This document shows, in pieces, positions 1 through 45,837 of a stretch of DNA of 45,837 bases. How positions within the stretch are numbered: the stretch's first letter is position 1; every line of letters begins with the position of its first letter. This DNA comes from Algibacter sp. (lineage in GTDB: Bacteria > Bacteroidota > Bacteroidia > Flavobacteriales > Flavobacteriaceae): the NCBI RefSeq assembly GCF_029245835.1, contig NZ_JAQWOO010000083.1:1-45837 (forward strand). The letters are read 5' to 3'. The position numbers were made by a program, and so were the translations under genes. The notes below the pieces were generated by a model. It was not told the DNA's origin, made no database searches, and saw nothing but the letters and a program-made list of their open reading frames with translations.

Positions 1-314
1 TTTGTAAATATCCAAGCGCTAAAGAAATGGCTACACATAACTGTGCAAAATGAAATCAATAATCAAAATATTATGAATATAGTCAAATCAGAATTCTATA
101 CTGAAACTTTTAAGGCTTGTTTTAAAATATAATTGGTATAATTATGGTATATAAAGTTTTGCGAGACCATTATAAAACTGATAAAACCTTTGAGCATTTT
201 TATGAAGATAAGCCTGTCAATTATCGTAAATGATAGACTTAAAAATATTGCAAATAAAAAAAATCCCGATTACAAGTTGTAATTGGGATTTTATATGTTG
301 TATAAAATAAAAGA
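1..314. other. Left-edge stretch without a convincing gene
   Basis: An open frame runs in from the window edge to a stop at 130-132 (43 codons), and a 29-codon ORF starts with ATG at 144 and stops at 233. Neither resembles a family I recognise, and both are AT-rich, so they may be gene debris or chance. A 15-mer at 128-142 (TATAATTGGTATAAT) recurs inverted at 27085-27099. A hairpin at 260-291 terminates rpsU from the other side. Confidence 0.4.
260..291 (-). terminator. Rho-independent terminator of rpsU
   Basis: The arms at 262-274 and 278-290 form an almost perfect hairpin (AATCCCGATTACA against TGTAATTGGGATT). Read on the minus strand it is followed by a run of T. It lies 24 bases past the rpsU stop. 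Confidence 0.75.
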
Positions 315-509
315 CTAAATATTTTCTTGGTCTCTTAAGTTTTGAATATATGCTGCTTTTTGAACTTCGCGACGTCTTTTTACAGATGGTTTTGTGAAAA
401 ACTGTCCTTCTCTTAAGTTTTGCATTACTTTAATATTTCTGTGCTTTCTTTTATAGCGTTTTAAAGCTCTCTCGATGTTTTCACCATCTTTAACAATTAT
501 CTTTAACAT
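315..509 (-). CDS. rpsU: 30S ribosomal protein S21
   Basis: This 64-residue basic protein has the S21 pattern: an N-terminal MLKIIVKDGENIERALKRYK strand-helix followed by a lysine/arginine-rich helix with KPSVKRRREVQKA. S21 is a late-assembling protein of the small ribosomal subunit, sitting near the anti-Shine-Dalgarno end of 16S rRNA. The length fits the Bacteroidota form. The gene is 101 bases downstream of rpoD on the same strand, so sigma factor and ribosomal protein may be partly co-transcribed. A strong terminator follows at 260-291. Confidence 0.93.
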   Translation of the reverse strand: MLKIIVKDGENIERALKRYKRKHRNIKVMQNLREGQFFTKPSVKRRREVQKAAYIQNLRDQENI

Positions 510-610
510 AAATATATTTTATTTTGCGTTTTCAAGGTTTCCCTAAAAGGGATGCAAATTTCAGTTATTTTATTAGGAAAACCAAATTAATTTAGCTCTT
601 TGTTTTAAGA

Positions 611-1474
611 TTATCCTAAATATGATCGTAATACTTTATTTTTTGAAGTATGACGCAATTTCCGGATGCCTTTTTCTCTAATTTGTCTAACACGTTCTCT
701 GGTTAAACCAAAAGCATCTCCAATTTCTTCAAGACTTTTAGGTGTTTTTACACTTATTCCAAAATAATGTCTAATAACTTCAGCCTCTTTTTCAGATAAT
801 GTCTCTAAAACACGATTAACTTCTAGGTTTAAAGAATCTTTCATCAATTCAGCATCTGGTCTTGGAGATTCTTGTCCTTGAACAACATCATATAAATTGG
901 ATGTTTCTCCTTCTTTAAAAGGCGCATCCATAGATATATGTCTTCCAGAAATTTTCATAGATTGCTTTACATCATCTACGGTTAAATCTAGATTTTTAGC
1001 TATTTCTTCCGCACTTGGCGGACGCTCGTGTGCTTGTTCTAAATAAGAATAGGCTTTATTAATTTTATTAATCGAACCAATTTTGTTTAGTGGTAATCTA
1101 ACTATTCGAGATTGTTGTGCTAGGGCGGATAAAATGGATTGACGAATCCACCAAACCGCATAGGATATAAATTTAAAACCTCTAGTTTCATCAAAACGTT
1201 TTGCTGCTTTTACTAACCCTGCATTACCTTCGTTTATTAAATCGGGGAGTTTCAATCCTTGGTTTTGATATTGTTTTGCAACGGAAACCACAAATCTTAA
1301 GTTAGCTGTTGTTAGGGTATCTAAGGCCTTTTGGTCGCCTTTTTTTATGCGTTGTGCTAATTCTACTTCTTCTTCAGCAGTAATTAAGGGAATTTTACTA
1401 ATGTCTTGAAGGTATTTGTCTAGCGATTTAGATGCTCTATTGGTAACTTGTTTAGTGATTTTTAATTGCCTCAT
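611..1474 (-). CDS. rpoD: Primary RNA polymerase sigma factor (sigma-70, RpoD/SigA)
   Basis: The 287-residue protein carries sigma region 1.2 ([16 protein letters not shown], about residues 16-31), region 2 with [17 protein letters not shown] and the -10-reading [13 protein letters not shown] helix (about 103-115), region 3, and region 4 with the helix-turn-helix [18 protein letters not shown] near the C terminus. It lacks the acidic region 1.1 of the E. coli protein, which is normal for the primary sigma of Bacteroidota. This factor reads the TTG/TAnnTTTG promoters, and several exact TAnnTTTG boxes occur in this window. The start has an upstream AT-rich leader of about 290 bases before the AsmA gene. 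Confidence 0.95.
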
Positions 1475-1770
1475 ATATCTTTAAAAAGATTTAATAATTA
1501 TACATTCTTATAACTTAACCAAAAAAATGGGAAATCCTAAAAAACGAACGTTTTTATTTAAAAAACGGGCAAAATTTGTATAAAATTTACTTTTTTTAAC
1601 ATTTTTTGTTAATTTTCAGCAAAAAAGGATAATTCAATAGTTACATTTTCTGCAAAAAAGATATAGTGAAACATTTATGTTCAATAATTTAAAAATTCAA
1701 AATAGAAGTACATGGTTAAAAGCGGGGGGCTCCCGTTCCGATAGCTGTCAGGATTGGTAACGCTGAAAAA
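1475..1770. other. rpoD leader region with a degenerate palindromic repeat
   Basis: There is no gene here. The stretch holds the presumed rpoD promoter and 5' leader on the minus strand. At about 1723-1764 there is a GC-rich block (GCGGGGGGCTCCCG, then CCGATAGCTGTCAGG, ending GGTAACGC). Its GGTAACGC end matches the end of the intergenic repeat family seen at 20224-20360 and 23649-23743. It may be a decayed relative placed just after the AsmA stop codon. Confidence 0.45.
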
Positions 1771-4452
1771 TCATTTTACAGTGTCTTTTTGTTTTTTGTT
1801 TCCCCCTAATAATCCTCCTAAAACATTTTTAATGACCTTTTCGGTAGTTTTTGGGGTTTCGGTTGTTGAAGAATCTTGTGTTTTTTTATTTTTTAAAATA
1901 TCGCTAAGTACATCTTTAATAGCGTCGTTTTGTTTTTGTTTTACAGAATCAGTTTTGGTTTTATTACTTCCAATTACATCCCCAATTAAGTCCTTGACCT
2001 TATCTTGTCCTTGATTGAGTAATTTTTGTTTTTGGATTTCGATAAGTTGTTTCGTTAAGTTTGAAACACCACGAGTTAAATCGGTTTTAACGGTGGGATT
2101 AGTAAAATCACCCCCAATGTTTGCGGTAATAGGGATGCTGATATTGTTTACTTCGGTATCGTTTATTTTACCAATTAACCTGTTTATATCACTGCCTAAA
2201 TACTTTGCTGGCACTTTAAATACGGCGTTGTAATCGATGGTTTTATCAAATCCGTGAGCTCCAGAAACAGTAATGGCAATGTCTTTGTATTTTAAATCGA
2301 AAGGTTTTACACTTACTTTTCCGTTGGCAAAGTCTAGTCTGGTTTTTAAATCTTTTAAATCGAGTTTATCAAAATCTATAAAACCTAGTGAACGCTCTAG
2401 TTTGCTAAATAATTCGCCTTTATTGGTGTTGATTTTTGTAGTTAGTAATTCGGCTAGAGCATTGCCAGAAACACTGTTTAAATCTGGAGAAAATGCGGCA
2501 TCTAATTTACCAGATAGGTTGAGGTTTGTATTTAGTTTTCCTTCTAGTAATTTTGCTATTGGAGCTAGATTTTGAAGTAGCTCTAAAGCTTTGAATGACT
2601 TTGAAATATCAAACCCGTCTGCTCCTAAATTCAAATTAAAAGTTGGCGTGTCTTCTTTTGTAGATACGTCTCCAGAAATGATTAAAACACCATCAAAAAT
2701 ACTAGACTTCATGTTTTGAAGCTTTGCTTGTTGGTCTTTAATATAGAGTGTTCCGGTAACGTCTTTTAAGTTTAAATTATCATATACTACAGTTTTAGCA
2801 TCCGCATGTATGGTGCAATCTAAAAAGGCTGGTATTTTTAAAGATTCCGAATCACTAGTCGTTTTATTTACTGTTGATGTTTCCGCTTCTATCATAAAAT
2901 CACTCACTTTAAATAGATTGGAAGTCACATTAAAGTTTCCTTTTAAAGTATTATTGCTTAACAAAAACCCTAGCAAATTATTTATGGTTCCATTAGCATC
3001 TAAATCGCTTGCTCCTGTTTTGGCTTTAAAATTATTTAAGGAAACAGTGCCTGGATTAAAGGTCATATTCGCCTGAGAAATATGAATGGGGTTTACAATA
3101 TCTTCCGAAGAAAATACAAAGTCGGTAATACTTGCAGAGCCCTTATTTTTTATGCGTTCGTATGCATTGGTTTCAATAGCATTCATATCAAAAGTCGTAT
3201 TTATGTTTCCTTTTAAAATACCAGTAAGGTCATTTTCTAATGCTATAGGATACGCTTTTGTAATGTTTGCTAAGTTTAAAACACCATTTATATTGGCATT
3301 TACTAACATGTTTTTTGTGATATTTTTTAAAGTAGCCGAGGATTTAAAAATATCATCATCAATTTTAAAATTAAGCGTTTTAATATCTATATAGGTATCA
3401 TCAATTTGTCCTGTAGTGTTTTTTATTTCTGTGTTGATAGTTATATTTTCAACACGTTTAGGTAAATCTGGATATTTAAAAGAGGCATTATTTGAGGTGA
3501 TACTGATGTCTAAATTTGGAATAGTTTCGTCTGAACTTAATCCTTTAATAAGTCCTTTTACTTTAAAATCACCTGTGGTTTGTACATTTTCAATATTTTT
3601 AGAATATGCCTTTGGAATAACTGCAAGGAAGTTTTTAAAATCTGATTCTGGGTTTTCAAACGAAATATCAATGTTTTGTCCGTTTTCAACTTGTTGTACA
3701 TAGCCTTGAAATTCTAAAGGTAAATCATTAATAAAACCTTTGTTTTCTTTGAAAGTGTATTTGCTATTATTTAAGTCTAAACCAATTAAGGCATCTAATT
3801 TTACAGGATTATTAGTTAAATAATGAGTACTATCAAGCGAAAAACTAACATTGGCTTCGCTTTTGGTGTTAAATTCTGAAGTTTCTGTTGAAAACGTTCC
3901 GTGACCCTCGTGGTTAAGTTCTGTAATATGTATTAAAGTTTTTGAAAGATCATCAATATAGGTTAGTGCACTATTTTTTATTTGATAGTCTTCAATATTA
4001 AATTTAAAGCTGTCTGCTTTGTTTTCCGCGGAAGCGTTATTAGTATTTTCTTTTGTTATGTCGTAATTATTATTTCCAAATTTATTAGTTTTCAAAGTTA
4101 ATAACGCTTCATCAATATTTATGGAATGAACTACAATTGGTTCTTCGGCTGCAGTTTTAAATAACTCATTAATATTCATGGTAAATGAAATATCTTTTAT
4201 TGTAGCGAAAGTTTCGTTTTTAAAAGGTTCAAAATTAGTAATTACTAGGTTGTTAATATTAGCATGTGCCTGCGGGAAGCTTCTTATAAAACTAAGGGAT
4301 ACATCACTAAATTCAACTTGAGCATTTAAATTTTGATTGATAAAATGCTTCACCATTTCTTTTATTTGGCCTTGTAAAGCAAAAGGAATAGCAATTAATA
4401 ATGCAAGAATAATAAGTATTGTGATTACAATAATTTTAAATACTTTTCTCAA
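1771..4452 (-). CDS. AsmA family protein
   Basis: This 893-residue protein starts with a single N-terminal membrane anchor (residues about 5-27, IIVITILIILALLIAIPFAL). The AsmA N-terminal module follows (VEFSDVSLSFIRSFPQAHANINNL), then a long beta-rich repetitive body, and an AsmA-like C-terminal domain around residues 640-780 (LLEGKLNTNLNLSGKLDAAFSPDL). The last 80 residues are low-complexity, rich in K, Q and T. AsmA-like proteins are anchored in the inner membrane and project into the periplasm. Larger relatives (TamB, YhdP) form bridges for phospholipid traffic to the outer membrane. A role in outer-membrane biogenesis is therefore inferred from the family, and the exact cargo is unknown. 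The gene is monocistronic, followed by a GC-rich degenerate repeat. Confidence 0.88.
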   Translation of the reverse strand: MRKVFKIIVITILIILALLIAIPFALQGQIKEMVKHFINQNLNAQVEFSDVSLSFIRSFPQAHANINNLVITNFEPFKNETFATIKDISFTMNINELFKTAAEEPIVVHSINIDEALLTLKTNKFGNNNYDITKENTNNASAENKADSFKFNIEDYQIKNSALTYIDDLSKTLIHITELNHEGHGTFSTETSEFNTKSEANVSFSLDSTHYLTNNPVKLDALIGLDLNNSKYTFKENKGFINDLPLEFQGYVQQVENGQNIDISFENPESDFKNFLAVIPKAYSKNIENVQTTGDFKVKGLIKGLSSDETIPNLDISITSNNASFKYPDLPKRVENITINTEIKNTTGQIDDTYIDIKTLNFKIDDDIFKSSATLKNITKNMLVNANINGVLNLANITKAYPIALENDLTGILKGNINTTFDMNAIETNAYERIKNKGSASITDFVFSSEDIVNPIHISQANMTFNPGTVSLNNFKAKTGASDLDANGTINNLLGFLLSNNTLKGNFNVTSNLFKVSDFMIEAETSTVNKTTSDSESLKIPAFLDCTIHADAKTVVYDNLNLKDVTGTLYIKDQQAKLQNMKSSIFDGVLIISGDVSTKEDTPTFNLNLGADGFDISKSFKALELLQNLAPIAKLLEGKLNTNLNLSGKLDAAFSPDLNSVSGNALAELLTTKINTNKGELFSKLERSLGFIDFDKLDLKDLKTRLDFANGKVSVKPFDLKYKDIAITVSGAHGFDKTIDYNAVFKVPAKYLGSDINRLIGKINDTEVNNISIPITANIGGDFTNPTVKTDLTRGVSNLTKQLIEIQKQKLLNQGQDKVKDLIGDVIGSNKTKTDSVKQKQNDAIKDVLSDILKNKKTQDSSTTETPKTTEKVIKNVLGGLLGGNKKQKDTVK

Positions 4453-4539
4453 AATGAAGAATTTAGGTTTAGCGTGTCTGCAAAGATATACGCAAAAATG
4501 GTGCTAAAAGATTGAAAACAGTGAATTTATTGTTAAATA

Positions 4540-5244
4540 TTAAAGCAAATCAATCTCTTCATTGACCTTTAAATTGAAACGTTTTCTGAACAAAAACACA
4601 CCTAAATATAAAAATGGGGTATCGCAAGCGGCTATAATGACTTTAAATAAAAATCCGCTAACTAATAAACCTTTAAAGTTAGCCCAATCAATAATGCCGA
4701 AGGAGCATAATAAAAATACAATGGTAAAGGTATCTACAAATTGTGAAAACCATGTGGAGAAATTATTTCTAAGCCATAAGTGTTTGCCTTTAGTTAAGTT
4801 TTTCCAGAAATGGTAAATCTGGATGTCTACAAATTGCGCAAATAAATAGGTTAGCATGCTTGCAAAAACGGCAATCATAGAGTTTCCAAAAACCGTTTTA
4901 AAGGTATCATCTTTAACGTAAGACCATGATGTTGCAGGAACGCTATCTGCCATGTAAATAATTAAAAGTGAAAATATAGAAGAGAAAATCCCAACGACTA
5001 CAATATCATTTGCGCGTTTTTTTCCATAGATTTCGCTAATTAAATCAGTGATTAAAAAAGTCATAGGATAAGGTAAAATGCCAACTGATATTTCGAAAAG
5101 CTTATTTCCGAAAATCTCTATATCAATCGGATACCAGTAAAAGAATTTTTGAAAAATAAGGTTTGAAACTACCAATGATGTTATAAATAAAGCGCCTAAA
5201 AGGATGTAAATACGTTGTGCGGCAAGTTTGTTTTTTAAAGTCAT
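4540..5244 (-). CDS. yhhQ: Queuosine precursor transporter (YhhQ/VUT family)
   Basis: The 234-residue integral membrane protein has about six hydrophobic segments. It shows the signature of the DUF165/VUT family: VVSNLIFQKFF in the first helix, GILPYPMTFLITDLISEIYG in the second, and a later WFSQFVDTFTIVFLL helix. Family members such as E. coli YhhQ import preQ0/preQ1, precursors of the modified tRNA base queuosine. I looked for a preQ1 riboswitch in the leader and saw none. The gene has its own short leader, and the AsmA gene lies 87 bases downstream on the same strand. Confidence 0.9.
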   Translation of the reverse strand: MTLKNKLAAQRIYILLGALFITSLVVSNLIFQKFFYWYPIDIEIFGNKLFEISVGILPYPMTFLITDLISEIYGKKRANDIVVVGIFSSIFSLLIIYMADSVPATSWSYVKDDTFKTVFGNSMIAVFASMLTYLFAQFVDIQIYHFWKNLTKGKHLWLRNNFSTWFSQFVDTFTIVFLLCSFGIIDWANFKGLLVSGFLFKVIIAACDTPFLYLGVFLFRKRFNLKVNEEIDLL

Positions 5245-5311
5245 TTACGATTGTGAATAAATAGGTTCTGTAAATATAAAGGAAACCATTTACTTTTTAT
5301 TATTTTGCCAA

Positions 5312-5470
5312 AAACTGATCTTGACTTTTTGTTTTTAACCGAAAATGAGATAAAATTTGTCTAGATGAGGCTCTTTTTGAAAGGCATAGTTTTGCTAAGC
5401 ATAAAAAAAGCAACGAATATGGACAGATATTGGCCATTTTTTAGGAAATAGAAAAAGTCAAGATGAGTTT
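5312..5470. mobile_element. MITE-like element with 19-bp terminal inverted repeats
   Basis: The left arm at 5312-5330 (AAACTGATCTTGACTTTTT) and the right arm at 5452-5470 (AAAAAGTCAAGATGAGTTT) are inverted copies with one mismatch. They enclose 121 bases. A 28-codon ORF from ATG 5365 to TAG 5449-5451 lies inside and has no recognisable function. The element ends seven bases before the folK-dNK start codon, so its right arm forms part of that gene's leader. I see no obvious target duplication. Confidence 0.55.
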
Positions 5471-5477
5471 ATAAATT

Positions 5478-6608
5478 ATGTTAAAACCAACAACATACCA
5501 CATTGCACTAGGAAGCAATAAAGGGGATAAGTTTAAAAACTTGCAAGCCGCAGTTGATGCTATTTATAAACGTGTTGGGAATATTAAACTCATTTCTAAA
5601 GTATATAAATCTCCTGCATTTGGTTTTGAAAGTGATGATTTTTTGAATTGTTGTTTGGTTTTAGAAAGTTATCTAGAGCCTCAAGATGTCTTAGATGCTT
5701 TATTGAATATTGAGACCACTTTAGGGCGAACGCGAACAAAAACTAGTGCTTACGAAGCCAGAGTTATAGATTTGGATATTGTTTTTGCTGAAAATAAAAT
5801 CATCAATACAAAAACACTGCAGGTACCGCATCCAGAAATGAGCAAGCGTAAATTTGTACTTTTACCGCTTAATGATGTCGCTTCAAAAATGAAGCACCCA
5901 AAACTTCAAAAGGAAGTGTTTGCTTTGTTAGATGAATGTGAAGACGAATCGGTTTTAGAACCTATCAATATTTGGTTAAAAAATCCGAGTAGGCAATACG
6001 ATTTCTCAAAATATAATTACATAGCTATTGAAGGTAATATAGGTGCAGGAAAAACCAGTTTAGCAACTAAAATAGCTTATGATTTTAATGCGAAACTTAT
6101 TTTAGAACGTTTTGCAGACAATCCTTTTTTGCCAAAGTTTTACGAAGATGCAAATCGATATGCTTTTACTTTAGAAATGTCTTTTCTAGCAGATCGTTAC
6201 CAGCAAATTTCTGATGATTTATCGCAACTTGATTTGTTTAAAGATTTTATTGTTAGTGATTATGATGTTTTTAAATCTTTAATTTTCTCTAAGATTACTT
6301 TAAACGATGATGAGTTTAGTTTATATCGAAAACTCTTCTATTTAATGTATAAAGACATCGCGAAACCAGAGTTGTATATTTATTTGTATCAAAATACAGA
6401 ACGCTTACAGCAAAATATTAAAAAACGCGGACGCGATTATGAGCAAAATATTGCTGATGATTATTTAGAGAAAATCAATGCAGGCTATTTAGAATTTTTA
6501 AAAACTCAAAAAGATTTTAATGTAAAAATTATAGATGTATCTAATAGAGATTTTGTGACAAGTAGAGCAGATTATTTGTGGGTTTTGGATGCTATTTGTG
6601 AAGCGTGA
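5478..6608 (+). CDS. folK: Fused HPPK (FolK) and deoxynucleoside kinase
   Basis: The 376-residue protein joins two enzymes. Residues 1-165 are 6-hydroxymethyl-7,8-dihydropterin pyrophosphokinase (ALGSNKGDK near the N terminus; RTKTSAYEARVIDLDIVF near 86-103, matching the metal-binding LDLDI motif), which makes the pterin donor for folate. Residues 180-376 are a deoxynucleoside kinase, with Walker A GNIGAGKTS at 186-194, a DRY motif at 239-241 and a lid TERLQQNIKKRGRDYE. This half phosphorylates salvaged deoxynucleosides. Both halves keep their key motifs, so both are probably active. This fusion is common in Flavobacteriia. The start is the ATG directly preceding LKPTTYHIALGSN. Confidence 0.9.
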   Translation: MLKPTTYHIALGSNKGDKFKNLQAAVDAIYKRVGNIKLISKVYKSPAFGFESDDFLNCCLVLESYLEPQDVLDALLNIETTLGRTRTKTSAYEARVIDLDIVFAENKIINTKTLQVPHPEMSKRKFVLLPLNDVASKMKHPKLQKEVFALLDECEDESVLEPINIWLKNPSRQYDFSKYNYIAIEGNIGAGKTSLATKIAYDFNAKLILERFADNPFLPKFYEDANRYAFTLEMSFLADRYQQISDDLSQLDLFKDFIVSDYDVFKSLIFSKITLNDDEFSLYRKLFYLMYKDIAKPELYIYLYQNTERLQQNIKKRGRDYEQNIADDYLEKINAGYLEFLKTQKDFNVKIIDVSNRDFVTSRADYLWVLDAICEA

Positions 6609-6698
6609 TTTTATAGTTTACATAATTAAGTTCATTATTTGATAATAAAACAAATGAAGTATGCAAACCATAAAAGTTAAATGAGAACATTCTGAAAA

Positions 6699-7016
6699 TT
6701 AGTTTTCAATTCCGATTTTTGAAAATAATTCACGTACGTTAGCTAGCTCGATTTCATTATAAAAATTACCCAGATCTCTATTTTTTCCATTCTTCAATTC
6801 TAACGCAAACCTTTTTCTTCCAAAAAAAGTTTTTTCTTTAAGTCGCCTAATTTCTGTAACATTAATTTTTTTCGCAGCAGATTTTTTAAAAAGAAATAAA
6901 TAGAGAATCACTAAGGAGATAACTCCTATTCCTATCCAAAAATATTCAATAAATCCATATTCAGTTTTGTTATAACTGATTAATTGGATTATTGCGTTTG
7001 CCAAATTCAATACCAT
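6699..7016 (-). CDS. Small membrane protein of unknown function
   Basis: This is a 105-residue protein I do not recognise. It has a hydrophobic or amphipathic N terminus and one clear membrane helix (about residues 26-45, WIGIGVISLVILYLFLF). A soluble basic tail follows (KKSAAKKINVTEIRRLKEKTFFGRKRFALELKNGKNRDLG) and ends in EIELANVRELFSKIGIEN. The tail looks like a small PH-like or bPH domain, by pattern only. It sits alone between folK-dNK and the glucosidase gene. Confidence 0.65.
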   Translation of the reverse strand: MVLNLANAIIQLISYNKTEYGFIEYFWIGIGVISLVILYLFLFKKSAAKKINVTEIRRLKEKTFFGRKRFALELKNGKNRDLGNFYNEIELANVRELFSKIGIEN

Positions 7017-7158
7017 TAAAAGCTTTAAAATTAGATATTGATTTTTAAGGCCGTCCTTAATTTCAATTAAGTTTTCTATGTCGTTAAATTTTATTTTTAT
7101 GGGATTTTTTTCTCAAATGTGGCAAAATGTTTTTTTATTATATTAGAAAAAAATGTTT

Positions 7159-9780
7159 TTAATCCTCATCCATTTCCATAATCAAATTGGCAATTAAAGA
7201 GGTCCAGCCTGTTTGATGAGAAGCTCCAAGACCTCTTCCAGTATCGCCATCGAAAAATTCATAGAAAAAATGTTCATTTTTAAAATGTTCCTCTTTCGTA
7301 AAAACCTTATCAGGGTCATCAGAGTGGTATTGAAACTTGCCATCTTTATTAGGTTCAAAAAGCTTTATTAATCTTTTGGTTAATGCGTTAGCAATTTGTT
7401 TTAAATTTAATTTGTTACCTGAACCTGTGGGGAATTCATAAGTATATTCATCACCATAAAACGTGTAATATTTTCGTAAAGACTGAATAATCATATAGTT
7501 TAATGGCATCCATATGGGCCCACGCCAATTGGAATTACCTCCAAACATGTTAGAACGACTCTCTCCTGGTTCGTACTGAATTTGGTGGTGTCCGTTGTGT
7601 TTAAACACAAAAGGATATTTTTCATGGTATTTTGAGAGTGAGCGAACGCCGTAGTCTGATAAAAACTCATCTTCATCCAATAAACGTTTTAGTAAGTGTT
7701 CTAGCCTAAAACCACGCATGATGGAGAACATAAATTTCCCGTCTTTATTGGCTTTTTCTAAATTAGAAATTAAAGACGCTAAATCGGGTCGTGTTCTTAT
7801 TATGTTGTTTGCTCTTATTCTAAACTCTTTTAATTCTTCAAATAAATCTTTATTAATAATTTCTACAGCAAACATAGGGATTACGCCTACTAAAGAGCGC
7901 ACTCTTAAACGGTCTGTTTGACCGTTAGCCAATTCAACAACATCATAATAGAAGTTATCGTCATCATCCCAAAGCGAAATATCTTTTTTCCCTATATGAT
8001 GCATAGCCCAAGCGATGTTTAAAAAGTGCCTGAAAAACTTTGCGGCAGATTCTTCATAAATTTTATTGTTTTTTGCAAGCTCTAAAGACATGCGCAACAT
8101 ATTAATTGAGAACATCGCCATCCAACTTGTTGCATCAGCTTGCTGCATTCTAGTAATACCCTCAGGCATGTGGTTTCTATCAAAAACACCAATATTATCT
8201 AAGCCTAAAAAGCCGCCTTCAAAAAGACTTGTTCCGCTTTTATCTTTTTGATTGACCCACCACGTGTAATTTACGAGTAGTTTTTGGAATGCTTTTTCTA
8301 AAAATGGGATATCGCCTTTACCTGTTTTTTCTTTATCCTTTTCATAAACTTTCCAAACGGCATAAGAATGTACAGGTGGGTTTACATCGCTAAAATTCCA
8401 TTCGTAAGCAGGGATCTGTCCATTAGGATGCATATAACTTTCTTGAAGAACCAATAATAATTGTTCTTTTGCAAAATAAGGGTCAATTTCTACAAACGAC
8501 GCCATATGAAATGCCAAATCCCAAGCCGCATACCACGGGTACTCCCACTTATCGGGCATGGAAATAATATGTCTGTTGGTAAGGTGTTGCCAACTGAAAT
8601 TTCGCATGTTGGTTCTGTGTGGTTTTTTTTCTCCAGGACCTCCAAAAAGCCATTTAAAGACATCAAAATAATAAAACTGTTTAGTCCATAACAAACCTGA
8701 AAACGCACTTTTTGCAAGACTTTGGCGAGCTTCGGGTAAATCTTTTTTTATGATATCACTATAAAATTCCTCACATTCCGTTTTTCTTTGATTAAAAATG
8801 GTGTCGAATGCTGTCCAAGGGTCTTCTAATTCAGCTTTGCTTAAACGTACTTTTACACTTTTTTCTTCTCCAGCCTTTAGCTTAAACTTATGCCAAATAG
8901 CCATTTTAGACCCTTCTTTTTTAGGGTTTACCGTTTTTTGTTTGTTTACAACGTGTTCGTGAATCCCATCTTTAACATAAGGCACGTCATTTTCGACGTT
9001 GTAAATACGTTTATTATTTGTTTCATTATCACAGAATAACTGTTTGCCATTCTCATGATATAAGTAGTATTCTCCATTTCTTTCGCAAATTGATTTAGCA
9101 GCGCCATCTTTAGTCGATTTTATAATGGGTCGGTTATATTTGTTATTGTGCTTCCAGAAATTTCTAAACCATACATGAGGTAATACATGAATATCTGCTG
9201 CTTTTGAACCTCTGTTTATAACAGTAACTTTCATCAGAATATCATCAATATCGGCCTTGGCATATTCAATAAAACAATCAAAATAGGCGTTGTTTTTAAA
9301 ACAGCCTGTATCTAATATTTCATATTCATCCTCGTCTCGACTTCTCTTGTTTCCATTAACCAAATCACTATATGGAAATTTACTGTGCGGATATTTATAT
9401 AAATATTTATTATATGAATGTGTTGGTGTCGATACTTGATGAAAATAAAGTTCTTTAACATCTTCTCCGTGGTTGCCTTGATTATTAGTAAGGCCAAACA
9501 ATCGTTCTTTTAAAATGGTGTCATTTCCATTCCAAAATGCAGGTGCCATACACAAAATCTCTATGGAGTCGCAAAATCCACCTATGCCTTCCTCTCCCCA
9601 TCTATAGGCGTTACTTCTAGCTTTCTCATGGTCTATAAAATCCCAGGATTCTCCATGTTCACTATAGTCTTCTCTAACTGTTCCCCATTGTCTTTCGGCT
9701 AAATATGGGCCCCATTTTTTCCAATTTTTGTAGTTTTCAGAAACTGCTAGTCTTTCTTCTTCAGGGTTTTTATGAGCCAT
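7159..9780 (-). CDS. GH63-type glucosidase (MGH1-like glycoside hydrolase)
   Basis: The 873-residue protein resembles the large bacterial proteins of glycoside hydrolase family 63, relatives of processing alpha-glucosidase and mannosylglycerate hydrolase. The first 330 residues form a beta-rich N-terminal domain (YRWGEEGIGGFCDSIEILCMAP). An (alpha/alpha)6 barrel follows, with the active-site segments YPWYAAWDLAFH (conserved Asp after Trp) and GNSNWRGPIWMPLNYM. There is no signal peptide, so it should act in the cytoplasm. The natural substrate cannot be read from sequence: alpha-glucosides, glucosylglycerate and similar compatible solutes are all possible. It stands alone, with no neighbouring polysaccharide-utilisation genes. 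Confidence 0.85.
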   Translation of the reverse strand: MAHKNPEEERLAVSENYKNWKKWGPYLAERQWGTVREDYSEHGESWDFIDHEKARSNAYRWGEEGIGGFCDSIEILCMAPAFWNGNDTILKERLFGLTNNQGNHGEDVKELYFHQVSTPTHSYNKYLYKYPHSKFPYSDLVNGNKRSRDEDEYEILDTGCFKNNAYFDCFIEYAKADIDDILMKVTVINRGSKAADIHVLPHVWFRNFWKHNNKYNRPIIKSTKDGAAKSICERNGEYYLYHENGKQLFCDNETNNKRIYNVENDVPYVKDGIHEHVVNKQKTVNPKKEGSKMAIWHKFKLKAGEEKSVKVRLSKAELEDPWTAFDTIFNQRKTECEEFYSDIIKKDLPEARQSLAKSAFSGLLWTKQFYYFDVFKWLFGGPGEKKPHRTNMRNFSWQHLTNRHIISMPDKWEYPWYAAWDLAFHMASFVEIDPYFAKEQLLLVLQESYMHPNGQIPAYEWNFSDVNPPVHSYAVWKVYEKDKEKTGKGDIPFLEKAFQKLLVNYTWWVNQKDKSGTSLFEGGFLGLDNIGVFDRNHMPEGITRMQQADATSWMAMFSINMLRMSLELAKNNKIYEESAAKFFRHFLNIAWAMHHIGKKDISLWDDDDNFYYDVVELANGQTDRLRVRSLVGVIPMFAVEIINKDLFEELKEFRIRANNIIRTRPDLASLISNLEKANKDGKFMFSIMRGFRLEHLLKRLLDEDEFLSDYGVRSLSKYHEKYPFVFKHNGHHQIQYEPGESRSNMFGGNSNWRGPIWMPLNYMIIQSLRKYYTFYGDEYTYEFPTGSGNKLNLKQIANALTKRLIKLFEPNKDGKFQYHSDDPDKVFTKEEHFKNEHFFYEFFDGDTGRGLGASHQTGWTSLIANLIMEMDED

Positions 9781-10076
9781 AGGTTATAATTATTAATGAA
9801 ATTTTTAAACTATAAATTTAAAAGAAAAGCTTTTTTAAATATATGAATGTCGTCTTGAAGTCTTATGTTTTTAAAAGATTTTAAGTAAAAATAGTGCTTT
9901 TTTTTAGCAAGTAGTTGTCTGATTTCTAAGTATTTCTTTATTGGTGTTTTTGATGCTGTTCTTTTGATTTCTCTTTAAAAAAACATAAGATTAATTGATG
10001 AAGTGATATTTTGAAAAACACAGAAAGAGTTACTTAACAGTACTTTTAAAGTTTGAAAACAATAAAAAAGACCATT
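9781..10076. other. AT-rich spacer between the glucosidase and methyltransferase genes
   Basis: I see no gene, RNA or notable repeat here. It presumably contains the glucosidase promoter on the minus strand and the terminator of the methyltransferase operon. Confidence 0.5.
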
Positions 10077-10739
10077 CTAAAATAGGTCATACAAAGTCGT
10101 TATAATTTGTCCTTTGTTATTCTCCAAAATATGTTCATCAAGTCTTTTCTGGTCTTTTATTTTTAAATTAAAAGGCGCTTCTAGTACATTAACACCACTG
10201 TTTTTTTTCAGTCTAATTCCTTGTCCTGAAATAATGTCTTTATTTGAAATAAAGTTGCCTAATGGGATATGTTCTGTCAGAATTATATATTTATAATTAG
10301 CTATTTTTTTGAGTACGTTTTGTATTTCACGGTTAGATAAATGCTGTAACACTTGACGCAAAATAATGCAGTCTCCTGGAGGAAGATCATCTTTTGAAAT
10401 ATCCAAACAATGAAACTCTAAGTTGTTTTCTTTGTATAGGTTTTTATTTCTATGAATAAGATTTTCAACAATATCTATCGCAATATACTTTTTCGTGTAT
10501 TTGGTGAGGTGTTTCCCAATATTAAAATCACCACAGCCTAAATCGCAAACTATCAAAGGCTTATTGTGGTATTTTAGGAAAGCAATCACAACTTTTAAAT
10601 ATGGGTTTATAGTTTTGGGGTCATGTGAACCTATTCCAGAATAAAAATCGAAATCTTGTCCGCCCCAGAGATTCATCTCATAAATCTGGTTCATCACATC
10701 TTTGGTAGGCCAAGGTTTCTTTTTGTTTTGTAACATCAA
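10077..10739 (-). CDS. Class I SAM-dependent methyltransferase
   Basis: The 220-residue protein has a Rossmann methyltransferase core. Motif I is VCDLGCGDFNIG (about residues 70-81), motif II is the acidic end of YIAIDIVENLI, and motif IV/post-I is CIILRQVLQHLSNREIQNVL. The substrate is not evident. The HLSN segment resembles small-molecule or lipid methyltransferases rather than rRNA enzymes. It starts two bases after the stop of the upstream SpoU-type RNA methylase gene on the same strand, so the two are almost certainly co-transcribed. Either of two adjacent ATG codons could serve as start. A weak T-rich hairpin overlaps its stop codon (10068-10100). Confidence 0.8.
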   Translation of the reverse strand: MMLQNKKKPWPTKDVMNQIYEMNLWGGQDFDFYSGIGSHDPKTINPYLKVVIAFLKYHNKPLIVCDLGCGDFNIGKHLTKYTKKYIAIDIVENLIHRNKNLYKENNLEFHCLDISKDDLPPGDCIILRQVLQHLSNREIQNVLKKIANYKYIILTEHIPLGNFISNKDIISGQGIRLKKNSGVNVLEAPFNLKIKDQKRLDEHILENNKGQIITTLYDLF

Positions 10740-10741
10740 TT

Positions 10742-11275
10742 TTAATGTTCAGAAAGCTTAACAAAAATATCCCAAACTACAACACCACAACTCACCGAAA
10801 TATTTAAAGAATGTTTTGTTCCAAACTGCGGAATTTCAATAACTGCATCACTGGTGTTAACTACTTCTTGATTGACGCCCTTAACTTCGTTGCCAAAAAC
10901 TAATGCGTATTTAGTGTTTGATTTAGTTTTAAAGGCATTAAGCATGATAGCGTTTTCAGCTTGCTCAATGGAGCAAATCTTCACGTTATCGGCTTTTAAT
11001 TTTTCAATTAAATTAAGTGTGTTTTCAACATATTCCCAATCTACAGTGTCAGTACTTCCTAAAGCAGTTTTATGAATATCTTTATGTGGCGGTTTTGCAG
11101 TAATACCACAGAGGTAAATTTTTTCAATTAAAAACGCATCACTGGTTCTAAATACCGAACCAATGTTATTTAAGCTTCTAATGTTATCAAGAATAATAAT
11201 GATAGGTGTTTTTTTAACTTCTTTAAAAGCCTCGACACTTAATCTATCTAATTCGCTATTTTTAAGTTTACGCAT
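10742..11275 (-). CDS. TrmH/SpoU family RNA 2'-O-methyltransferase
   Basis: The 177-residue protein has the three SpoU motifs of the SPOUT knot fold: NIGSVFRTSDAF (motif 1, about 36-47), LVFGNEVKGVNQEV (motif 2, with the conserved Gly-Glu pair) and IPQFGTKHSLNISVSCGVVVWD (motif 3). Such enzymes methylate a ribose 2'-OH in tRNA or rRNA. The short length, lacking an N-terminal substrate-binding extension, is nearer to TrmH (Gm18 of tRNA) or TrmL than to RlmB, but the target base is not determined. It heads a two-gene operon with the methyltransferase at 10077-10739 and is divergent from mutS. Confidence 0.88.
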   Translation of the reverse strand: MRKLKNSELDRLSVEAFKEVKKTPIIIILDNIRSLNNIGSVFRTSDAFLIEKIYLCGITAKPPHKDIHKTALGSTDTVDWEYVENTLNLIEKLKADNVKICSIEQAENAIMLNAFKTKSNTKYALVFGNEVKGVNQEVVNTSDAVIEIPQFGTKHSLNISVSCGVVVWDIFVKLSEH

Positions 11276-11294
11276 TGAAACTGTTCTTTTTTTT

Positions 11295-11364
11295 ATTCCC
11301 GCGAAAGCGAAAACCTAACTAATTTGCTAATTCAAAAGATTCTTCACTTCGTTCTGAATGACAA
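11295..11364. repeat. Decayed palindromic repeats between the SpoU gene and mutS
   Basis: ATTCCCGCGAAAGCGAAAACC (11295-11315) is a damaged ATTCCCGC..GCGGGAAT hairpin. GATTCTTCACTTCG followed by TTCTGAATGACAA (11338-11364) is related to the block at 24654-24696. Both occupy the divergent spacer. Confidence 0.55.
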
Positions 11365-11489
11365 TTATTGTTGAAATCTCGTTCTAATTGTAGATAACTT
11401 CTAAAAAGTCAACTTCATAACACATGAAATTAATGGTACATTGCATGCTACAATTTTGTCAAAAGTAACACTTAAAAATTAGATTTCCA

Positions 11490-14102
11490 TTGGCTAAAAA
11501 AGCAAAAAAAGTAACCCCGTTAATGAAGCAGTATAATGCGATTAAAGCAAAGTATCCTGATGCGTTGCTGTTGTTTCGCGTGGGTGATTTCTACGAAACC
11601 TTTGGAAGTGATGCTATTAAAGCTGCAGGTATTTTAGGTATTATTTTAACAAAACGTGGTGCTGGAAGTGAGAGTGAAACTGAGTTGGCTGGTTTTCCGC
11701 ATCATTCCATAAACACCTATTTGCCAAAATTGGTAAAAGCAGGTGAGCGTGTTGCTATTTGCGACCAACTTGAAGATCCAAAACAAACCAAAACCATTGT
11801 AAAACGTGGTGTTACTGAGTTGGTAACTCCTGGAGTAGCTTTAAATGATGAGGTTTTAGTTTCGAAATCTAATAATTTTTTATGTTCTGTGTATTTTGAT
11901 AAAAAATATATTGGAATTTCATTTTTAGATATTTCTACCGGAGAGTTTTTAACATCCCAAGGTAATGCTGAATATATTGATAAACTACTTCAAAACTTTA
12001 GCCCTAGTGAAGTCTTGGTTTCCAAACAAAAGCGTTCGTTATTTAATGAGACTTTTGGTGATGATTTTCATACGTTTTATTTAGAAGATTGGGTGTATCA
12101 AACAGATTATGCCTATGAAACCTTAATTAAACATTTTGATACTAAAACACTAAAAGGTTTTGGAATTGAAGATTTATATGAAGGGATTATTGCTTCGGGT
12201 TCTATTCTGCACTATTTAGGAGAAACCCAGCATCATAAATTACAGCATATTACTTCTGTTTCTAGAATTGCTGAAGATGATTATGTGTGGATGGATAAAT
12301 TCACCATCAGAAATTTAGAGCTTTATAATTCTACCAATAATAATGCGGTTACGCTTTTAAATGTGATTGATAAAACGATTTCACCAATGGGTGGAAGGTT
12401 ATTAAAACGTTGGTTGGCTCTACCGTTAAAGAACATTGATAAAATAAAACAACGCCATGAAGTGGTGAGTTTCTTAACCAAAGAAAGCACAGTGCTTCAA
12501 AAGATTCAAAATCATATTAAACATATTGGTGATTTAGAACGTTTAATTTCTAAAACGGCTACAGGAAAAGTGAGTCCAAGAGAAGTTATTCAGCTTAAAA
12601 ATTCTTTAGAAGCTATTGTGCCCATAAAATCTTTAGCTTCAAATTGTAATAATGAATCATTAAAAATTATTGGTGATAAACTTCAAAGTTGTGATGTGCT
12701 TCGCGAAAAAGTAAAAGAGACTTTAAATGAGGAAGCCCCCATAAATGTATTGAAAGGGAATAGTATTGCTCCTGGCTTTTCTTCGGAATTAGATGAATTA
12801 AGAGGTTTGTCGAAATCTGGTAAAGACTATTTGGATAATATGCTAGAACGAGAAAGCGAACGTACCGGCATCACGTCTCTTAAAATAGCATCAAACAACG
12901 TATTTGGATATTATATAGAAGTTCGAAATACCCATAAAGATAAAGTTCCTGAAGAATGGATTCGTAAACAAACTTTGGTGAATGCTGAGCGTTATATCAC
13001 AGAAGAACTTAAAGAATACGAAGCTAAAATTTTAGGTGCCGAAGATAGAATTCAAGCTATAGAACAGCAGTTGTTTTCAGAATTGGTGGTTTGGTTAAAT
13101 CAATACATAAAACCAGTACAACATAATGCTTCTTTAATTGGGCGGTTAGATTGTTTATGTGGGTTTGCGCAATTAGCTAAGGATAATAAATATGTTTATC
13201 CAACACTTGATGATTCTTTTGATTTAGATATTAAAGAGGGGCGTCATCCAGTTATAGAAAAGCAATTGCCTCTTGGGGAAGCCTATATTGCCAATGATGT
13301 TTTTCTTGATAGAACAGGGCAACAAATTATTATGATTACAGGGCCTAATATGTCTGGTAAGTCTGCTATTTTACGTCAAACGGCTCTAATTGTGTTATTG
13401 GCGCAAATAGGTAGTTTTGTACCCGCTAAAGTAGCCAGAATTGGTTTGGTAGATAAGATTTTTACTAGAGTTGGCGCGAGTGATAACATCTCGATGGGAG
13501 AATCTACATTTATGGTAGAAATGAATGAAACGGCTTCTATTTTGAATAATATTTCTGATAGAAGTTTAGTTTTACTTGATGAAATAGGAAGAGGGACAAG
13601 TACTTATGACGGTATTTCTATTGCCTGGGCCATTAGTGAATATTTGCACGAGCATCCTGCAAAACCAAAAACACTATTCGCAACGCATTACCATGAATTG
13701 AATGAAATGAGTGAAACATTTGAGCGTATTAAAAACTTCAATGTCTTAGTGAAAGAATTAAAAGATAATGTACTCTTTTTAAGAAAATTGGTTGCAGGTG
13801 GTAGTGCGCATAGTTTTGGGATTCATGTGGCTAAAATGGCAGGTATGCCGCAACAAGTTTTACATCGTGCTAATGCTATTTTGAAGAAATTAGAGAAATC
13901 TCATTCAAGCGAAGAACTTACAGATAAGGTAAAAACTTTGAATGATGATATGCAATTGAGTTTCTTTAATCTTGATGACCCGTTACTAGAAAACATCAAA
14001 GAGGAAATATTACATATTGATATTGATACACTTACGCCCGTAGAAGCACTCATGAAATTGAATGAAATTAAGCGGATGTTAGTTAAGAAAAAACAAGCGT
14101 AA
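11490..14102 (+). CDS. mutS: DNA mismatch repair ATPase MutS
   Basis: The 870-residue protein recognises mismatches and starts MutL-dependent repair. Visible features are the N-terminal mismatch-binding motif [14 protein letters not shown] (Phe-x-Glu reading head), the long lever/clamp region, Walker A GPNMSGKS at residues 618-625, Walker [18 protein letters not shown], the conserved ATHYHEL, and a C-terminal tail [11 protein letters not shown]. The reading frame begins with TTG at 11490 (TTGGCTAAAAAAGC). Starting at the first ATG (11523) would remove the [10 protein letters not shown] segment typical of flavobacterial MutS, so I favour TTG. It is transcribed away from the SpoU gene across a 214-base spacer containing decayed palindromic repeats. 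Confidence 0.95.
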
Positions 14103-14132
14103 AATTATTTTTATTTATTTTACTAAAAGGCT

Positions 14133-14161
14133 TTGGTTTTAGTAGAAATATTTTAAATTTG
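14133..14161 (+). promoter_or_regulatory. Bacteroidota-type promoter of the tRNA pair
   Basis: TTG at 14133-14135 is separated by 18 bases from an exact TAAATTTG (14154-14161). Transcription would start near 14168, about 30 bases before tRNA-Gly. Confidence 0.75.
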
Positions 14162-14199
14162 CATCCGCAATCGAGAGGTTGTTTGTTCATTAAAAGACT

Positions 14200-14271
14200 G
14201 CGAAAGTAGCTCAGGGGTAGAGCATCACCTTGCCAAGGTGGGGGTCGCGGGTTCAAATCCCGTCTTTCGCT
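14200..14271 (+). tRNA. tRNA-Gly (anticodon GCC)
   Basis: A complete 72-nt cloverleaf is visible. The acceptor stem is GCGAAAG (14200-14206) paired with CTTTCGC (14264-14270), the anticodon loop is TTGCCAA with anticodon GCC, and the T arm is GCGGG-TTCAAAT-CCCGT. The 3' CCA is not encoded, so it must be added by tRNA nucleotidyltransferase. Confidence 0.96.
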
Positions 14272-14297
14272 CTGAAACTTTCTTAAAATATACCAAT

Positions 14298-14381
14298 GCT
14301 GAAGTGGTGGAATTGGTAGACACGTTGGACTTAAAATCCAATGTCCATTAGGACGTACGGGTTCAAGTCCCGTCTTCAGTA
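14298..14381 (+). tRNA. tRNA-Leu (anticodon TAA)
   Basis: This 84-nt tRNA has the long variable arm expected of class II tRNAs. The acceptor is GCTGAAG (14298-14304) against CTTCAGT (14374-14380), with a G-T pair. The anticodon stem-loop is TTGGA-CTTAAAA-TCCAA, giving UAA in the RNA. CCA is not encoded. It follows tRNA-Gly by 26 bases in the same transcript. Confidence 0.96.
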
Positions 14382-14387
14382 CATATA

Positions 14388-14418
14388 AAAAGTCGAAACG
14401 AAAGTTTCGACTTTTTTG
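14388..14418 (+). terminator. Rho-independent terminator of the tRNA pair
   Basis: A perfect 12-bp stem (AAAAGTCGAAAC, loop GAAA, GTTTCGACTTTT) is followed by TTT. It lies seven bases after tRNA-Leu. Confidence 0.9.
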
Positions 14419-14467
14419 TTTTTCAAAAGTTTCCTCATGTTTATATTCAAGGTGGCTTTAAAACAAA

Positions 14468-14496
14468 CGATTCATTTTTATGAATCGACTTTTTTT
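14468..14496 (+). terminator. Second terminator-like hairpin
   Basis: CGATTCAT, loop TTTT, ATGAATCG, then ACTTTTTTT. It lies 50 bases past the tRNA terminator with no gene between, so it may be a backup terminator for the tRNA transcript. Confidence 0.55.
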
Positions 14497-14535
14497 AAAA
14501 TGGGATGTAATAGACAAAATTTAAATTTCAGCCAC

Positions 14536-14561
14536 AAAAAAACCACCAAATAGGTGGTTTT
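14536..14561 (-). terminator. Terminator of the Ala-rich lipoprotein gene
   Basis: The arms AAAACCACC (14539-14547) and GGTGGTTTT (14553-14561) form a perfect 9-bp stem. On the minus strand it continues into a T run. It lies 23 bases after the stop codon. Confidence 0.85.
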
Positions 14562-14583
14562 ATAAATTTTTTAAAAAGACTAA

Positions 14584-15015
14584 TTAGTGACCAGCTTTTA
14601 ATTTATCTGCTTCTTTTTTCATAGCATCAGCAGCTTTATCAGCAGCATCACTAGCTTTTGTTTTTGCAGCATCAACAGCATCACCTGTTTTTGCTTTTGC
14701 ATTGTCTATTGCATTACCTGCAGCGTCAACAGCTTCACCTGCTTTTGCTTTTACATCATCCACAGCATTACCTGCAGCATCAACGGCAGAATCTACGGCG
14801 TCTCCAGCAGCACTTGCAGCATTGTTAACGGCATCACCAGCGGCATCAACAGCGTCACCAGCAGCGTTTGCAGCATTGTCAACGGCATCACCAGCAGCGT
14901 CGGTAGCATTCTCAATAGCATCTTCTATCGAACCTGCTTTTTTTGTATCTCTACAAGATGTGAAACTTAAACTTAATGCTAATAATAAGATTGAATTTAA
15001 TAATAATTTTTTCAT
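14584..15015 (-). CDS. Alanine-rich repeat lipoprotein
   Basis: This 143-residue protein begins with a lipoprotein signal (MKKLLLNSILLLALSLSFTSC, lipid-modified Cys21). The rest is a run of loosely periodic 11-residue repeats of the type AAGDAVDNAAN, ending in a lysine-rich tail. The composition is almost only A, D, N, G, V and K. The period fits an amphipathic helix, as in LEA-like proteins and apolipoproteins. By analogy it might protect membranes or proteins under desiccation or cold, but that is inference. The tandem DNA repeats make its length prone to change between strains. It has an exact TAATTTTG promoter box upstream and its own terminator. Confidence 0.8.
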   Translation of the reverse strand: MKKLLLNSILLLALSLSFTSCRDTKKAGSIEDAIENATDAAGDAVDNAANAAGDAVDAAGDAVNNAASAAGDAVDSAVDAAGNAVDDVKAKAGEAVDAAGNAIDNAKAKTGDAVDAAKTKASDAADKAADAMKKEADKLKAGH

Positions 15016-15051
15016 TGGTTTGTGTTTTAGTGTTAACTTTTAATTAGATGT

Positions 15052-15059
15052 CAAAATTA
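15052..15059 (-). promoter_or_regulatory. -7 promoter box of the Ala-rich lipoprotein gene
   Basis: Read on the minus strand this is TAATTTTG, an exact TAnnTTTG. It would place the transcript start about 30 bases before the ATG. The -33 element is weak. Confidence 0.5.
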
Positions 15060-15113
15060 ATGACGCTTTTACTAGAATTAAGAATTTTATAAAAAGTCTT
15101 AATTAAAAACAAA

Positions 15114-16349
15114 CTATATACGAAGGAAATCGAGTATTTGGACTACAGCACCTTTGTTTTGTTTAATGAATGCTTTGTTTTTTGACCCACTTTTCTCTCT
15201 AAAGTCACTATTGATTATTAAATGATTAAATATTTTATTAAACGCTGTTTTATTGGCTACTGAAAACATACCTCCATTATTAATAAGTAATTGGGCTTCA
15301 GGAAAATTCTTGAAGTTGTTGCCAATAACTATTGGAATTCCAAAAACTGCGGGTTCCAGTGTATTATGCAGACCAGTATTACCTATGGCGCCTCCTACAT
15401 ATGCGATGTCTGCGTAACTATATATTTTTGACAGAATTCCTATGGTGTCAACTATAAGAACTTGGTAATTCGATAAATCCTTGTCTTTTTTCTCAGTAAA
15501 TAATACAGATTTTGAATTAATTTTTTCTTGTAATTGCTTAATTTGATTTAATTTAATGTTGTGCGGAGCAATAATGAATTTTACGTTTTTTGAAGCTTCA
15601 GAATTTATAAAATTAATGAGTAAATTTTCGCCTTCTGGCCATGTGCTTCCCGCAACAACACAAAGTTCATTGTTTTTAAATTCCTCAACAAAGTCTAGAG
15701 TATTATCAATATCTAATTGGCTGTAAACTCTGTCATATCGAGTGTCTCCACTTACTGTTGTTTTATGGTAATTAATGGATTTAAGTAGTGTTTTAGAAAT
15801 TTCATTTTGAGTGAAAATATGTTCAAAAGCAAAAAGCGCTTCTTTTAATGGTTTACCGTAAAATTTAAAATAAGATTGATTTTTTCTGAAAGCCGCTGAA
15901 ATCAATATAGCACGCAGTTGCCTTCGCTTTAATTCATTTAAAAAATTTGGCCAAATATCATATTTAACAAAAATAGTAAGTTCAGGATTTACAATGTCTA
16001 AAAAGCGTTTAGCATTAACTTTAGTGTCTAACGGGAGGTAGATAACAACATCTGCAATTGGTGATTTTTTTCTGATTTCATAACCAGAGGGAGAAAAAAA
16101 ACTTAGGATGATTTTATGATTTTTGTATTGGTCTCTTAGTTTTTTAAAAACTGGAAGCCCTTGTTCATATTCGCCTAAAGAAGCACAATGAAACCAAAAT
16201 GTTTTATCACCCTTGTTTAAATGAGTACTTAATATATTAAAAGTATTTTTTCTGCCAACAACGCCTTTTTTAAGTTTATCGTTAAAAAGTGCACCAAATT
16301 TTAAAGCTACACTAGCAAGAAAAATACCTATGTTATAAATAAAACTCAA
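15114..16349 (-). CDS. waaA: 3-deoxy-D-manno-octulosonic acid transferase (Kdo transferase)
   Basis: The 411-residue GT30 glycosyltransferase attaches Kdo from CMP-Kdo to lipid A precursor at the inner membrane. Visible marks are an N-terminal hydrophobic anchor (YNIGIFLASVALKFGAL), the catalytic-Glu motif WFHCASLGEYEQGLPV near residue 60, and the C-terminal sugar-nucleotide motif VGGAIGNTGLHNTLEPAVFGIPIVIG. The length is usual for the family. It is divergent from the aminotransferase-galE pair, which also points to cell-surface polysaccharide. Confidence 0.93.
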   Translation of the reverse strand: MSFIYNIGIFLASVALKFGALFNDKLKKGVVGRKNTFNILSTHLNKGDKTFWFHCASLGEYEQGLPVFKKLRDQYKNHKIILSFFSPSGYEIRKKSPIADVVIYLPLDTKVNAKRFLDIVNPELTIFVKYDIWPNFLNELKRRQLRAILISAAFRKNQSYFKFYGKPLKEALFAFEHIFTQNEISKTLLKSINYHKTTVSGDTRYDRVYSQLDIDNTLDFVEEFKNNELCVVAGSTWPEGENLLINFINSEASKNVKFIIAPHNIKLNQIKQLQEKINSKSVLFTEKKDKDLSNYQVLIVDTIGILSKIYSYADIAYVGGAIGNTGLHNTLEPAVFGIPIVIGNNFKNFPEAQLLINNGGMFSVANKTAFNKIFNHLIINSDFREKSGSKNKAFIKQNKGAVVQILDFLRI

Positions 16350-16418
16350 TATTCTTTATTTATATGCTAAAATACATTTCTTTGAAGAGAATTCATTAGT
16401 TCACGTCAATCATTTTTG

Positions 16419-16426
16419 TAATTTTG
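16419..16426 (+). promoter_or_regulatory. -7 promoter box of the aminotransferase-galE operon
   Basis: This is an exact TAATTTTG, with TTA at 16396-16398 in place of the TTG element. It predicts a leader of about 75 bases before the start at 16509. Confidence 0.5.
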
Positions 16427-16508
16427 TAGTATGCTAGTTTACAGTAACTATGCAGGAAATTAGTCTTTCATTGAATTCTAAAATCAAATAGGCTATAATT
16501 TTTTTTAA

Positions 16509-17663
16509 ATGAAGAAAATTCAAATGGTTGACCTTAAAGGTCAATATGCTGGCATAAAAGATGTCGTTAACCCTTCTATTCAAGAAGTAATTGAAAACAC
16601 AGCATTTATTAATGGACCAAAAGTTCATGATTTTCAAAAAAACTTAGAAACATATTTAGGTGTAAAACATGTTATTCCATGTGCAAACGGGACAGATGCA
16701 TTACAGATAGCTATGATGGGTCTTGGTTTAGAGCCAGGAGATGAAGTTATTACTGCCGATTTTACTTTTGCTGCAACTGTTGAAGTTATTGCACTTTTGA
16801 AATTAACACCAGTTTTAGTTGATGTTAATGAAGATGATTTTAACATTAATATTGAAGCTATAAAGCGCGCTATTACACCAAAAACAAAAGCGATTGTGCC
16901 TGTTCATTTATTTGGGCAATGCGCTAATATGGAGGCTATAATGGAAATTGCAAAAGCGCATAATCTATTTGTAATTGAAGATAATGCTCAGGCTATTGGT
17001 GCTAATTACACATATAGTAATGGTGCTAAAGTGAAAGCCGGAACTATTGGACATGTTGGAGCAACTTCATTTTTCCCTTCTAAAAATTTAGGTTGTTATG
17101 GCGATGGTGGTGCTATTTTTACTAATGATGATGATTTAGCACATACCATTAGAGGTATTGTAAATCATGGTATGTACGAGCGTTATCATCATGATGTGGT
17201 TGGTGTAAACTCAAGATTAGATAGTATACAGGCTGCTGTTTTAGACGCTAAATTACCGCATTTAGATAATTATAATAAGGCAAGACGAAATGCAGCAAGA
17301 AAATACAATGCTGCTTTTAAAAATATTGAAAGTATAACAACACCTAAAACAGTAAATGGTTGCGAGGGTATTTGTGATACTTGTGATTGCCACGTTTTCC
17401 ATCAATATACACTAAAAATAAAAGGTATTGATAGGGATGCTTTAGCTAAACATTTAAATGACCAAGGAATCCCTTGTGGGGTATATTACCCAATTCCACT
17501 TCATAGACAAAAGGCTTACTTGGATGAAAGATATAATGAAGCGGATTTTGAAGTGACCAATCAATTGGTAAAAGATGTTATTTCTTTACCAATGCATACG
17601 GAATTAGACGACGAACAAATAGAATACATTACATCAACAACTATAAAATTTATAAATGGATAA
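16509..17663 (+). CDS. DegT/DnrJ/EryC1/StrS-family sugar aminotransferase
   Basis: The 384-residue PLP enzyme of the DegT family transfers an amino group to a keto-sugar nucleotide for LPS or capsule. Motifs include PCANGTDALQIAMMGLGLEPGDEVI (about 57-81), the IEDNAQAIGA segment (Asp158 holding PLP nitrogen), and the PLP-binding Lys192 in SFFPSKNLGCYGDGG. Unusual for the wider family is a cysteine cluster before the C-terminal domain: Cys285, Cys289, Cys292, Cys294 and His295 (GCEGICDTCDCH). Its last eight bases overlap the start of galE, so the two are translated together. The exact sugar substrate is unknown. Confidence 0.88.
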   Translation: MKKIQMVDLKGQYAGIKDVVNPSIQEVIENTAFINGPKVHDFQKNLETYLGVKHVIPCANGTDALQIAMMGLGLEPGDEVITADFTFAATVEVIALLKLTPVLVDVNEDDFNINIEAIKRAITPKTKAIVPVHLFGQCANMEAIMEIAKAHNLFVIEDNAQAIGANYTYSNGAKVKAGTIGHVGATSFFPSKNLGCYGDGGAIFTNDDDLAHTIRGIVNHGMYERYHHDVVGVNSRLDSIQAAVLDAKLPHLDNYNKARRNAARKYNAAFKNIESITTPKTVNGCEGICDTCDCHVFHQYTLKIKGIDRDALAKHLNDQGIPCGVYYPIPLHRQKAYLDERYNEADFEVTNQLVKDVISLPMHTELDDEQIEYITSTTIKFING

Positions 17664-18678
17664 AATATTAGTAACAGGTGGTTTAGGATTTATCGGATCG
17701 CATACGGTTGTAGAATTACAAAATGAAGGTTATGAGGTGGTTATTATTGATGATTTATCAAACTCATCAGAAACGGTTTTAGATGGAATTTCGGCTATTA
17801 CTGGTAAAACACCAATTTTTGAAAAACTAGATTTAAAAAACAAATCAGGAGTTGAATCTTTTTTTGCTAAACATAATGATGTAAAAGGTGTGATTCATTT
17901 TGCCGCTAGTAAGGCTGTAGGAGAGAGTGTTAAAGAGCCTTTGTTATATTATGAAAACAATATAGCAACCTTAGTTTACATTCTAAAAGAATTAAAGAAA
18001 TTACCTTCTGCGGCATTTATATTTAGTTCTTCTTGTACCGTTTACGGTCAAGCCGATGAGTTACCAATTACAGAGAGTGCTCCTGTTAAACAAGCTGAGT
18101 CACCTTACGGAAATACAAAACAAATAGGTGAAGAAATTATTCAAGATACTTGTAAAGTTGTACCCACATTAAAAGCCATTGCACTGCGTTATTTTAATCC
18201 AATTGGTGCACATGAATCTGTTGAAATAGGTGAGTTACCAATTGGTGTGCCACAAAACTTAGTGCCATTTATAACACAAACAGCTATTGGTTTACGTCAA
18301 GAATTATCAGTTTTTGGAGATGATTATCCAACACCAGATGGCACATGTATTAGAGATTATATCCATGTGGTAGATTTAGCTAAAGCACATGTTATTGCAT
18401 TAGGGCGATTATTGAACAACAAAAATAAATCAAATTATGAAACTTTTAATTTAGGAACAGGTAAAGGAAGTTCAGTATTAGAAGTTGTTAAGTCTTTTGA
18501 GAAAGTTTCTGGTGAAAAATTAAATTATAAGATTGTTGATAGAAGAGAAGGTGATATTATTTCAGCGTATGCTGATACCAATAAGGCTAATGATGAACTA
18601 GGATGGAAAACGAAATTATCTCTTGACGATGCTATGCTTTCTGCTTGGAAGTGGGAACAAAAAGTTAGAGCTAAGTAA
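17656..18678 (+). CDS. galE: UDP-glucose 4-epimerase
   Basis: The 340-residue short-chain dehydrogenase/reductase interconverts UDP-glucose and UDP-galactose, or the N-acetyl forms. It has the NAD-binding TGGLGFIGSH at residues 7-16, the active-site Ser in FSSSCTVYGQ, and the YGNTK Tyr-x-x-x-Lys pair. FNPIGAHESVEIGELPIGVPQNL and the C-terminal GRREGD-like DRREGDIISAYAD are GalE-specific. It overlaps the aminotransferase stop by eight bases and is followed by a strong terminator. The pairing suggests supply of sugar nucleotides for surface polysaccharide. Confidence 0.93.
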   Translation: MDKILVTGGLGFIGSHTVVELQNEGYEVVIIDDLSNSSETVLDGISAITGKTPIFEKLDLKNKSGVESFFAKHNDVKGVIHFAASKAVGESVKEPLLYYENNIATLVYILKELKKLPSAAFIFSSSCTVYGQADELPITESAPVKQAESPYGNTKQIGEEIIQDTCKVVPTLKAIALRYFNPIGAHESVEIGELPIGVPQNLVPFITQTAIGLRQELSVFGDDYPTPDGTCIRDYIHVVDLAKAHVIALGRLLNNKNKSNYETFNLGTGKGSSVLEVVKSFEKVSGEKLNYKIVDRREGDIISAYADTNKANDELGWKTKLSLDDAMLSAWKWEQKVRAK

Positions 18679-18702
18679 AAAATAAATATTTAGTATAAAT
18701 GT

Positions 18703-18738
18703 AAAAGGTCGTTAATTTAAAATTAGCGACCTTTTTTT
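18703..18738. terminator. Terminator between galE and lspA, possibly two-way
   Basis: The arms AAAAGGTCGTTAATTT and AAATTAGCGACCTTTT form a long stem followed by T on both sides. It ends galE. Its right edge touches the lspA stop codon, so it may serve both convergent genes. Confidence 0.8.
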
Positions 18739-19249
18739 ATGGATTAGTTTTCTTCTTATTAAAACTCATAAATACCAAAATAATCATACCAGAAGTTACA
18801 GATAAATCGGCCAAATTAAATATACCAGTTCTGAAAACTCCACCAAGATCTATAAACAAGAAATCGGTAACTTTTCCAAAGACTATTCTGTCAAAAACAT
18901 TAGCAATACCACCGCCTATAATACTTGCAAAAGCAAAAAGCGACCAGTTATCTAAGGATTTGTCTTTGAAGATATGGCGAAGTACAAAACCTAAAACTAA
19001 TATTGGTAGAATAAGTAATAAGATGATTCTAAGCGTTTCATTCAATTCACTACCCATACCAAGAAAAGCACCTGTATTTTCAACATGCATTAAAACAAAA
19101 GCATCGCCAATTAAAGGAATGCGTTCACCAGGATTTATTTCTGTTCTGAGTATTATGTTATCTCTAACAAGTACTTTAGAAATTTGGTCGACTGCTATAG
19201 TTAAAACAATGACTAATATAATGTAGATGGAGCGTTTGCTTAATTTCAT
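18737..19249 (-). CDS. lspA: Lipoprotein signal peptidase (signal peptidase II)
   Basis: The 170-residue inner-membrane aspartyl protease has four hydrophobic segments. It removes signal peptides from prolipoproteins such as the lipoproteins seen in this window. Both catalytic aspartates are in place: GGGIANVFDRIVFGKVTDFL (first Asp) and FNLADLSVTSG (second Asp), plus the family motif VENTGAFLGMG. The start codon directly abuts the fabD stop, so lspA and fabD form one transcript. Confidence 0.94.
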   Translation of the reverse strand: MKLSKRSIYIILVIVLTIAVDQISKVLVRDNIILRTEINPGERIPLIGDAFVLMHVENTGAFLGMGSELNETLRIILLLILPILVLGFVLRHIFKDKSLDNWSLFAFASIIGGGIANVFDRIVFGKVTDFLFIDLGGVFRTGIFNLADLSVTSGMIILVFMSFNKKKTNP

Positions 19250-20143
19250 TTAGCTGTTGGTTTCAAAAGTTGCAGAAACCGTTTCTGATGCTCTGTTAAT
19301 CTTTTTTACTAAACCTTGTAAAACTTTGCCTGGGCCAACTTCTGTAAATAAGGTGGCGCCATCAGCTATCATTTGCTGTACAGACTGTGTCCAGCGCACT
19401 GGTGCTGTTAATTGAGAAATAAGATTTGCTTTTATTGCTGCCTCATCAATAACAGCATTAGCCGTTACATTTTGATAAATTGGGCAGTTAGGTTTGCCAA
19501 AAGTTGTGTTTTCTATGGCAGCAGCTAACTCCTCACGTGCTGGCTCCATTAAAGGTGAATGAAAGGCGCCACCAACGGGTAATACCAAAGCCCGACGCGC
19601 ACCTTCTGCCTTTAAAGCTTCGCAAGCTTTATTTATAGCCTCTACTTCTCCAGAAATAACTAATTGTCCTGGGCAATTGTAATTTGCGGCCACAACAATA
19701 CCATCGGTAGTTGCGCATACTTTTTCAACCACATCATCATCTAATCCTAAGACTGCGGCCATAGTACTTGGTTGTAACTCGCAAGCTTTTTGCATAGCTT
19801 GAGCACGTTGCGATACTAATTTTAAACCATCTTCAAAATTCAAAGCGCCATTGGCTACTAAAGCTGAAAATTCACCAAGTGAATGTCCTGCAACCATATC
19901 TGGTTTGAAACTATCGCCTAATGTTTTTGCTAAAATTACCGAGTGTAAAAATATGGCTGGTTGGGTGACCTTGGTTTCTTTTAAGTCTTCTGCAGACCCT
20001 TCAAACATAATGTCGGTGATGTTGAAGCCTAAAATTTCATTGGCTTGTTCAAAGAGTTCTTGTGCTAAAGGTGAGTTTTCGTAAAGGTCTAAGCCCATTC
20101 CTGAAAATTGTGCGCCTTGCCCTGGAAATATGTATGCGTTCAT
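19250..20143 (-). CDS. fabD: Malonyl-CoA:ACP transacylase
   Basis: The 297-residue enzyme loads malonyl groups onto acyl carrier protein for fatty-acid synthesis. The N-terminal FPGQGAQFSGMG, the nucleophile elbow GHSLGEFSAL (catalytic Ser), GAFHSPLM (catalytic His) and EVGPGKVLQGL near the C terminus are all present. The length is standard. It precedes lspA with no intervening base. About 80 bases upstream lies the first copy of the intergenic repeat. Confidence 0.95.
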   Translation of the reverse strand: MNAYIFPGQGAQFSGMGLDLYENSPLAQELFEQANEILGFNITDIMFEGSAEDLKETKVTQPAIFLHSVILAKTLGDSFKPDMVAGHSLGEFSALVANGALNFEDGLKLVSQRAQAMQKACELQPSTMAAVLGLDDDVVEKVCATTDGIVVAANYNCPGQLVISGEVEAINKACEALKAEGARRALVLPVGGAFHSPLMEPAREELAAAIENTTFGKPNCPIYQNVTANAVIDEAAIKANLISQLTAPVRWTQSVQQMIADGATLFTEVGPGKVLQGLVKKINRASETVSATFETNS

Positions 20144-20223
20144 TTTAGTTAGTTTTTTGTGGGGCTAAAATAGGAATAAATCTTTAGAAGAAGTAACTAT
20201 GTTTTTTGAAAGTTCTGAGTTTT

Positions 20224-20360
20224 GCGTTAGGGATTGCAGTGGAAAGCCCACAGCTTGTGCGCCCTAGCGCAGAAGCGAGGACTTGTAACGAAAAGCCCGA
20301 CTTTTTGCGATCCTGCAAGGTTTCTAAAAACCTTGTAGGTATGAGTAAAAAGTAACGCCC
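20224..20360 (-). repeat. Intergenic palindromic repeat, copy 1 (long form)
   Basis: This 137-bp element begins GCGTTAGGG and ends GTAACGCCC, giving imperfect terminal inverted repeats. Read on the minus strand it matches 23649-23743 over most of its length (GGTCGGGC-like core, TTTTCGTTACAAGTCCTCGC, then GGGCTTTCCACTGCAATCCC). In place of the short CCCTAAAGGG hairpin of copy 2 it carries an inserted stem-loop, CCTGCAAGGTTT and AAACCTTGTAGG. It sits between fabD and the FAD-dehydrogenase gene. Confidence 0.85.
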
Positions 20361-20371
20361 AAATTATTACA

Positions 20372-21928
20372 TTATAAATTCCCAGTTGCCGCCTCAGCAC
20401 AACGCTCCCCATCCATGGCTGCAGAAACAATACCACCTGCATAACCACCACCTTCTCCACAAGGATATAAATTAGAAATTTGAGTGTGCTGTAATTGCTC
20501 GTTTCTAGGAATGGAAACTGGCGATGAGGTTCTGGATTCTACACCAACAACATTGGCCTCTTCGGTATAATACCCTTTCATTTTTCTTCCGAAAGCTTCA
20601 AACCCTTTTCGTAATCTACCACCAATAAATTTAGGCAACAAAGAGTGCAGTGGCGCTGATTTTAATCCCGGTTGGTATGATGTAGGATTTAATTCCGGCG
20701 ATAGCTTTCCTTCAACAAAATCTGTTAATCGTTGCGCGGGTGCTGTCTGACTTCTGCCACCTGCAGTGAATGCTAAACGCTCTAATTTTTTTTGGTATTC
20801 TAAGCCTTTTAATGCGCCAAATTGTTCGTATTTGTGTAAGTCTGTATCGGCATTTATTTCAACTACAATTCCAGAATTAGCATATAAATTATTTCGTTTT
20901 GAGGGCGACATACCATTTACAACCACTTCGCCATTGGCGGTAGCAGCAGGTACGATAAAACCGCCTGGACACATGCAAAATGAATATACGCCACGGTCTT
21001 TAACTTGTTCTACTAAACCATAAGAAGCTGCTGGGAGTAATTCATGGCGATCACCAGAGCAATGGTACTGTATAGAATCTATAATATGTTGCGGATGCTC
21101 AACACGAACGCCCATAGCAAAGGATTTTGCCTCAATAGCAATGTGTTTTTTATGAAGTAGATAAAAGATATCGCGTGCAGAATGTCCGGTTGCTAAAATG
21201 ACTTTTTCAACTGGTATTTCTTCGCCATTTCTAAGTTGAATGGCTTTAATTTTATGGTCTTTAATTATGAAATCGGTGACACGCGTTTCAAAATGAATAT
21301 CGCCACCATATTTTAAAATAGTTTCGCGAATATTCTGTACCACTTTTGGTAATTTGTTGGTTCCAATATGCGGATGTGCGTCAATTAAGATTTGATTTGT
21401 AGCGCCATGAAACACAAGGTTTTCAAAAATACGACGTACATCTCCACGTTTTAAACTTCTGGTGTAAAGCTTACCATCACTATAAGTGCCTGCTCCGCCT
21501 TCGCCAAAACAATAATTAGAATCTTCGTTTACAAAATGGTCTTGGTTTATGGCTTTTAAATCTCTACGGCGGTCTTGCACGTTTTTACCACGCTCTAAAA
21601 CAACGGGTTTAAAACCGAGTTCGATACAGCGTAAAGCAGCATACATACCAGCTGGACCAAAACCGATAATATGGATAGGTTTGGCCTTTGAAACATCTTT
21701 GTAATCAAATTGATAGTCTGAAGTTTCTGGAAGCGGTTCTTTAATATATACAGCAACTTTATAGTTTAGAATAATTTTAGGCTTTCTAGCATCAATAGAT
21801 TTTCGGAGTATTTTAACACCAGTGATATCTTTTCGGTCTATCTCTAAGGTAATCGCAGATTTTAAAACTAAAATATCTGGTTGTCCCTCTTCTTTGAGTG
21901 AAATACGAAGCTGTATGTCTTTTACCAT
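20372..21928 (-). CDS. FAD-dependent dehydrogenase (COG2509-type)
   Basis: The 518-residue flavoprotein has an N-terminal 80-residue domain (MVKDIQLRISLKEEGQPD). The FAD-binding Rossmann motif HIIGFGPAGMYAALRCIELG follows at about 90-109, with the family segment DSNYCFGEGGAGTYSDGKLYTR and a second dinucleotide motif VILATGHSARDIFYLL. The C-terminal LYPCGEGGGYAGGIVSAAMDG closes the FAD site. These oxidoreductases are widespread but have no agreed substrate. It is transcribed alone, ending 12 bases before a palindromic repeat. Confidence 0.88.
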   Translation of the reverse strand: MVKDIQLRISLKEEGQPDILVLKSAITLEIDRKDITGVKILRKSIDARKPKIILNYKVAVYIKEPLPETSDYQFDYKDVSKAKPIHIIGFGPAGMYAALRCIELGFKPVVLERGKNVQDRRRDLKAINQDHFVNEDSNYCFGEGGAGTYSDGKLYTRSLKRGDVRRIFENLVFHGATNQILIDAHPHIGTNKLPKVVQNIRETILKYGGDIHFETRVTDFIIKDHKIKAIQLRNGEEIPVEKVILATGHSARDIFYLLHKKHIAIEAKSFAMGVRVEHPQHIIDSIQYHCSGDRHELLPAASYGLVEQVKDRGVYSFCMCPGGFIVPAATANGEVVVNGMSPSKRNNLYANSGIVVEINADTDLHKYEQFGALKGLEYQKKLERLAFTAGGRSQTAPAQRLTDFVEGKLSPELNPTSYQPGLKSAPLHSLLPKFIGGRLRKGFEAFGRKMKGYYTEEANVVGVESRTSSPVSIPRNEQLQHTQISNLYPCGEGGGYAGGIVSAAMDGERCAEAATGNL

Positions 21929-22008
21929 GAGGCAAAATTAAGGAAATTTAGAACAGGAGTTTTAAAAAAGAATTTTTGAGTTTTGTTTATTTTTATGATA
22001 AAGTCAAA

Positions 22009-22929
22009 TTACTTCCTCTCATAAGTCAAAAACGAAAACTCATAATCATGCCCTTCATCTTTCTTATGAAATGTATTTGCAGTTTCTTTCCAAACGGTAG
22101 AATCAATTTCTGGAAAATAGGTGTCTGCATCAAAATCATGATGCACGCGTGTTAGTTCTATTTTATCGACTAAACTCATGGCTTGCTTGTAAATTTGACC
22201 ACCACCAATAATAAAAGGTTGAGAATCGTTTTTTGAGGCATCAATAGCATCTTTTAAACTATGCACGATAATAACACCTTGAGGCACATTGTAATCTCTC
22301 TGACGTGTAATAACAACATGAGTTCTATTTGGTAAAGGTTTCGGGAAACTTTCAAACGTTTTCCGTCCCATAATAATATGATGCCCATTTGTAAGTGCTT
22401 TAAAACGTTTTAAATCATTACTTAAATGCCAAATTAATTTATTTCCTAATCCAATAGCGTCATTCTCTGCGGCAGCAACAATAATGGTGAGCTCAGATTT
22501 TGTGCTTTTAGTTGTTTTATTTTGAGTGTCATTATAAACCTCACTTTGCGCCATTAAAGTTTCCTCTTTAACAAATCCTGCCTTAAGTTTTTCAATACGT
22601 TCTTGCTGTTTGGCAACTAATTTATCAAGTTGTTCTTTTTCCCATGCTTTACCCATAAATTTATTGGTAACAAACACGTTTAATAGGTGGTATATAAATA
22701 AGAATAGCCATAATAGAATAGCAAATACAAACCAATCAATATCAAAGAGTTTAAAATCTTTTCCAATACCTAAAACGGTATTAGCAATAATTAAAAAAAC
22801 AGCACCAATTAAAAAGATGACAAAATGCGCATACAACCGCTTTTTTTGTTTTATACGTTTTTGAGCATTTTCAATAAGCTCTAATTGGTTTTTATCTATT
22901 TCTGGTATGGATTTCTTTTTTCCGAACAT
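22009..22929 (-). CDS. folA: Membrane-anchored dihydrofolate reductase (2TM domain + DHFR)
   Basis: The 306-residue protein has two parts. Residues 1-100 form a 2TM domain: a charged start, membrane helices at about 33-53 and 66-88, then the amphipathic KQQERIEKLKAG helix. A linker rich in T, K and S (about 125-146) leads to a complete dihydrofolate reductase (147-306). The DHFR part keeps the catalytic Asp172 in WHLSNDLKRFKALT, the NADPH-binding IMGRKTFESFPKPLPNR and IIGGGQIYKQAM. It regenerates tetrahydrofolate, which thyA, 0.85 kb away, consumes as methylene-THF. Cytoplasmic placement of the enzyme half is inferred from the two helices. Plain soluble DHFR is about 160 residues. Confidence 0.9.
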   Translation of the reverse strand: MFGKKKSIPEIDKNQLELIENAQKRIKQKKRLYAHFVIFLIGAVFLIIANTVLGIGKDFKLFDIDWFVFAILLWLFLFIYHLLNVFVTNKFMGKAWEKEQLDKLVAKQQERIEKLKAGFVKEETLMAQSEVYNDTQNKTTKSTKSELTIIVAAAENDAIGLGNKLIWHLSNDLKRFKALTNGHHIIMGRKTFESFPKPLPNRTHVVITRQRDYNVPQGVIIVHSLKDAIDASKNDSQPFIIGGGQIYKQAMSLVDKIELTRVHHDFDADTYFPEIDSTVWKETANTFHKKDEGHDYEFSFLTYERK

Positions 22930-23245
22930 ATTAGTAAAATAACAAGTGTAAAGTTAAAGTTTTTTACTGATACTTAATACAAAATTAAGAGACTTAAAAA
23001 ATAGCTGTTAACGAAAACGTTTTAGTGCTAAAAACCATTGATAATCAGATATAAACGTGAATTTTTAGTTGATAATAATTTAAATTTTATACTAATTTTT
23101 TGTTTACTTTAATTATTTGTTAAACACAAATTGCCAAATTGATAATTCTTTAGAAGTAAAAGACTTAAATAGTTATGTGTAATAAATAGTTTATAAATTT
23201 GCAGTGTAATAAAACCTTTAAATAAAATACTTTAAATATAATATT
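22930..23245. other. Divergent spacer between DHFR and the CBM48 gene
   Basis: This AT-rich region holds no gene. It contains the DHFR promoter on the minus strand and an exact TAAATTTG box (23194-23201) for the CBM48 gene. A small palindrome centred on AAAACGTTTT (about 23017-23026) is the only other structure I see. Confidence 0.5.
23173..23201 (+). promoter_or_regulatory. Promoter of the CBM48 gene
   Basis: TTA at 23173-23175, 18 bases, then an exact TAAATTTG at 23194-23201. Transcription would start about 38 bases before the ATG. Confidence 0.6.
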
Positions 23246-23542
23246 ATGGCTATTAAAAAACAATTTTTGAAAAGTAAACCAGTTTGTAAAGTAACATTTT
23301 CTATACCTGCTGAAGACGCAAAAAAAGTATCTGTTGTTGGATCTTTTAACGATTGGAATGCTAAAAAAGCACCCCTAAAAAAATTAAAAAATGGAACTTT
23401 TAAAGGGACCCTAGATTTAGAAGCAGGGGCTTCTTACGAGTTTAAGTATGTTGTTGATGGCGTTTACGTAAATGACGAAACTGCCGATGCTTATGCATGG
23501 AACGATTTTGCTGGTGCAGAAAATGGTGTTATAAACTTATAA
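23246..23542 (+). CDS. Stand-alone glycogen-binding (CBM48/isoamylase early-set) domain protein
   Basis: The 98-residue protein is one immunoglobulin-like CBM48 domain: CKVTFSIPAEDAKKVSVVGSFNDWNAKKAPL, then GTFKGTLDLEAGASYEFKYVVDGVYVNDETADAY. The W of NDW and the YEFKYVVDG strand are typical of the AMPK/isoamylase N-terminal domain, which binds alpha-1,4 glucans. No enzyme is attached and no glycogen genes are nearby. It may target a partner to glycogen or act as a regulator. It has its own promoter and a strong terminator. Confidence 0.88.
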   Translation: MAIKKQFLKSKPVCKVTFSIPAEDAKKVSVVGSFNDWNAKKAPLKKLKNGTFKGTLDLEAGASYEFKYVVDGVYVNDETADAYAWNDFAGAENGVINL

Positions 23543-23563
23543 TAACTTCACTACATAAAGTTT

Positions 23564-23595
23564 AAAAGCACCTCGTTTTGGGGTGCTTTTTTTTG
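23564..23595 (+). terminator. Terminator of the CBM48 gene
   Basis: AAAAGCACC (23564-23572) pairs perfectly with GGTGCTTTT (23582-23590), followed by TTTT. Confidence 0.9.
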
Positions 23596-23648
23596 TTCCC
23601 TTGAGGGGGCTTTAGGGGTGTTTTAAGTCAAGAATTTAAAAATATTTT

Positions 23649-23743
23649 GGGCGTTACCCTAAAGGGTCGGGCTTTTCGTTACAAGTCCTCGCTTCTGCGC
23701 TAGGGCGCAAAAGCTGTGGGCTTTCCACTGCAATCCCTAACGC
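23649..23743 (+). repeat. Intergenic palindromic repeat, copy 2 (short form)
   Basis: This 95-bp element runs from GGGCGTTACCC to CCCTAACGC. It is the inverted partner of 20224-20360, with over 60 near-identical bases. Its left end has a small CCCTAAAGGG hairpin. It lies downstream of thyA (minus strand) and the CBM48 gene. Confidence 0.85.
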
Positions 23744-23774
23744 GGGTTGTTAATTTACTTGATTTATAAAAAAC

Positions 23775-24599
23775 TTAAACAGCAACAACGCCCTTAATAT
23801 GAGGGTGCGGATTATAATCTACCAAAGTAAAATCTTCGAAATTAAAATCAAAAATATCTTTAATTTCAGGATTAAGTATCATTTTTGGTAACGGACGAAT
23901 ATCTCTTGATAATTGTAATTCTAATTGTTCATAATGGTTGCTATAAATATGCGCATCTCCAAACGTGTGTATAAATTCTCCAGCTTCATAACCACAAACT
24001 TGTGCCATCATCATAGTAAATAAAGCATAAGAAGCAATATTAAAAGGGACACCCAGAAAGATGTCTGCACTTCTTTGGTATAACTGACAAGATAGTTTGC
24101 CATTTGCAACATAAAACTGAAAAAATGCATGGCAAGGTGGTAAAGCTGCTTTACCATTAGCAACATTTTCACTAAAACTTTTTGAAGTATCTGGTAATAC
24201 CGAAGGATTCCAAGCAGAAACCATCATTCTCCGGCTATTCGGATTGTTTTTTAGAGCATCAACAACTTCTTTAATTTGGTCAATCTCATCATTGTTCCAA
24301 TTGCGCCATTGGTGCCCGTAAACGGGTCCTAAATCCCCATTTTCATCAGCCCATTCGTTCCAAATACGCACGCCATTTTCGGTAAGATATTTAGTATTAG
24401 TATCACCTTTTAAAAACCAAAGTAATTCATAAACAATAGATTTTAAATGCAATTTTTTGGTGGTAACCATAGGGAACCCCTCACTCAAATCAAAGCGCAT
24501 TTGATGTCCGAAAACACTTTTTGTTCCCGTTCCTGTGCGGTCTCCTTTTTCATTGCCGTTTTCTAAAACGTGTTTTACTAAGTCGTGATATTGTTTCAT
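23775..24599 (-). CDS. thyA: Thymidylate synthase
   Basis: The enzyme of about 274 residues methylates dUMP to dTMP using methylene-tetrahydrofolate. It has the early [16 protein letters not shown] (phosphate-binding Arg), the catalytic cysteine in [31 protein letters not shown], and a C-terminal [12 protein letters not shown] tail that closes the active site. The frame can be extended four codons upstream to ATG 24609-24611 (MGNI), but that codon sits inside a hairpin. Homologues start [15 protein letters not shown], so I place the start at 24599. The linked DHFR recycles its by-product. Confidence 0.95.
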
Positions 24600-24603
24600 A
24601 ATA

Positions 24604-24622
24604 TTCCCCATGAAAATGGGGA
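24604..24622. repeat. REP-like hairpin directly upstream of thyA
   Basis: TTCCCCAT, loop GAAA, ATGGGGA, followed by TCTC. It belongs to the ATTCCC...GGGAATCT family also seen at 11295, 28178 and 38035. It lies within the thyA leader, next to the start codon. Confidence 0.6.
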
Positions 24623-24725
24623 TCTCTTTTAATTAAACTTGATTTTTATAATCGAATCTCTTCGTAAGTTACTTCGACTGCGCTCAGCATGACAAAATAC
24701 TGTTGATAAAAATAGAGAAAATAAG

Positions 24726-24753
24726 CAAAGATAGAGGTTCGTTTTTCAAACAA
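24726..24753 (-). promoter_or_regulatory. Promoter of thyA
   Basis: On the minus strand TTG (24751-24753), 17 bases, then an exact TATCTTTG (24726-24733). This gives a leader of about 120 bases that includes a GACTGCGCTCAGCATGACA-type repeat fragment and the hairpin next to the start. Confidence 0.6.
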
Positions 24754-24821
24754 AATATCAGAAGTTATTAACGAATTTAATTTACGCTAAGGTTTCCCTT
24801 TTGGGGAATTAAAGGGGCTTT

Positions 24822-26351
24822 TTAACCAATAATCATACCAGCAATAGTAGCCGAAATTAATGAAGCAATGGTGCCCCCAATCAACGCTTTCATGCCAAAT
24901 TTTGAAAGTGTTTTGCGTTGTCCTGGAGCTAGAGAACCAATACCACCAATTTGAATACCTATAGATGCAAAATTTGCAAAGCCGCAAAGCATATAGGTTG
25001 CCATAATGATAGATTTTTCGTAATTAAGATGTATGGCATTAGATGCCTCTTTTAAATCTCTTAATTGGATGTAGCCTATAAATTCACTAGCGGCTAATTT
25101 AATACCTAGTAGTTGCCCCATTAAAGCCATATCTTCTTTGGCAACACCAATAAGCCACATTAACGGAGCAAAAACATAGCCCAATATAAGTTCAAGAGAT
25201 AAACCAGTATAAGACGTGTTATTGGTAATCCAACTATTTACTGACGAAACATCACCAATCCAACCAAGAATTCCATTAAGCATAGCAATAAACGCTACAA
25301 ATACCAAAAGCATGGCTCCAACATTAACGGCTAGTTTTAAACCTTCAGTAGTACCGTTAGCGATAGCATCAAGAATATTCGACCCTATTTTTTCTTGAGA
25401 CACAGAAACATCTGTATTAACAGCTTCGGTTTGTGGGTATAATATTTTTGATATTACAATAGCTCCTGGAGCTGCCATGACTGATGCTGCTAATAAATGT
25501 TTTGCGTAAAATAATCTTAATATTGGGTCATCACCTCCTAGAAACCCAATATATGCTGCTAATACCGCGCCTGCAACAGTTGCCATACCGCCAATCATAA
25601 CTAAAAGCATTTCGGACTTATTCATTTTCTCTAAATACGCTTTTATTAGAAGCGGTGCTTCGGTTTGTCCTAAAAAGATATTTCCAGCAACGCTTAAACT
25701 TTCGGCACCAGATATTTTTAGAGTTTTTGAAAGTAACCAAGCCATTCCTTTTACTACTTTTTGAATGATGCCTAAATAAAATAAAACTGAAGTTAATGCA
25801 GAAAAGAATATGATGGTTGGTAATACTTGAAAAGCAAAAATAAACCCAAACGTATCCATGTCTACGACTAAGCCTTCAAACAGAAATTTACTTCCAGCTC
25901 TTGTAAAGTCTAAAACACTAACGAATAAACCACCTATAAATTCAAAAATCGTTTTAATCAATTCAACCTTTAAAACACCAATAGCAATAAGCAGTTGAAA
26001 GGCTAAACCAATACCTACAATTTTCCAATCTATGGCTTTTCTGTTACTACTAAAAAGGAAGGCAACAAAAATTAAAGTAATCATCCCTAAAACACCGCGC
26101 CATAAACTGTTTACGGAAAATCCTTGACTAGGAATTAAGGGGGTATTAGTTTGGTTACTGGAAGTAGTTTTAGAAACAGTAAGTACTTCTGCTTCTGAAA
26201 AATTTATTTGTGCTGAATCTATTAAAATTGTTTCAGTATTGGAAATGGTTTCAATTGTTTCGGAGACTTCTGTTTTATCTAAATCTTGAGCTATTATCGT
26301 TGATGTAAAACATAAAGAAATAACAGCAAAAAGAAAAAACAGTTTTTTCAT
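24822..26351 (-). CDS. Concentrative nucleoside transporter (CNT/NupC family)
   Basis: The 509-residue protein imports nucleosides with Na+ or H+. It has an N-terminal signal-like segment (MKKLFFLFAVISLCFTS) and a 60-residue polar stretch, an extension common in Bacteroidota. The CNT core follows, with FAFQVLPTIIFFSALTSVLFYLGI, the substrate-binding GNIFLGQTEAPLLIKAYL, and a C-terminal CGFANFASIGIQIGGIGSLAP (helix with the FANFxSI motif). It starts 15 bases after the bifunctional nuclease stop, so the two form an operon. Uptake of nucleosides fits the deoxynucleoside kinase encoded elsewhere in the window. Confidence 0.9.
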   Translation of the reverse strand: MKKLFFLFAVISLCFTSTIIAQDLDKTEVSETIETISNTETILIDSAQINFSEAEVLTVSKTTSSNQTNTPLIPSQGFSVNSLWRGVLGMITLIFVAFLFSSNRKAIDWKIVGIGLAFQLLIAIGVLKVELIKTIFEFIGGLFVSVLDFTRAGSKFLFEGLVVDMDTFGFIFAFQVLPTIIFFSALTSVLFYLGIIQKVVKGMAWLLSKTLKISGAESLSVAGNIFLGQTEAPLLIKAYLEKMNKSEMLLVMIGGMATVAGAVLAAYIGFLGGDDPILRLFYAKHLLAASVMAAPGAIVISKILYPQTEAVNTDVSVSQEKIGSNILDAIANGTTEGLKLAVNVGAMLLVFVAFIAMLNGILGWIGDVSSVNSWITNNTSYTGLSLELILGYVFAPLMWLIGVAKEDMALMGQLLGIKLAASEFIGYIQLRDLKEASNAIHLNYEKSIIMATYMLCGFANFASIGIQIGGIGSLAPGQRKTLSKFGMKALIGGTIASLISATIAGMIIG

Positions 26352-26366
26352 AATAAAAATTAAGGA

Positions 26367-26990
26367 TTACTCGCGTTGTGACATTTCATCACGGATATGA
26401 GCTGCTTTTTCATAATCTTCGTTAGCAACTGCTTCTTCAAGTAATGTTTGAAGTTCTTCTAAAGATTTTCCTTTAAAATTCTCACGGGGTTCGTTAGGTT
26501 CCAATTCATTGGCAACTAATTCGTCCATTAAAATACTATCTTGATTTTCATCGTCTTCATCTTCCTTTTTAGGGTTCACTTTTAAGTAAATACCAGCTTT
26601 GTCAAGAATGTTTTTATAGGTGAAAATTGGTGCTTGAAAACGAAGCGCTAATGCAATAGCATCACTAGTTCTGGCGTCAATAATTTCTTCAATTTTATCG
26701 CGTTCGCAAATTAAACTTGAGTAAAAAACACCATCGACTAACTTGTGAATAATTACTTGTTTGACAACAATATCAAACCTATCAGCAAAATTTTTAAATA
26801 AATCGTGGGTTAATGGGCGTGGTGGACTAATTTCTTTTTCCAAAGCTATTGCAATAGATTGAGCTTCAAAAGCACCAATAACGATTGGTAGTTTACGGTC
26901 ACCATCCACTTCATTTAAAATCAAGGCGTAAGCGCCATTTTGGGTTTGGCTATATGATATGCCTTTTATATTTAATCTTACTAAACTCAT
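26367..26990 (-). CDS. Bifunctional nuclease family protein (DUF151) with UVR domain
   Basis: The 207-residue protein has a BFN/DUF151 domain at residues 1-130 (GAYALILNEVDGDRKLPIVIGAFEAQSIAIALE and DARTSDAIALALRFQAPIFT). A long acidic linker (about 140-160) follows, then a C-terminal UvrB/UvrC motif (LEELQTLLEEAVANEDYEKAAHIRDEM). Plant and thermophile relatives are reported to have RNase and DNase activity, but the role in Bacteroidota is not established. The UVR helix hairpin suggests a protein partner. A large perfect inverted repeat lies in its leader at 27007-27080. Confidence 0.88.
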   Translation of the reverse strand: MSLVRLNIKGISYSQTQNGAYALILNEVDGDRKLPIVIGAFEAQSIAIALEKEISPPRPLTHDLFKNFADRFDIVVKQVIIHKLVDGVFYSSLICERDKIEEIIDARTSDAIALALRFQAPIFTYKNILDKAGIYLKVNPKKEDEDDENQDSILMDELVANELEPNEPRENFKGKSLEELQTLLEEAVANEDYEKAAHIRDEMSQRE

Positions 26991-27006
26991 AATTTATAAA
27001 AACACA

Positions 27007-27080
27007 AAGAACTGCTTAAATTAGAACTTTACCAACTGCACAAGGCATATTAAGTCAAAATGCTAATTTAAGCAGTTCTT
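27007..27080. repeat. 18-bp perfect inverted repeat with 38-nt loop
   Basis: AAGAACTGCTTAAATTAG at 27007-27024 is exactly complementary to CTAATTTAAGCAGTTCTT at 27063-27080. It lies in the leader of the bifunctional nuclease gene (minus strand), 17 bases from its ATG. No T run follows on either strand, so it is not a plain terminator. Confidence 0.75.
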
Positions 27081-27198
27081 AAGTATTATACCAATTATAA
27101 TTTAAAATAACCCATTTAATTTGTTTCTATTTCATCTGAACAAACTATAATTCAAATTATTTATAACTCATTTTAAACCGTAATTGGTTTCACAAAAA

Positions 27199-28158
27199 TT
27201 ACTGTTGTGCTTTGAATGCTTTTAATTTTTCTATAAGTTCTGGAACGACTTGAAAAGCATCGCCAACAACACCATAATCTGCAGCTTTAAAGAAAGGCGC
27301 CTCAGGATCTGTATTGATAACTACTTTTACTTTTGAAGCATTAATACCCGCTAAATGCTGAATAGCTCCAGAAATACCAATGGCTATATATAAGTTTGAT
27401 GCTACAGGCTTTCCTGTTTGTCCAACGTGTTCACCATGTGGCCTCCACCCTAAATCTGAAACTGGTTTAGAGCAAGCTGTTGCTGCGCCTAAAACATCAG
27501 CAAGTTCTTCAATCATGCCCCAATTTTCAGGTCCTTTTAATCCACGCCCAGCAGAAACTACTATTTCTGCGTCTGCTATAGTTACTTTGTCTGTAGCTTT
27601 ATCAATGGATTCAACAGTAACTCCTAATTCTGGAATTGAAGGCGAAAAGTCTTCCTCAGAAGCACTTCCACTATGTTCAACTAAACCAAAAGCATTATTT
27701 GAAACTCCAACGATTTTTACGTCGGTATTAATCTGAGACATTTCAAAAGCTTTGTTTGTAAAAGCAGTGCGTTTTATAGTAAATGGGCTTGCGTTAGATG
27801 GTGCTTCAACAACATTTGAAGCGTAACCTGCTTGTAAACCAACGGCTAGTAATGGCGCTAAATATTTACTATCTGCTGAAGAGCTTATTACGACAACTTT
27901 TGCACCTTCTTTTTCGGCAGCCTGTTTAATAGCAGACGCATAAGCATTCGCATTAAAATTATCAAGTTGCGAATTGGATATATTTAAAATTTTATCCACT
28001 CCATAATTGCCCAAAGTAGACGTGTCGTTGGCATTTATTGTAACTGCCGTAACTGTTGTTCCTAATTGATTAGCAACCGCTTTTGCATAGGAAGCTACTT
28101 CGAAAGCTGCTTTTTTGAAAATACCTTGTTCTGATTCTGTATATACTAAAACTGACAT
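27199..28158 (-). CDS. etfA: Electron transfer flavoprotein alpha subunit
   Basis: The 319-residue subunit binds the FAD that carries electrons from acyl-CoA dehydrogenases to ETF:quinone oxidoreductase. The N-terminal half is the alpha/beta domain. The C-terminal FAD-binding module is clear: VVSAGRGLKGPENWGMIEELADVLGAATACSKPVSDLGW, then HGEHVGQTGKPVASNLYIAIGISGAIQHLAGI and INTDPEAPFFKAADYGVVGD. It follows etfB on the same strand after an unusually long 182-base spacer filled with palindromic repeats. Confidence 0.95.
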   Translation of the reverse strand: MSVLVYTESEQGIFKKAAFEVASYAKAVANQLGTTVTAVTINANDTSTLGNYGVDKILNISNSQLDNFNANAYASAIKQAAEKEGAKVVVISSSADSKYLAPLLAVGLQAGYASNVVEAPSNASPFTIKRTAFTNKAFEMSQINTDVKIVGVSNNAFGLVEHSGSASEEDFSPSIPELGVTVESIDKATDKVTIADAEIVVSAGRGLKGPENWGMIEELADVLGAATACSKPVSDLGWRPHGEHVGQTGKPVASNLYIAIGISGAIQHLAGINASKVKVVINTDPEAPFFKAADYGVVGDAFQVVPELIEKLKAFKAQQ

Positions 28159-28340
28159 AATATATTTTTCTTTTTATCATTCCCGTTTAGACGGGAATCT
28201 TATTATTTTTTTTTCTCCCCAAACACTCTCCTTCGGAGGGGCTTTGAATTTGTTTGTATTATATACCGAAAAATGGATTCGGTTTTTAGTCACGTTTCCT
28301 CCGCAATGATTTTCCCTCCTTTGGAGGGAATAGGGGAGGC
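28159..28340. repeat. etfB-etfA spacer filled with palindromic repeats
   Basis: Three palindromic units are visible: ATTCCCGTTTAGACGGGAATCT (28179-28200), CTCTCCTTCGGAGGGG (about 28229-28244) and CCCTCCTTTGGAGGG with AATAGGGGAGGC (about 28315-28340). They resemble intergenic repeats at 11295, 24604, 24790 and 38035. There is no gene. Confidence 0.7.
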
Positions 28341-29087
28341 TTATATCACTTTAGCTTCATTGTGAAGCAAGCTTATTAATTCGTCTAAATTATCTGGGGA
28401 TACTAACGTAACGTCCCCTTTTTGAGCGGGTTTTTCAAATGAAACCGAAGATGTTTCAGGTTTCACACTCACAGGTTCAACAATATTTAAAGGTTTTTTA
28501 CGAGCCATCATAATACCTCTCATATTAGGAATTCGCAATTCACTTTCTTCTACCAAACCTTTTTGTCCGCCAATAACTAAAGGTAGTGATGTTGAAACCG
28601 TTTCTTTACCGCCATCAATTTCTCTAACCGCTTTAACAGAAGTACCGTCAACTTCAAGTTCAATACAATTATTTACAAAATTGGCACTAATTAAACCAGC
28701 TACCATTCCTGGAACCATACCACCATTGTAATCAATAGATTCACGACCAGCAATAACTAAATCAAAACCACCACTATTAATAACGTTGGCTAATTGTTTC
28801 GCCACAGAAAAACCATCTGTTGCAGGTGTGTTTACTCTAATGGCTTCATCAGCGCCAATAGCTAATGCTTTACGAAGTGTTGGTTCTGTTTCTGCACCTC
28901 CAACATTTGCTACGGTAACACTAGCACCTTGTTTTTCTTTAAACCACATAGCTCGCGTTAAACCAAACTCGTCATTTGGATTAATAACAAATTGTACCCC
29001 GTTAGTATCAAATTTAGTATTTTCATCACTAAAATTAATCTTCGAAGTAGTGTCTGGAACGTGACTTATACACACTAATATTTTCAT
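28341..29087 (-). CDS. etfB: Electron transfer flavoprotein beta subunit
   Basis: The 248-residue partner of EtfA binds AMP in the AANH-like fold. Visible are MKILVCISHVPDT at the start, NPNDEFGLTRAMWFKEKQG, ATDGFSVAKQLANVI, and the signature VIAGRESIDYNGGMVPGMVAGLI. The AARKKP-like MMARKKPLNIVEP recognition loop for acyl-CoA dehydrogenase is present. It heads the etfBA unit, and its promoter region contains the 24-bp palindrome at 29152-29175. Confidence 0.95.
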   Translation of the reverse strand: MKILVCISHVPDTTSKINFSDENTKFDTNGVQFVINPNDEFGLTRAMWFKEKQGASVTVANVGGAETEPTLRKALAIGADEAIRVNTPATDGFSVAKQLANVINSGGFDLVIAGRESIDYNGGMVPGMVAGLISANFVNNCIELEVDGTSVKAVREIDGGKETVSTSLPLVIGGQKGLVEESELRIPNMRGIMMARKKPLNIVEPVSVKPETSSVSFEKPAQKGDVTLVSPDNLDELISLLHNEAKVI

Positions 29088-29126
29088 AATTTTTATGTAT
29101 TAAAATGTCTTATTTTTTTGAGAGTA

Positions 29127-29134
29127 CGAAGTTA
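29127..29134 (-). promoter_or_regulatory. Candidate -7 box of etfB
   Basis: On the minus strand this reads TAACTTCG, one base off TAnnTTTG, 40 bases before the etfB start. Its -33 position would fall inside the 24-bp palindrome. Confidence 0.4.
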
Positions 29135-29151
29135 ATTATTTTATTCTGAAT

Positions 29152-29175
29152 ATTTACTATGCATGCATAGTAAAT
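29152..29175. promoter_or_regulatory. 24-bp perfect palindrome, probable operator
   Basis: The half site ATTTACTATGCA is followed directly by its exact complement TGCATAGTAAAT. It lies between the divergent etfB and pdhB genes, 65 bases from etfB and 71 from pdhB. Symmetry and length fit a dimeric regulator of the MarR or TetR type. No T run follows, so it is not a terminator. Confidence 0.7.
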
Positions 29176-29189
29176 TTTAAAAAAATCTT

Positions 29190-29221
29190 TTGAAAGGGTA
29201 TCTCATTTATTGTTATTTTTG
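29190..29221 (+). promoter_or_regulatory. Promoter of pdhB
   Basis: TTG at 29190-29192, 21 bases, then an exact TATTTTTG at 29214-29221. Transcription would start about 17 bases before the ATG. Confidence 0.6.
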
Positions 29222-29245
29222 TGATTCGAATAAAAATAAATTTTA

Positions 29246-30223
29246 ATGAAGACAATTCAATTTAGAGAAGCTATTTGCGAAGCGATGAGCGAAGAAATGC
29301 GCAGAGATGAAAGCGTATATTTAATGGGAGAGGAAGTGGCTGAGTATAACGGTGCTTATAAAGCATCAAAAGGGATGTTAGATGAGTTTGGTGCTAAACG
29401 CGTTATTGATACACCAATTGCTGAGCTTGGTTTTGCAGGTATAGCTATTGGCTCTACAATGACTGGTAACAGGCCAATTGTTGAGTATATGACCTTTAAC
29501 TTCTCTTTAGTAGGAATTGATCAAATTATAAACAATGCCGCGAAAATAAGGCAAATGTCTGGTGGGCAGTTTAAATGTCCAATCGTTTTTCGTGGGCCTA
29601 CAGGGTCTGCTGGTCAATTAGGAGCCACACACTCCCAAGCTTTTGAAAACTGGTTTGCAAATACACCTGGTTTAAAAGTGGTTGTGCCTTCAAACCCTTA
29701 CGATGCCAAAGGATTATTAAAAGCTGCTATTCGTGATGACGATCCCGTTATTTTTATGGAAAGTGAGCAAATGTATGGTGATAAAGGTGAAGTGCCAGAA
29801 GGGGAGTATATCATTCCAATTGGTGTTGCAGAGATTAAACGCGAAGGTACAGATGTAACGATTGTGTCTTTTGGTAAAATTATTAAAGAAGCCTACAAAG
29901 CTGCTGATGAATTAGAAAAAGAAGGCATCTCATGTGAAATTATAGATTTACGTACCGTTCGTCCTTTAGATAGGAAAGCAATTGTTGAATCTGTAAAGAA
30001 AACAAATAGACTTGTTGTTTTAGAAGAAGCATGGCCTTTTGGAAATGTAGCTACTGAAATTACATACTTAGTACAATCTGAAGCATTTGATTATTTAGAT
30101 GCTCCAGTTGTAAAAATTAATACAGCTGATACTCCAGCGCCATATTCTCCTACTTTATTGGCAGAATGGTTGCCAGATTACACGGAGGTCATTAAAGCTG
30201 TAAAAAAAGTAATGTATAAATAA
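29246..30223 (+). CDS. pdhB: Pyruvate dehydrogenase E1 component, beta subunit
   Basis: The 325-residue subunit of the thiamine-diphosphate-dependent E1 forms the C-terminal half of the heterotetramer that decarboxylates pyruvate. Typical segments are FREAICEAMSEEMRRDESVYLMGEEVAEYNGAYKAS, RVIDTPIAELGFAGIAIGSTMTGNRPIVEYMTFNF, and the transketolase C-domain EAWPFGNVATEIT. The E1-alpha and E2 genes are not adjacent, which is usual in flavobacteria where pdhB lies apart. A terminator hairpin follows at 30247-30280. Confidence 0.93.
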   Translation: MKTIQFREAICEAMSEEMRRDESVYLMGEEVAEYNGAYKASKGMLDEFGAKRVIDTPIAELGFAGIAIGSTMTGNRPIVEYMTFNFSLVGIDQIINNAAKIRQMSGGQFKCPIVFRGPTGSAGQLGATHSQAFENWFANTPGLKVVVPSNPYDAKGLLKAAIRDDDPVIFMESEQMYGDKGEVPEGEYIIPIGVAEIKREGTDVTIVSFGKIIKEAYKAADELEKEGISCEIIDLRTVRPLDRKAIVESVKKTNRLVVLEEAWPFGNVATEITYLVQSEAFDYLDAPVVKINTADTPAPYSPTLLAEWLPDYTEVIKAVKKVMYK

Positions 30224-30246
30224 ATCATATTTTTTCACGTTATATA

Positions 30247-30280
30247 AACTTCATTAGCACGATTGTTGATGAAGTTTTTT
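30247..30280 (+). terminator. Terminator of pdhB
   Basis: AAACTTCAT (30247-30255) pairs with ATGAAGTTT (30269-30277), followed by TTT. It overlaps the first possible ATG of the next reading frame, which argues against that start. Confidence 0.7.
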
Positions 30281-30286
30281 TGTATT

Positions 30287-32794
30287 ATGAATATCAGATT
30301 AATTATTGCCCTTTTCTTCCTCGGTATATGTTCTGCATTTGCACAAACCAAAGTGAGTGGTTATGTATTTGATGAATATAATGAACCTGTATCTTTTGCA
30401 ACCATTATTTTTAGTGGTTCTACTCATGGAACCATAACTGATGAGTACGGAAAATTTTATTTAGAATCTGATGAAACTTGGGAAGCTTTAACGGTATCTT
30501 TTATTGGTTATGAAACTTTAAATATTCCATTAGATAAAAAGGTGAATTATAATTTAAAATTCACACTTAAAGAGGAGGCTGCACAATTGGACGCTGTAGT
30601 TATCTTATCTGGAAAGCAATCTAAAAAAAATAACCCTGCAATAGATTTGCTCAGAAAAATTTGGGCAAGTAAACGAAGCAATGGTTTAAAACAATTTAAG
30701 CAATACGAATACGATAAATACGAAAAAGTAGAATTCGATTTAAATACTATTGATAGTGCACTTATTAAAAGTAAACTGTTTAAAGGCATGGAGTTTGTCT
30801 TTGAAGAAGTTGATACGTCTAGCGTAACAGGAAAAACATACTTGCCAATTTTTATAAACGAAGCCGTTTCTAAGGTATATGGCGATAACATTATTAATAA
30901 AAATAAAGAAGATTTACTAGGGAATAAAAACTCAGGGTTTAGTGATAATCAAATTATTATTGACTTTATAGACGATTTGTATACAGACTTCAACGTGTAT
31001 GATAATTATTTGCAGTTTTTCGATAAAAGTTTTGTGAGTCCCTTGTCGAAAACAGGAATTAACACCTATAATTATGTTTTGTCTGATAGTTCATTTATTG
31101 ATAATAAGTGGTGCTACAATATTATATATTACCCAAGGCGAAAAAATGAATTAACTTTTAAAGGTGATTTTTGGGTAGCAGATACTACCTACGCTATTAA
31201 GGAAATTAATCTTCAAGCCTCAAAAAGTGCGAATATAAACTGGGTAAAAGAGATTTATATCGAGCAAGAGTTTGAGGTATTAAGTGATTCCCTTTTTCTG
31301 GTAACTAGAGATTATATGCTCTCGGATTTTGCTTTTAATAAAAAAGAAAAGTCACGTGGGGTTTACGGAAAGCGCACAACCTTGTATAATAATTATAAGT
31401 TCGATATTGAAAAAGATAAAAAATTCTACGAAAAGGATGTTTATAATTACGATAAAGATATTTATAACAGAGATAATAAATTTTGGTCTGAAAATCGACT
31501 AGAAAAATTAAATAAAGATGAGCAGGGTGTCTATAAAATGTTAGATACTTTAAAAACGGTTAAAAAATTTAAGCGTCTTTATAACTTAGGAAGTATTCTA
31601 GCGTCTGGTTATATTGAGTTTAATACGTTGCCTTTAGATTATGGACCTGTATTTTCAACCTTTGGATTTAATGAAGTTGAAGGTATACGTTTGCGAACTG
31701 GCGGAAGAACTTATTTTGGACCTAATGATTTATGGCGACTAGAAGGGTTTTTAGCTTATGGATTTAATGACGATAAATTCAAATATGGTATTTCAGGGAA
31801 ATGGTTACTTGATAAAAAGAGCCGACTGATTATCTCTGGAGGAAACAGGCGAGATGTAGAGCAAACAGGGGCTAGTTTAACAACGAGTACCGATGTTTTA
31901 GGCAGAAGTTTAGCATCTTCTTCACTAGTAGGAACGGGAGCTAATGATAAATTAACAAATATCAATTTAACTAGTGTAGCTATTGAAGCAGAACCTTGGC
32001 AAAATGTTATTTTTAGACTAGGCGGAAACTACAGGACTTTAGAATCTGCATCACCAACATTTAGTTTAGATTACAATACGCCAACAGGAATTGAATCAGA
32101 AATTAAACAATACGAAACCAACTTGTCGGTATCGTATTTTCCAGGTCGAAAAATGACTGGTTTTGGTGTTGAACGAAGAATAGCTAATGATGATTTTGCA
32201 CGCCTTTTTGCTCAAGTAACTCGAGGTGATAAAAGTATTTTTAATAGTGATTTTGATTATACTAAAGTACAATTTTCATACACACAACCCTGGCAAATGG
32301 GCGGTTTTGGAAGATTGAATACTACTATTGAAGCTGGAAAAACTTTTGGCGATGTACCACTTGGTTTATTAAGTGTCATTCCAGGAAACCAAACCTATTT
32401 TTCAATTTATAACACCTTTTCTCAACTTGATTTTTATGAGTTTGTTTCAGATACGTATGCATCATTTCATTTTGAACATAATTTTAACGGTCGCTTGTTT
32501 TCAAGAATTCCTTTTCTAAGAAAATTAAACTTAAGAGAAATTATAAGTGTTCGAGGTGTAATAGCTGATATTTCAGCTGAAAATATCTCCTTAAGTAACG
32601 TTCCAAGCAATCCTAATAATCTTCAGTTAATAGCACCTTCTTCAGAACCTTATTACGAATACAGTTTAGGTATTGGTAATATTTTTAAAGTTTTTAGAAT
32701 CGACTTTAATTTCAGAGGAAATTATAAAGATGAGGTGCTTTACCCAGATGCTAGAAAGTTTGGTGTAACAGGTAGTTTTGGGTTTTATTTTTAA
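30287..32794 (+). CDS. DUF5686 outer-membrane protein with carboxypeptidase-regulatory-like domain
   Basis: The protein of about 835 residues starts with a signal peptide (MNIRLIIALFFLGICSAFAQ). A carboxypeptidase-regulatory-like beta domain follows (VSGYVFDEYNEPVSFATIIFSGSTHGTITDEYGKFYL, residues about 22-100), then a large C-terminal DUF5686 region rich in beta strands. It ends in GVTGSFGFYF, a terminal-Phe signal for outer-membrane barrel insertion. The function is unknown. By architecture it resembles TonB-dependent receptors without a plug. An upstream in-frame ATG at 30263 lies inside the pdhB terminator, so I choose 30287. Confidence 0.85.
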   Translation: MNIRLIIALFFLGICSAFAQTKVSGYVFDEYNEPVSFATIIFSGSTHGTITDEYGKFYLESDETWEALTVSFIGYETLNIPLDKKVNYNLKFTLKEEAAQLDAVVILSGKQSKKNNPAIDLLRKIWASKRSNGLKQFKQYEYDKYEKVEFDLNTIDSALIKSKLFKGMEFVFEEVDTSSVTGKTYLPIFINEAVSKVYGDNIINKNKEDLLGNKNSGFSDNQIIIDFIDDLYTDFNVYDNYLQFFDKSFVSPLSKTGINTYNYVLSDSSFIDNKWCYNIIYYPRRKNELTFKGDFWVADTTYAIKEINLQASKSANINWVKEIYIEQEFEVLSDSLFLVTRDYMLSDFAFNKKEKSRGVYGKRTTLYNNYKFDIEKDKKFYEKDVYNYDKDIYNRDNKFWSENRLEKLNKDEQGVYKMLDTLKTVKKFKRLYNLGSILASGYIEFNTLPLDYGPVFSTFGFNEVEGIRLRTGGRTYFGPNDLWRLEGFLAYGFNDDKFKYGISGKWLLDKKSRLIISGGNRRDVEQTGASLTTSTDVLGRSLASSSLVGTGANDKLTNINLTSVAIEAEPWQNVIFRLGGNYRTLESASPTFSLDYNTPTGIESEIKQYETNLSVSYFPGRKMTGFGVERRIANDDFARLFAQVTRGDKSIFNSDFDYTKVQFSYTQPWQMGGFGRLNTTIEAGKTFGDVPLGLLSVIPGNQTYFSIYNTFSQLDFYEFVSDTYASFHFEHNFNGRLFSRIPFLRKLNLREIISVRGVIADISAENISLSNVPSNPNNLQLIAPSSEPYYEYSLGIGNIFKVFRIDFNFRGNYKDEVLYPDARKFGVTGSFGFYF

Positions 32795-32795
32795 A

Positions 32796-33230
32796 CTACT
32801 TATTCTTTCGCTTTAATGCTTCTTTACGCATAGGCATAACGTCTATGGTGCTGAATAGTGCTTCACAGGTTAATAAATCACTTTGTCTTAATTTGATGCC
32901 ACCGTCTAAACCAATTAATATAACTTCAAAAGGGGTGTTTGCTGTTTTGAATATTTTGTAGAGTTTTGATGAATCCTTCCATTCTTCATCCTTCAAGCCT
33001 GTAGTATAACTATGTTTTTTTATTTGGTAAACAATAAGTTTACGGTCTGTAAGTCCGTTTTCGTGTGTTTGCAATGTTTTAATTTGATTTTGAAAAGTGA
33101 TACTATCTGAATCATCCGTTATAATTAATAAAACTCGGTTTTTCCATTGATGTGATGCTATGTTTTGAGACATACCCTTAGTAACGTTTATAATTGAAAT
33201 TATAAAAAATAGGATTTTAAAAATCTTCAT
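32796..33230 (-). CDS. DUF4174 domain protein, secreted
   Basis: The 144-residue protein has a signal peptide (KILFFIISIINVTKGMSQ) and one thioredoxin-like DUF4174 domain: HQWKNRVLLIITDDSDSITFQNQIKTLQ, then VILIGLDGGIKLRQSDLLTCEALFSTIDVMPMRKEAL. The domain lacks a CxxC pair, so redox activity is not expected. The biochemical role is unknown. It is convergent with the DUF5686 gene, one base apart. Confidence 0.82.
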   Translation of the reverse strand: MKIFKILFFIISIINVTKGMSQNIASHQWKNRVLLIITDDSDSITFQNQIKTLQTHENGLTDRKLIVYQIKKHSYTTGLKDEEWKDSSKLYKIFKTANTPFEVILIGLDGGIKLRQSDLLTCEALFSTIDVMPMRKEALKRKNK

Positions 33231-33253
33231 TTTTTTGGAACTTTTTTGGAAGG

Positions 33254-33386
33254 TTCGTTTACCGTTGATGTGTATGGAAAGTTGCGTGGTTAAGCAACTA
33301 AGTTAGCAAACATTTACGAACCTGTGAATATTCCGCAGGAATATTCGCAAGTAGGGAAGAACCTAGCAATTAGTTATACACGGCTT
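33254..33386 (-). repeat. Long imperfect palindrome (attC-like), copy A
   Basis: Read on the minus strand it starts GCAGCCTAAC, overlapping the stop codon of the hypothetical gene at 33390-33722, and ends ACGGTAAACGAA. The centre is a strong hairpin, GAATATTCC, GCA, GGAATATTC (33326-33346), within broader mismatched pairing (GTGTAT with ATACAC, AACTAA with TTAGTT). It shares both ends with copy B at 34293-34351. Confidence 0.5.
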
Positions 33387-33389
33387 AAG

Positions 33390-33722
33390 TTAGGCTGCGT
33401 TTGTTCTAGGTAATTTATTTTCATCTTTTCTGAAAACAAAATTATTCAGTTTGAGAGAATTTCTACAAGCGTTGCTTATTCTATATTCTCGAATACAGAA
33501 CCTTAGATAATATATAGAAGGTGATGAAATTAAAGTGATTATTGTAAAAATAAAGTAAGGTGACGCTGCCGTCGTTGGCAGAACCGAACCAAAGAAAAAG
33601 ATAGAAAGAAGCAAACAATTAATAACTGATATTGAGAAAACTGTAATAAGAATTTTTCTTTGCCAGCGTTTCATCTCCAACTGATATTTTTTTATCAGCT
33701 TCCTTTTTTCTTTTGAAATCAT
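33390..33722 (-). CDS. Hypothetical two-helix membrane protein
   Basis: I do not recognise this 110-residue protein. A very basic N terminus (KEKRKLIKKYQLEMKRWQRK) precedes two membrane helices (about 22-46 and 55-73). A short basic tail with several arginines follows. The stop codon is part of GCCTAAC at the start of palindrome A. It is divergent from the hypothetical gene at 33910-34284. The pair interrupts an otherwise housekeeping stretch and may have been acquired. Confidence 0.55.
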   Translation of the reverse strand: MISKEKRKLIKKYQLEMKRWQRKILITVFSISVINCLLLSIFFFGSVLPTTAASPYFIFTIITLISSPSIYYLRFCIREYRISNACRNSLKLNNFVFRKDENKLPRTNAA

Positions 33723-33806
33723 ACATTACGTGTTTTCTGCGAATCAAAATTAACACATAATCATCTAGCTATTAGGTATTTACTTGTTTTGTTGTTAACA
33801 ATATTT

Positions 33807-33893
33807 TGGAATATATAGCATAAATTATTAATATCTTAATAAGATATCCTATTTTTATTGTATTTATGATGGAATATATCGTTATATTCTATT
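33807..33893 (+). promoter_or_regulatory. Repeat-rich control region upstream of the 124-residue gene
   Basis: TGGAATATAT occurs twice (33807-33816 and 33870-33879). Between them lies the palindrome ATATCTTA-A-TAAGATAT (33831-33847). A further small hairpin GAATATA..TATATTC overlaps the second copy. The symmetry suggests regulator binding sites, but the AT-richness lowers certainty. Confidence 0.4.
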
Positions 33894-33909
33894 TAATTGT
33901 AAATATGTT

Positions 33910-34284
33910 ATGAAAAGAGAAATAAGAATATATATATTAAAAGGGGTGAAAATTGATTTAGAAAATCAGTCAAAATCTGAGTATAATAGCTTAATCAAGG
34001 TCCACGCTTTTTATACAAATTTAAAGGAACTGTATGATAGCTTTGATTCTGATACGATTCAATCTTATTCGACAGTTGCTTCCCACATTCAAAAAGATGG
34101 TTTTTATCGAATCAGAGATGGTAAATATCGTTATGGTGAATCATTTGAAAGCTTTAATGAAATTACCATTACAAGGGCGTTAGCAAATAGAATATATCAT
34201 AAAAGAACTTCAATTTCGCTTTCCGATTTAATACTAAAAGAGGCAAGCAGAATTAGTGAAGATGGTTTTACCGTTTTTAAGTGA
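33910..34284 (+). CDS. Hypothetical protein, 124 residues
   Basis: I see no known family in this soluble, mixed-charge protein. Patterns include an N-terminal strand KREIRIYILKGVKIDL, a tyrosine-rich middle (YSTVASHIQKDGFYRIRDGKYRYGESFESF) and a helical end (LSDLILKEASRISEDGF). The last part could form a small helical DNA- or protein-binding domain, but this is only a guess. It has a repeat-rich upstream region and ends nine bases before palindrome B. Confidence 0.55.
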   Translation: MKREIRIYILKGVKIDLENQSKSEYNSLIKVHAFYTNLKELYDSFDSDTIQSYSTVASHIQKDGFYRIRDGKYRYGESFESFNEITITRALANRIYHKRTSISLSDLILKEASRISEDGFTVFK

Positions 34285-34292
34285 TTCAATGC

Positions 34293-34351
34293 TGCCTAAT
34301 GTTTAGCAGATATGAAATCGTTTTAATGTTTTATATCTGACGGTAAACGAA
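34293..34351 (+). repeat. Imperfect palindrome (attC-like), copy B
   Basis: It starts GCTGCCTAAT after the hypothetical gene and ends ACGGTAAACGAA. The arms GTTTAGCAGATAT and ATATCTGACGGTAAAC pair with a bulge. The terminal 12-mer is identical and inverted to the end of copy A at 33254-33265. Confidence 0.5.
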
Positions 34352-34388
34352 GATAGCTGAAAATTTTTACAAAGTCAAGTTCTAAAAA

Positions 34389-34419
34389 CAAAAAAGACCA
34401 CCTGAAAAAGTGGTCTTTT
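34389..34419 (-). terminator. Terminator of metK
   Basis: AAAAGACCAC (34392-34401) and GTGGTCTTTT (34410-34419) form a perfect stem. A T run follows on the minus strand. Confidence 0.88.
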
Positions 34420-34442
34420 GAAATCTATATTAGCTTCAAATT

Positions 34443-35696
34443 TTATAATCCAAAAGCAGCTTTCACTTGGTCAATATAATCTAATCTCTCCCAAGTAAAT
34501 AATTCGACATCAAGCGTTACGTTTTCACCATTAGGCTGATAAAAAGTTTTAGTAACCGTTTCATTTTTACGTCCCATGTGTCCGTAAGCTGCCGTTTCGC
34601 TATACATTGGCGAACGTAATTTTAAACGTTCTTCGATTGCAAAAGGACGCATATCAAAAATTTCAGTTACTTTTTTTGCAATTTCGCCATCAGTCATATT
34701 AAAACCGCATGTGCCATAGGTATCAACAAAAATCCCCATAGGTTCAACTACACCAATAGCATAACTAACTTGCACTAAAATTTCATCTGCAACACCTGCA
34801 GCTACTAAATTTTTAGCGATATGTCTAGTCGCATAAGCAGCACTTCTGTCTACTTTACTTGGGTCTTTTCCAGAAAATGCTCCACCACCGTGAGCACCTT
34901 TTCCGCCGTAAGTATCAACAATAATTTTACGTCCTGTTAAGCCCGTATCGCCATGAGGTCCACCTATTACAAATTTCCCAGTTGGGTTGATATGATAAGT
35001 GATGTCATCATTAAACAATTTCTGAATGTTTTCAGGAAGATTAACAACTACTCTTGGTATTAAAATAGCAACAATATCTTTTCTGATTTTTGCAAGCATA
35101 ACTTCGTCTTCATCAAAATCATCGTGTTGGGTTGATACTACAATAGCATCAATACGCTGCGGAACATTGTCATCACTATACTCTATAGTAACCTGACTTT
35201 TAGAGTCTGGTCTTAAATAAGAAATTGCTTTATTTTCCCGTCGTAATTCTGCAAGCTCTTTTAAAATTCTGTGCGACAAATCTAATGCTAACGGCATAAA
35301 GTTTTCGGTTTCGTTTGTCGCGTAACCAAACATCATGCCTTGGTCTCCGGCACCTTGTTGTTCTTTACTACCACGATCTACGCCTTGATTAATCTCCTCA
35401 GATTGTTCGTGAATTGCAGAAAGCACACCACAAGAATTACCGTCAAACATATATTCGCCTTTGGTATATCCAATCTTATTTATAGTGTCTCTAGCTATTT
35501 TTTGAACATCTAAATAGGTTGTGGATTTTACTTCTCCAGCAAGTATAACTTGTCCTGTTGTTACTAAAGTTTCGCAGGCTACTTTTGATTCTTTATCAAA
35601 CGCTAAAAAATTATCAATTAAAGCATCACTAATTTGATCTGCTACCTTGTCTGGGTGTCCTTCAGAAACACTTTCTGAAGTGAATAAATAAGCCAT
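34443..35696 (-). CDS. metK: S-adenosylmethionine synthetase
   Basis: The 417-residue enzyme makes SAM from methionine and ATP. It shows [22 protein letters not shown] (ATP-binding His) at the start, the [11 protein letters not shown] motif, and the phosphate-binding [26 protein letters not shown]. The length is slightly above that of E. coli MetK (384). It is a single gene with a strong terminator. Its leader on the minus strand carries what appears to be an SAM-II riboswitch, so SAM would repress its own synthesis. Confidence 0.96.
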
Positions 35697-35744
35697 ATTT
35701 TTTATTTTATCGTAAGATTTGACGATAACGTCGAAGGAAGTTTA

Positions 35745-35858
35745 CACTGCCTTTAGCATTTTTGCTTGTGCTGAACTTGTTTCAGTATCTTTTAAAGATA
35801 ATATTGAAGAAATAAGTTTAATACAAAGAGGTTGCAATCAGTCAAATCTTTCCTCTAT
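35745..35858 (-). promoter_or_regulatory. SAM-II riboswitch candidate in the metK leader, with enlarged loop
   Basis: On the minus strand a P1 stem AGAGG (35852-35856) and CCTCT (35827-35831) encloses GATTTGACTGATTGCAA, closely like the conserved loop of SAM-II. The conserved 3' part AAATGCTAAAGGCAGT lies at 35745-35762, and its CAGT can pair with ACTG of the loop to form the pseudoknot. The 62 bases between hold two hairpins (TATCTTT/AAAGATA and CTGAA/TTCAG) that ordinary SAM-II lacks. It lies 49 bases before the metK ATG and about 7 after the predicted transcript start. Confidence 0.75.
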
Positions 35859-35871
35859 TATTTTGTGAGCA

Positions 35872-35879
35872 CAAAAGTA
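35872..35879 (-). promoter_or_regulatory. -7 promoter box of metK
   Basis: Read on the minus strand this is TACTTTTG, an exact TAnnTTTG. The predicted transcript begins near 35865, just upstream of the riboswitch. Confidence 0.6.
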
Positions 35880-35928
35880 AAAAAATAAAAGAATATCTAG
35901 GTTGATTTTTTGTTTTTTCAGTAAATAA

Positions 35929-35959
35929 TTGGCTGTTAAAATTTATTTATTAATATTTG
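35929..35959 (+). promoter_or_regulatory. Candidate promoter of the ilv leader
   Basis: TTG at 35929-35931, 20 bases, then AATATTTG (35952-35959), one base off TAnnTTTG. It would give a transcript beginning only a few bases before the leader-peptide ATG, i.e. a nearly leaderless mRNA. Confidence 0.4.
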
Positions 35960-35969
35960 TACCACTAAG

Positions 35970-36032
35970 ATGAAAAAACAATTTTTAAATAGCATTTGTG
36001 TCATTGTAATTGTGAATATTTTACAACGTTAA
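35970..36032 (+). CDS. ilv operon leader peptide (attenuator)
   Basis: This 20-codon ORF encodes a short peptide whose second half is ICVIVIVNIL, with four Ile, three Val and one Leu among ten residues. It lies 307 bases before ilvD, and a terminator hairpin starts 30 bases after its stop codon. This is the classical arrangement for attenuation by charged tRNA-Ile and tRNA-Val. A stalled ribosome would leave GGGATGG (36033-36039) free to pair with CCTTCC of the terminator. Confidence 0.75.
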   Translation: MKKQFLNSICVIVIVNILQR

Positions 36033-36062
36033 GGGATGGTATTTTAGAAAAATAACTTTTAG

Positions 36063-36092
36063 AAGCCTTCCTGATTTTGGAAGGCTTTTTTT
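36063..36092 (+). terminator. Attenuator terminator of the ilv operon
   Basis: AAGCCTTCC (36063-36071), loop TGATTTT, GGAAGGCTT (36079-36087), then TTTTT. It lies between the leader peptide and ilvD, with no other gene to terminate. Confidence 0.85.
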
Positions 36093-36339
36093 ATGTATTT
36101 TTTTTCGTTTTTGAACATCATAAAATAAATGATTTAAAAACTTGAATATCAGTATATTGCATGATTTTTATGGGCTATGAATTTAACCTAAAAAAGTAAA
36201 GGTTATTCTATTTAGAAACTCTAATAAATTAATTTCGACAACTTGTTTAATGTAAATTGAATAATTTTTATTAAAAATCTTAAATAAGCAATAGAATAAT
36301 CAAAAAAAAAGGAAAAAAGCGAATTTTTTTGTAACAAAT
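36093..36339 (+). other. AT-rich leader between attenuator and ilvD
   Basis: These 247 bases separate the attenuator from ilvD. I see no further gene or strong hairpin. A second, internal promoter for ilvD cannot be excluded. Confidence 0.4.
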
Positions 36340-38025
36340 ATGAAAAAACTTAATAAACATAGTAGAAGGTTAACGCAAGACGAATCTCAACCAGCTTCTC
36401 AAGCCATGTTATATGCAGTTGGTTTAACTGATGAAGATATGCAAAAGGCCCAAGTAGGTATTGCTAGTACAGGGTACGACGGGAATCCATGTAATATGCA
36501 CCTAAATAGTTTGAAAGATGAAGTGAAAATTGAATGTAATATAGCTGGATTAGTTGGCTTAGGCTTCAACACTATAGGTGTAAGTGATGGTATTTCGATG
36601 GGAACATCGGGTATGAATTATTCGTTGGTTTCTCGCGATATTATTGCAGATTCTATCGAAACTGTAATGAACGCTCAAAGTTATGATGCATTAATTGCTA
36701 TTGTGGGTTGCGACAAAAACATGCCTGGATCTATAATTTCTATGTTGCGTTTAAATCGTCCATCAATAATGATGTATGGTGGTACCATTGCGTCAGGAAA
36801 ATACAAAGGAAGAAAATTAAATATTGTTTCTGCTTTTGAGGCCTTAGGTCAAAAAGTGGCTGGTGAAATTGATGAAGAAGAATATAGAGATATTATAAAA
36901 AGCGCTATCCCAGGAGCAGGAGCTTGTGGAGGTATGTATACCGCAAATACTATGGCTTCAGCTATAGAATGTATGGGTTTTGCATTGCCTTATAATTCTT
37001 CAATCCCTGCTGAAAATCCTAATAAATTATCAGAAAGTGAAAGGACAGCTAGGGCCATAAAAAATCTTTTGGAATTAGATTTAAAACCATTAGATATTAT
37101 TTCTAAAAAATCTATTGAAAATGCGATTGCATTGGTTAATGCCTTAGGAGGTTCTACAAATGCGGTTTTACACTTTTTAGCTATAGCACATGCTGCAGAT
37201 ATTGATTTTACATTAGAAGATTTTCAACGTGTTAGTGATAGAACGCCGTTAATAGCCGATTTGAAACCTAGCGGAAAATATTTAATGGAAGATGTTCATG
37301 GTGTTGGAGGTACTCCTGCAGTGATGAAATATCTATTAGATAACGGCTATTTGCATGGTGATTGTCTAACCGTTACAGGAAAAACATTAGCCGAAAATTT
37401 AGCAGATGTTGATGCGCTTACGTTTGAAGATGATAGTCAAGATGTTATTTTTCCAAAAGACAAAGCATTAAAATCTTCAGGAAACTTACAAATTCTTTAC
37501 GGTAACTTAGCCTCTGAAGGTGCTGTAGCAAAAATATCAGGAAATGAAGGGCTTTTGTTTGAAGGAAAAGCTGTCGTTTATGATGGAGAACAAGCTGCAA
37601 ACACGGGAATTTCAAATGGCGAAGTAGAAAAAGGAGACGTTGTTGTTATTCGTTATGTAGGTCCTAAAGGCGGGCCAGGGATGCCGGAAATGTTAAAACC
37701 AACCTCATTAATAATGGGTGCTGGTTTAGGAAAATCTGTAGCGTTAATTACAGATGGTCGTTTTTCTGGAGGAACACATGGGTTTGTCGTCGGGCACATC
37801 ACCCCAGAAGCTCAAGAAGGAGGAGCTATAGGTCTATTGAAAACGGGTGATAAAATTAAAATTAGTGCCGAAGATAATTCCATAAACGTATTGCTTTCTG
37901 ATGAAGAACTAGCAGAAAGAAAATCACAGTGGATTCAACCGGAATTAAAACACAAAAAAGGAATTTTATATAAATATGCAAAATCAGTAGCATCAGCTTC
38001 TAAAGGCTGCGTAACTGACGCATAA
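36340..38025 (+). CDS. ilvD: Dihydroxyacid dehydratase
   Basis: The 561-residue iron-sulphur enzyme converts dihydroxyisovalerate and dihydroxymethylvalerate to the 2-keto acids of valine and isoleucine. Cluster ligands and signatures are visible: GNPCNMHLN (first Cys), [10 protein letters not shown] (second Cys), [15 protein letters not shown] (third Cys), and GGPGMPEML with [21 protein letters not shown] near the C terminus. It is the first structural gene behind the attenuator, although the pathway order would place it third. Confidence 0.95.
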
Positions 38026-38034
38026 TAAATTGTT

Positions 38035-38056
38035 ATTTCTGCGCAGGCAGGAATCT
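38035..38056. repeat. REP-like fragment between ilvD and ilvB
   Basis: TTTCTGCGCAGGCAGGAATCTC is a partial palindrome of the same family as 11295, 24604 and 28178. It fills much of the 51-base gap between the two genes. Confidence 0.45.
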
Positions 38057-38076
38057 CATCATTAAACGTTGAGAAT

Positions 38077-39810
38077 ATGAAAACACAAACAATTAACAAT
38101 AAAAAAGAAGTGGCAGAAAAAACGCAACGTATAACAGGTAGCGAAGCTATTGTAAGAAGCTTGATGGCGGAAGGCGTTGATATTCTTTATGGATATCCTG
38201 GAGGTGCTATTATGCCGGTTTATGATGAATTATACAAATTTCAAGATCGAATTCATCATGTATTAACTCGTCATGAACAAGGTGCGGCACATGCGGCCCA
38301 AGGGTATGCACGTATATCTGGTAAAGTAGGAGTTGCTATGGCGACATCTGGTCCAGGAGCAACTAACTTAATTACGGGAATCGCAGATGCTCAAATAGAT
38401 TCTACACCAATCGTATGTATTACAGGGCAGGTGTTTTCTCATTTATTAGGGAGCGATGCATTCCAAGAAACCGATATTGTTGGTATTTCTACACCAGTTA
38501 CTAAATGGAATTGTCAGGTAACAAAAGCTGAAGATATTCCAGAGGCTATTGCTAAAGCATTCTATATTGCGAAAAGTGGACGACCAGGACCTGTATTGGT
38601 TGATATTACTAAAGATGCTCAAGTTTCTGAGTTAGACTTTAAATATGAAAAATGTACGGGTATAAGAAGTTATAAGCCTATACCTAAAACAAGTCAAGAG
38701 TCTGTTAACGCTGCCGCAGAATTGATTAATAATGCTAAAAAACCCATGATTGTTTGGGGGCAAGGTGTTGTTTTAGGGAAAGCTGAAGCAGAACTTAAAG
38801 CTGTGATAGAAAAAGCTGGAATTCCTGCGGCATGGACTATTTTAGGTGCTTCGGCATTACCAACATCGCATCCTTTAAATATAGGTATGGTTGGGATGCA
38901 TGGTAATTATGCGCCTAATAAATTAACGAACGAATGTGATGTGTTAATTGCTATAGGGATGCGTTTTGATGACCGTGTTACGGGGAGTTTAGATACCTAT
39001 GCAAAACAAGCTAAAATTATTCATTTCGATATTGACCCTGCAGAGATTAATAAAAATGTTCAGGCCGATGTTGCTGTTTTAGGTAATTCTAAAGAAAGCT
39101 TAGCGATGCTATTAGATGCGTTGAATAAAAACGCACATGAAGCCTGGTTACAAGAGTTTAAAGATTTATATGCTATTGAATTTGAAAAAGTAATTAAAGG
39201 CGATCTCCATCCTACGAAAGAAGGGTTGACTATGGGTGAGGTGTTAAAGCAAATAAATGTTGAAAGTAAAGGTAACGCAGCAATTGTTTCGGACGTAGGG
39301 CAGCATCAAATGATTGCTTGTAGATATGCTGATTTCAACGTTTCAAAAAGTAATATTACTTCTGGAGGATTAGGCACTATGGGGTTTGCACTTCCAGCAG
39401 CTATAGGCGCTAAAATGGCAGCGCCAGATCGCGAAGTAGTAGCGATTATAGGAGATGGAGGTTTCCAAATGAATATTCAAGAGTTAGGTACTATTTTTCA
39501 GCAAAAAACAGCTGTTAAAATTGTGGTATTAAACAATGAGTTTTTAGGAATGGTGCGTCAGTGGCAACAATTATTTTTTGATAAGCGTTACGCGTCTACC
39601 GAAATGACAAATCCAAATTTTATAGCTATTGCCGAAGGGTATTATATAAAAGCGAAAAAAGTAACCAAACGTGAAGAATTAGCCGAAGCTGTAAAAGAAA
39701 TGATGGAATCAAAAGAATCCTATTTCTTAGAGGTTTGTGTTGAAAAAGAAGATAACGTATTTCCAATGATTCCATCGGGAGCATCAGTTTCAGACGTACG
39801 TTTAAGTTAA
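38077..39810 (+). CDS. ilvB: Acetolactate synthase, large (catalytic) subunit
   Basis: The 577-residue thiamine-diphosphate enzyme joins pyruvate with pyruvate or 2-ketobutyrate. Visible are YGYPGGAIMPVYDEL, the catalytic Glu in LTRHEQGAAHAAQGYAR, the middle domain GMHGNYAPNKLTNECDVLIAIGMRFDDRVTG (FAD region), and the ThDP motif GDGGFQMNIQELGTI near the C terminus. The length is standard. The regulatory subunit ilvN follows. Confidence 0.95.
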   Translation: MKTQTINNKKEVAEKTQRITGSEAIVRSLMAEGVDILYGYPGGAIMPVYDELYKFQDRIHHVLTRHEQGAAHAAQGYARISGKVGVAMATSGPGATNLITGIADAQIDSTPIVCITGQVFSHLLGSDAFQETDIVGISTPVTKWNCQVTKAEDIPEAIAKAFYIAKSGRPGPVLVDITKDAQVSELDFKYEKCTGIRSYKPIPKTSQESVNAAAELINNAKKPMIVWGQGVVLGKAEAELKAVIEKAGIPAAWTILGASALPTSHPLNIGMVGMHGNYAPNKLTNECDVLIAIGMRFDDRVTGSLDTYAKQAKIIHFDIDPAEINKNVQADVAVLGNSKESLAMLLDALNKNAHEAWLQEFKDLYAIEFEKVIKGDLHPTKEGLTMGEVLKQINVESKGNAAIVSDVGQHQMIACRYADFNVSKSNITSGGLGTMGFALPAAIGAKMAAPDREVVAIIGDGGFQMNIQELGTIFQQKTAVKIVVLNNEFLGMVRQWQQLFFDKRYASTEMTNPNFIAIAEGYYIKAKKVTKREELAEAVKEMMESKESYFLEVCVEKEDNVFPMIPSGASVSDVRLS

Positions 39811-39892
39811 TAAAGTAGAATTAAGAATTGAGAACAATGGATTAAGATAAGTAAGATAAAAGCAGTATTTTTTCAGCGAAAGCGACAACACT

Positions 39893-39920
39893 CTTTTTTC
39901 TAATATCTTTTTTCTAATAT
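39893..39920 (+). repeat. Tandem 14-bp repeat before ilvN
   Basis: CTTTTTTCTAATAT occurs twice in tandem (39893-39906 and 39907-39920) and ends 10 bases before the ilvN ATG. Copy number could slip and change the ilvB-ilvN spacing. Confidence 0.8.
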
Positions 39921-39930
39921 CTTTTAAAAA

Positions 39931-40458
39931 ATGAAAGAAGACATACAATCATTTACAATATCAATTTATACCGAAAACAATATCGGTCTATTGAATCGTA
40001 TTTCTGCTATTTTTCAGCGAAGACACATCAATATTGAAAGTTTAACAACTTCACAATCTGAAATAGATGGTGTAAATCGCTTTGTAATTGTTGTAGACAT
40101 GACCGAAACGAATGCATCTAAAATTGTTAAACAAATTGAAAAACAAGTTGAAACAATAAGAGCTTATTATCACACTGAAGACGAAACCATATTTACGGAG
40201 TCTTGCATGTTCAAGATTAAATCTGATTTGTTGTTTAATGAGCCTCAAATTCAGAATATAATTAAAGAGAGTAACACAACAATTGTAACAGTAAACAAGG
40301 AGTTTTTTGTACTAGAAAAATCTGGGCGACGAAACGAAATTGAGTCATTAAGACGAGATTTAAACGCGTTTGGTATTATGCAATTTGTTCGCTCAGGGAG
40401 AATTGCAGTAACTAAAGATCAAATGAAAATAACGGAATTGCTAACGGCATCCAAATAA
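39931..40458 (+). CDS. ilvN: Acetolactate synthase, small (regulatory) subunit
   Basis: The 175-residue subunit has an N-terminal ACT domain (FTISIYTENNIGLLNRISAIFQRRHINIESL and NRFVIVVDMTETNASKIVKQIEK, residues about 7-77) that binds valine for feedback inhibition. A second, C-terminal domain follows (ETIFTESCMFKIKSDLL to the end). It lies 120 bases after ilvB, a longer gap than elsewhere in the operon, containing a tandem 14-mer and the remnant AGCGAAAGCG. Confidence 0.92.
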   Translation: MKEDIQSFTISIYTENNIGLLNRISAIFQRRHINIESLTTSQSEIDGVNRFVIVVDMTETNASKIVKQIEKQVETIRAYYHTEDETIFTESCMFKIKSDLLFNEPQIQNIIKESNTTIVTVNKEFFVLEKSGRRNEIESLRRDLNAFGIMQFVRSGRIAVTKDQMKITELLTASK

Positions 40459-40482
40459 CCAATAATTACAATTAAATATAAA

Positions 40483-41958
40483 ATGGGAAATTATTTTAAC
40501 ACATTATCGCTAAGAGATAAATTAAATCAATTATCGAAGTGTAGATTTATGGACGCTTCAGAATTTACAGATGGAGTAAACGCTTTAAAAGGAAAAAAAA
40601 TAGTAATCGTTGGGTGTGGTGCTCAAGGTTTAAACCAAGGGTTAAATATGAGAGATTCTGGTTTAGATATTTCTTATGCATTACGTGATGCTGCTATTGC
40701 TGAAAAGCGTCAATCTTTTTTAAATGCTTCAGAAAATGGATTTACAGTTGGAAATTACCAAGAGTTAATCCCTACAGCAGATTTAGTATTGAACTTAACA
40801 CCAGATAAGCAACATACAAATGCAGTAAATGCAGTTATGCCCTTAATGAAAAAAGGAGCAACATTATCTTATTCTCACGGTTTTAATATTGTTGAAGAAG
40901 GTATGCAAATTCGTGAAGATCTTACTGTAATTATGGTGGCGCCAAAGTCTCCAGGTTCCGAAGTTCGTGAAGAATATAAGCGTGGTTTTGGTGTACCAAC
41001 ATTAATTGCTGTACACGAAGAAAACGATCCTGAAGGAAAAGGTTGGGCACAAGCTAAAGCTTATGCAGTAGGAACTGGAGGAGATAAAGCAGGTGTTTTA
41101 GCATCGTCTTTTATTGCTGAGGTAAAGTCTGATTTAATGGGCGAGCAAACTATTCTTTGTGGGTTGTTACAAACGGGTTCTATCCTTTGTTTTGATAAAA
41201 TGGTTGAAGAAGGTATTGATGCAGGTTATGCTTCAAAATTAATTCAATACGGTTGGGAAACTGTAACTGAAGGTCTTAAATATGGTGGTGTAACTAACAT
41301 GATGGATCGTCTTTCTAACAAAGCAAAAATTAAAGCTTTTGAATTATCAGAAGAATTAAAAGATATTATGCGTCCGTTATTCCAAAAGCATATGGATGAT
41401 ATTATTGAAGGTCGTTTTTCTGCAGGAATGATGGCAGATTGGGCTAATGATGATCATGATTTATTAACTTGGAGAGCAGCAACTGCTGAAACTAATTTTG
41501 AAAAAACACCTGCTGGTAATGTTGAAATTTCAGAGCAAGAGTATTACGATAATGGCGTATTAATGGTAGCTATGGTAAGAGCTGGGGTTGAGTTAGCTTT
41601 TGAAGCGATGACAGATTCTGGAATTATTGATGCTTCTGCATACTACGAATCATTGCATGAAACACCACTTATTGCAAATACCATTGCAAGAAAGAAATTA
41701 TATGAGATGAATAGTGTAATATCTGATACAGCAGAGTACGGATGTTATTTATTCGATCATGCTTGTAAGCCTTTATTAGCAGATTTCATGAAAAACATCA
41801 AAACAGATGTTATTGGAAAGCCTTTTGCTAAAGATAATGGCGATGGTGTTGATAATGCTAAACTTATTGAAATTAATAAAGTATTAAGAGAGCATCCAGT
41901 TGAAAAAGTAGGTGAATTTTTAAGATCATCTATGACGGCTATGAAGCCAATTGTATAG
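40483..41958 (+). CDS. ilvC: Ketol-acid reductoisomerase, class II
   Basis: The 491-residue enzyme isomerises and reduces acetolactate or acetohydroxybutyrate with NADPH. It has the N-terminal Rossmann motif [21 protein letters not shown], the metal-binding segment [25 protein letters not shown], and a duplicated helical C-terminal domain, which makes it the long class II form also found in E. coli. It lies 24 bases after ilvN in the same operon and is followed by a terminator. Confidence 0.95.
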
Positions 41959-41991
41959 TAACGAATACAACTAAACTAAACTATATTTTTT

Positions 41992-42028
41992 AAAACCTGT
42001 TAGATGTTATCATTTTGACAGGTTTTTT
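41992..42028 (+). terminator. Terminator after ilvC
   Basis: AAAACCTGT (41992-42000) pairs with ACAGGTTTT (42018-42026), followed by T. The 17-nt loop is long. It implies that ilvA is at least partly transcribed separately. Confidence 0.75.
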
Positions 42029-42080
42029 ATTGCAGTAAATCGTAACTTGCATTAATGTTTTGTTTTATAAATGATAAAGA

Positions 42081-43346
42081 ATGAATCAGGAAAAAAAAAC
42101 ATATTTTCCTAGTATAGATAGCGTAAAGGCTGCTGCTAAAACTATAAAAAAAGTGTCGTTAGTTACGCCTTTAAGCCTTAGTTTAAGATATTCAAAACAG
42201 TACGATGCTAATATTTTTTTAAAACGCGAAGACTTACAGCAAGTACGTTCTTATAAAATAAGAGGTGCTTATAATAAAATTAGCTCACTAACCTCAGATG
42301 AATCTAAATCTGGAGTAGTTTGTGCCAGTGCTGGAAACCATGCACAAGGCGTTGCTCTATCATGTAAGTTATTACAAATTAAAGGCACAATTTTTATGCC
42401 TGCTCCAACACCAAACCAAAAGCTAGAACAGGTAAAAATGTTTGGAGAAAATTTTATAGAAATTAAGCTTGTTGGTGATACGTTTGATGATGCTTATCAT
42501 GCAGCTATGTTGGAATGTGAGTCTTTAGATAAAACATTTATTCATCCTTTTAATGATGAAAAAGTTATTGAAGGTCAAGCAACTATTGGTTTAGAAATTT
42601 TAGAACAATTTAAAGAACCCATTGATTATGTTTTTGTTGCTGTTGGTGGTGGTGGTTTAGCAGCAGGTTTGTCAACAGTTTTTAAAACCTTATCTCCAAA
42701 TACAAAAATTATTGGTGTTGAGCCAGAAGGTGCGCCATCTATGACAACTTCAATAAAAAACAATAAAAATACAACACTTCAATCTATTGAAAAATTTATA
42801 GACGGAGCAGCTGTAAAACGTGTAGGCGATTTGAATTTTGAAATCTGCAAGAAAAATTTAGATGCTATGATTACTGTTCCAGAAGGGAAAGTATGTCAAA
42901 CTATTTTAGACTTATACAACAGAGATGCTATTGTTGTTGAGCCTGCAGGCGCATTGAGTATTTCGGTTTTAGATTTTTATGCAAAAGAGATAAAAGGAAA
43001 AAATGTAGTTTGTGTTGTTAGTGGGAGTAATAACGACATTACAAGAACACCAGAAATTAAAGAGCGGGCGTTGTTGTATGCTAATTTAAAACATTACTTT
43101 ATTATTAAATTTCCGCAACGTGCAGGGGCTTTAAAGGATTTTGTAATTCATGTTTTAGGTAAAAATGATGATATCACATATTTCCAATATGCTAAAAAAA
43201 CAAACCGAGAAAATGGTTCTGCTCTAGTTGGTATTCAGTTGAAATCTGCTTTAGATTTAGAACCCTTAATTAGTAAAATGAAAGCACAAAATTTTTATGG
43301 TGATTACTTAAATGACAAACCAGATTTATTTCAGTTTTTGGTGTAA
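42081..43346 (+). CDS. ilvA: Threonine ammonia-lyase (threonine dehydratase)
   Basis: The 421-residue PLP enzyme makes 2-ketobutyrate, the entry to isoleucine. The PLP lysine is in QVRSYKIRGAYNKI, followed by VCASAGNHAQGVALSC and the phosphate-binding glycine loop VGGGGLAAGLST. Residues about 330-421 form a single ACT-like regulatory domain (HYFIIKFPQRAGALKDFVIHVLGKNDDITYFQYAK), shorter than the double domain of E. coli IlvA (514). It lies 122 bases past ilvC, beyond a terminator. Confidence 0.93.
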   Translation: MNQEKKTYFPSIDSVKAAAKTIKKVSLVTPLSLSLRYSKQYDANIFLKREDLQQVRSYKIRGAYNKISSLTSDESKSGVVCASAGNHAQGVALSCKLLQIKGTIFMPAPTPNQKLEQVKMFGENFIEIKLVGDTFDDAYHAAMLECESLDKTFIHPFNDEKVIEGQATIGLEILEQFKEPIDYVFVAVGGGGLAAGLSTVFKTLSPNTKIIGVEPEGAPSMTTSIKNNKNTTLQSIEKFIDGAAVKRVGDLNFEICKKNLDAMITVPEGKVCQTILDLYNRDAIVVEPAGALSISVLDFYAKEIKGKNVVCVVSGSNNDITRTPEIKERALLYANLKHYFIIKFPQRAGALKDFVIHVLGKNDDITYFQYAKKTNRENGSALVGIQLKSALDLEPLISKMKAQNFYGDYLNDKPDLFQFLV

Positions 43347-43532
43347 ATTTTTATTTTTTATTTTTTTCAAAAAAGTATGAAAATGCGAAATCGTTTGCGT
43401 TATAAAACTTATACTTATTTTAGTTTCAATGACTGATTTAAAGTTATTTTTAGTTATTTTGATATTAGTATTTTAATCTAAATAGATTATAGGATTCTAT
43501 AAACTTTAGGTTTTTACATTAAATTCAGAATT

Positions 43533-45125
43533 ATGAAACACCCTTTTACAGAAATTCCAGAAGCTTACAAAATTAAATCTCTTTTACATCAAAACACATA
43601 CCTTGTTAATGGCGAGCTTAAAAATTGGGAAGGAGATACTGCTGAAGTTTATTCTACTATTTCATCTACTTCAAAATACAAGCAAACGCTTTTAGGAACA
43701 ATTCCCCAACTTGGTGAAAAGGAGGCTTTAGATGTTCTTGATTCTGCAACTTCAGCTTATGATAATGGAAAAGGACTTTGGCCAACAATGAAAGTTGGTG
43801 ATAGAATTGCCTGTATGGAGACCTTTGTTGAACAGATGAAAACAAAGCGTGAAGAAGTTGTAAAATTACTCATGTGGGAAATTGGCAAAAACTTACCTGA
43901 TTCTGAGAAAGAATTTGATAGAACAGTCGATTATATTTATGATACTATTGAAGCTTATAAGCAAATAGATAGAGACTCAGCTAAGTTTGAAAAAAACTCT
44001 GGAGTTTATGCGCATATTCGTCGTGGACCATTAGGAGTCGTTTTATGTTTAGGGCCTTATAATTACCCTTTAAATGAAACTTTTACATTATTGATTCCTG
44101 CATTAATAATGGGGAATCCTGTAATATTTAAACCCGCAAAATTAGGGGTTTTATTAATTTCTCCGCTATTGGAAGCTTTTCAAAGTAGTTTTCCAGAAGG
44201 TGTCGTAAATATTGTTTATGGACGTGGTCGTGTTTTGGCAACGCCAATTATGCAATCTGGAAAAATTGATGTTTTGGCTTTAATTGGAAATAGTAAATCT
44301 GCTAATGCTTTACAATCTCAGCACCCAAAAGGAAATAGGTTAAGGATGGTTTTAGGTCTGGAAGCTAAAAATCCAGCTATTGTATTACCAGATGCAGATT
44401 TAGATTCTGCTGTAGATGAATGTATTGCTGGAACGTTATCTTTTAATGGGCAGCGTTGTACAGCATTAAAAGTATTATATGTCCACGAATCTGTAGTCGA
44501 AGAGTTTAATAGACGATTTGCATATAAGGTAGACCAACTTAAATTTGGAAATCCATGGGTTGAAGGCGCTAAATTAACACCACTTCCAGAGGAGGATAAA
44601 CCAGGATATATTCAAGAACTAATTGATGATGCTAAAGAAAAAGGGGCTAAAATTTTAAATAACAAGGGAGGTGAAACTTCCGAGAATTTTATATTTCCAG
44701 CGGTATTATATCCAGTAACCAAGGATATGAGGGTTTACAAAGAGGAGCAATTTGGTCCTGTTGTACCTGTTATTTCATTTTCTGATATAGAAGAACCACT
44801 TGATGATATGGCAGAATCTAATTATGGTCAACAAGTCAGTTTATTTGGTAAAAATGTACAAACACTATCTCCCTTAATTGATACGCTTGTTAACTTAGTT
44901 TGCCGTGTAAATTTGAATAGTTCATGTCAACGTGGACCCGATGTTTACCCATTTACAGGAAGAAAAGATTCCGCTTTTGGTACGTTAAGTGTTCACGATG
45001 CCTTACGCTCTTTTTCAATAAGAACTTTTGTCGCATCAAAGGATAATGAATACAATAATGCTATTTTGGAAGAATTATTAGAAAAGAAAACATCAAATTT
45101 CATTAGTACAGATTATATATTATAG
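43533..45125 (+). CDS. gapN: NADP-dependent glyceraldehyde-3-phosphate dehydrogenase (non-phosphorylating)
   Basis: The 530-residue member of the aldehyde dehydrogenase superfamily has catalytic Glu277 in [12 protein letters not shown] and Cys309 in [15 protein letters not shown]. The GapN-like segments [30 protein letters not shown] and [36 protein letters not shown] distinguish it from general aldehyde dehydrogenases. GapN oxidises glyceraldehyde-3-phosphate to 3-phosphoglycerate and yields NADPH. The ilv genes just upstream use NADPH, though a link is speculative. The C-terminal extension (about 30 residues) is longer than in plant GapN. Confidence 0.88.
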
Positions 45126-45164
45126 ACAAAATCTCTTAATTTTGAAAAAAAATAAGTTACGTTT

Positions 45165-45671
45165 ATGAAAGAAATTAAAATTATTCTGTTGGCCGTATTT
45201 TCAATCGCCTTAATCAGTTGTGGTGGTAAGGAAGAAAAGAAAAAAGAAGGATTTAGTTATGAAAAAAAACCTGAGGTTTCTACAAAAGTTGAAAGCAATC
45301 CTAATGATGTTGTTATAACATCTAATGATGCTATGCAATTCAACAAAAAAGAAATTAAAGTTGAAGCAGGTAAAAAAGTAAAAATCACTTTAAGACATAT
45401 TGGTAAAATGGATAAAAATGTGATGGGTCATAATTTTGTTTTACTTAAACAAGGTGTTGATTTAGTAAAATTTGGTAATACAGCTGCTACCTTCCGTGAT
45501 AATGATTATATTCCTACAGGCACAAAAGATGTTATTGCATACACGAAATTAATTGGTGGAGGAGAAACTGCTGTTATTGAGTTTGATGCTCCTGAAGCTG
45601 GCACTTATGATTTTTTATGTAGCTTCCCTGGGCATTATGCGTTGATGAAAGGAAAATTTATTGTGGAATAA
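45165..45671 (+). CDS. Azurin-like cupredoxin lipoprotein
   Basis: The 168-residue protein has a lipoprotein signal with lipid-modified Cys19 (LISCGG) and a charged linker (residues about 22-45). One azurin domain follows, with type 1 copper ligands His89 (MGHNFVLL), Cys152, His157 and Met161 (FLCSFPGHYALMKG). The Cys-His-Met spacing is identical to that of classical azurin. It should carry electrons in the periplasm while tethered to a membrane. The gene is 39 bases after gapN. An IS1182-like element begins some 25 bases after its stop. Confidence 0.93.
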   Translation: MKEIKIILLAVFSIALISCGGKEEKKKEGFSYEKKPEVSTKVESNPNDVVITSNDAMQFNKKEIKVEAGKKVKITLRHIGKMDKNVMGHNFVLLKQGVDLVKFGNTAATFRDNDYIPTGTKDVIAYTKLIGGGETAVIEFDAPEAGTYDFLCSFPGHYALMKGKFIVE

Positions 45672-45696
45672 TACTCCAATAAAAAAATATTTTAAC

Positions 45697-45726
45697 GAGG
45701 CTGTCTAAAAAGGCAGTCTCTTTTTT
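45697..45726 (+). terminator. Hairpin after azurin: terminator and probable IS end
   Basis: GAGGCTGTC, loop TAAAAA, GGCAGTCTC, then TTTTTT. It can terminate azurin. The GGCTGTCT start also looks like the terminal repeat of an IS1182-family element, so it may be the left IS end. Confidence 0.6.
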
Positions 45727-45773
45727 ATTGTTTTAGATTTTAAAAAAAGTATTGGTTTTCGTATCTTAAAGGT

Positions 45774-45837
45774 ATGAAAAGCAACATCGTTTGGAAGACG
45801 AATAGTCAGTCTCAATTAAGTCTTCTCCCACCAAGTT
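45774..45837 (+). CDS. IS1182-family transposase, N-terminal fragment cut by the window edge
   Basis: From ATG 45774 the frame stays open to the window end (21 codons) and encodes MKSNIVWKTNSQSQLSLLPPS. The QLSLLPPS motif is characteristic of the start of Bacteroidota IS1182-like DDE transposases. Only this tag can be seen, so intactness is unknown. A candidate IS terminus lies 77 bases upstream. Confidence 0.6.
   Translation, partial: MKSNIVWKTNSQSQLSLLPPS

Follow-up and report, generated by a model that had tools for sequence, protein, structure and literature searches.

The window, by which we mean the whole stretch of 45,837 nucleotides of Algibacter sp. DNA that was analysed, contains the genes ilvD, ilvB, ilvN, ilvC and ilvA, in this order and on one strand, each named by at least one NCBIfam equivalog model above its cut-off (Table 1). 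The upstream neighbour of this region is metK (named with NCBIfam), which runs divergently. Between metK and ilvD a short open reading frame of 20 codons is located, with the residues ICVIVIVNIL in its second half. It is followed at a distance of 28 nt by an intrinsic terminator, and then by ilvD. A sequence-only reading of this DNA had described the ORF in these terms, together with the order leader ORF, terminator, ilvD and a GGGATGG motif immediately after the stop codon; all of these are present, the ORF at 35970–36032, the motif at 36033–36039, abutting the stop codon, and ilvD with its start at 36340. An origin of the terminator as the 3' end of a neighbouring gene was considered and ruled out, since metK runs divergently. 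Given the gene content ilvD-ilvB-ilvN-ilvC-ilvA, the products of the operon, isoleucine and valine, are what the leader codons spell. On the minus strand, before metK, a candidate long-loop SAM-II riboswitch (RF01726, 35772–35861) scores 43.7 bits against a gathering score of 44 (E 1.7e-7); a better-looking 3' strand is seen by eye at about 35740–35765, and the length of the loop may thus exceed what the model permits.

Table 1. Features of the ilv leader region and operon in the window.
Feature	Position	Strand	Description or basis
TTG, weak -33-like element of predicted P1	35929..35931	+	sequence; 20 nt upstream of -7-like box
AATATTTG, -7-like box of predicted P1	35952..35959	+	sequence and conservation
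Leader peptide ORF, MKKQFLNSICVIVIVNILQR	35970..36032	+	20 codons + TAA; sequence and conservation
Regulatory codon tract I-C-V-I-V-I-V-N-I-L, codons 9–18	35994..36023	+	antiterminator fold scan
Antiterminator hairpin (5' strand 36032–36049, 3' strand 36057–36072)	36032..36072	+	16 pairs, −11.1 kcal/mol
Intrinsic terminator (attenuator) with U run	36061..36092	+	11 pairs, 5 GC; −16.0 kcal/mol
Conserved element TTGAACATCATAA, perhaps part of P2 control	36111..36123	+	aligned in 24 loci
TAATTTCG, -7-like box of possible P2	36230..36237	+	one base off consensus; aligned in 24 loci
ilvD, dihydroxy-acid dehydratase	36340..38025	+	NCBIfam TIGR00110 above cut-off
ilvB, acetolactate synthase large subunit	38077..39810	+	TIGR00118 above cut-off
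ilvN, acetolactate synthase small subunit	39931..40458	+	TIGR00119 above cut-off
ilvC, ketol-acid reductoisomerase	40483..41958	+	TIGR00465 above cut-off
ilvA, threonine ammonia-lyase	42081..43346	+	TIGR02079 above cut-off

The terminator hairpin (36061–36089) has the sequence AAGCCTTCC...GGAAGGCTT, is followed by a T run and scores 11 pairs when G-U pairs are allowed. The antiterminator takes the 5' arm of the terminator, which makes the two folds mutually exclusive (computed energies of −11.1 and −16.0 kcal/mol, respectively); its 16 pairs are interrupted by two single-base bulges. The pairing of GGGATGG with the CCTTCC of the terminator arm, as first suggested, stands as the core of this hairpin, but the whole structure is longer, extending from 36032 to 36072, and the T-T mismatch that had been assumed folds as a bulged U. 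The complete RNA adopts the terminator fold even when no ribosome is present; antitermination therefore has to depend on kinetics. For a 1:2 pause or protector hairpin, single-sequence folding gives a weak fold only.

To look at conservation, ilvD and its upstream DNA were collected from ten genomes of the genus of the window (its own included) and from the best 80 of 594 loci; L001, which lies at the place of L002, and L015, which shares its upstream region with L011, were dropped before a fixed rule was applied. The rule asks for an ATG-initiated ORF of 12 to 40 codons with at least six Ile, Val or Leu per ten residues and a terminator within 60 nt. It is passed by 32 of the 89 distinct ilvD upstream regions (genus loci plus the best 80 of 594) and failed by 57, while ten rounds of dinucleotide shuffling give 0, 1, 0, 0, 1, 0, 0, 0, 0 and 0 passes out of 89 (mean 0.2). 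Among the passing loci are Flavobacteriaceae as well as MAGs with the labels Saprospiraceae and 'Bacteroidetes'; one of the 32, L058, owes its pass almost entirely to Leu and probably does not contain such a leader. Aligning the ilvD upstream regions of relatives was the check originally proposed for this locus, and it finds the ORF, its Ile/Val codons and the terminator conserved in many (32 of 89 by the rule). Within the genus of the window and among its near relatives, L006, L012 and L020 lack the leader or carry a decayed form of it, and L003 and L004 have a weak one. L012 still shows traces of the codon tract, but neither an ATG start codon nor a terminator. In L066, inspection by eye upstream of ilvD reveals what is likely another leader rich in Ile and Val; it is followed by a terminator, but starts with a codon other than ATG and so escaped the ATG-only rule.

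Forty leaders from the same ilvD loci (genus plus best 80 of 594) were picked by eye before any pairing was computed, excluding L006 and L050, which were judged not to be leaders, and L058. In the reading frame, Ile and Val together make up 43.6% of their codons; the other two frames give 9.8% and 4.6%, and shuffled sequences 16.4%. Ile accounts for 29.3% of the leader residues, Val for 14.3% and Leu for only 5.6%, Leu being therefore at most a minor signal; residues outside the Ile/Val tract are variable across relatives. The terminator arm also varies (CCTTCC, CCTGTATC, CCATTCC, ATCCCTTT), with the post-stop strand varying alongside. When the post-stop strands of the 40 leaders are paired with their own terminator arms, the mean energy is −8.98 kcal/mol, compared to −6.80 kcal/mol with swapped arms, and the own-arm mean is reached in none of 20,000 permutations; as these tests ignore shared ancestry, the independent changes behind them are fewer than the rows, here fewer than 40. 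In the same test on mostly new loci, the own-arm mean is reached in 0 of 10,000 permutations for the Lutibacter genus (20 modules, three of them repeats) and in 60 of 10,000 for the Aquimarina genus (36 modules, two of them repeats, with arms much alike). The repeated loci are L155, L156, L157 and L187, which equal L019, L042, L040 and L018, respectively; L155, L156 and L187 are inside the swap-test sets. The antiterminator is weaker than −6.5 kcal/mol in nine of the 40 leaders, with nearly none in L088 (−1.3 kcal/mol).

Other leaders are present in the same genome. A His leader, MTFIQLHHHFHICSQAK, with a terminator precedes hisG (L136, G000:C40:44500-48500), and His leaders are found in seven of the nine hisG loci of the genus; the start motif was unmatched in the hisG loci L096 and L101, the second of which begins at a contig end. 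Rfam Bacteroid-trp is detected in all ten genomes of the genus, and the leader in the genome of the window encodes a WWW peptide, MKTILNDTWWWCFRN, followed by a terminator (L150, around G000:C2:9606-9730). At thrA- and leuA-like genes of three genus genomes (L135, L137–L139, L141, L142 and L144), no leader was seen among the ORFs next to a detected terminator.

These observations bear on two other explanations of the ilv leader. The short ORF could encode a functional small hydrophobic protein, the hairpin being merely its 3' terminator: the peptide is hydrophobic and begins with a basic stretch, and a small gene would likewise consist of an ORF and then a terminator. However, within the ilvD upstream regions, the only ones compared, the residues vary except for the Ile/Val tract, the post-stop strand matches its own terminator arm, and parallel His and Trp leaders exist in the genome, which together make a small protein very improbable. 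A terminator placed 5' of a biosynthetic operon would also fit control by a riboswitch, a T-box or another known cis-acting RNA. Against this, Rfam detects nothing in the ilv leader at gathering score, neither T-box nor riboswitch aptamer, and the ORF and the terminator are just 28 nt apart. A permissive scan of 35850–36400 returns sub-threshold matches only, the best of them, at 25.3 of 55 bits (E 0.055), to Phe_leader, which is a leader-peptide family; Bacteroid-trp (RF01692) has no match in the window, nor in the permissive scan. We therefore give hardly any credence to control by such an RNA.

Promoter P1 is predicted just upstream of the leader. Its -7-like box, AATATTTG, is one base off TANNTTTG, with the mismatch at the first base of the F. 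johnsoniae consensus, and ends 10 nt 5' of the leader ATG. All ten close loci compared have a TTG 37–43 nt 5' of the leader ATG, and AAGTTGG is present in six of these. F. johnsoniae promoters have 4–5 nt between the -7 box and the transcript start (PMC6847099), which puts the predicted 5' end at about 35964–35965 and gives a 5' UTR of 5–6 nt. The suggestion that a -7-like box makes this leader almost leaderless thus agrees with the predicted 5' UTR, and the box is conserved in relatives. ATATTTG or TANNTTTG is found near the ATG in 24 of the 40 leaders (shuffles: mean 1.5, maximum 7). A looser test, requiring five of six matches, gave 30 of 40 with a shuffle mean of 18.1 and a maximum of 27; it discriminated poorly and was replaced by the exact patterns. 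The leader set was extended to 92 with 52 leaders from the Aquimarina and Lutibacter genera (repeats L155, L156 and L157 omitted, L187 retained), and an exact ATATTTG or TAHHTTTG box lies within 45 nt of the ATG in 51 of them. The 41 boxless leaders include the 22 second modules described below, less those omitted as repeats.

Outside Flavobacterium, the box is within 12 nt of the ATG in 42 of 44 leaders (41 of 43 distinct ones, L187 being equal to L018), while in seven Flavobacterium leaders it is 18–22 nt away. As a control, 71 ATG-initiated ORFs of at least 150 amino acids, with mechanically assigned starts, were taken from the window and three genus genomes: seven have a box, one of them within 12 nt. 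In the His leader of the genus the spacing, read off the sequence, is about 16–19 nt. For comparison, 87% of the predicted transcripts of F. johnsoniae have a 5' UTR of more than 10 nt (PMC6847099) and leaderless transcripts make up 5.5% of the mapped mRNAs of F. psychrophilum (PMC9723704). Set beside these figures, the short box spacing outside Flavobacterium suggests that the ilv leader there has near-leaderless initiation as a conserved feature.

The effect of ribosome position was calculated with one fixed, assumed footprint, in which 12 nt past the first base of the A-site codon are covered. With the A site on any of codons 1–17 (codon 17 being the last Ile), the minimum-energy fold of the free nascent RNA of the window keeps 16 of 16 antiterminator pairs; 11 of 16 are kept on codons 18 and 19, eight on codon 20 and seven at the stop codon. 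The antiterminator energy goes from −11.1 to −0.8 kcal/mol as the ribosome nears the stop. Of the 40 leaders, 31 have an antiterminator energy of −6.5 kcal/mol or lower, and the scan was performed on these as well. When the A site is on the last Ile, Val or Leu codon of the tract, 27 of the 31 keep at least 60% of the antiterminator (L019b, L042b, L046 and L064 do not), and when it is at the stop all 31 keep less than 40%. In this fixed-footprint model, the idea that a stalled ribosome frees the GGGATGG strand and a ribosome at the stop codon covers it is borne out for the window and across the 31 leaders; for the geometry to work, it is enough that the ribosome at the stop codon sits on the antiterminator strand. 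That all parts of classical enterobacterial attenuation are present was slightly too strong a statement: ORF, terminator and exclusive antiterminator are there, and a 1:2 pause or protector hairpin is at most a weak candidate.

Sequence and computation thus show that the parts are present and conserved, that the pairing is locus-specific and that the geometry works, and on these grounds we consider it very likely, with a probability of roughly 0.93, that ilvDBNCA is under ribosome-mediated transcription attenuation by the Ile/Val leader. From this arrangement we infer where the transcript starts, that the ORF is translated, that the ribosome stalls and that the polymerase reads through; the process would be as follows. 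The polymerase would start at P1, about 5 nt 5' of the leader ATG, so that the ribosome would have to load at the extreme 5' end without a Shine-Dalgarno sequence. When charged Ile- and Val-tRNA are ample, the ribosome would reach the stop codon and cover the start of the antiterminator strand; with the antiterminator blocked, the 36061–36092 hairpin would terminate transcription. When Ile- or Val-tRNA is scarce, the ribosome would stall at codons 9–17 and leave the post-stop strand free to pair with the 5' arm of the terminator once this is made, forming the 16-pair antiterminator and allowing read-through into ilvD. In this way the leader probably allows the Ile/Val synthesis genes to be turned on only when these amino acids are scarce.

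Downstream of the terminator, the conserved TTGAACATCATAA element precedes what may be a second promoter, P2. TTGRACATCATAA has a single occurrence in the genome of the window, and the reversed control has none. A second leader peptide just past the terminator (MYFFSFLNIIK-like ORFs) was considered here and rejected, because the TTGAACATCATAA stretch is kept where no such frame is readable by eye. In each of the 24 aligned loci, one TANNTTNG box is located past the element. This box is an exact TANNTTTG in six of these (L006, L013, L023, L027, L035 and L049), that of L027 lying off the aligned place. The end of the box is 13–47 nt from ilvD in 12 of the 24 loci, 67 nt in L012 and 99–103 nt in the other 11, which include the window (102 nt). 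Element and box are kept in six loci where a leader with terminator was not detected (L012, L020, L023, L030, L035 and L049). A transcript start downstream of 36092 had been named as an observation that would count against attenuation; the possible P2 box at 36230–36237 hints at such a start, by which attenuation upstream of it is not refuted. P2 may let part of ilvD expression bypass the attenuator, and any division of labour between it and P1 is likewise something we infer.

A more far-reaching interpretation is that P2, associated with TTGAACATCATAA, is the main ilvD promoter, with the attenuated P1 transcript a minor or decaying layer in the genus. This fits the presence of the element and one box in all 24 aligned loci, those without a detected leader included, the 13–47 nt spacing in half of them, which is near usual flavobacterial 5' UTR lengths, and the leader remnants of L012. 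In the window, on the other hand, the box TAATTTCG departs from the consensus at one base and lies 102 nt from ilvD, a clear -33 element for P2 is not seen, and the leader is intact together with its antiterminator and terminator, something that would not be needed in a decaying layer. We regard mixed control of this kind as a serious but somewhat doubtful alternative to attenuation as the principal control.

The leader module is doubled in some relatives. Modules were counted with a looser rule (five of ten residues, terminator within 65 nt). In the Aquimarina genus (the genus of L042), ilvD was found in 22 of 23 genomes; upstream of it, 18 of the 22 loci contain two complete ORF-terminator modules in series (L156, L158–L170, L173, L174, L176 and L178) and four contain none. 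In the Lutibacter genus (the genus of L019), 24 of 27 genomes matched and 21 loci were counted, four with two modules, 12 with one and five with none. L198, L200, L202 and L203 (partial or paralogue) were skipped, while L201, in which a leader was not found, and L157 were scored outside the genus counts. Two ORF-terminator pairs are seen by eye in L040 and L031, the looser rule giving one in L157 (equal to L040), and a single pair is seen in Aquimarina L029. A strict -7 box precedes module 1 in 11 of 18 Aquimarina and 4 of 4 Lutibacter loci, and is found before module 2 in none of them (0 of 18 and 0 of 4, respectively), so both modules are apparently read from one promoter. Preference for the own terminator is found in 4 of 4 Lutibacter loci for module 1 and also for module 2, and in 15 of 18 (module 1) and 12 of 18 (module 2) Aquimarina loci. 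Both Aquimarina modules are Ile/Val-rich.

A wider proposal, for and against which we see the chances as evenly balanced, would be that flavobacterial ilv attenuation is nearly leaderless, with the AUG about 1–8 nt from the 5' end and a Shine-Dalgarno-blind ribosome coupling at once to the polymerase. The doubled module, found in the Aquimarina genus and in some members of the Lutibacter genus, would then place two same-signal attenuators in series behind one promoter, as a steeper, multiplicative switch, the genus of the window having one module and a bypass promoter. The ilv attenuator is a concrete, testable case in a phylum in which ribosomes make little use of Shine-Dalgarno pairing, and therefore bears on transcription-translation coupling there. 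With its serial attenuators, Aquimarina provides a ready-made experiment on whether a response becomes sharper when the same sensor is present twice.

The enterobacterial ilvGMEDA, ilvBN, his, trp and thr operons are controlled by leader-peptide attenuators. Like these, the ilv region combines a leader ORF in which codons for the end products abound with an antiterminator, an intrinsic terminator and a biosynthetic operon. It differs in that a Shine-Dalgarno sequence is not seen and the predicted 5' UTR is 5–6 nt, in its compact two-state antiterminator starting from the stop codon, with at most a weak candidate for a 1:2 pause hairpin, and in that Leu is not a main codon. Sinorhizobium trpL encodes a leaderless leader peptide, with the ORF at or beside the 5' end of the transcript; the ilv leader shares this placement but belongs to a different phylum and operon. 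Candidate amino-acid attenuators were reportedly listed in some Bacteroidetes/Chlorobi in a comparative genomics study by Vitreschak et al. in 2004. No description of this ilv leader was found in the literature searched, which left most subscription journals outside its scope.

In 2010, leader-peptide systems were described as shown only in Proteobacteria and Actinobacteria, apart from the authors' own Firmicutes case and the atypical ermC, in the part of that article available (PMC2965389). Short ORFs reminiscent of leader peptides are mentioned for Bacteroides thetaiotaomicron in the available text of PMC7366714. For F. psychrophilum, a member of the same bacterial family as the window, the accessible text of PMC9723704 gives strong clues of leader-peptide attenuation ahead of amino-acid biosynthesis operons, with a hisG element conserved in other genera; 'ilv' is absent from its main text. 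Leader-peptide attenuation is thus already reported in flavobacteria (PMC9723704, same portion), and the ilv leader adds to it. The Bacteroid-trp RNA (RF01692), listed in the accessible part of PMC2864571, also combines a short ORF with a terminator, but its operon and sequence differ from those of the ilv leader. The tandem arrangement, found here in the Aquimarina genus, is not described for F. psychrophilum in the portion of PMC9723704 available, and serial same-signal attenuators may be new, within a limited literature. The Salmonella mgtCBR leader RNA also contains two short ORFs with attenuators, which sense two different signals, ATP and proline (PMC3641672), whereas in Aquimarina Ile and Val codons are abundant in each of the two ilv modules; in the window there is a single module, compared to the two attenuators of mgtCBR.
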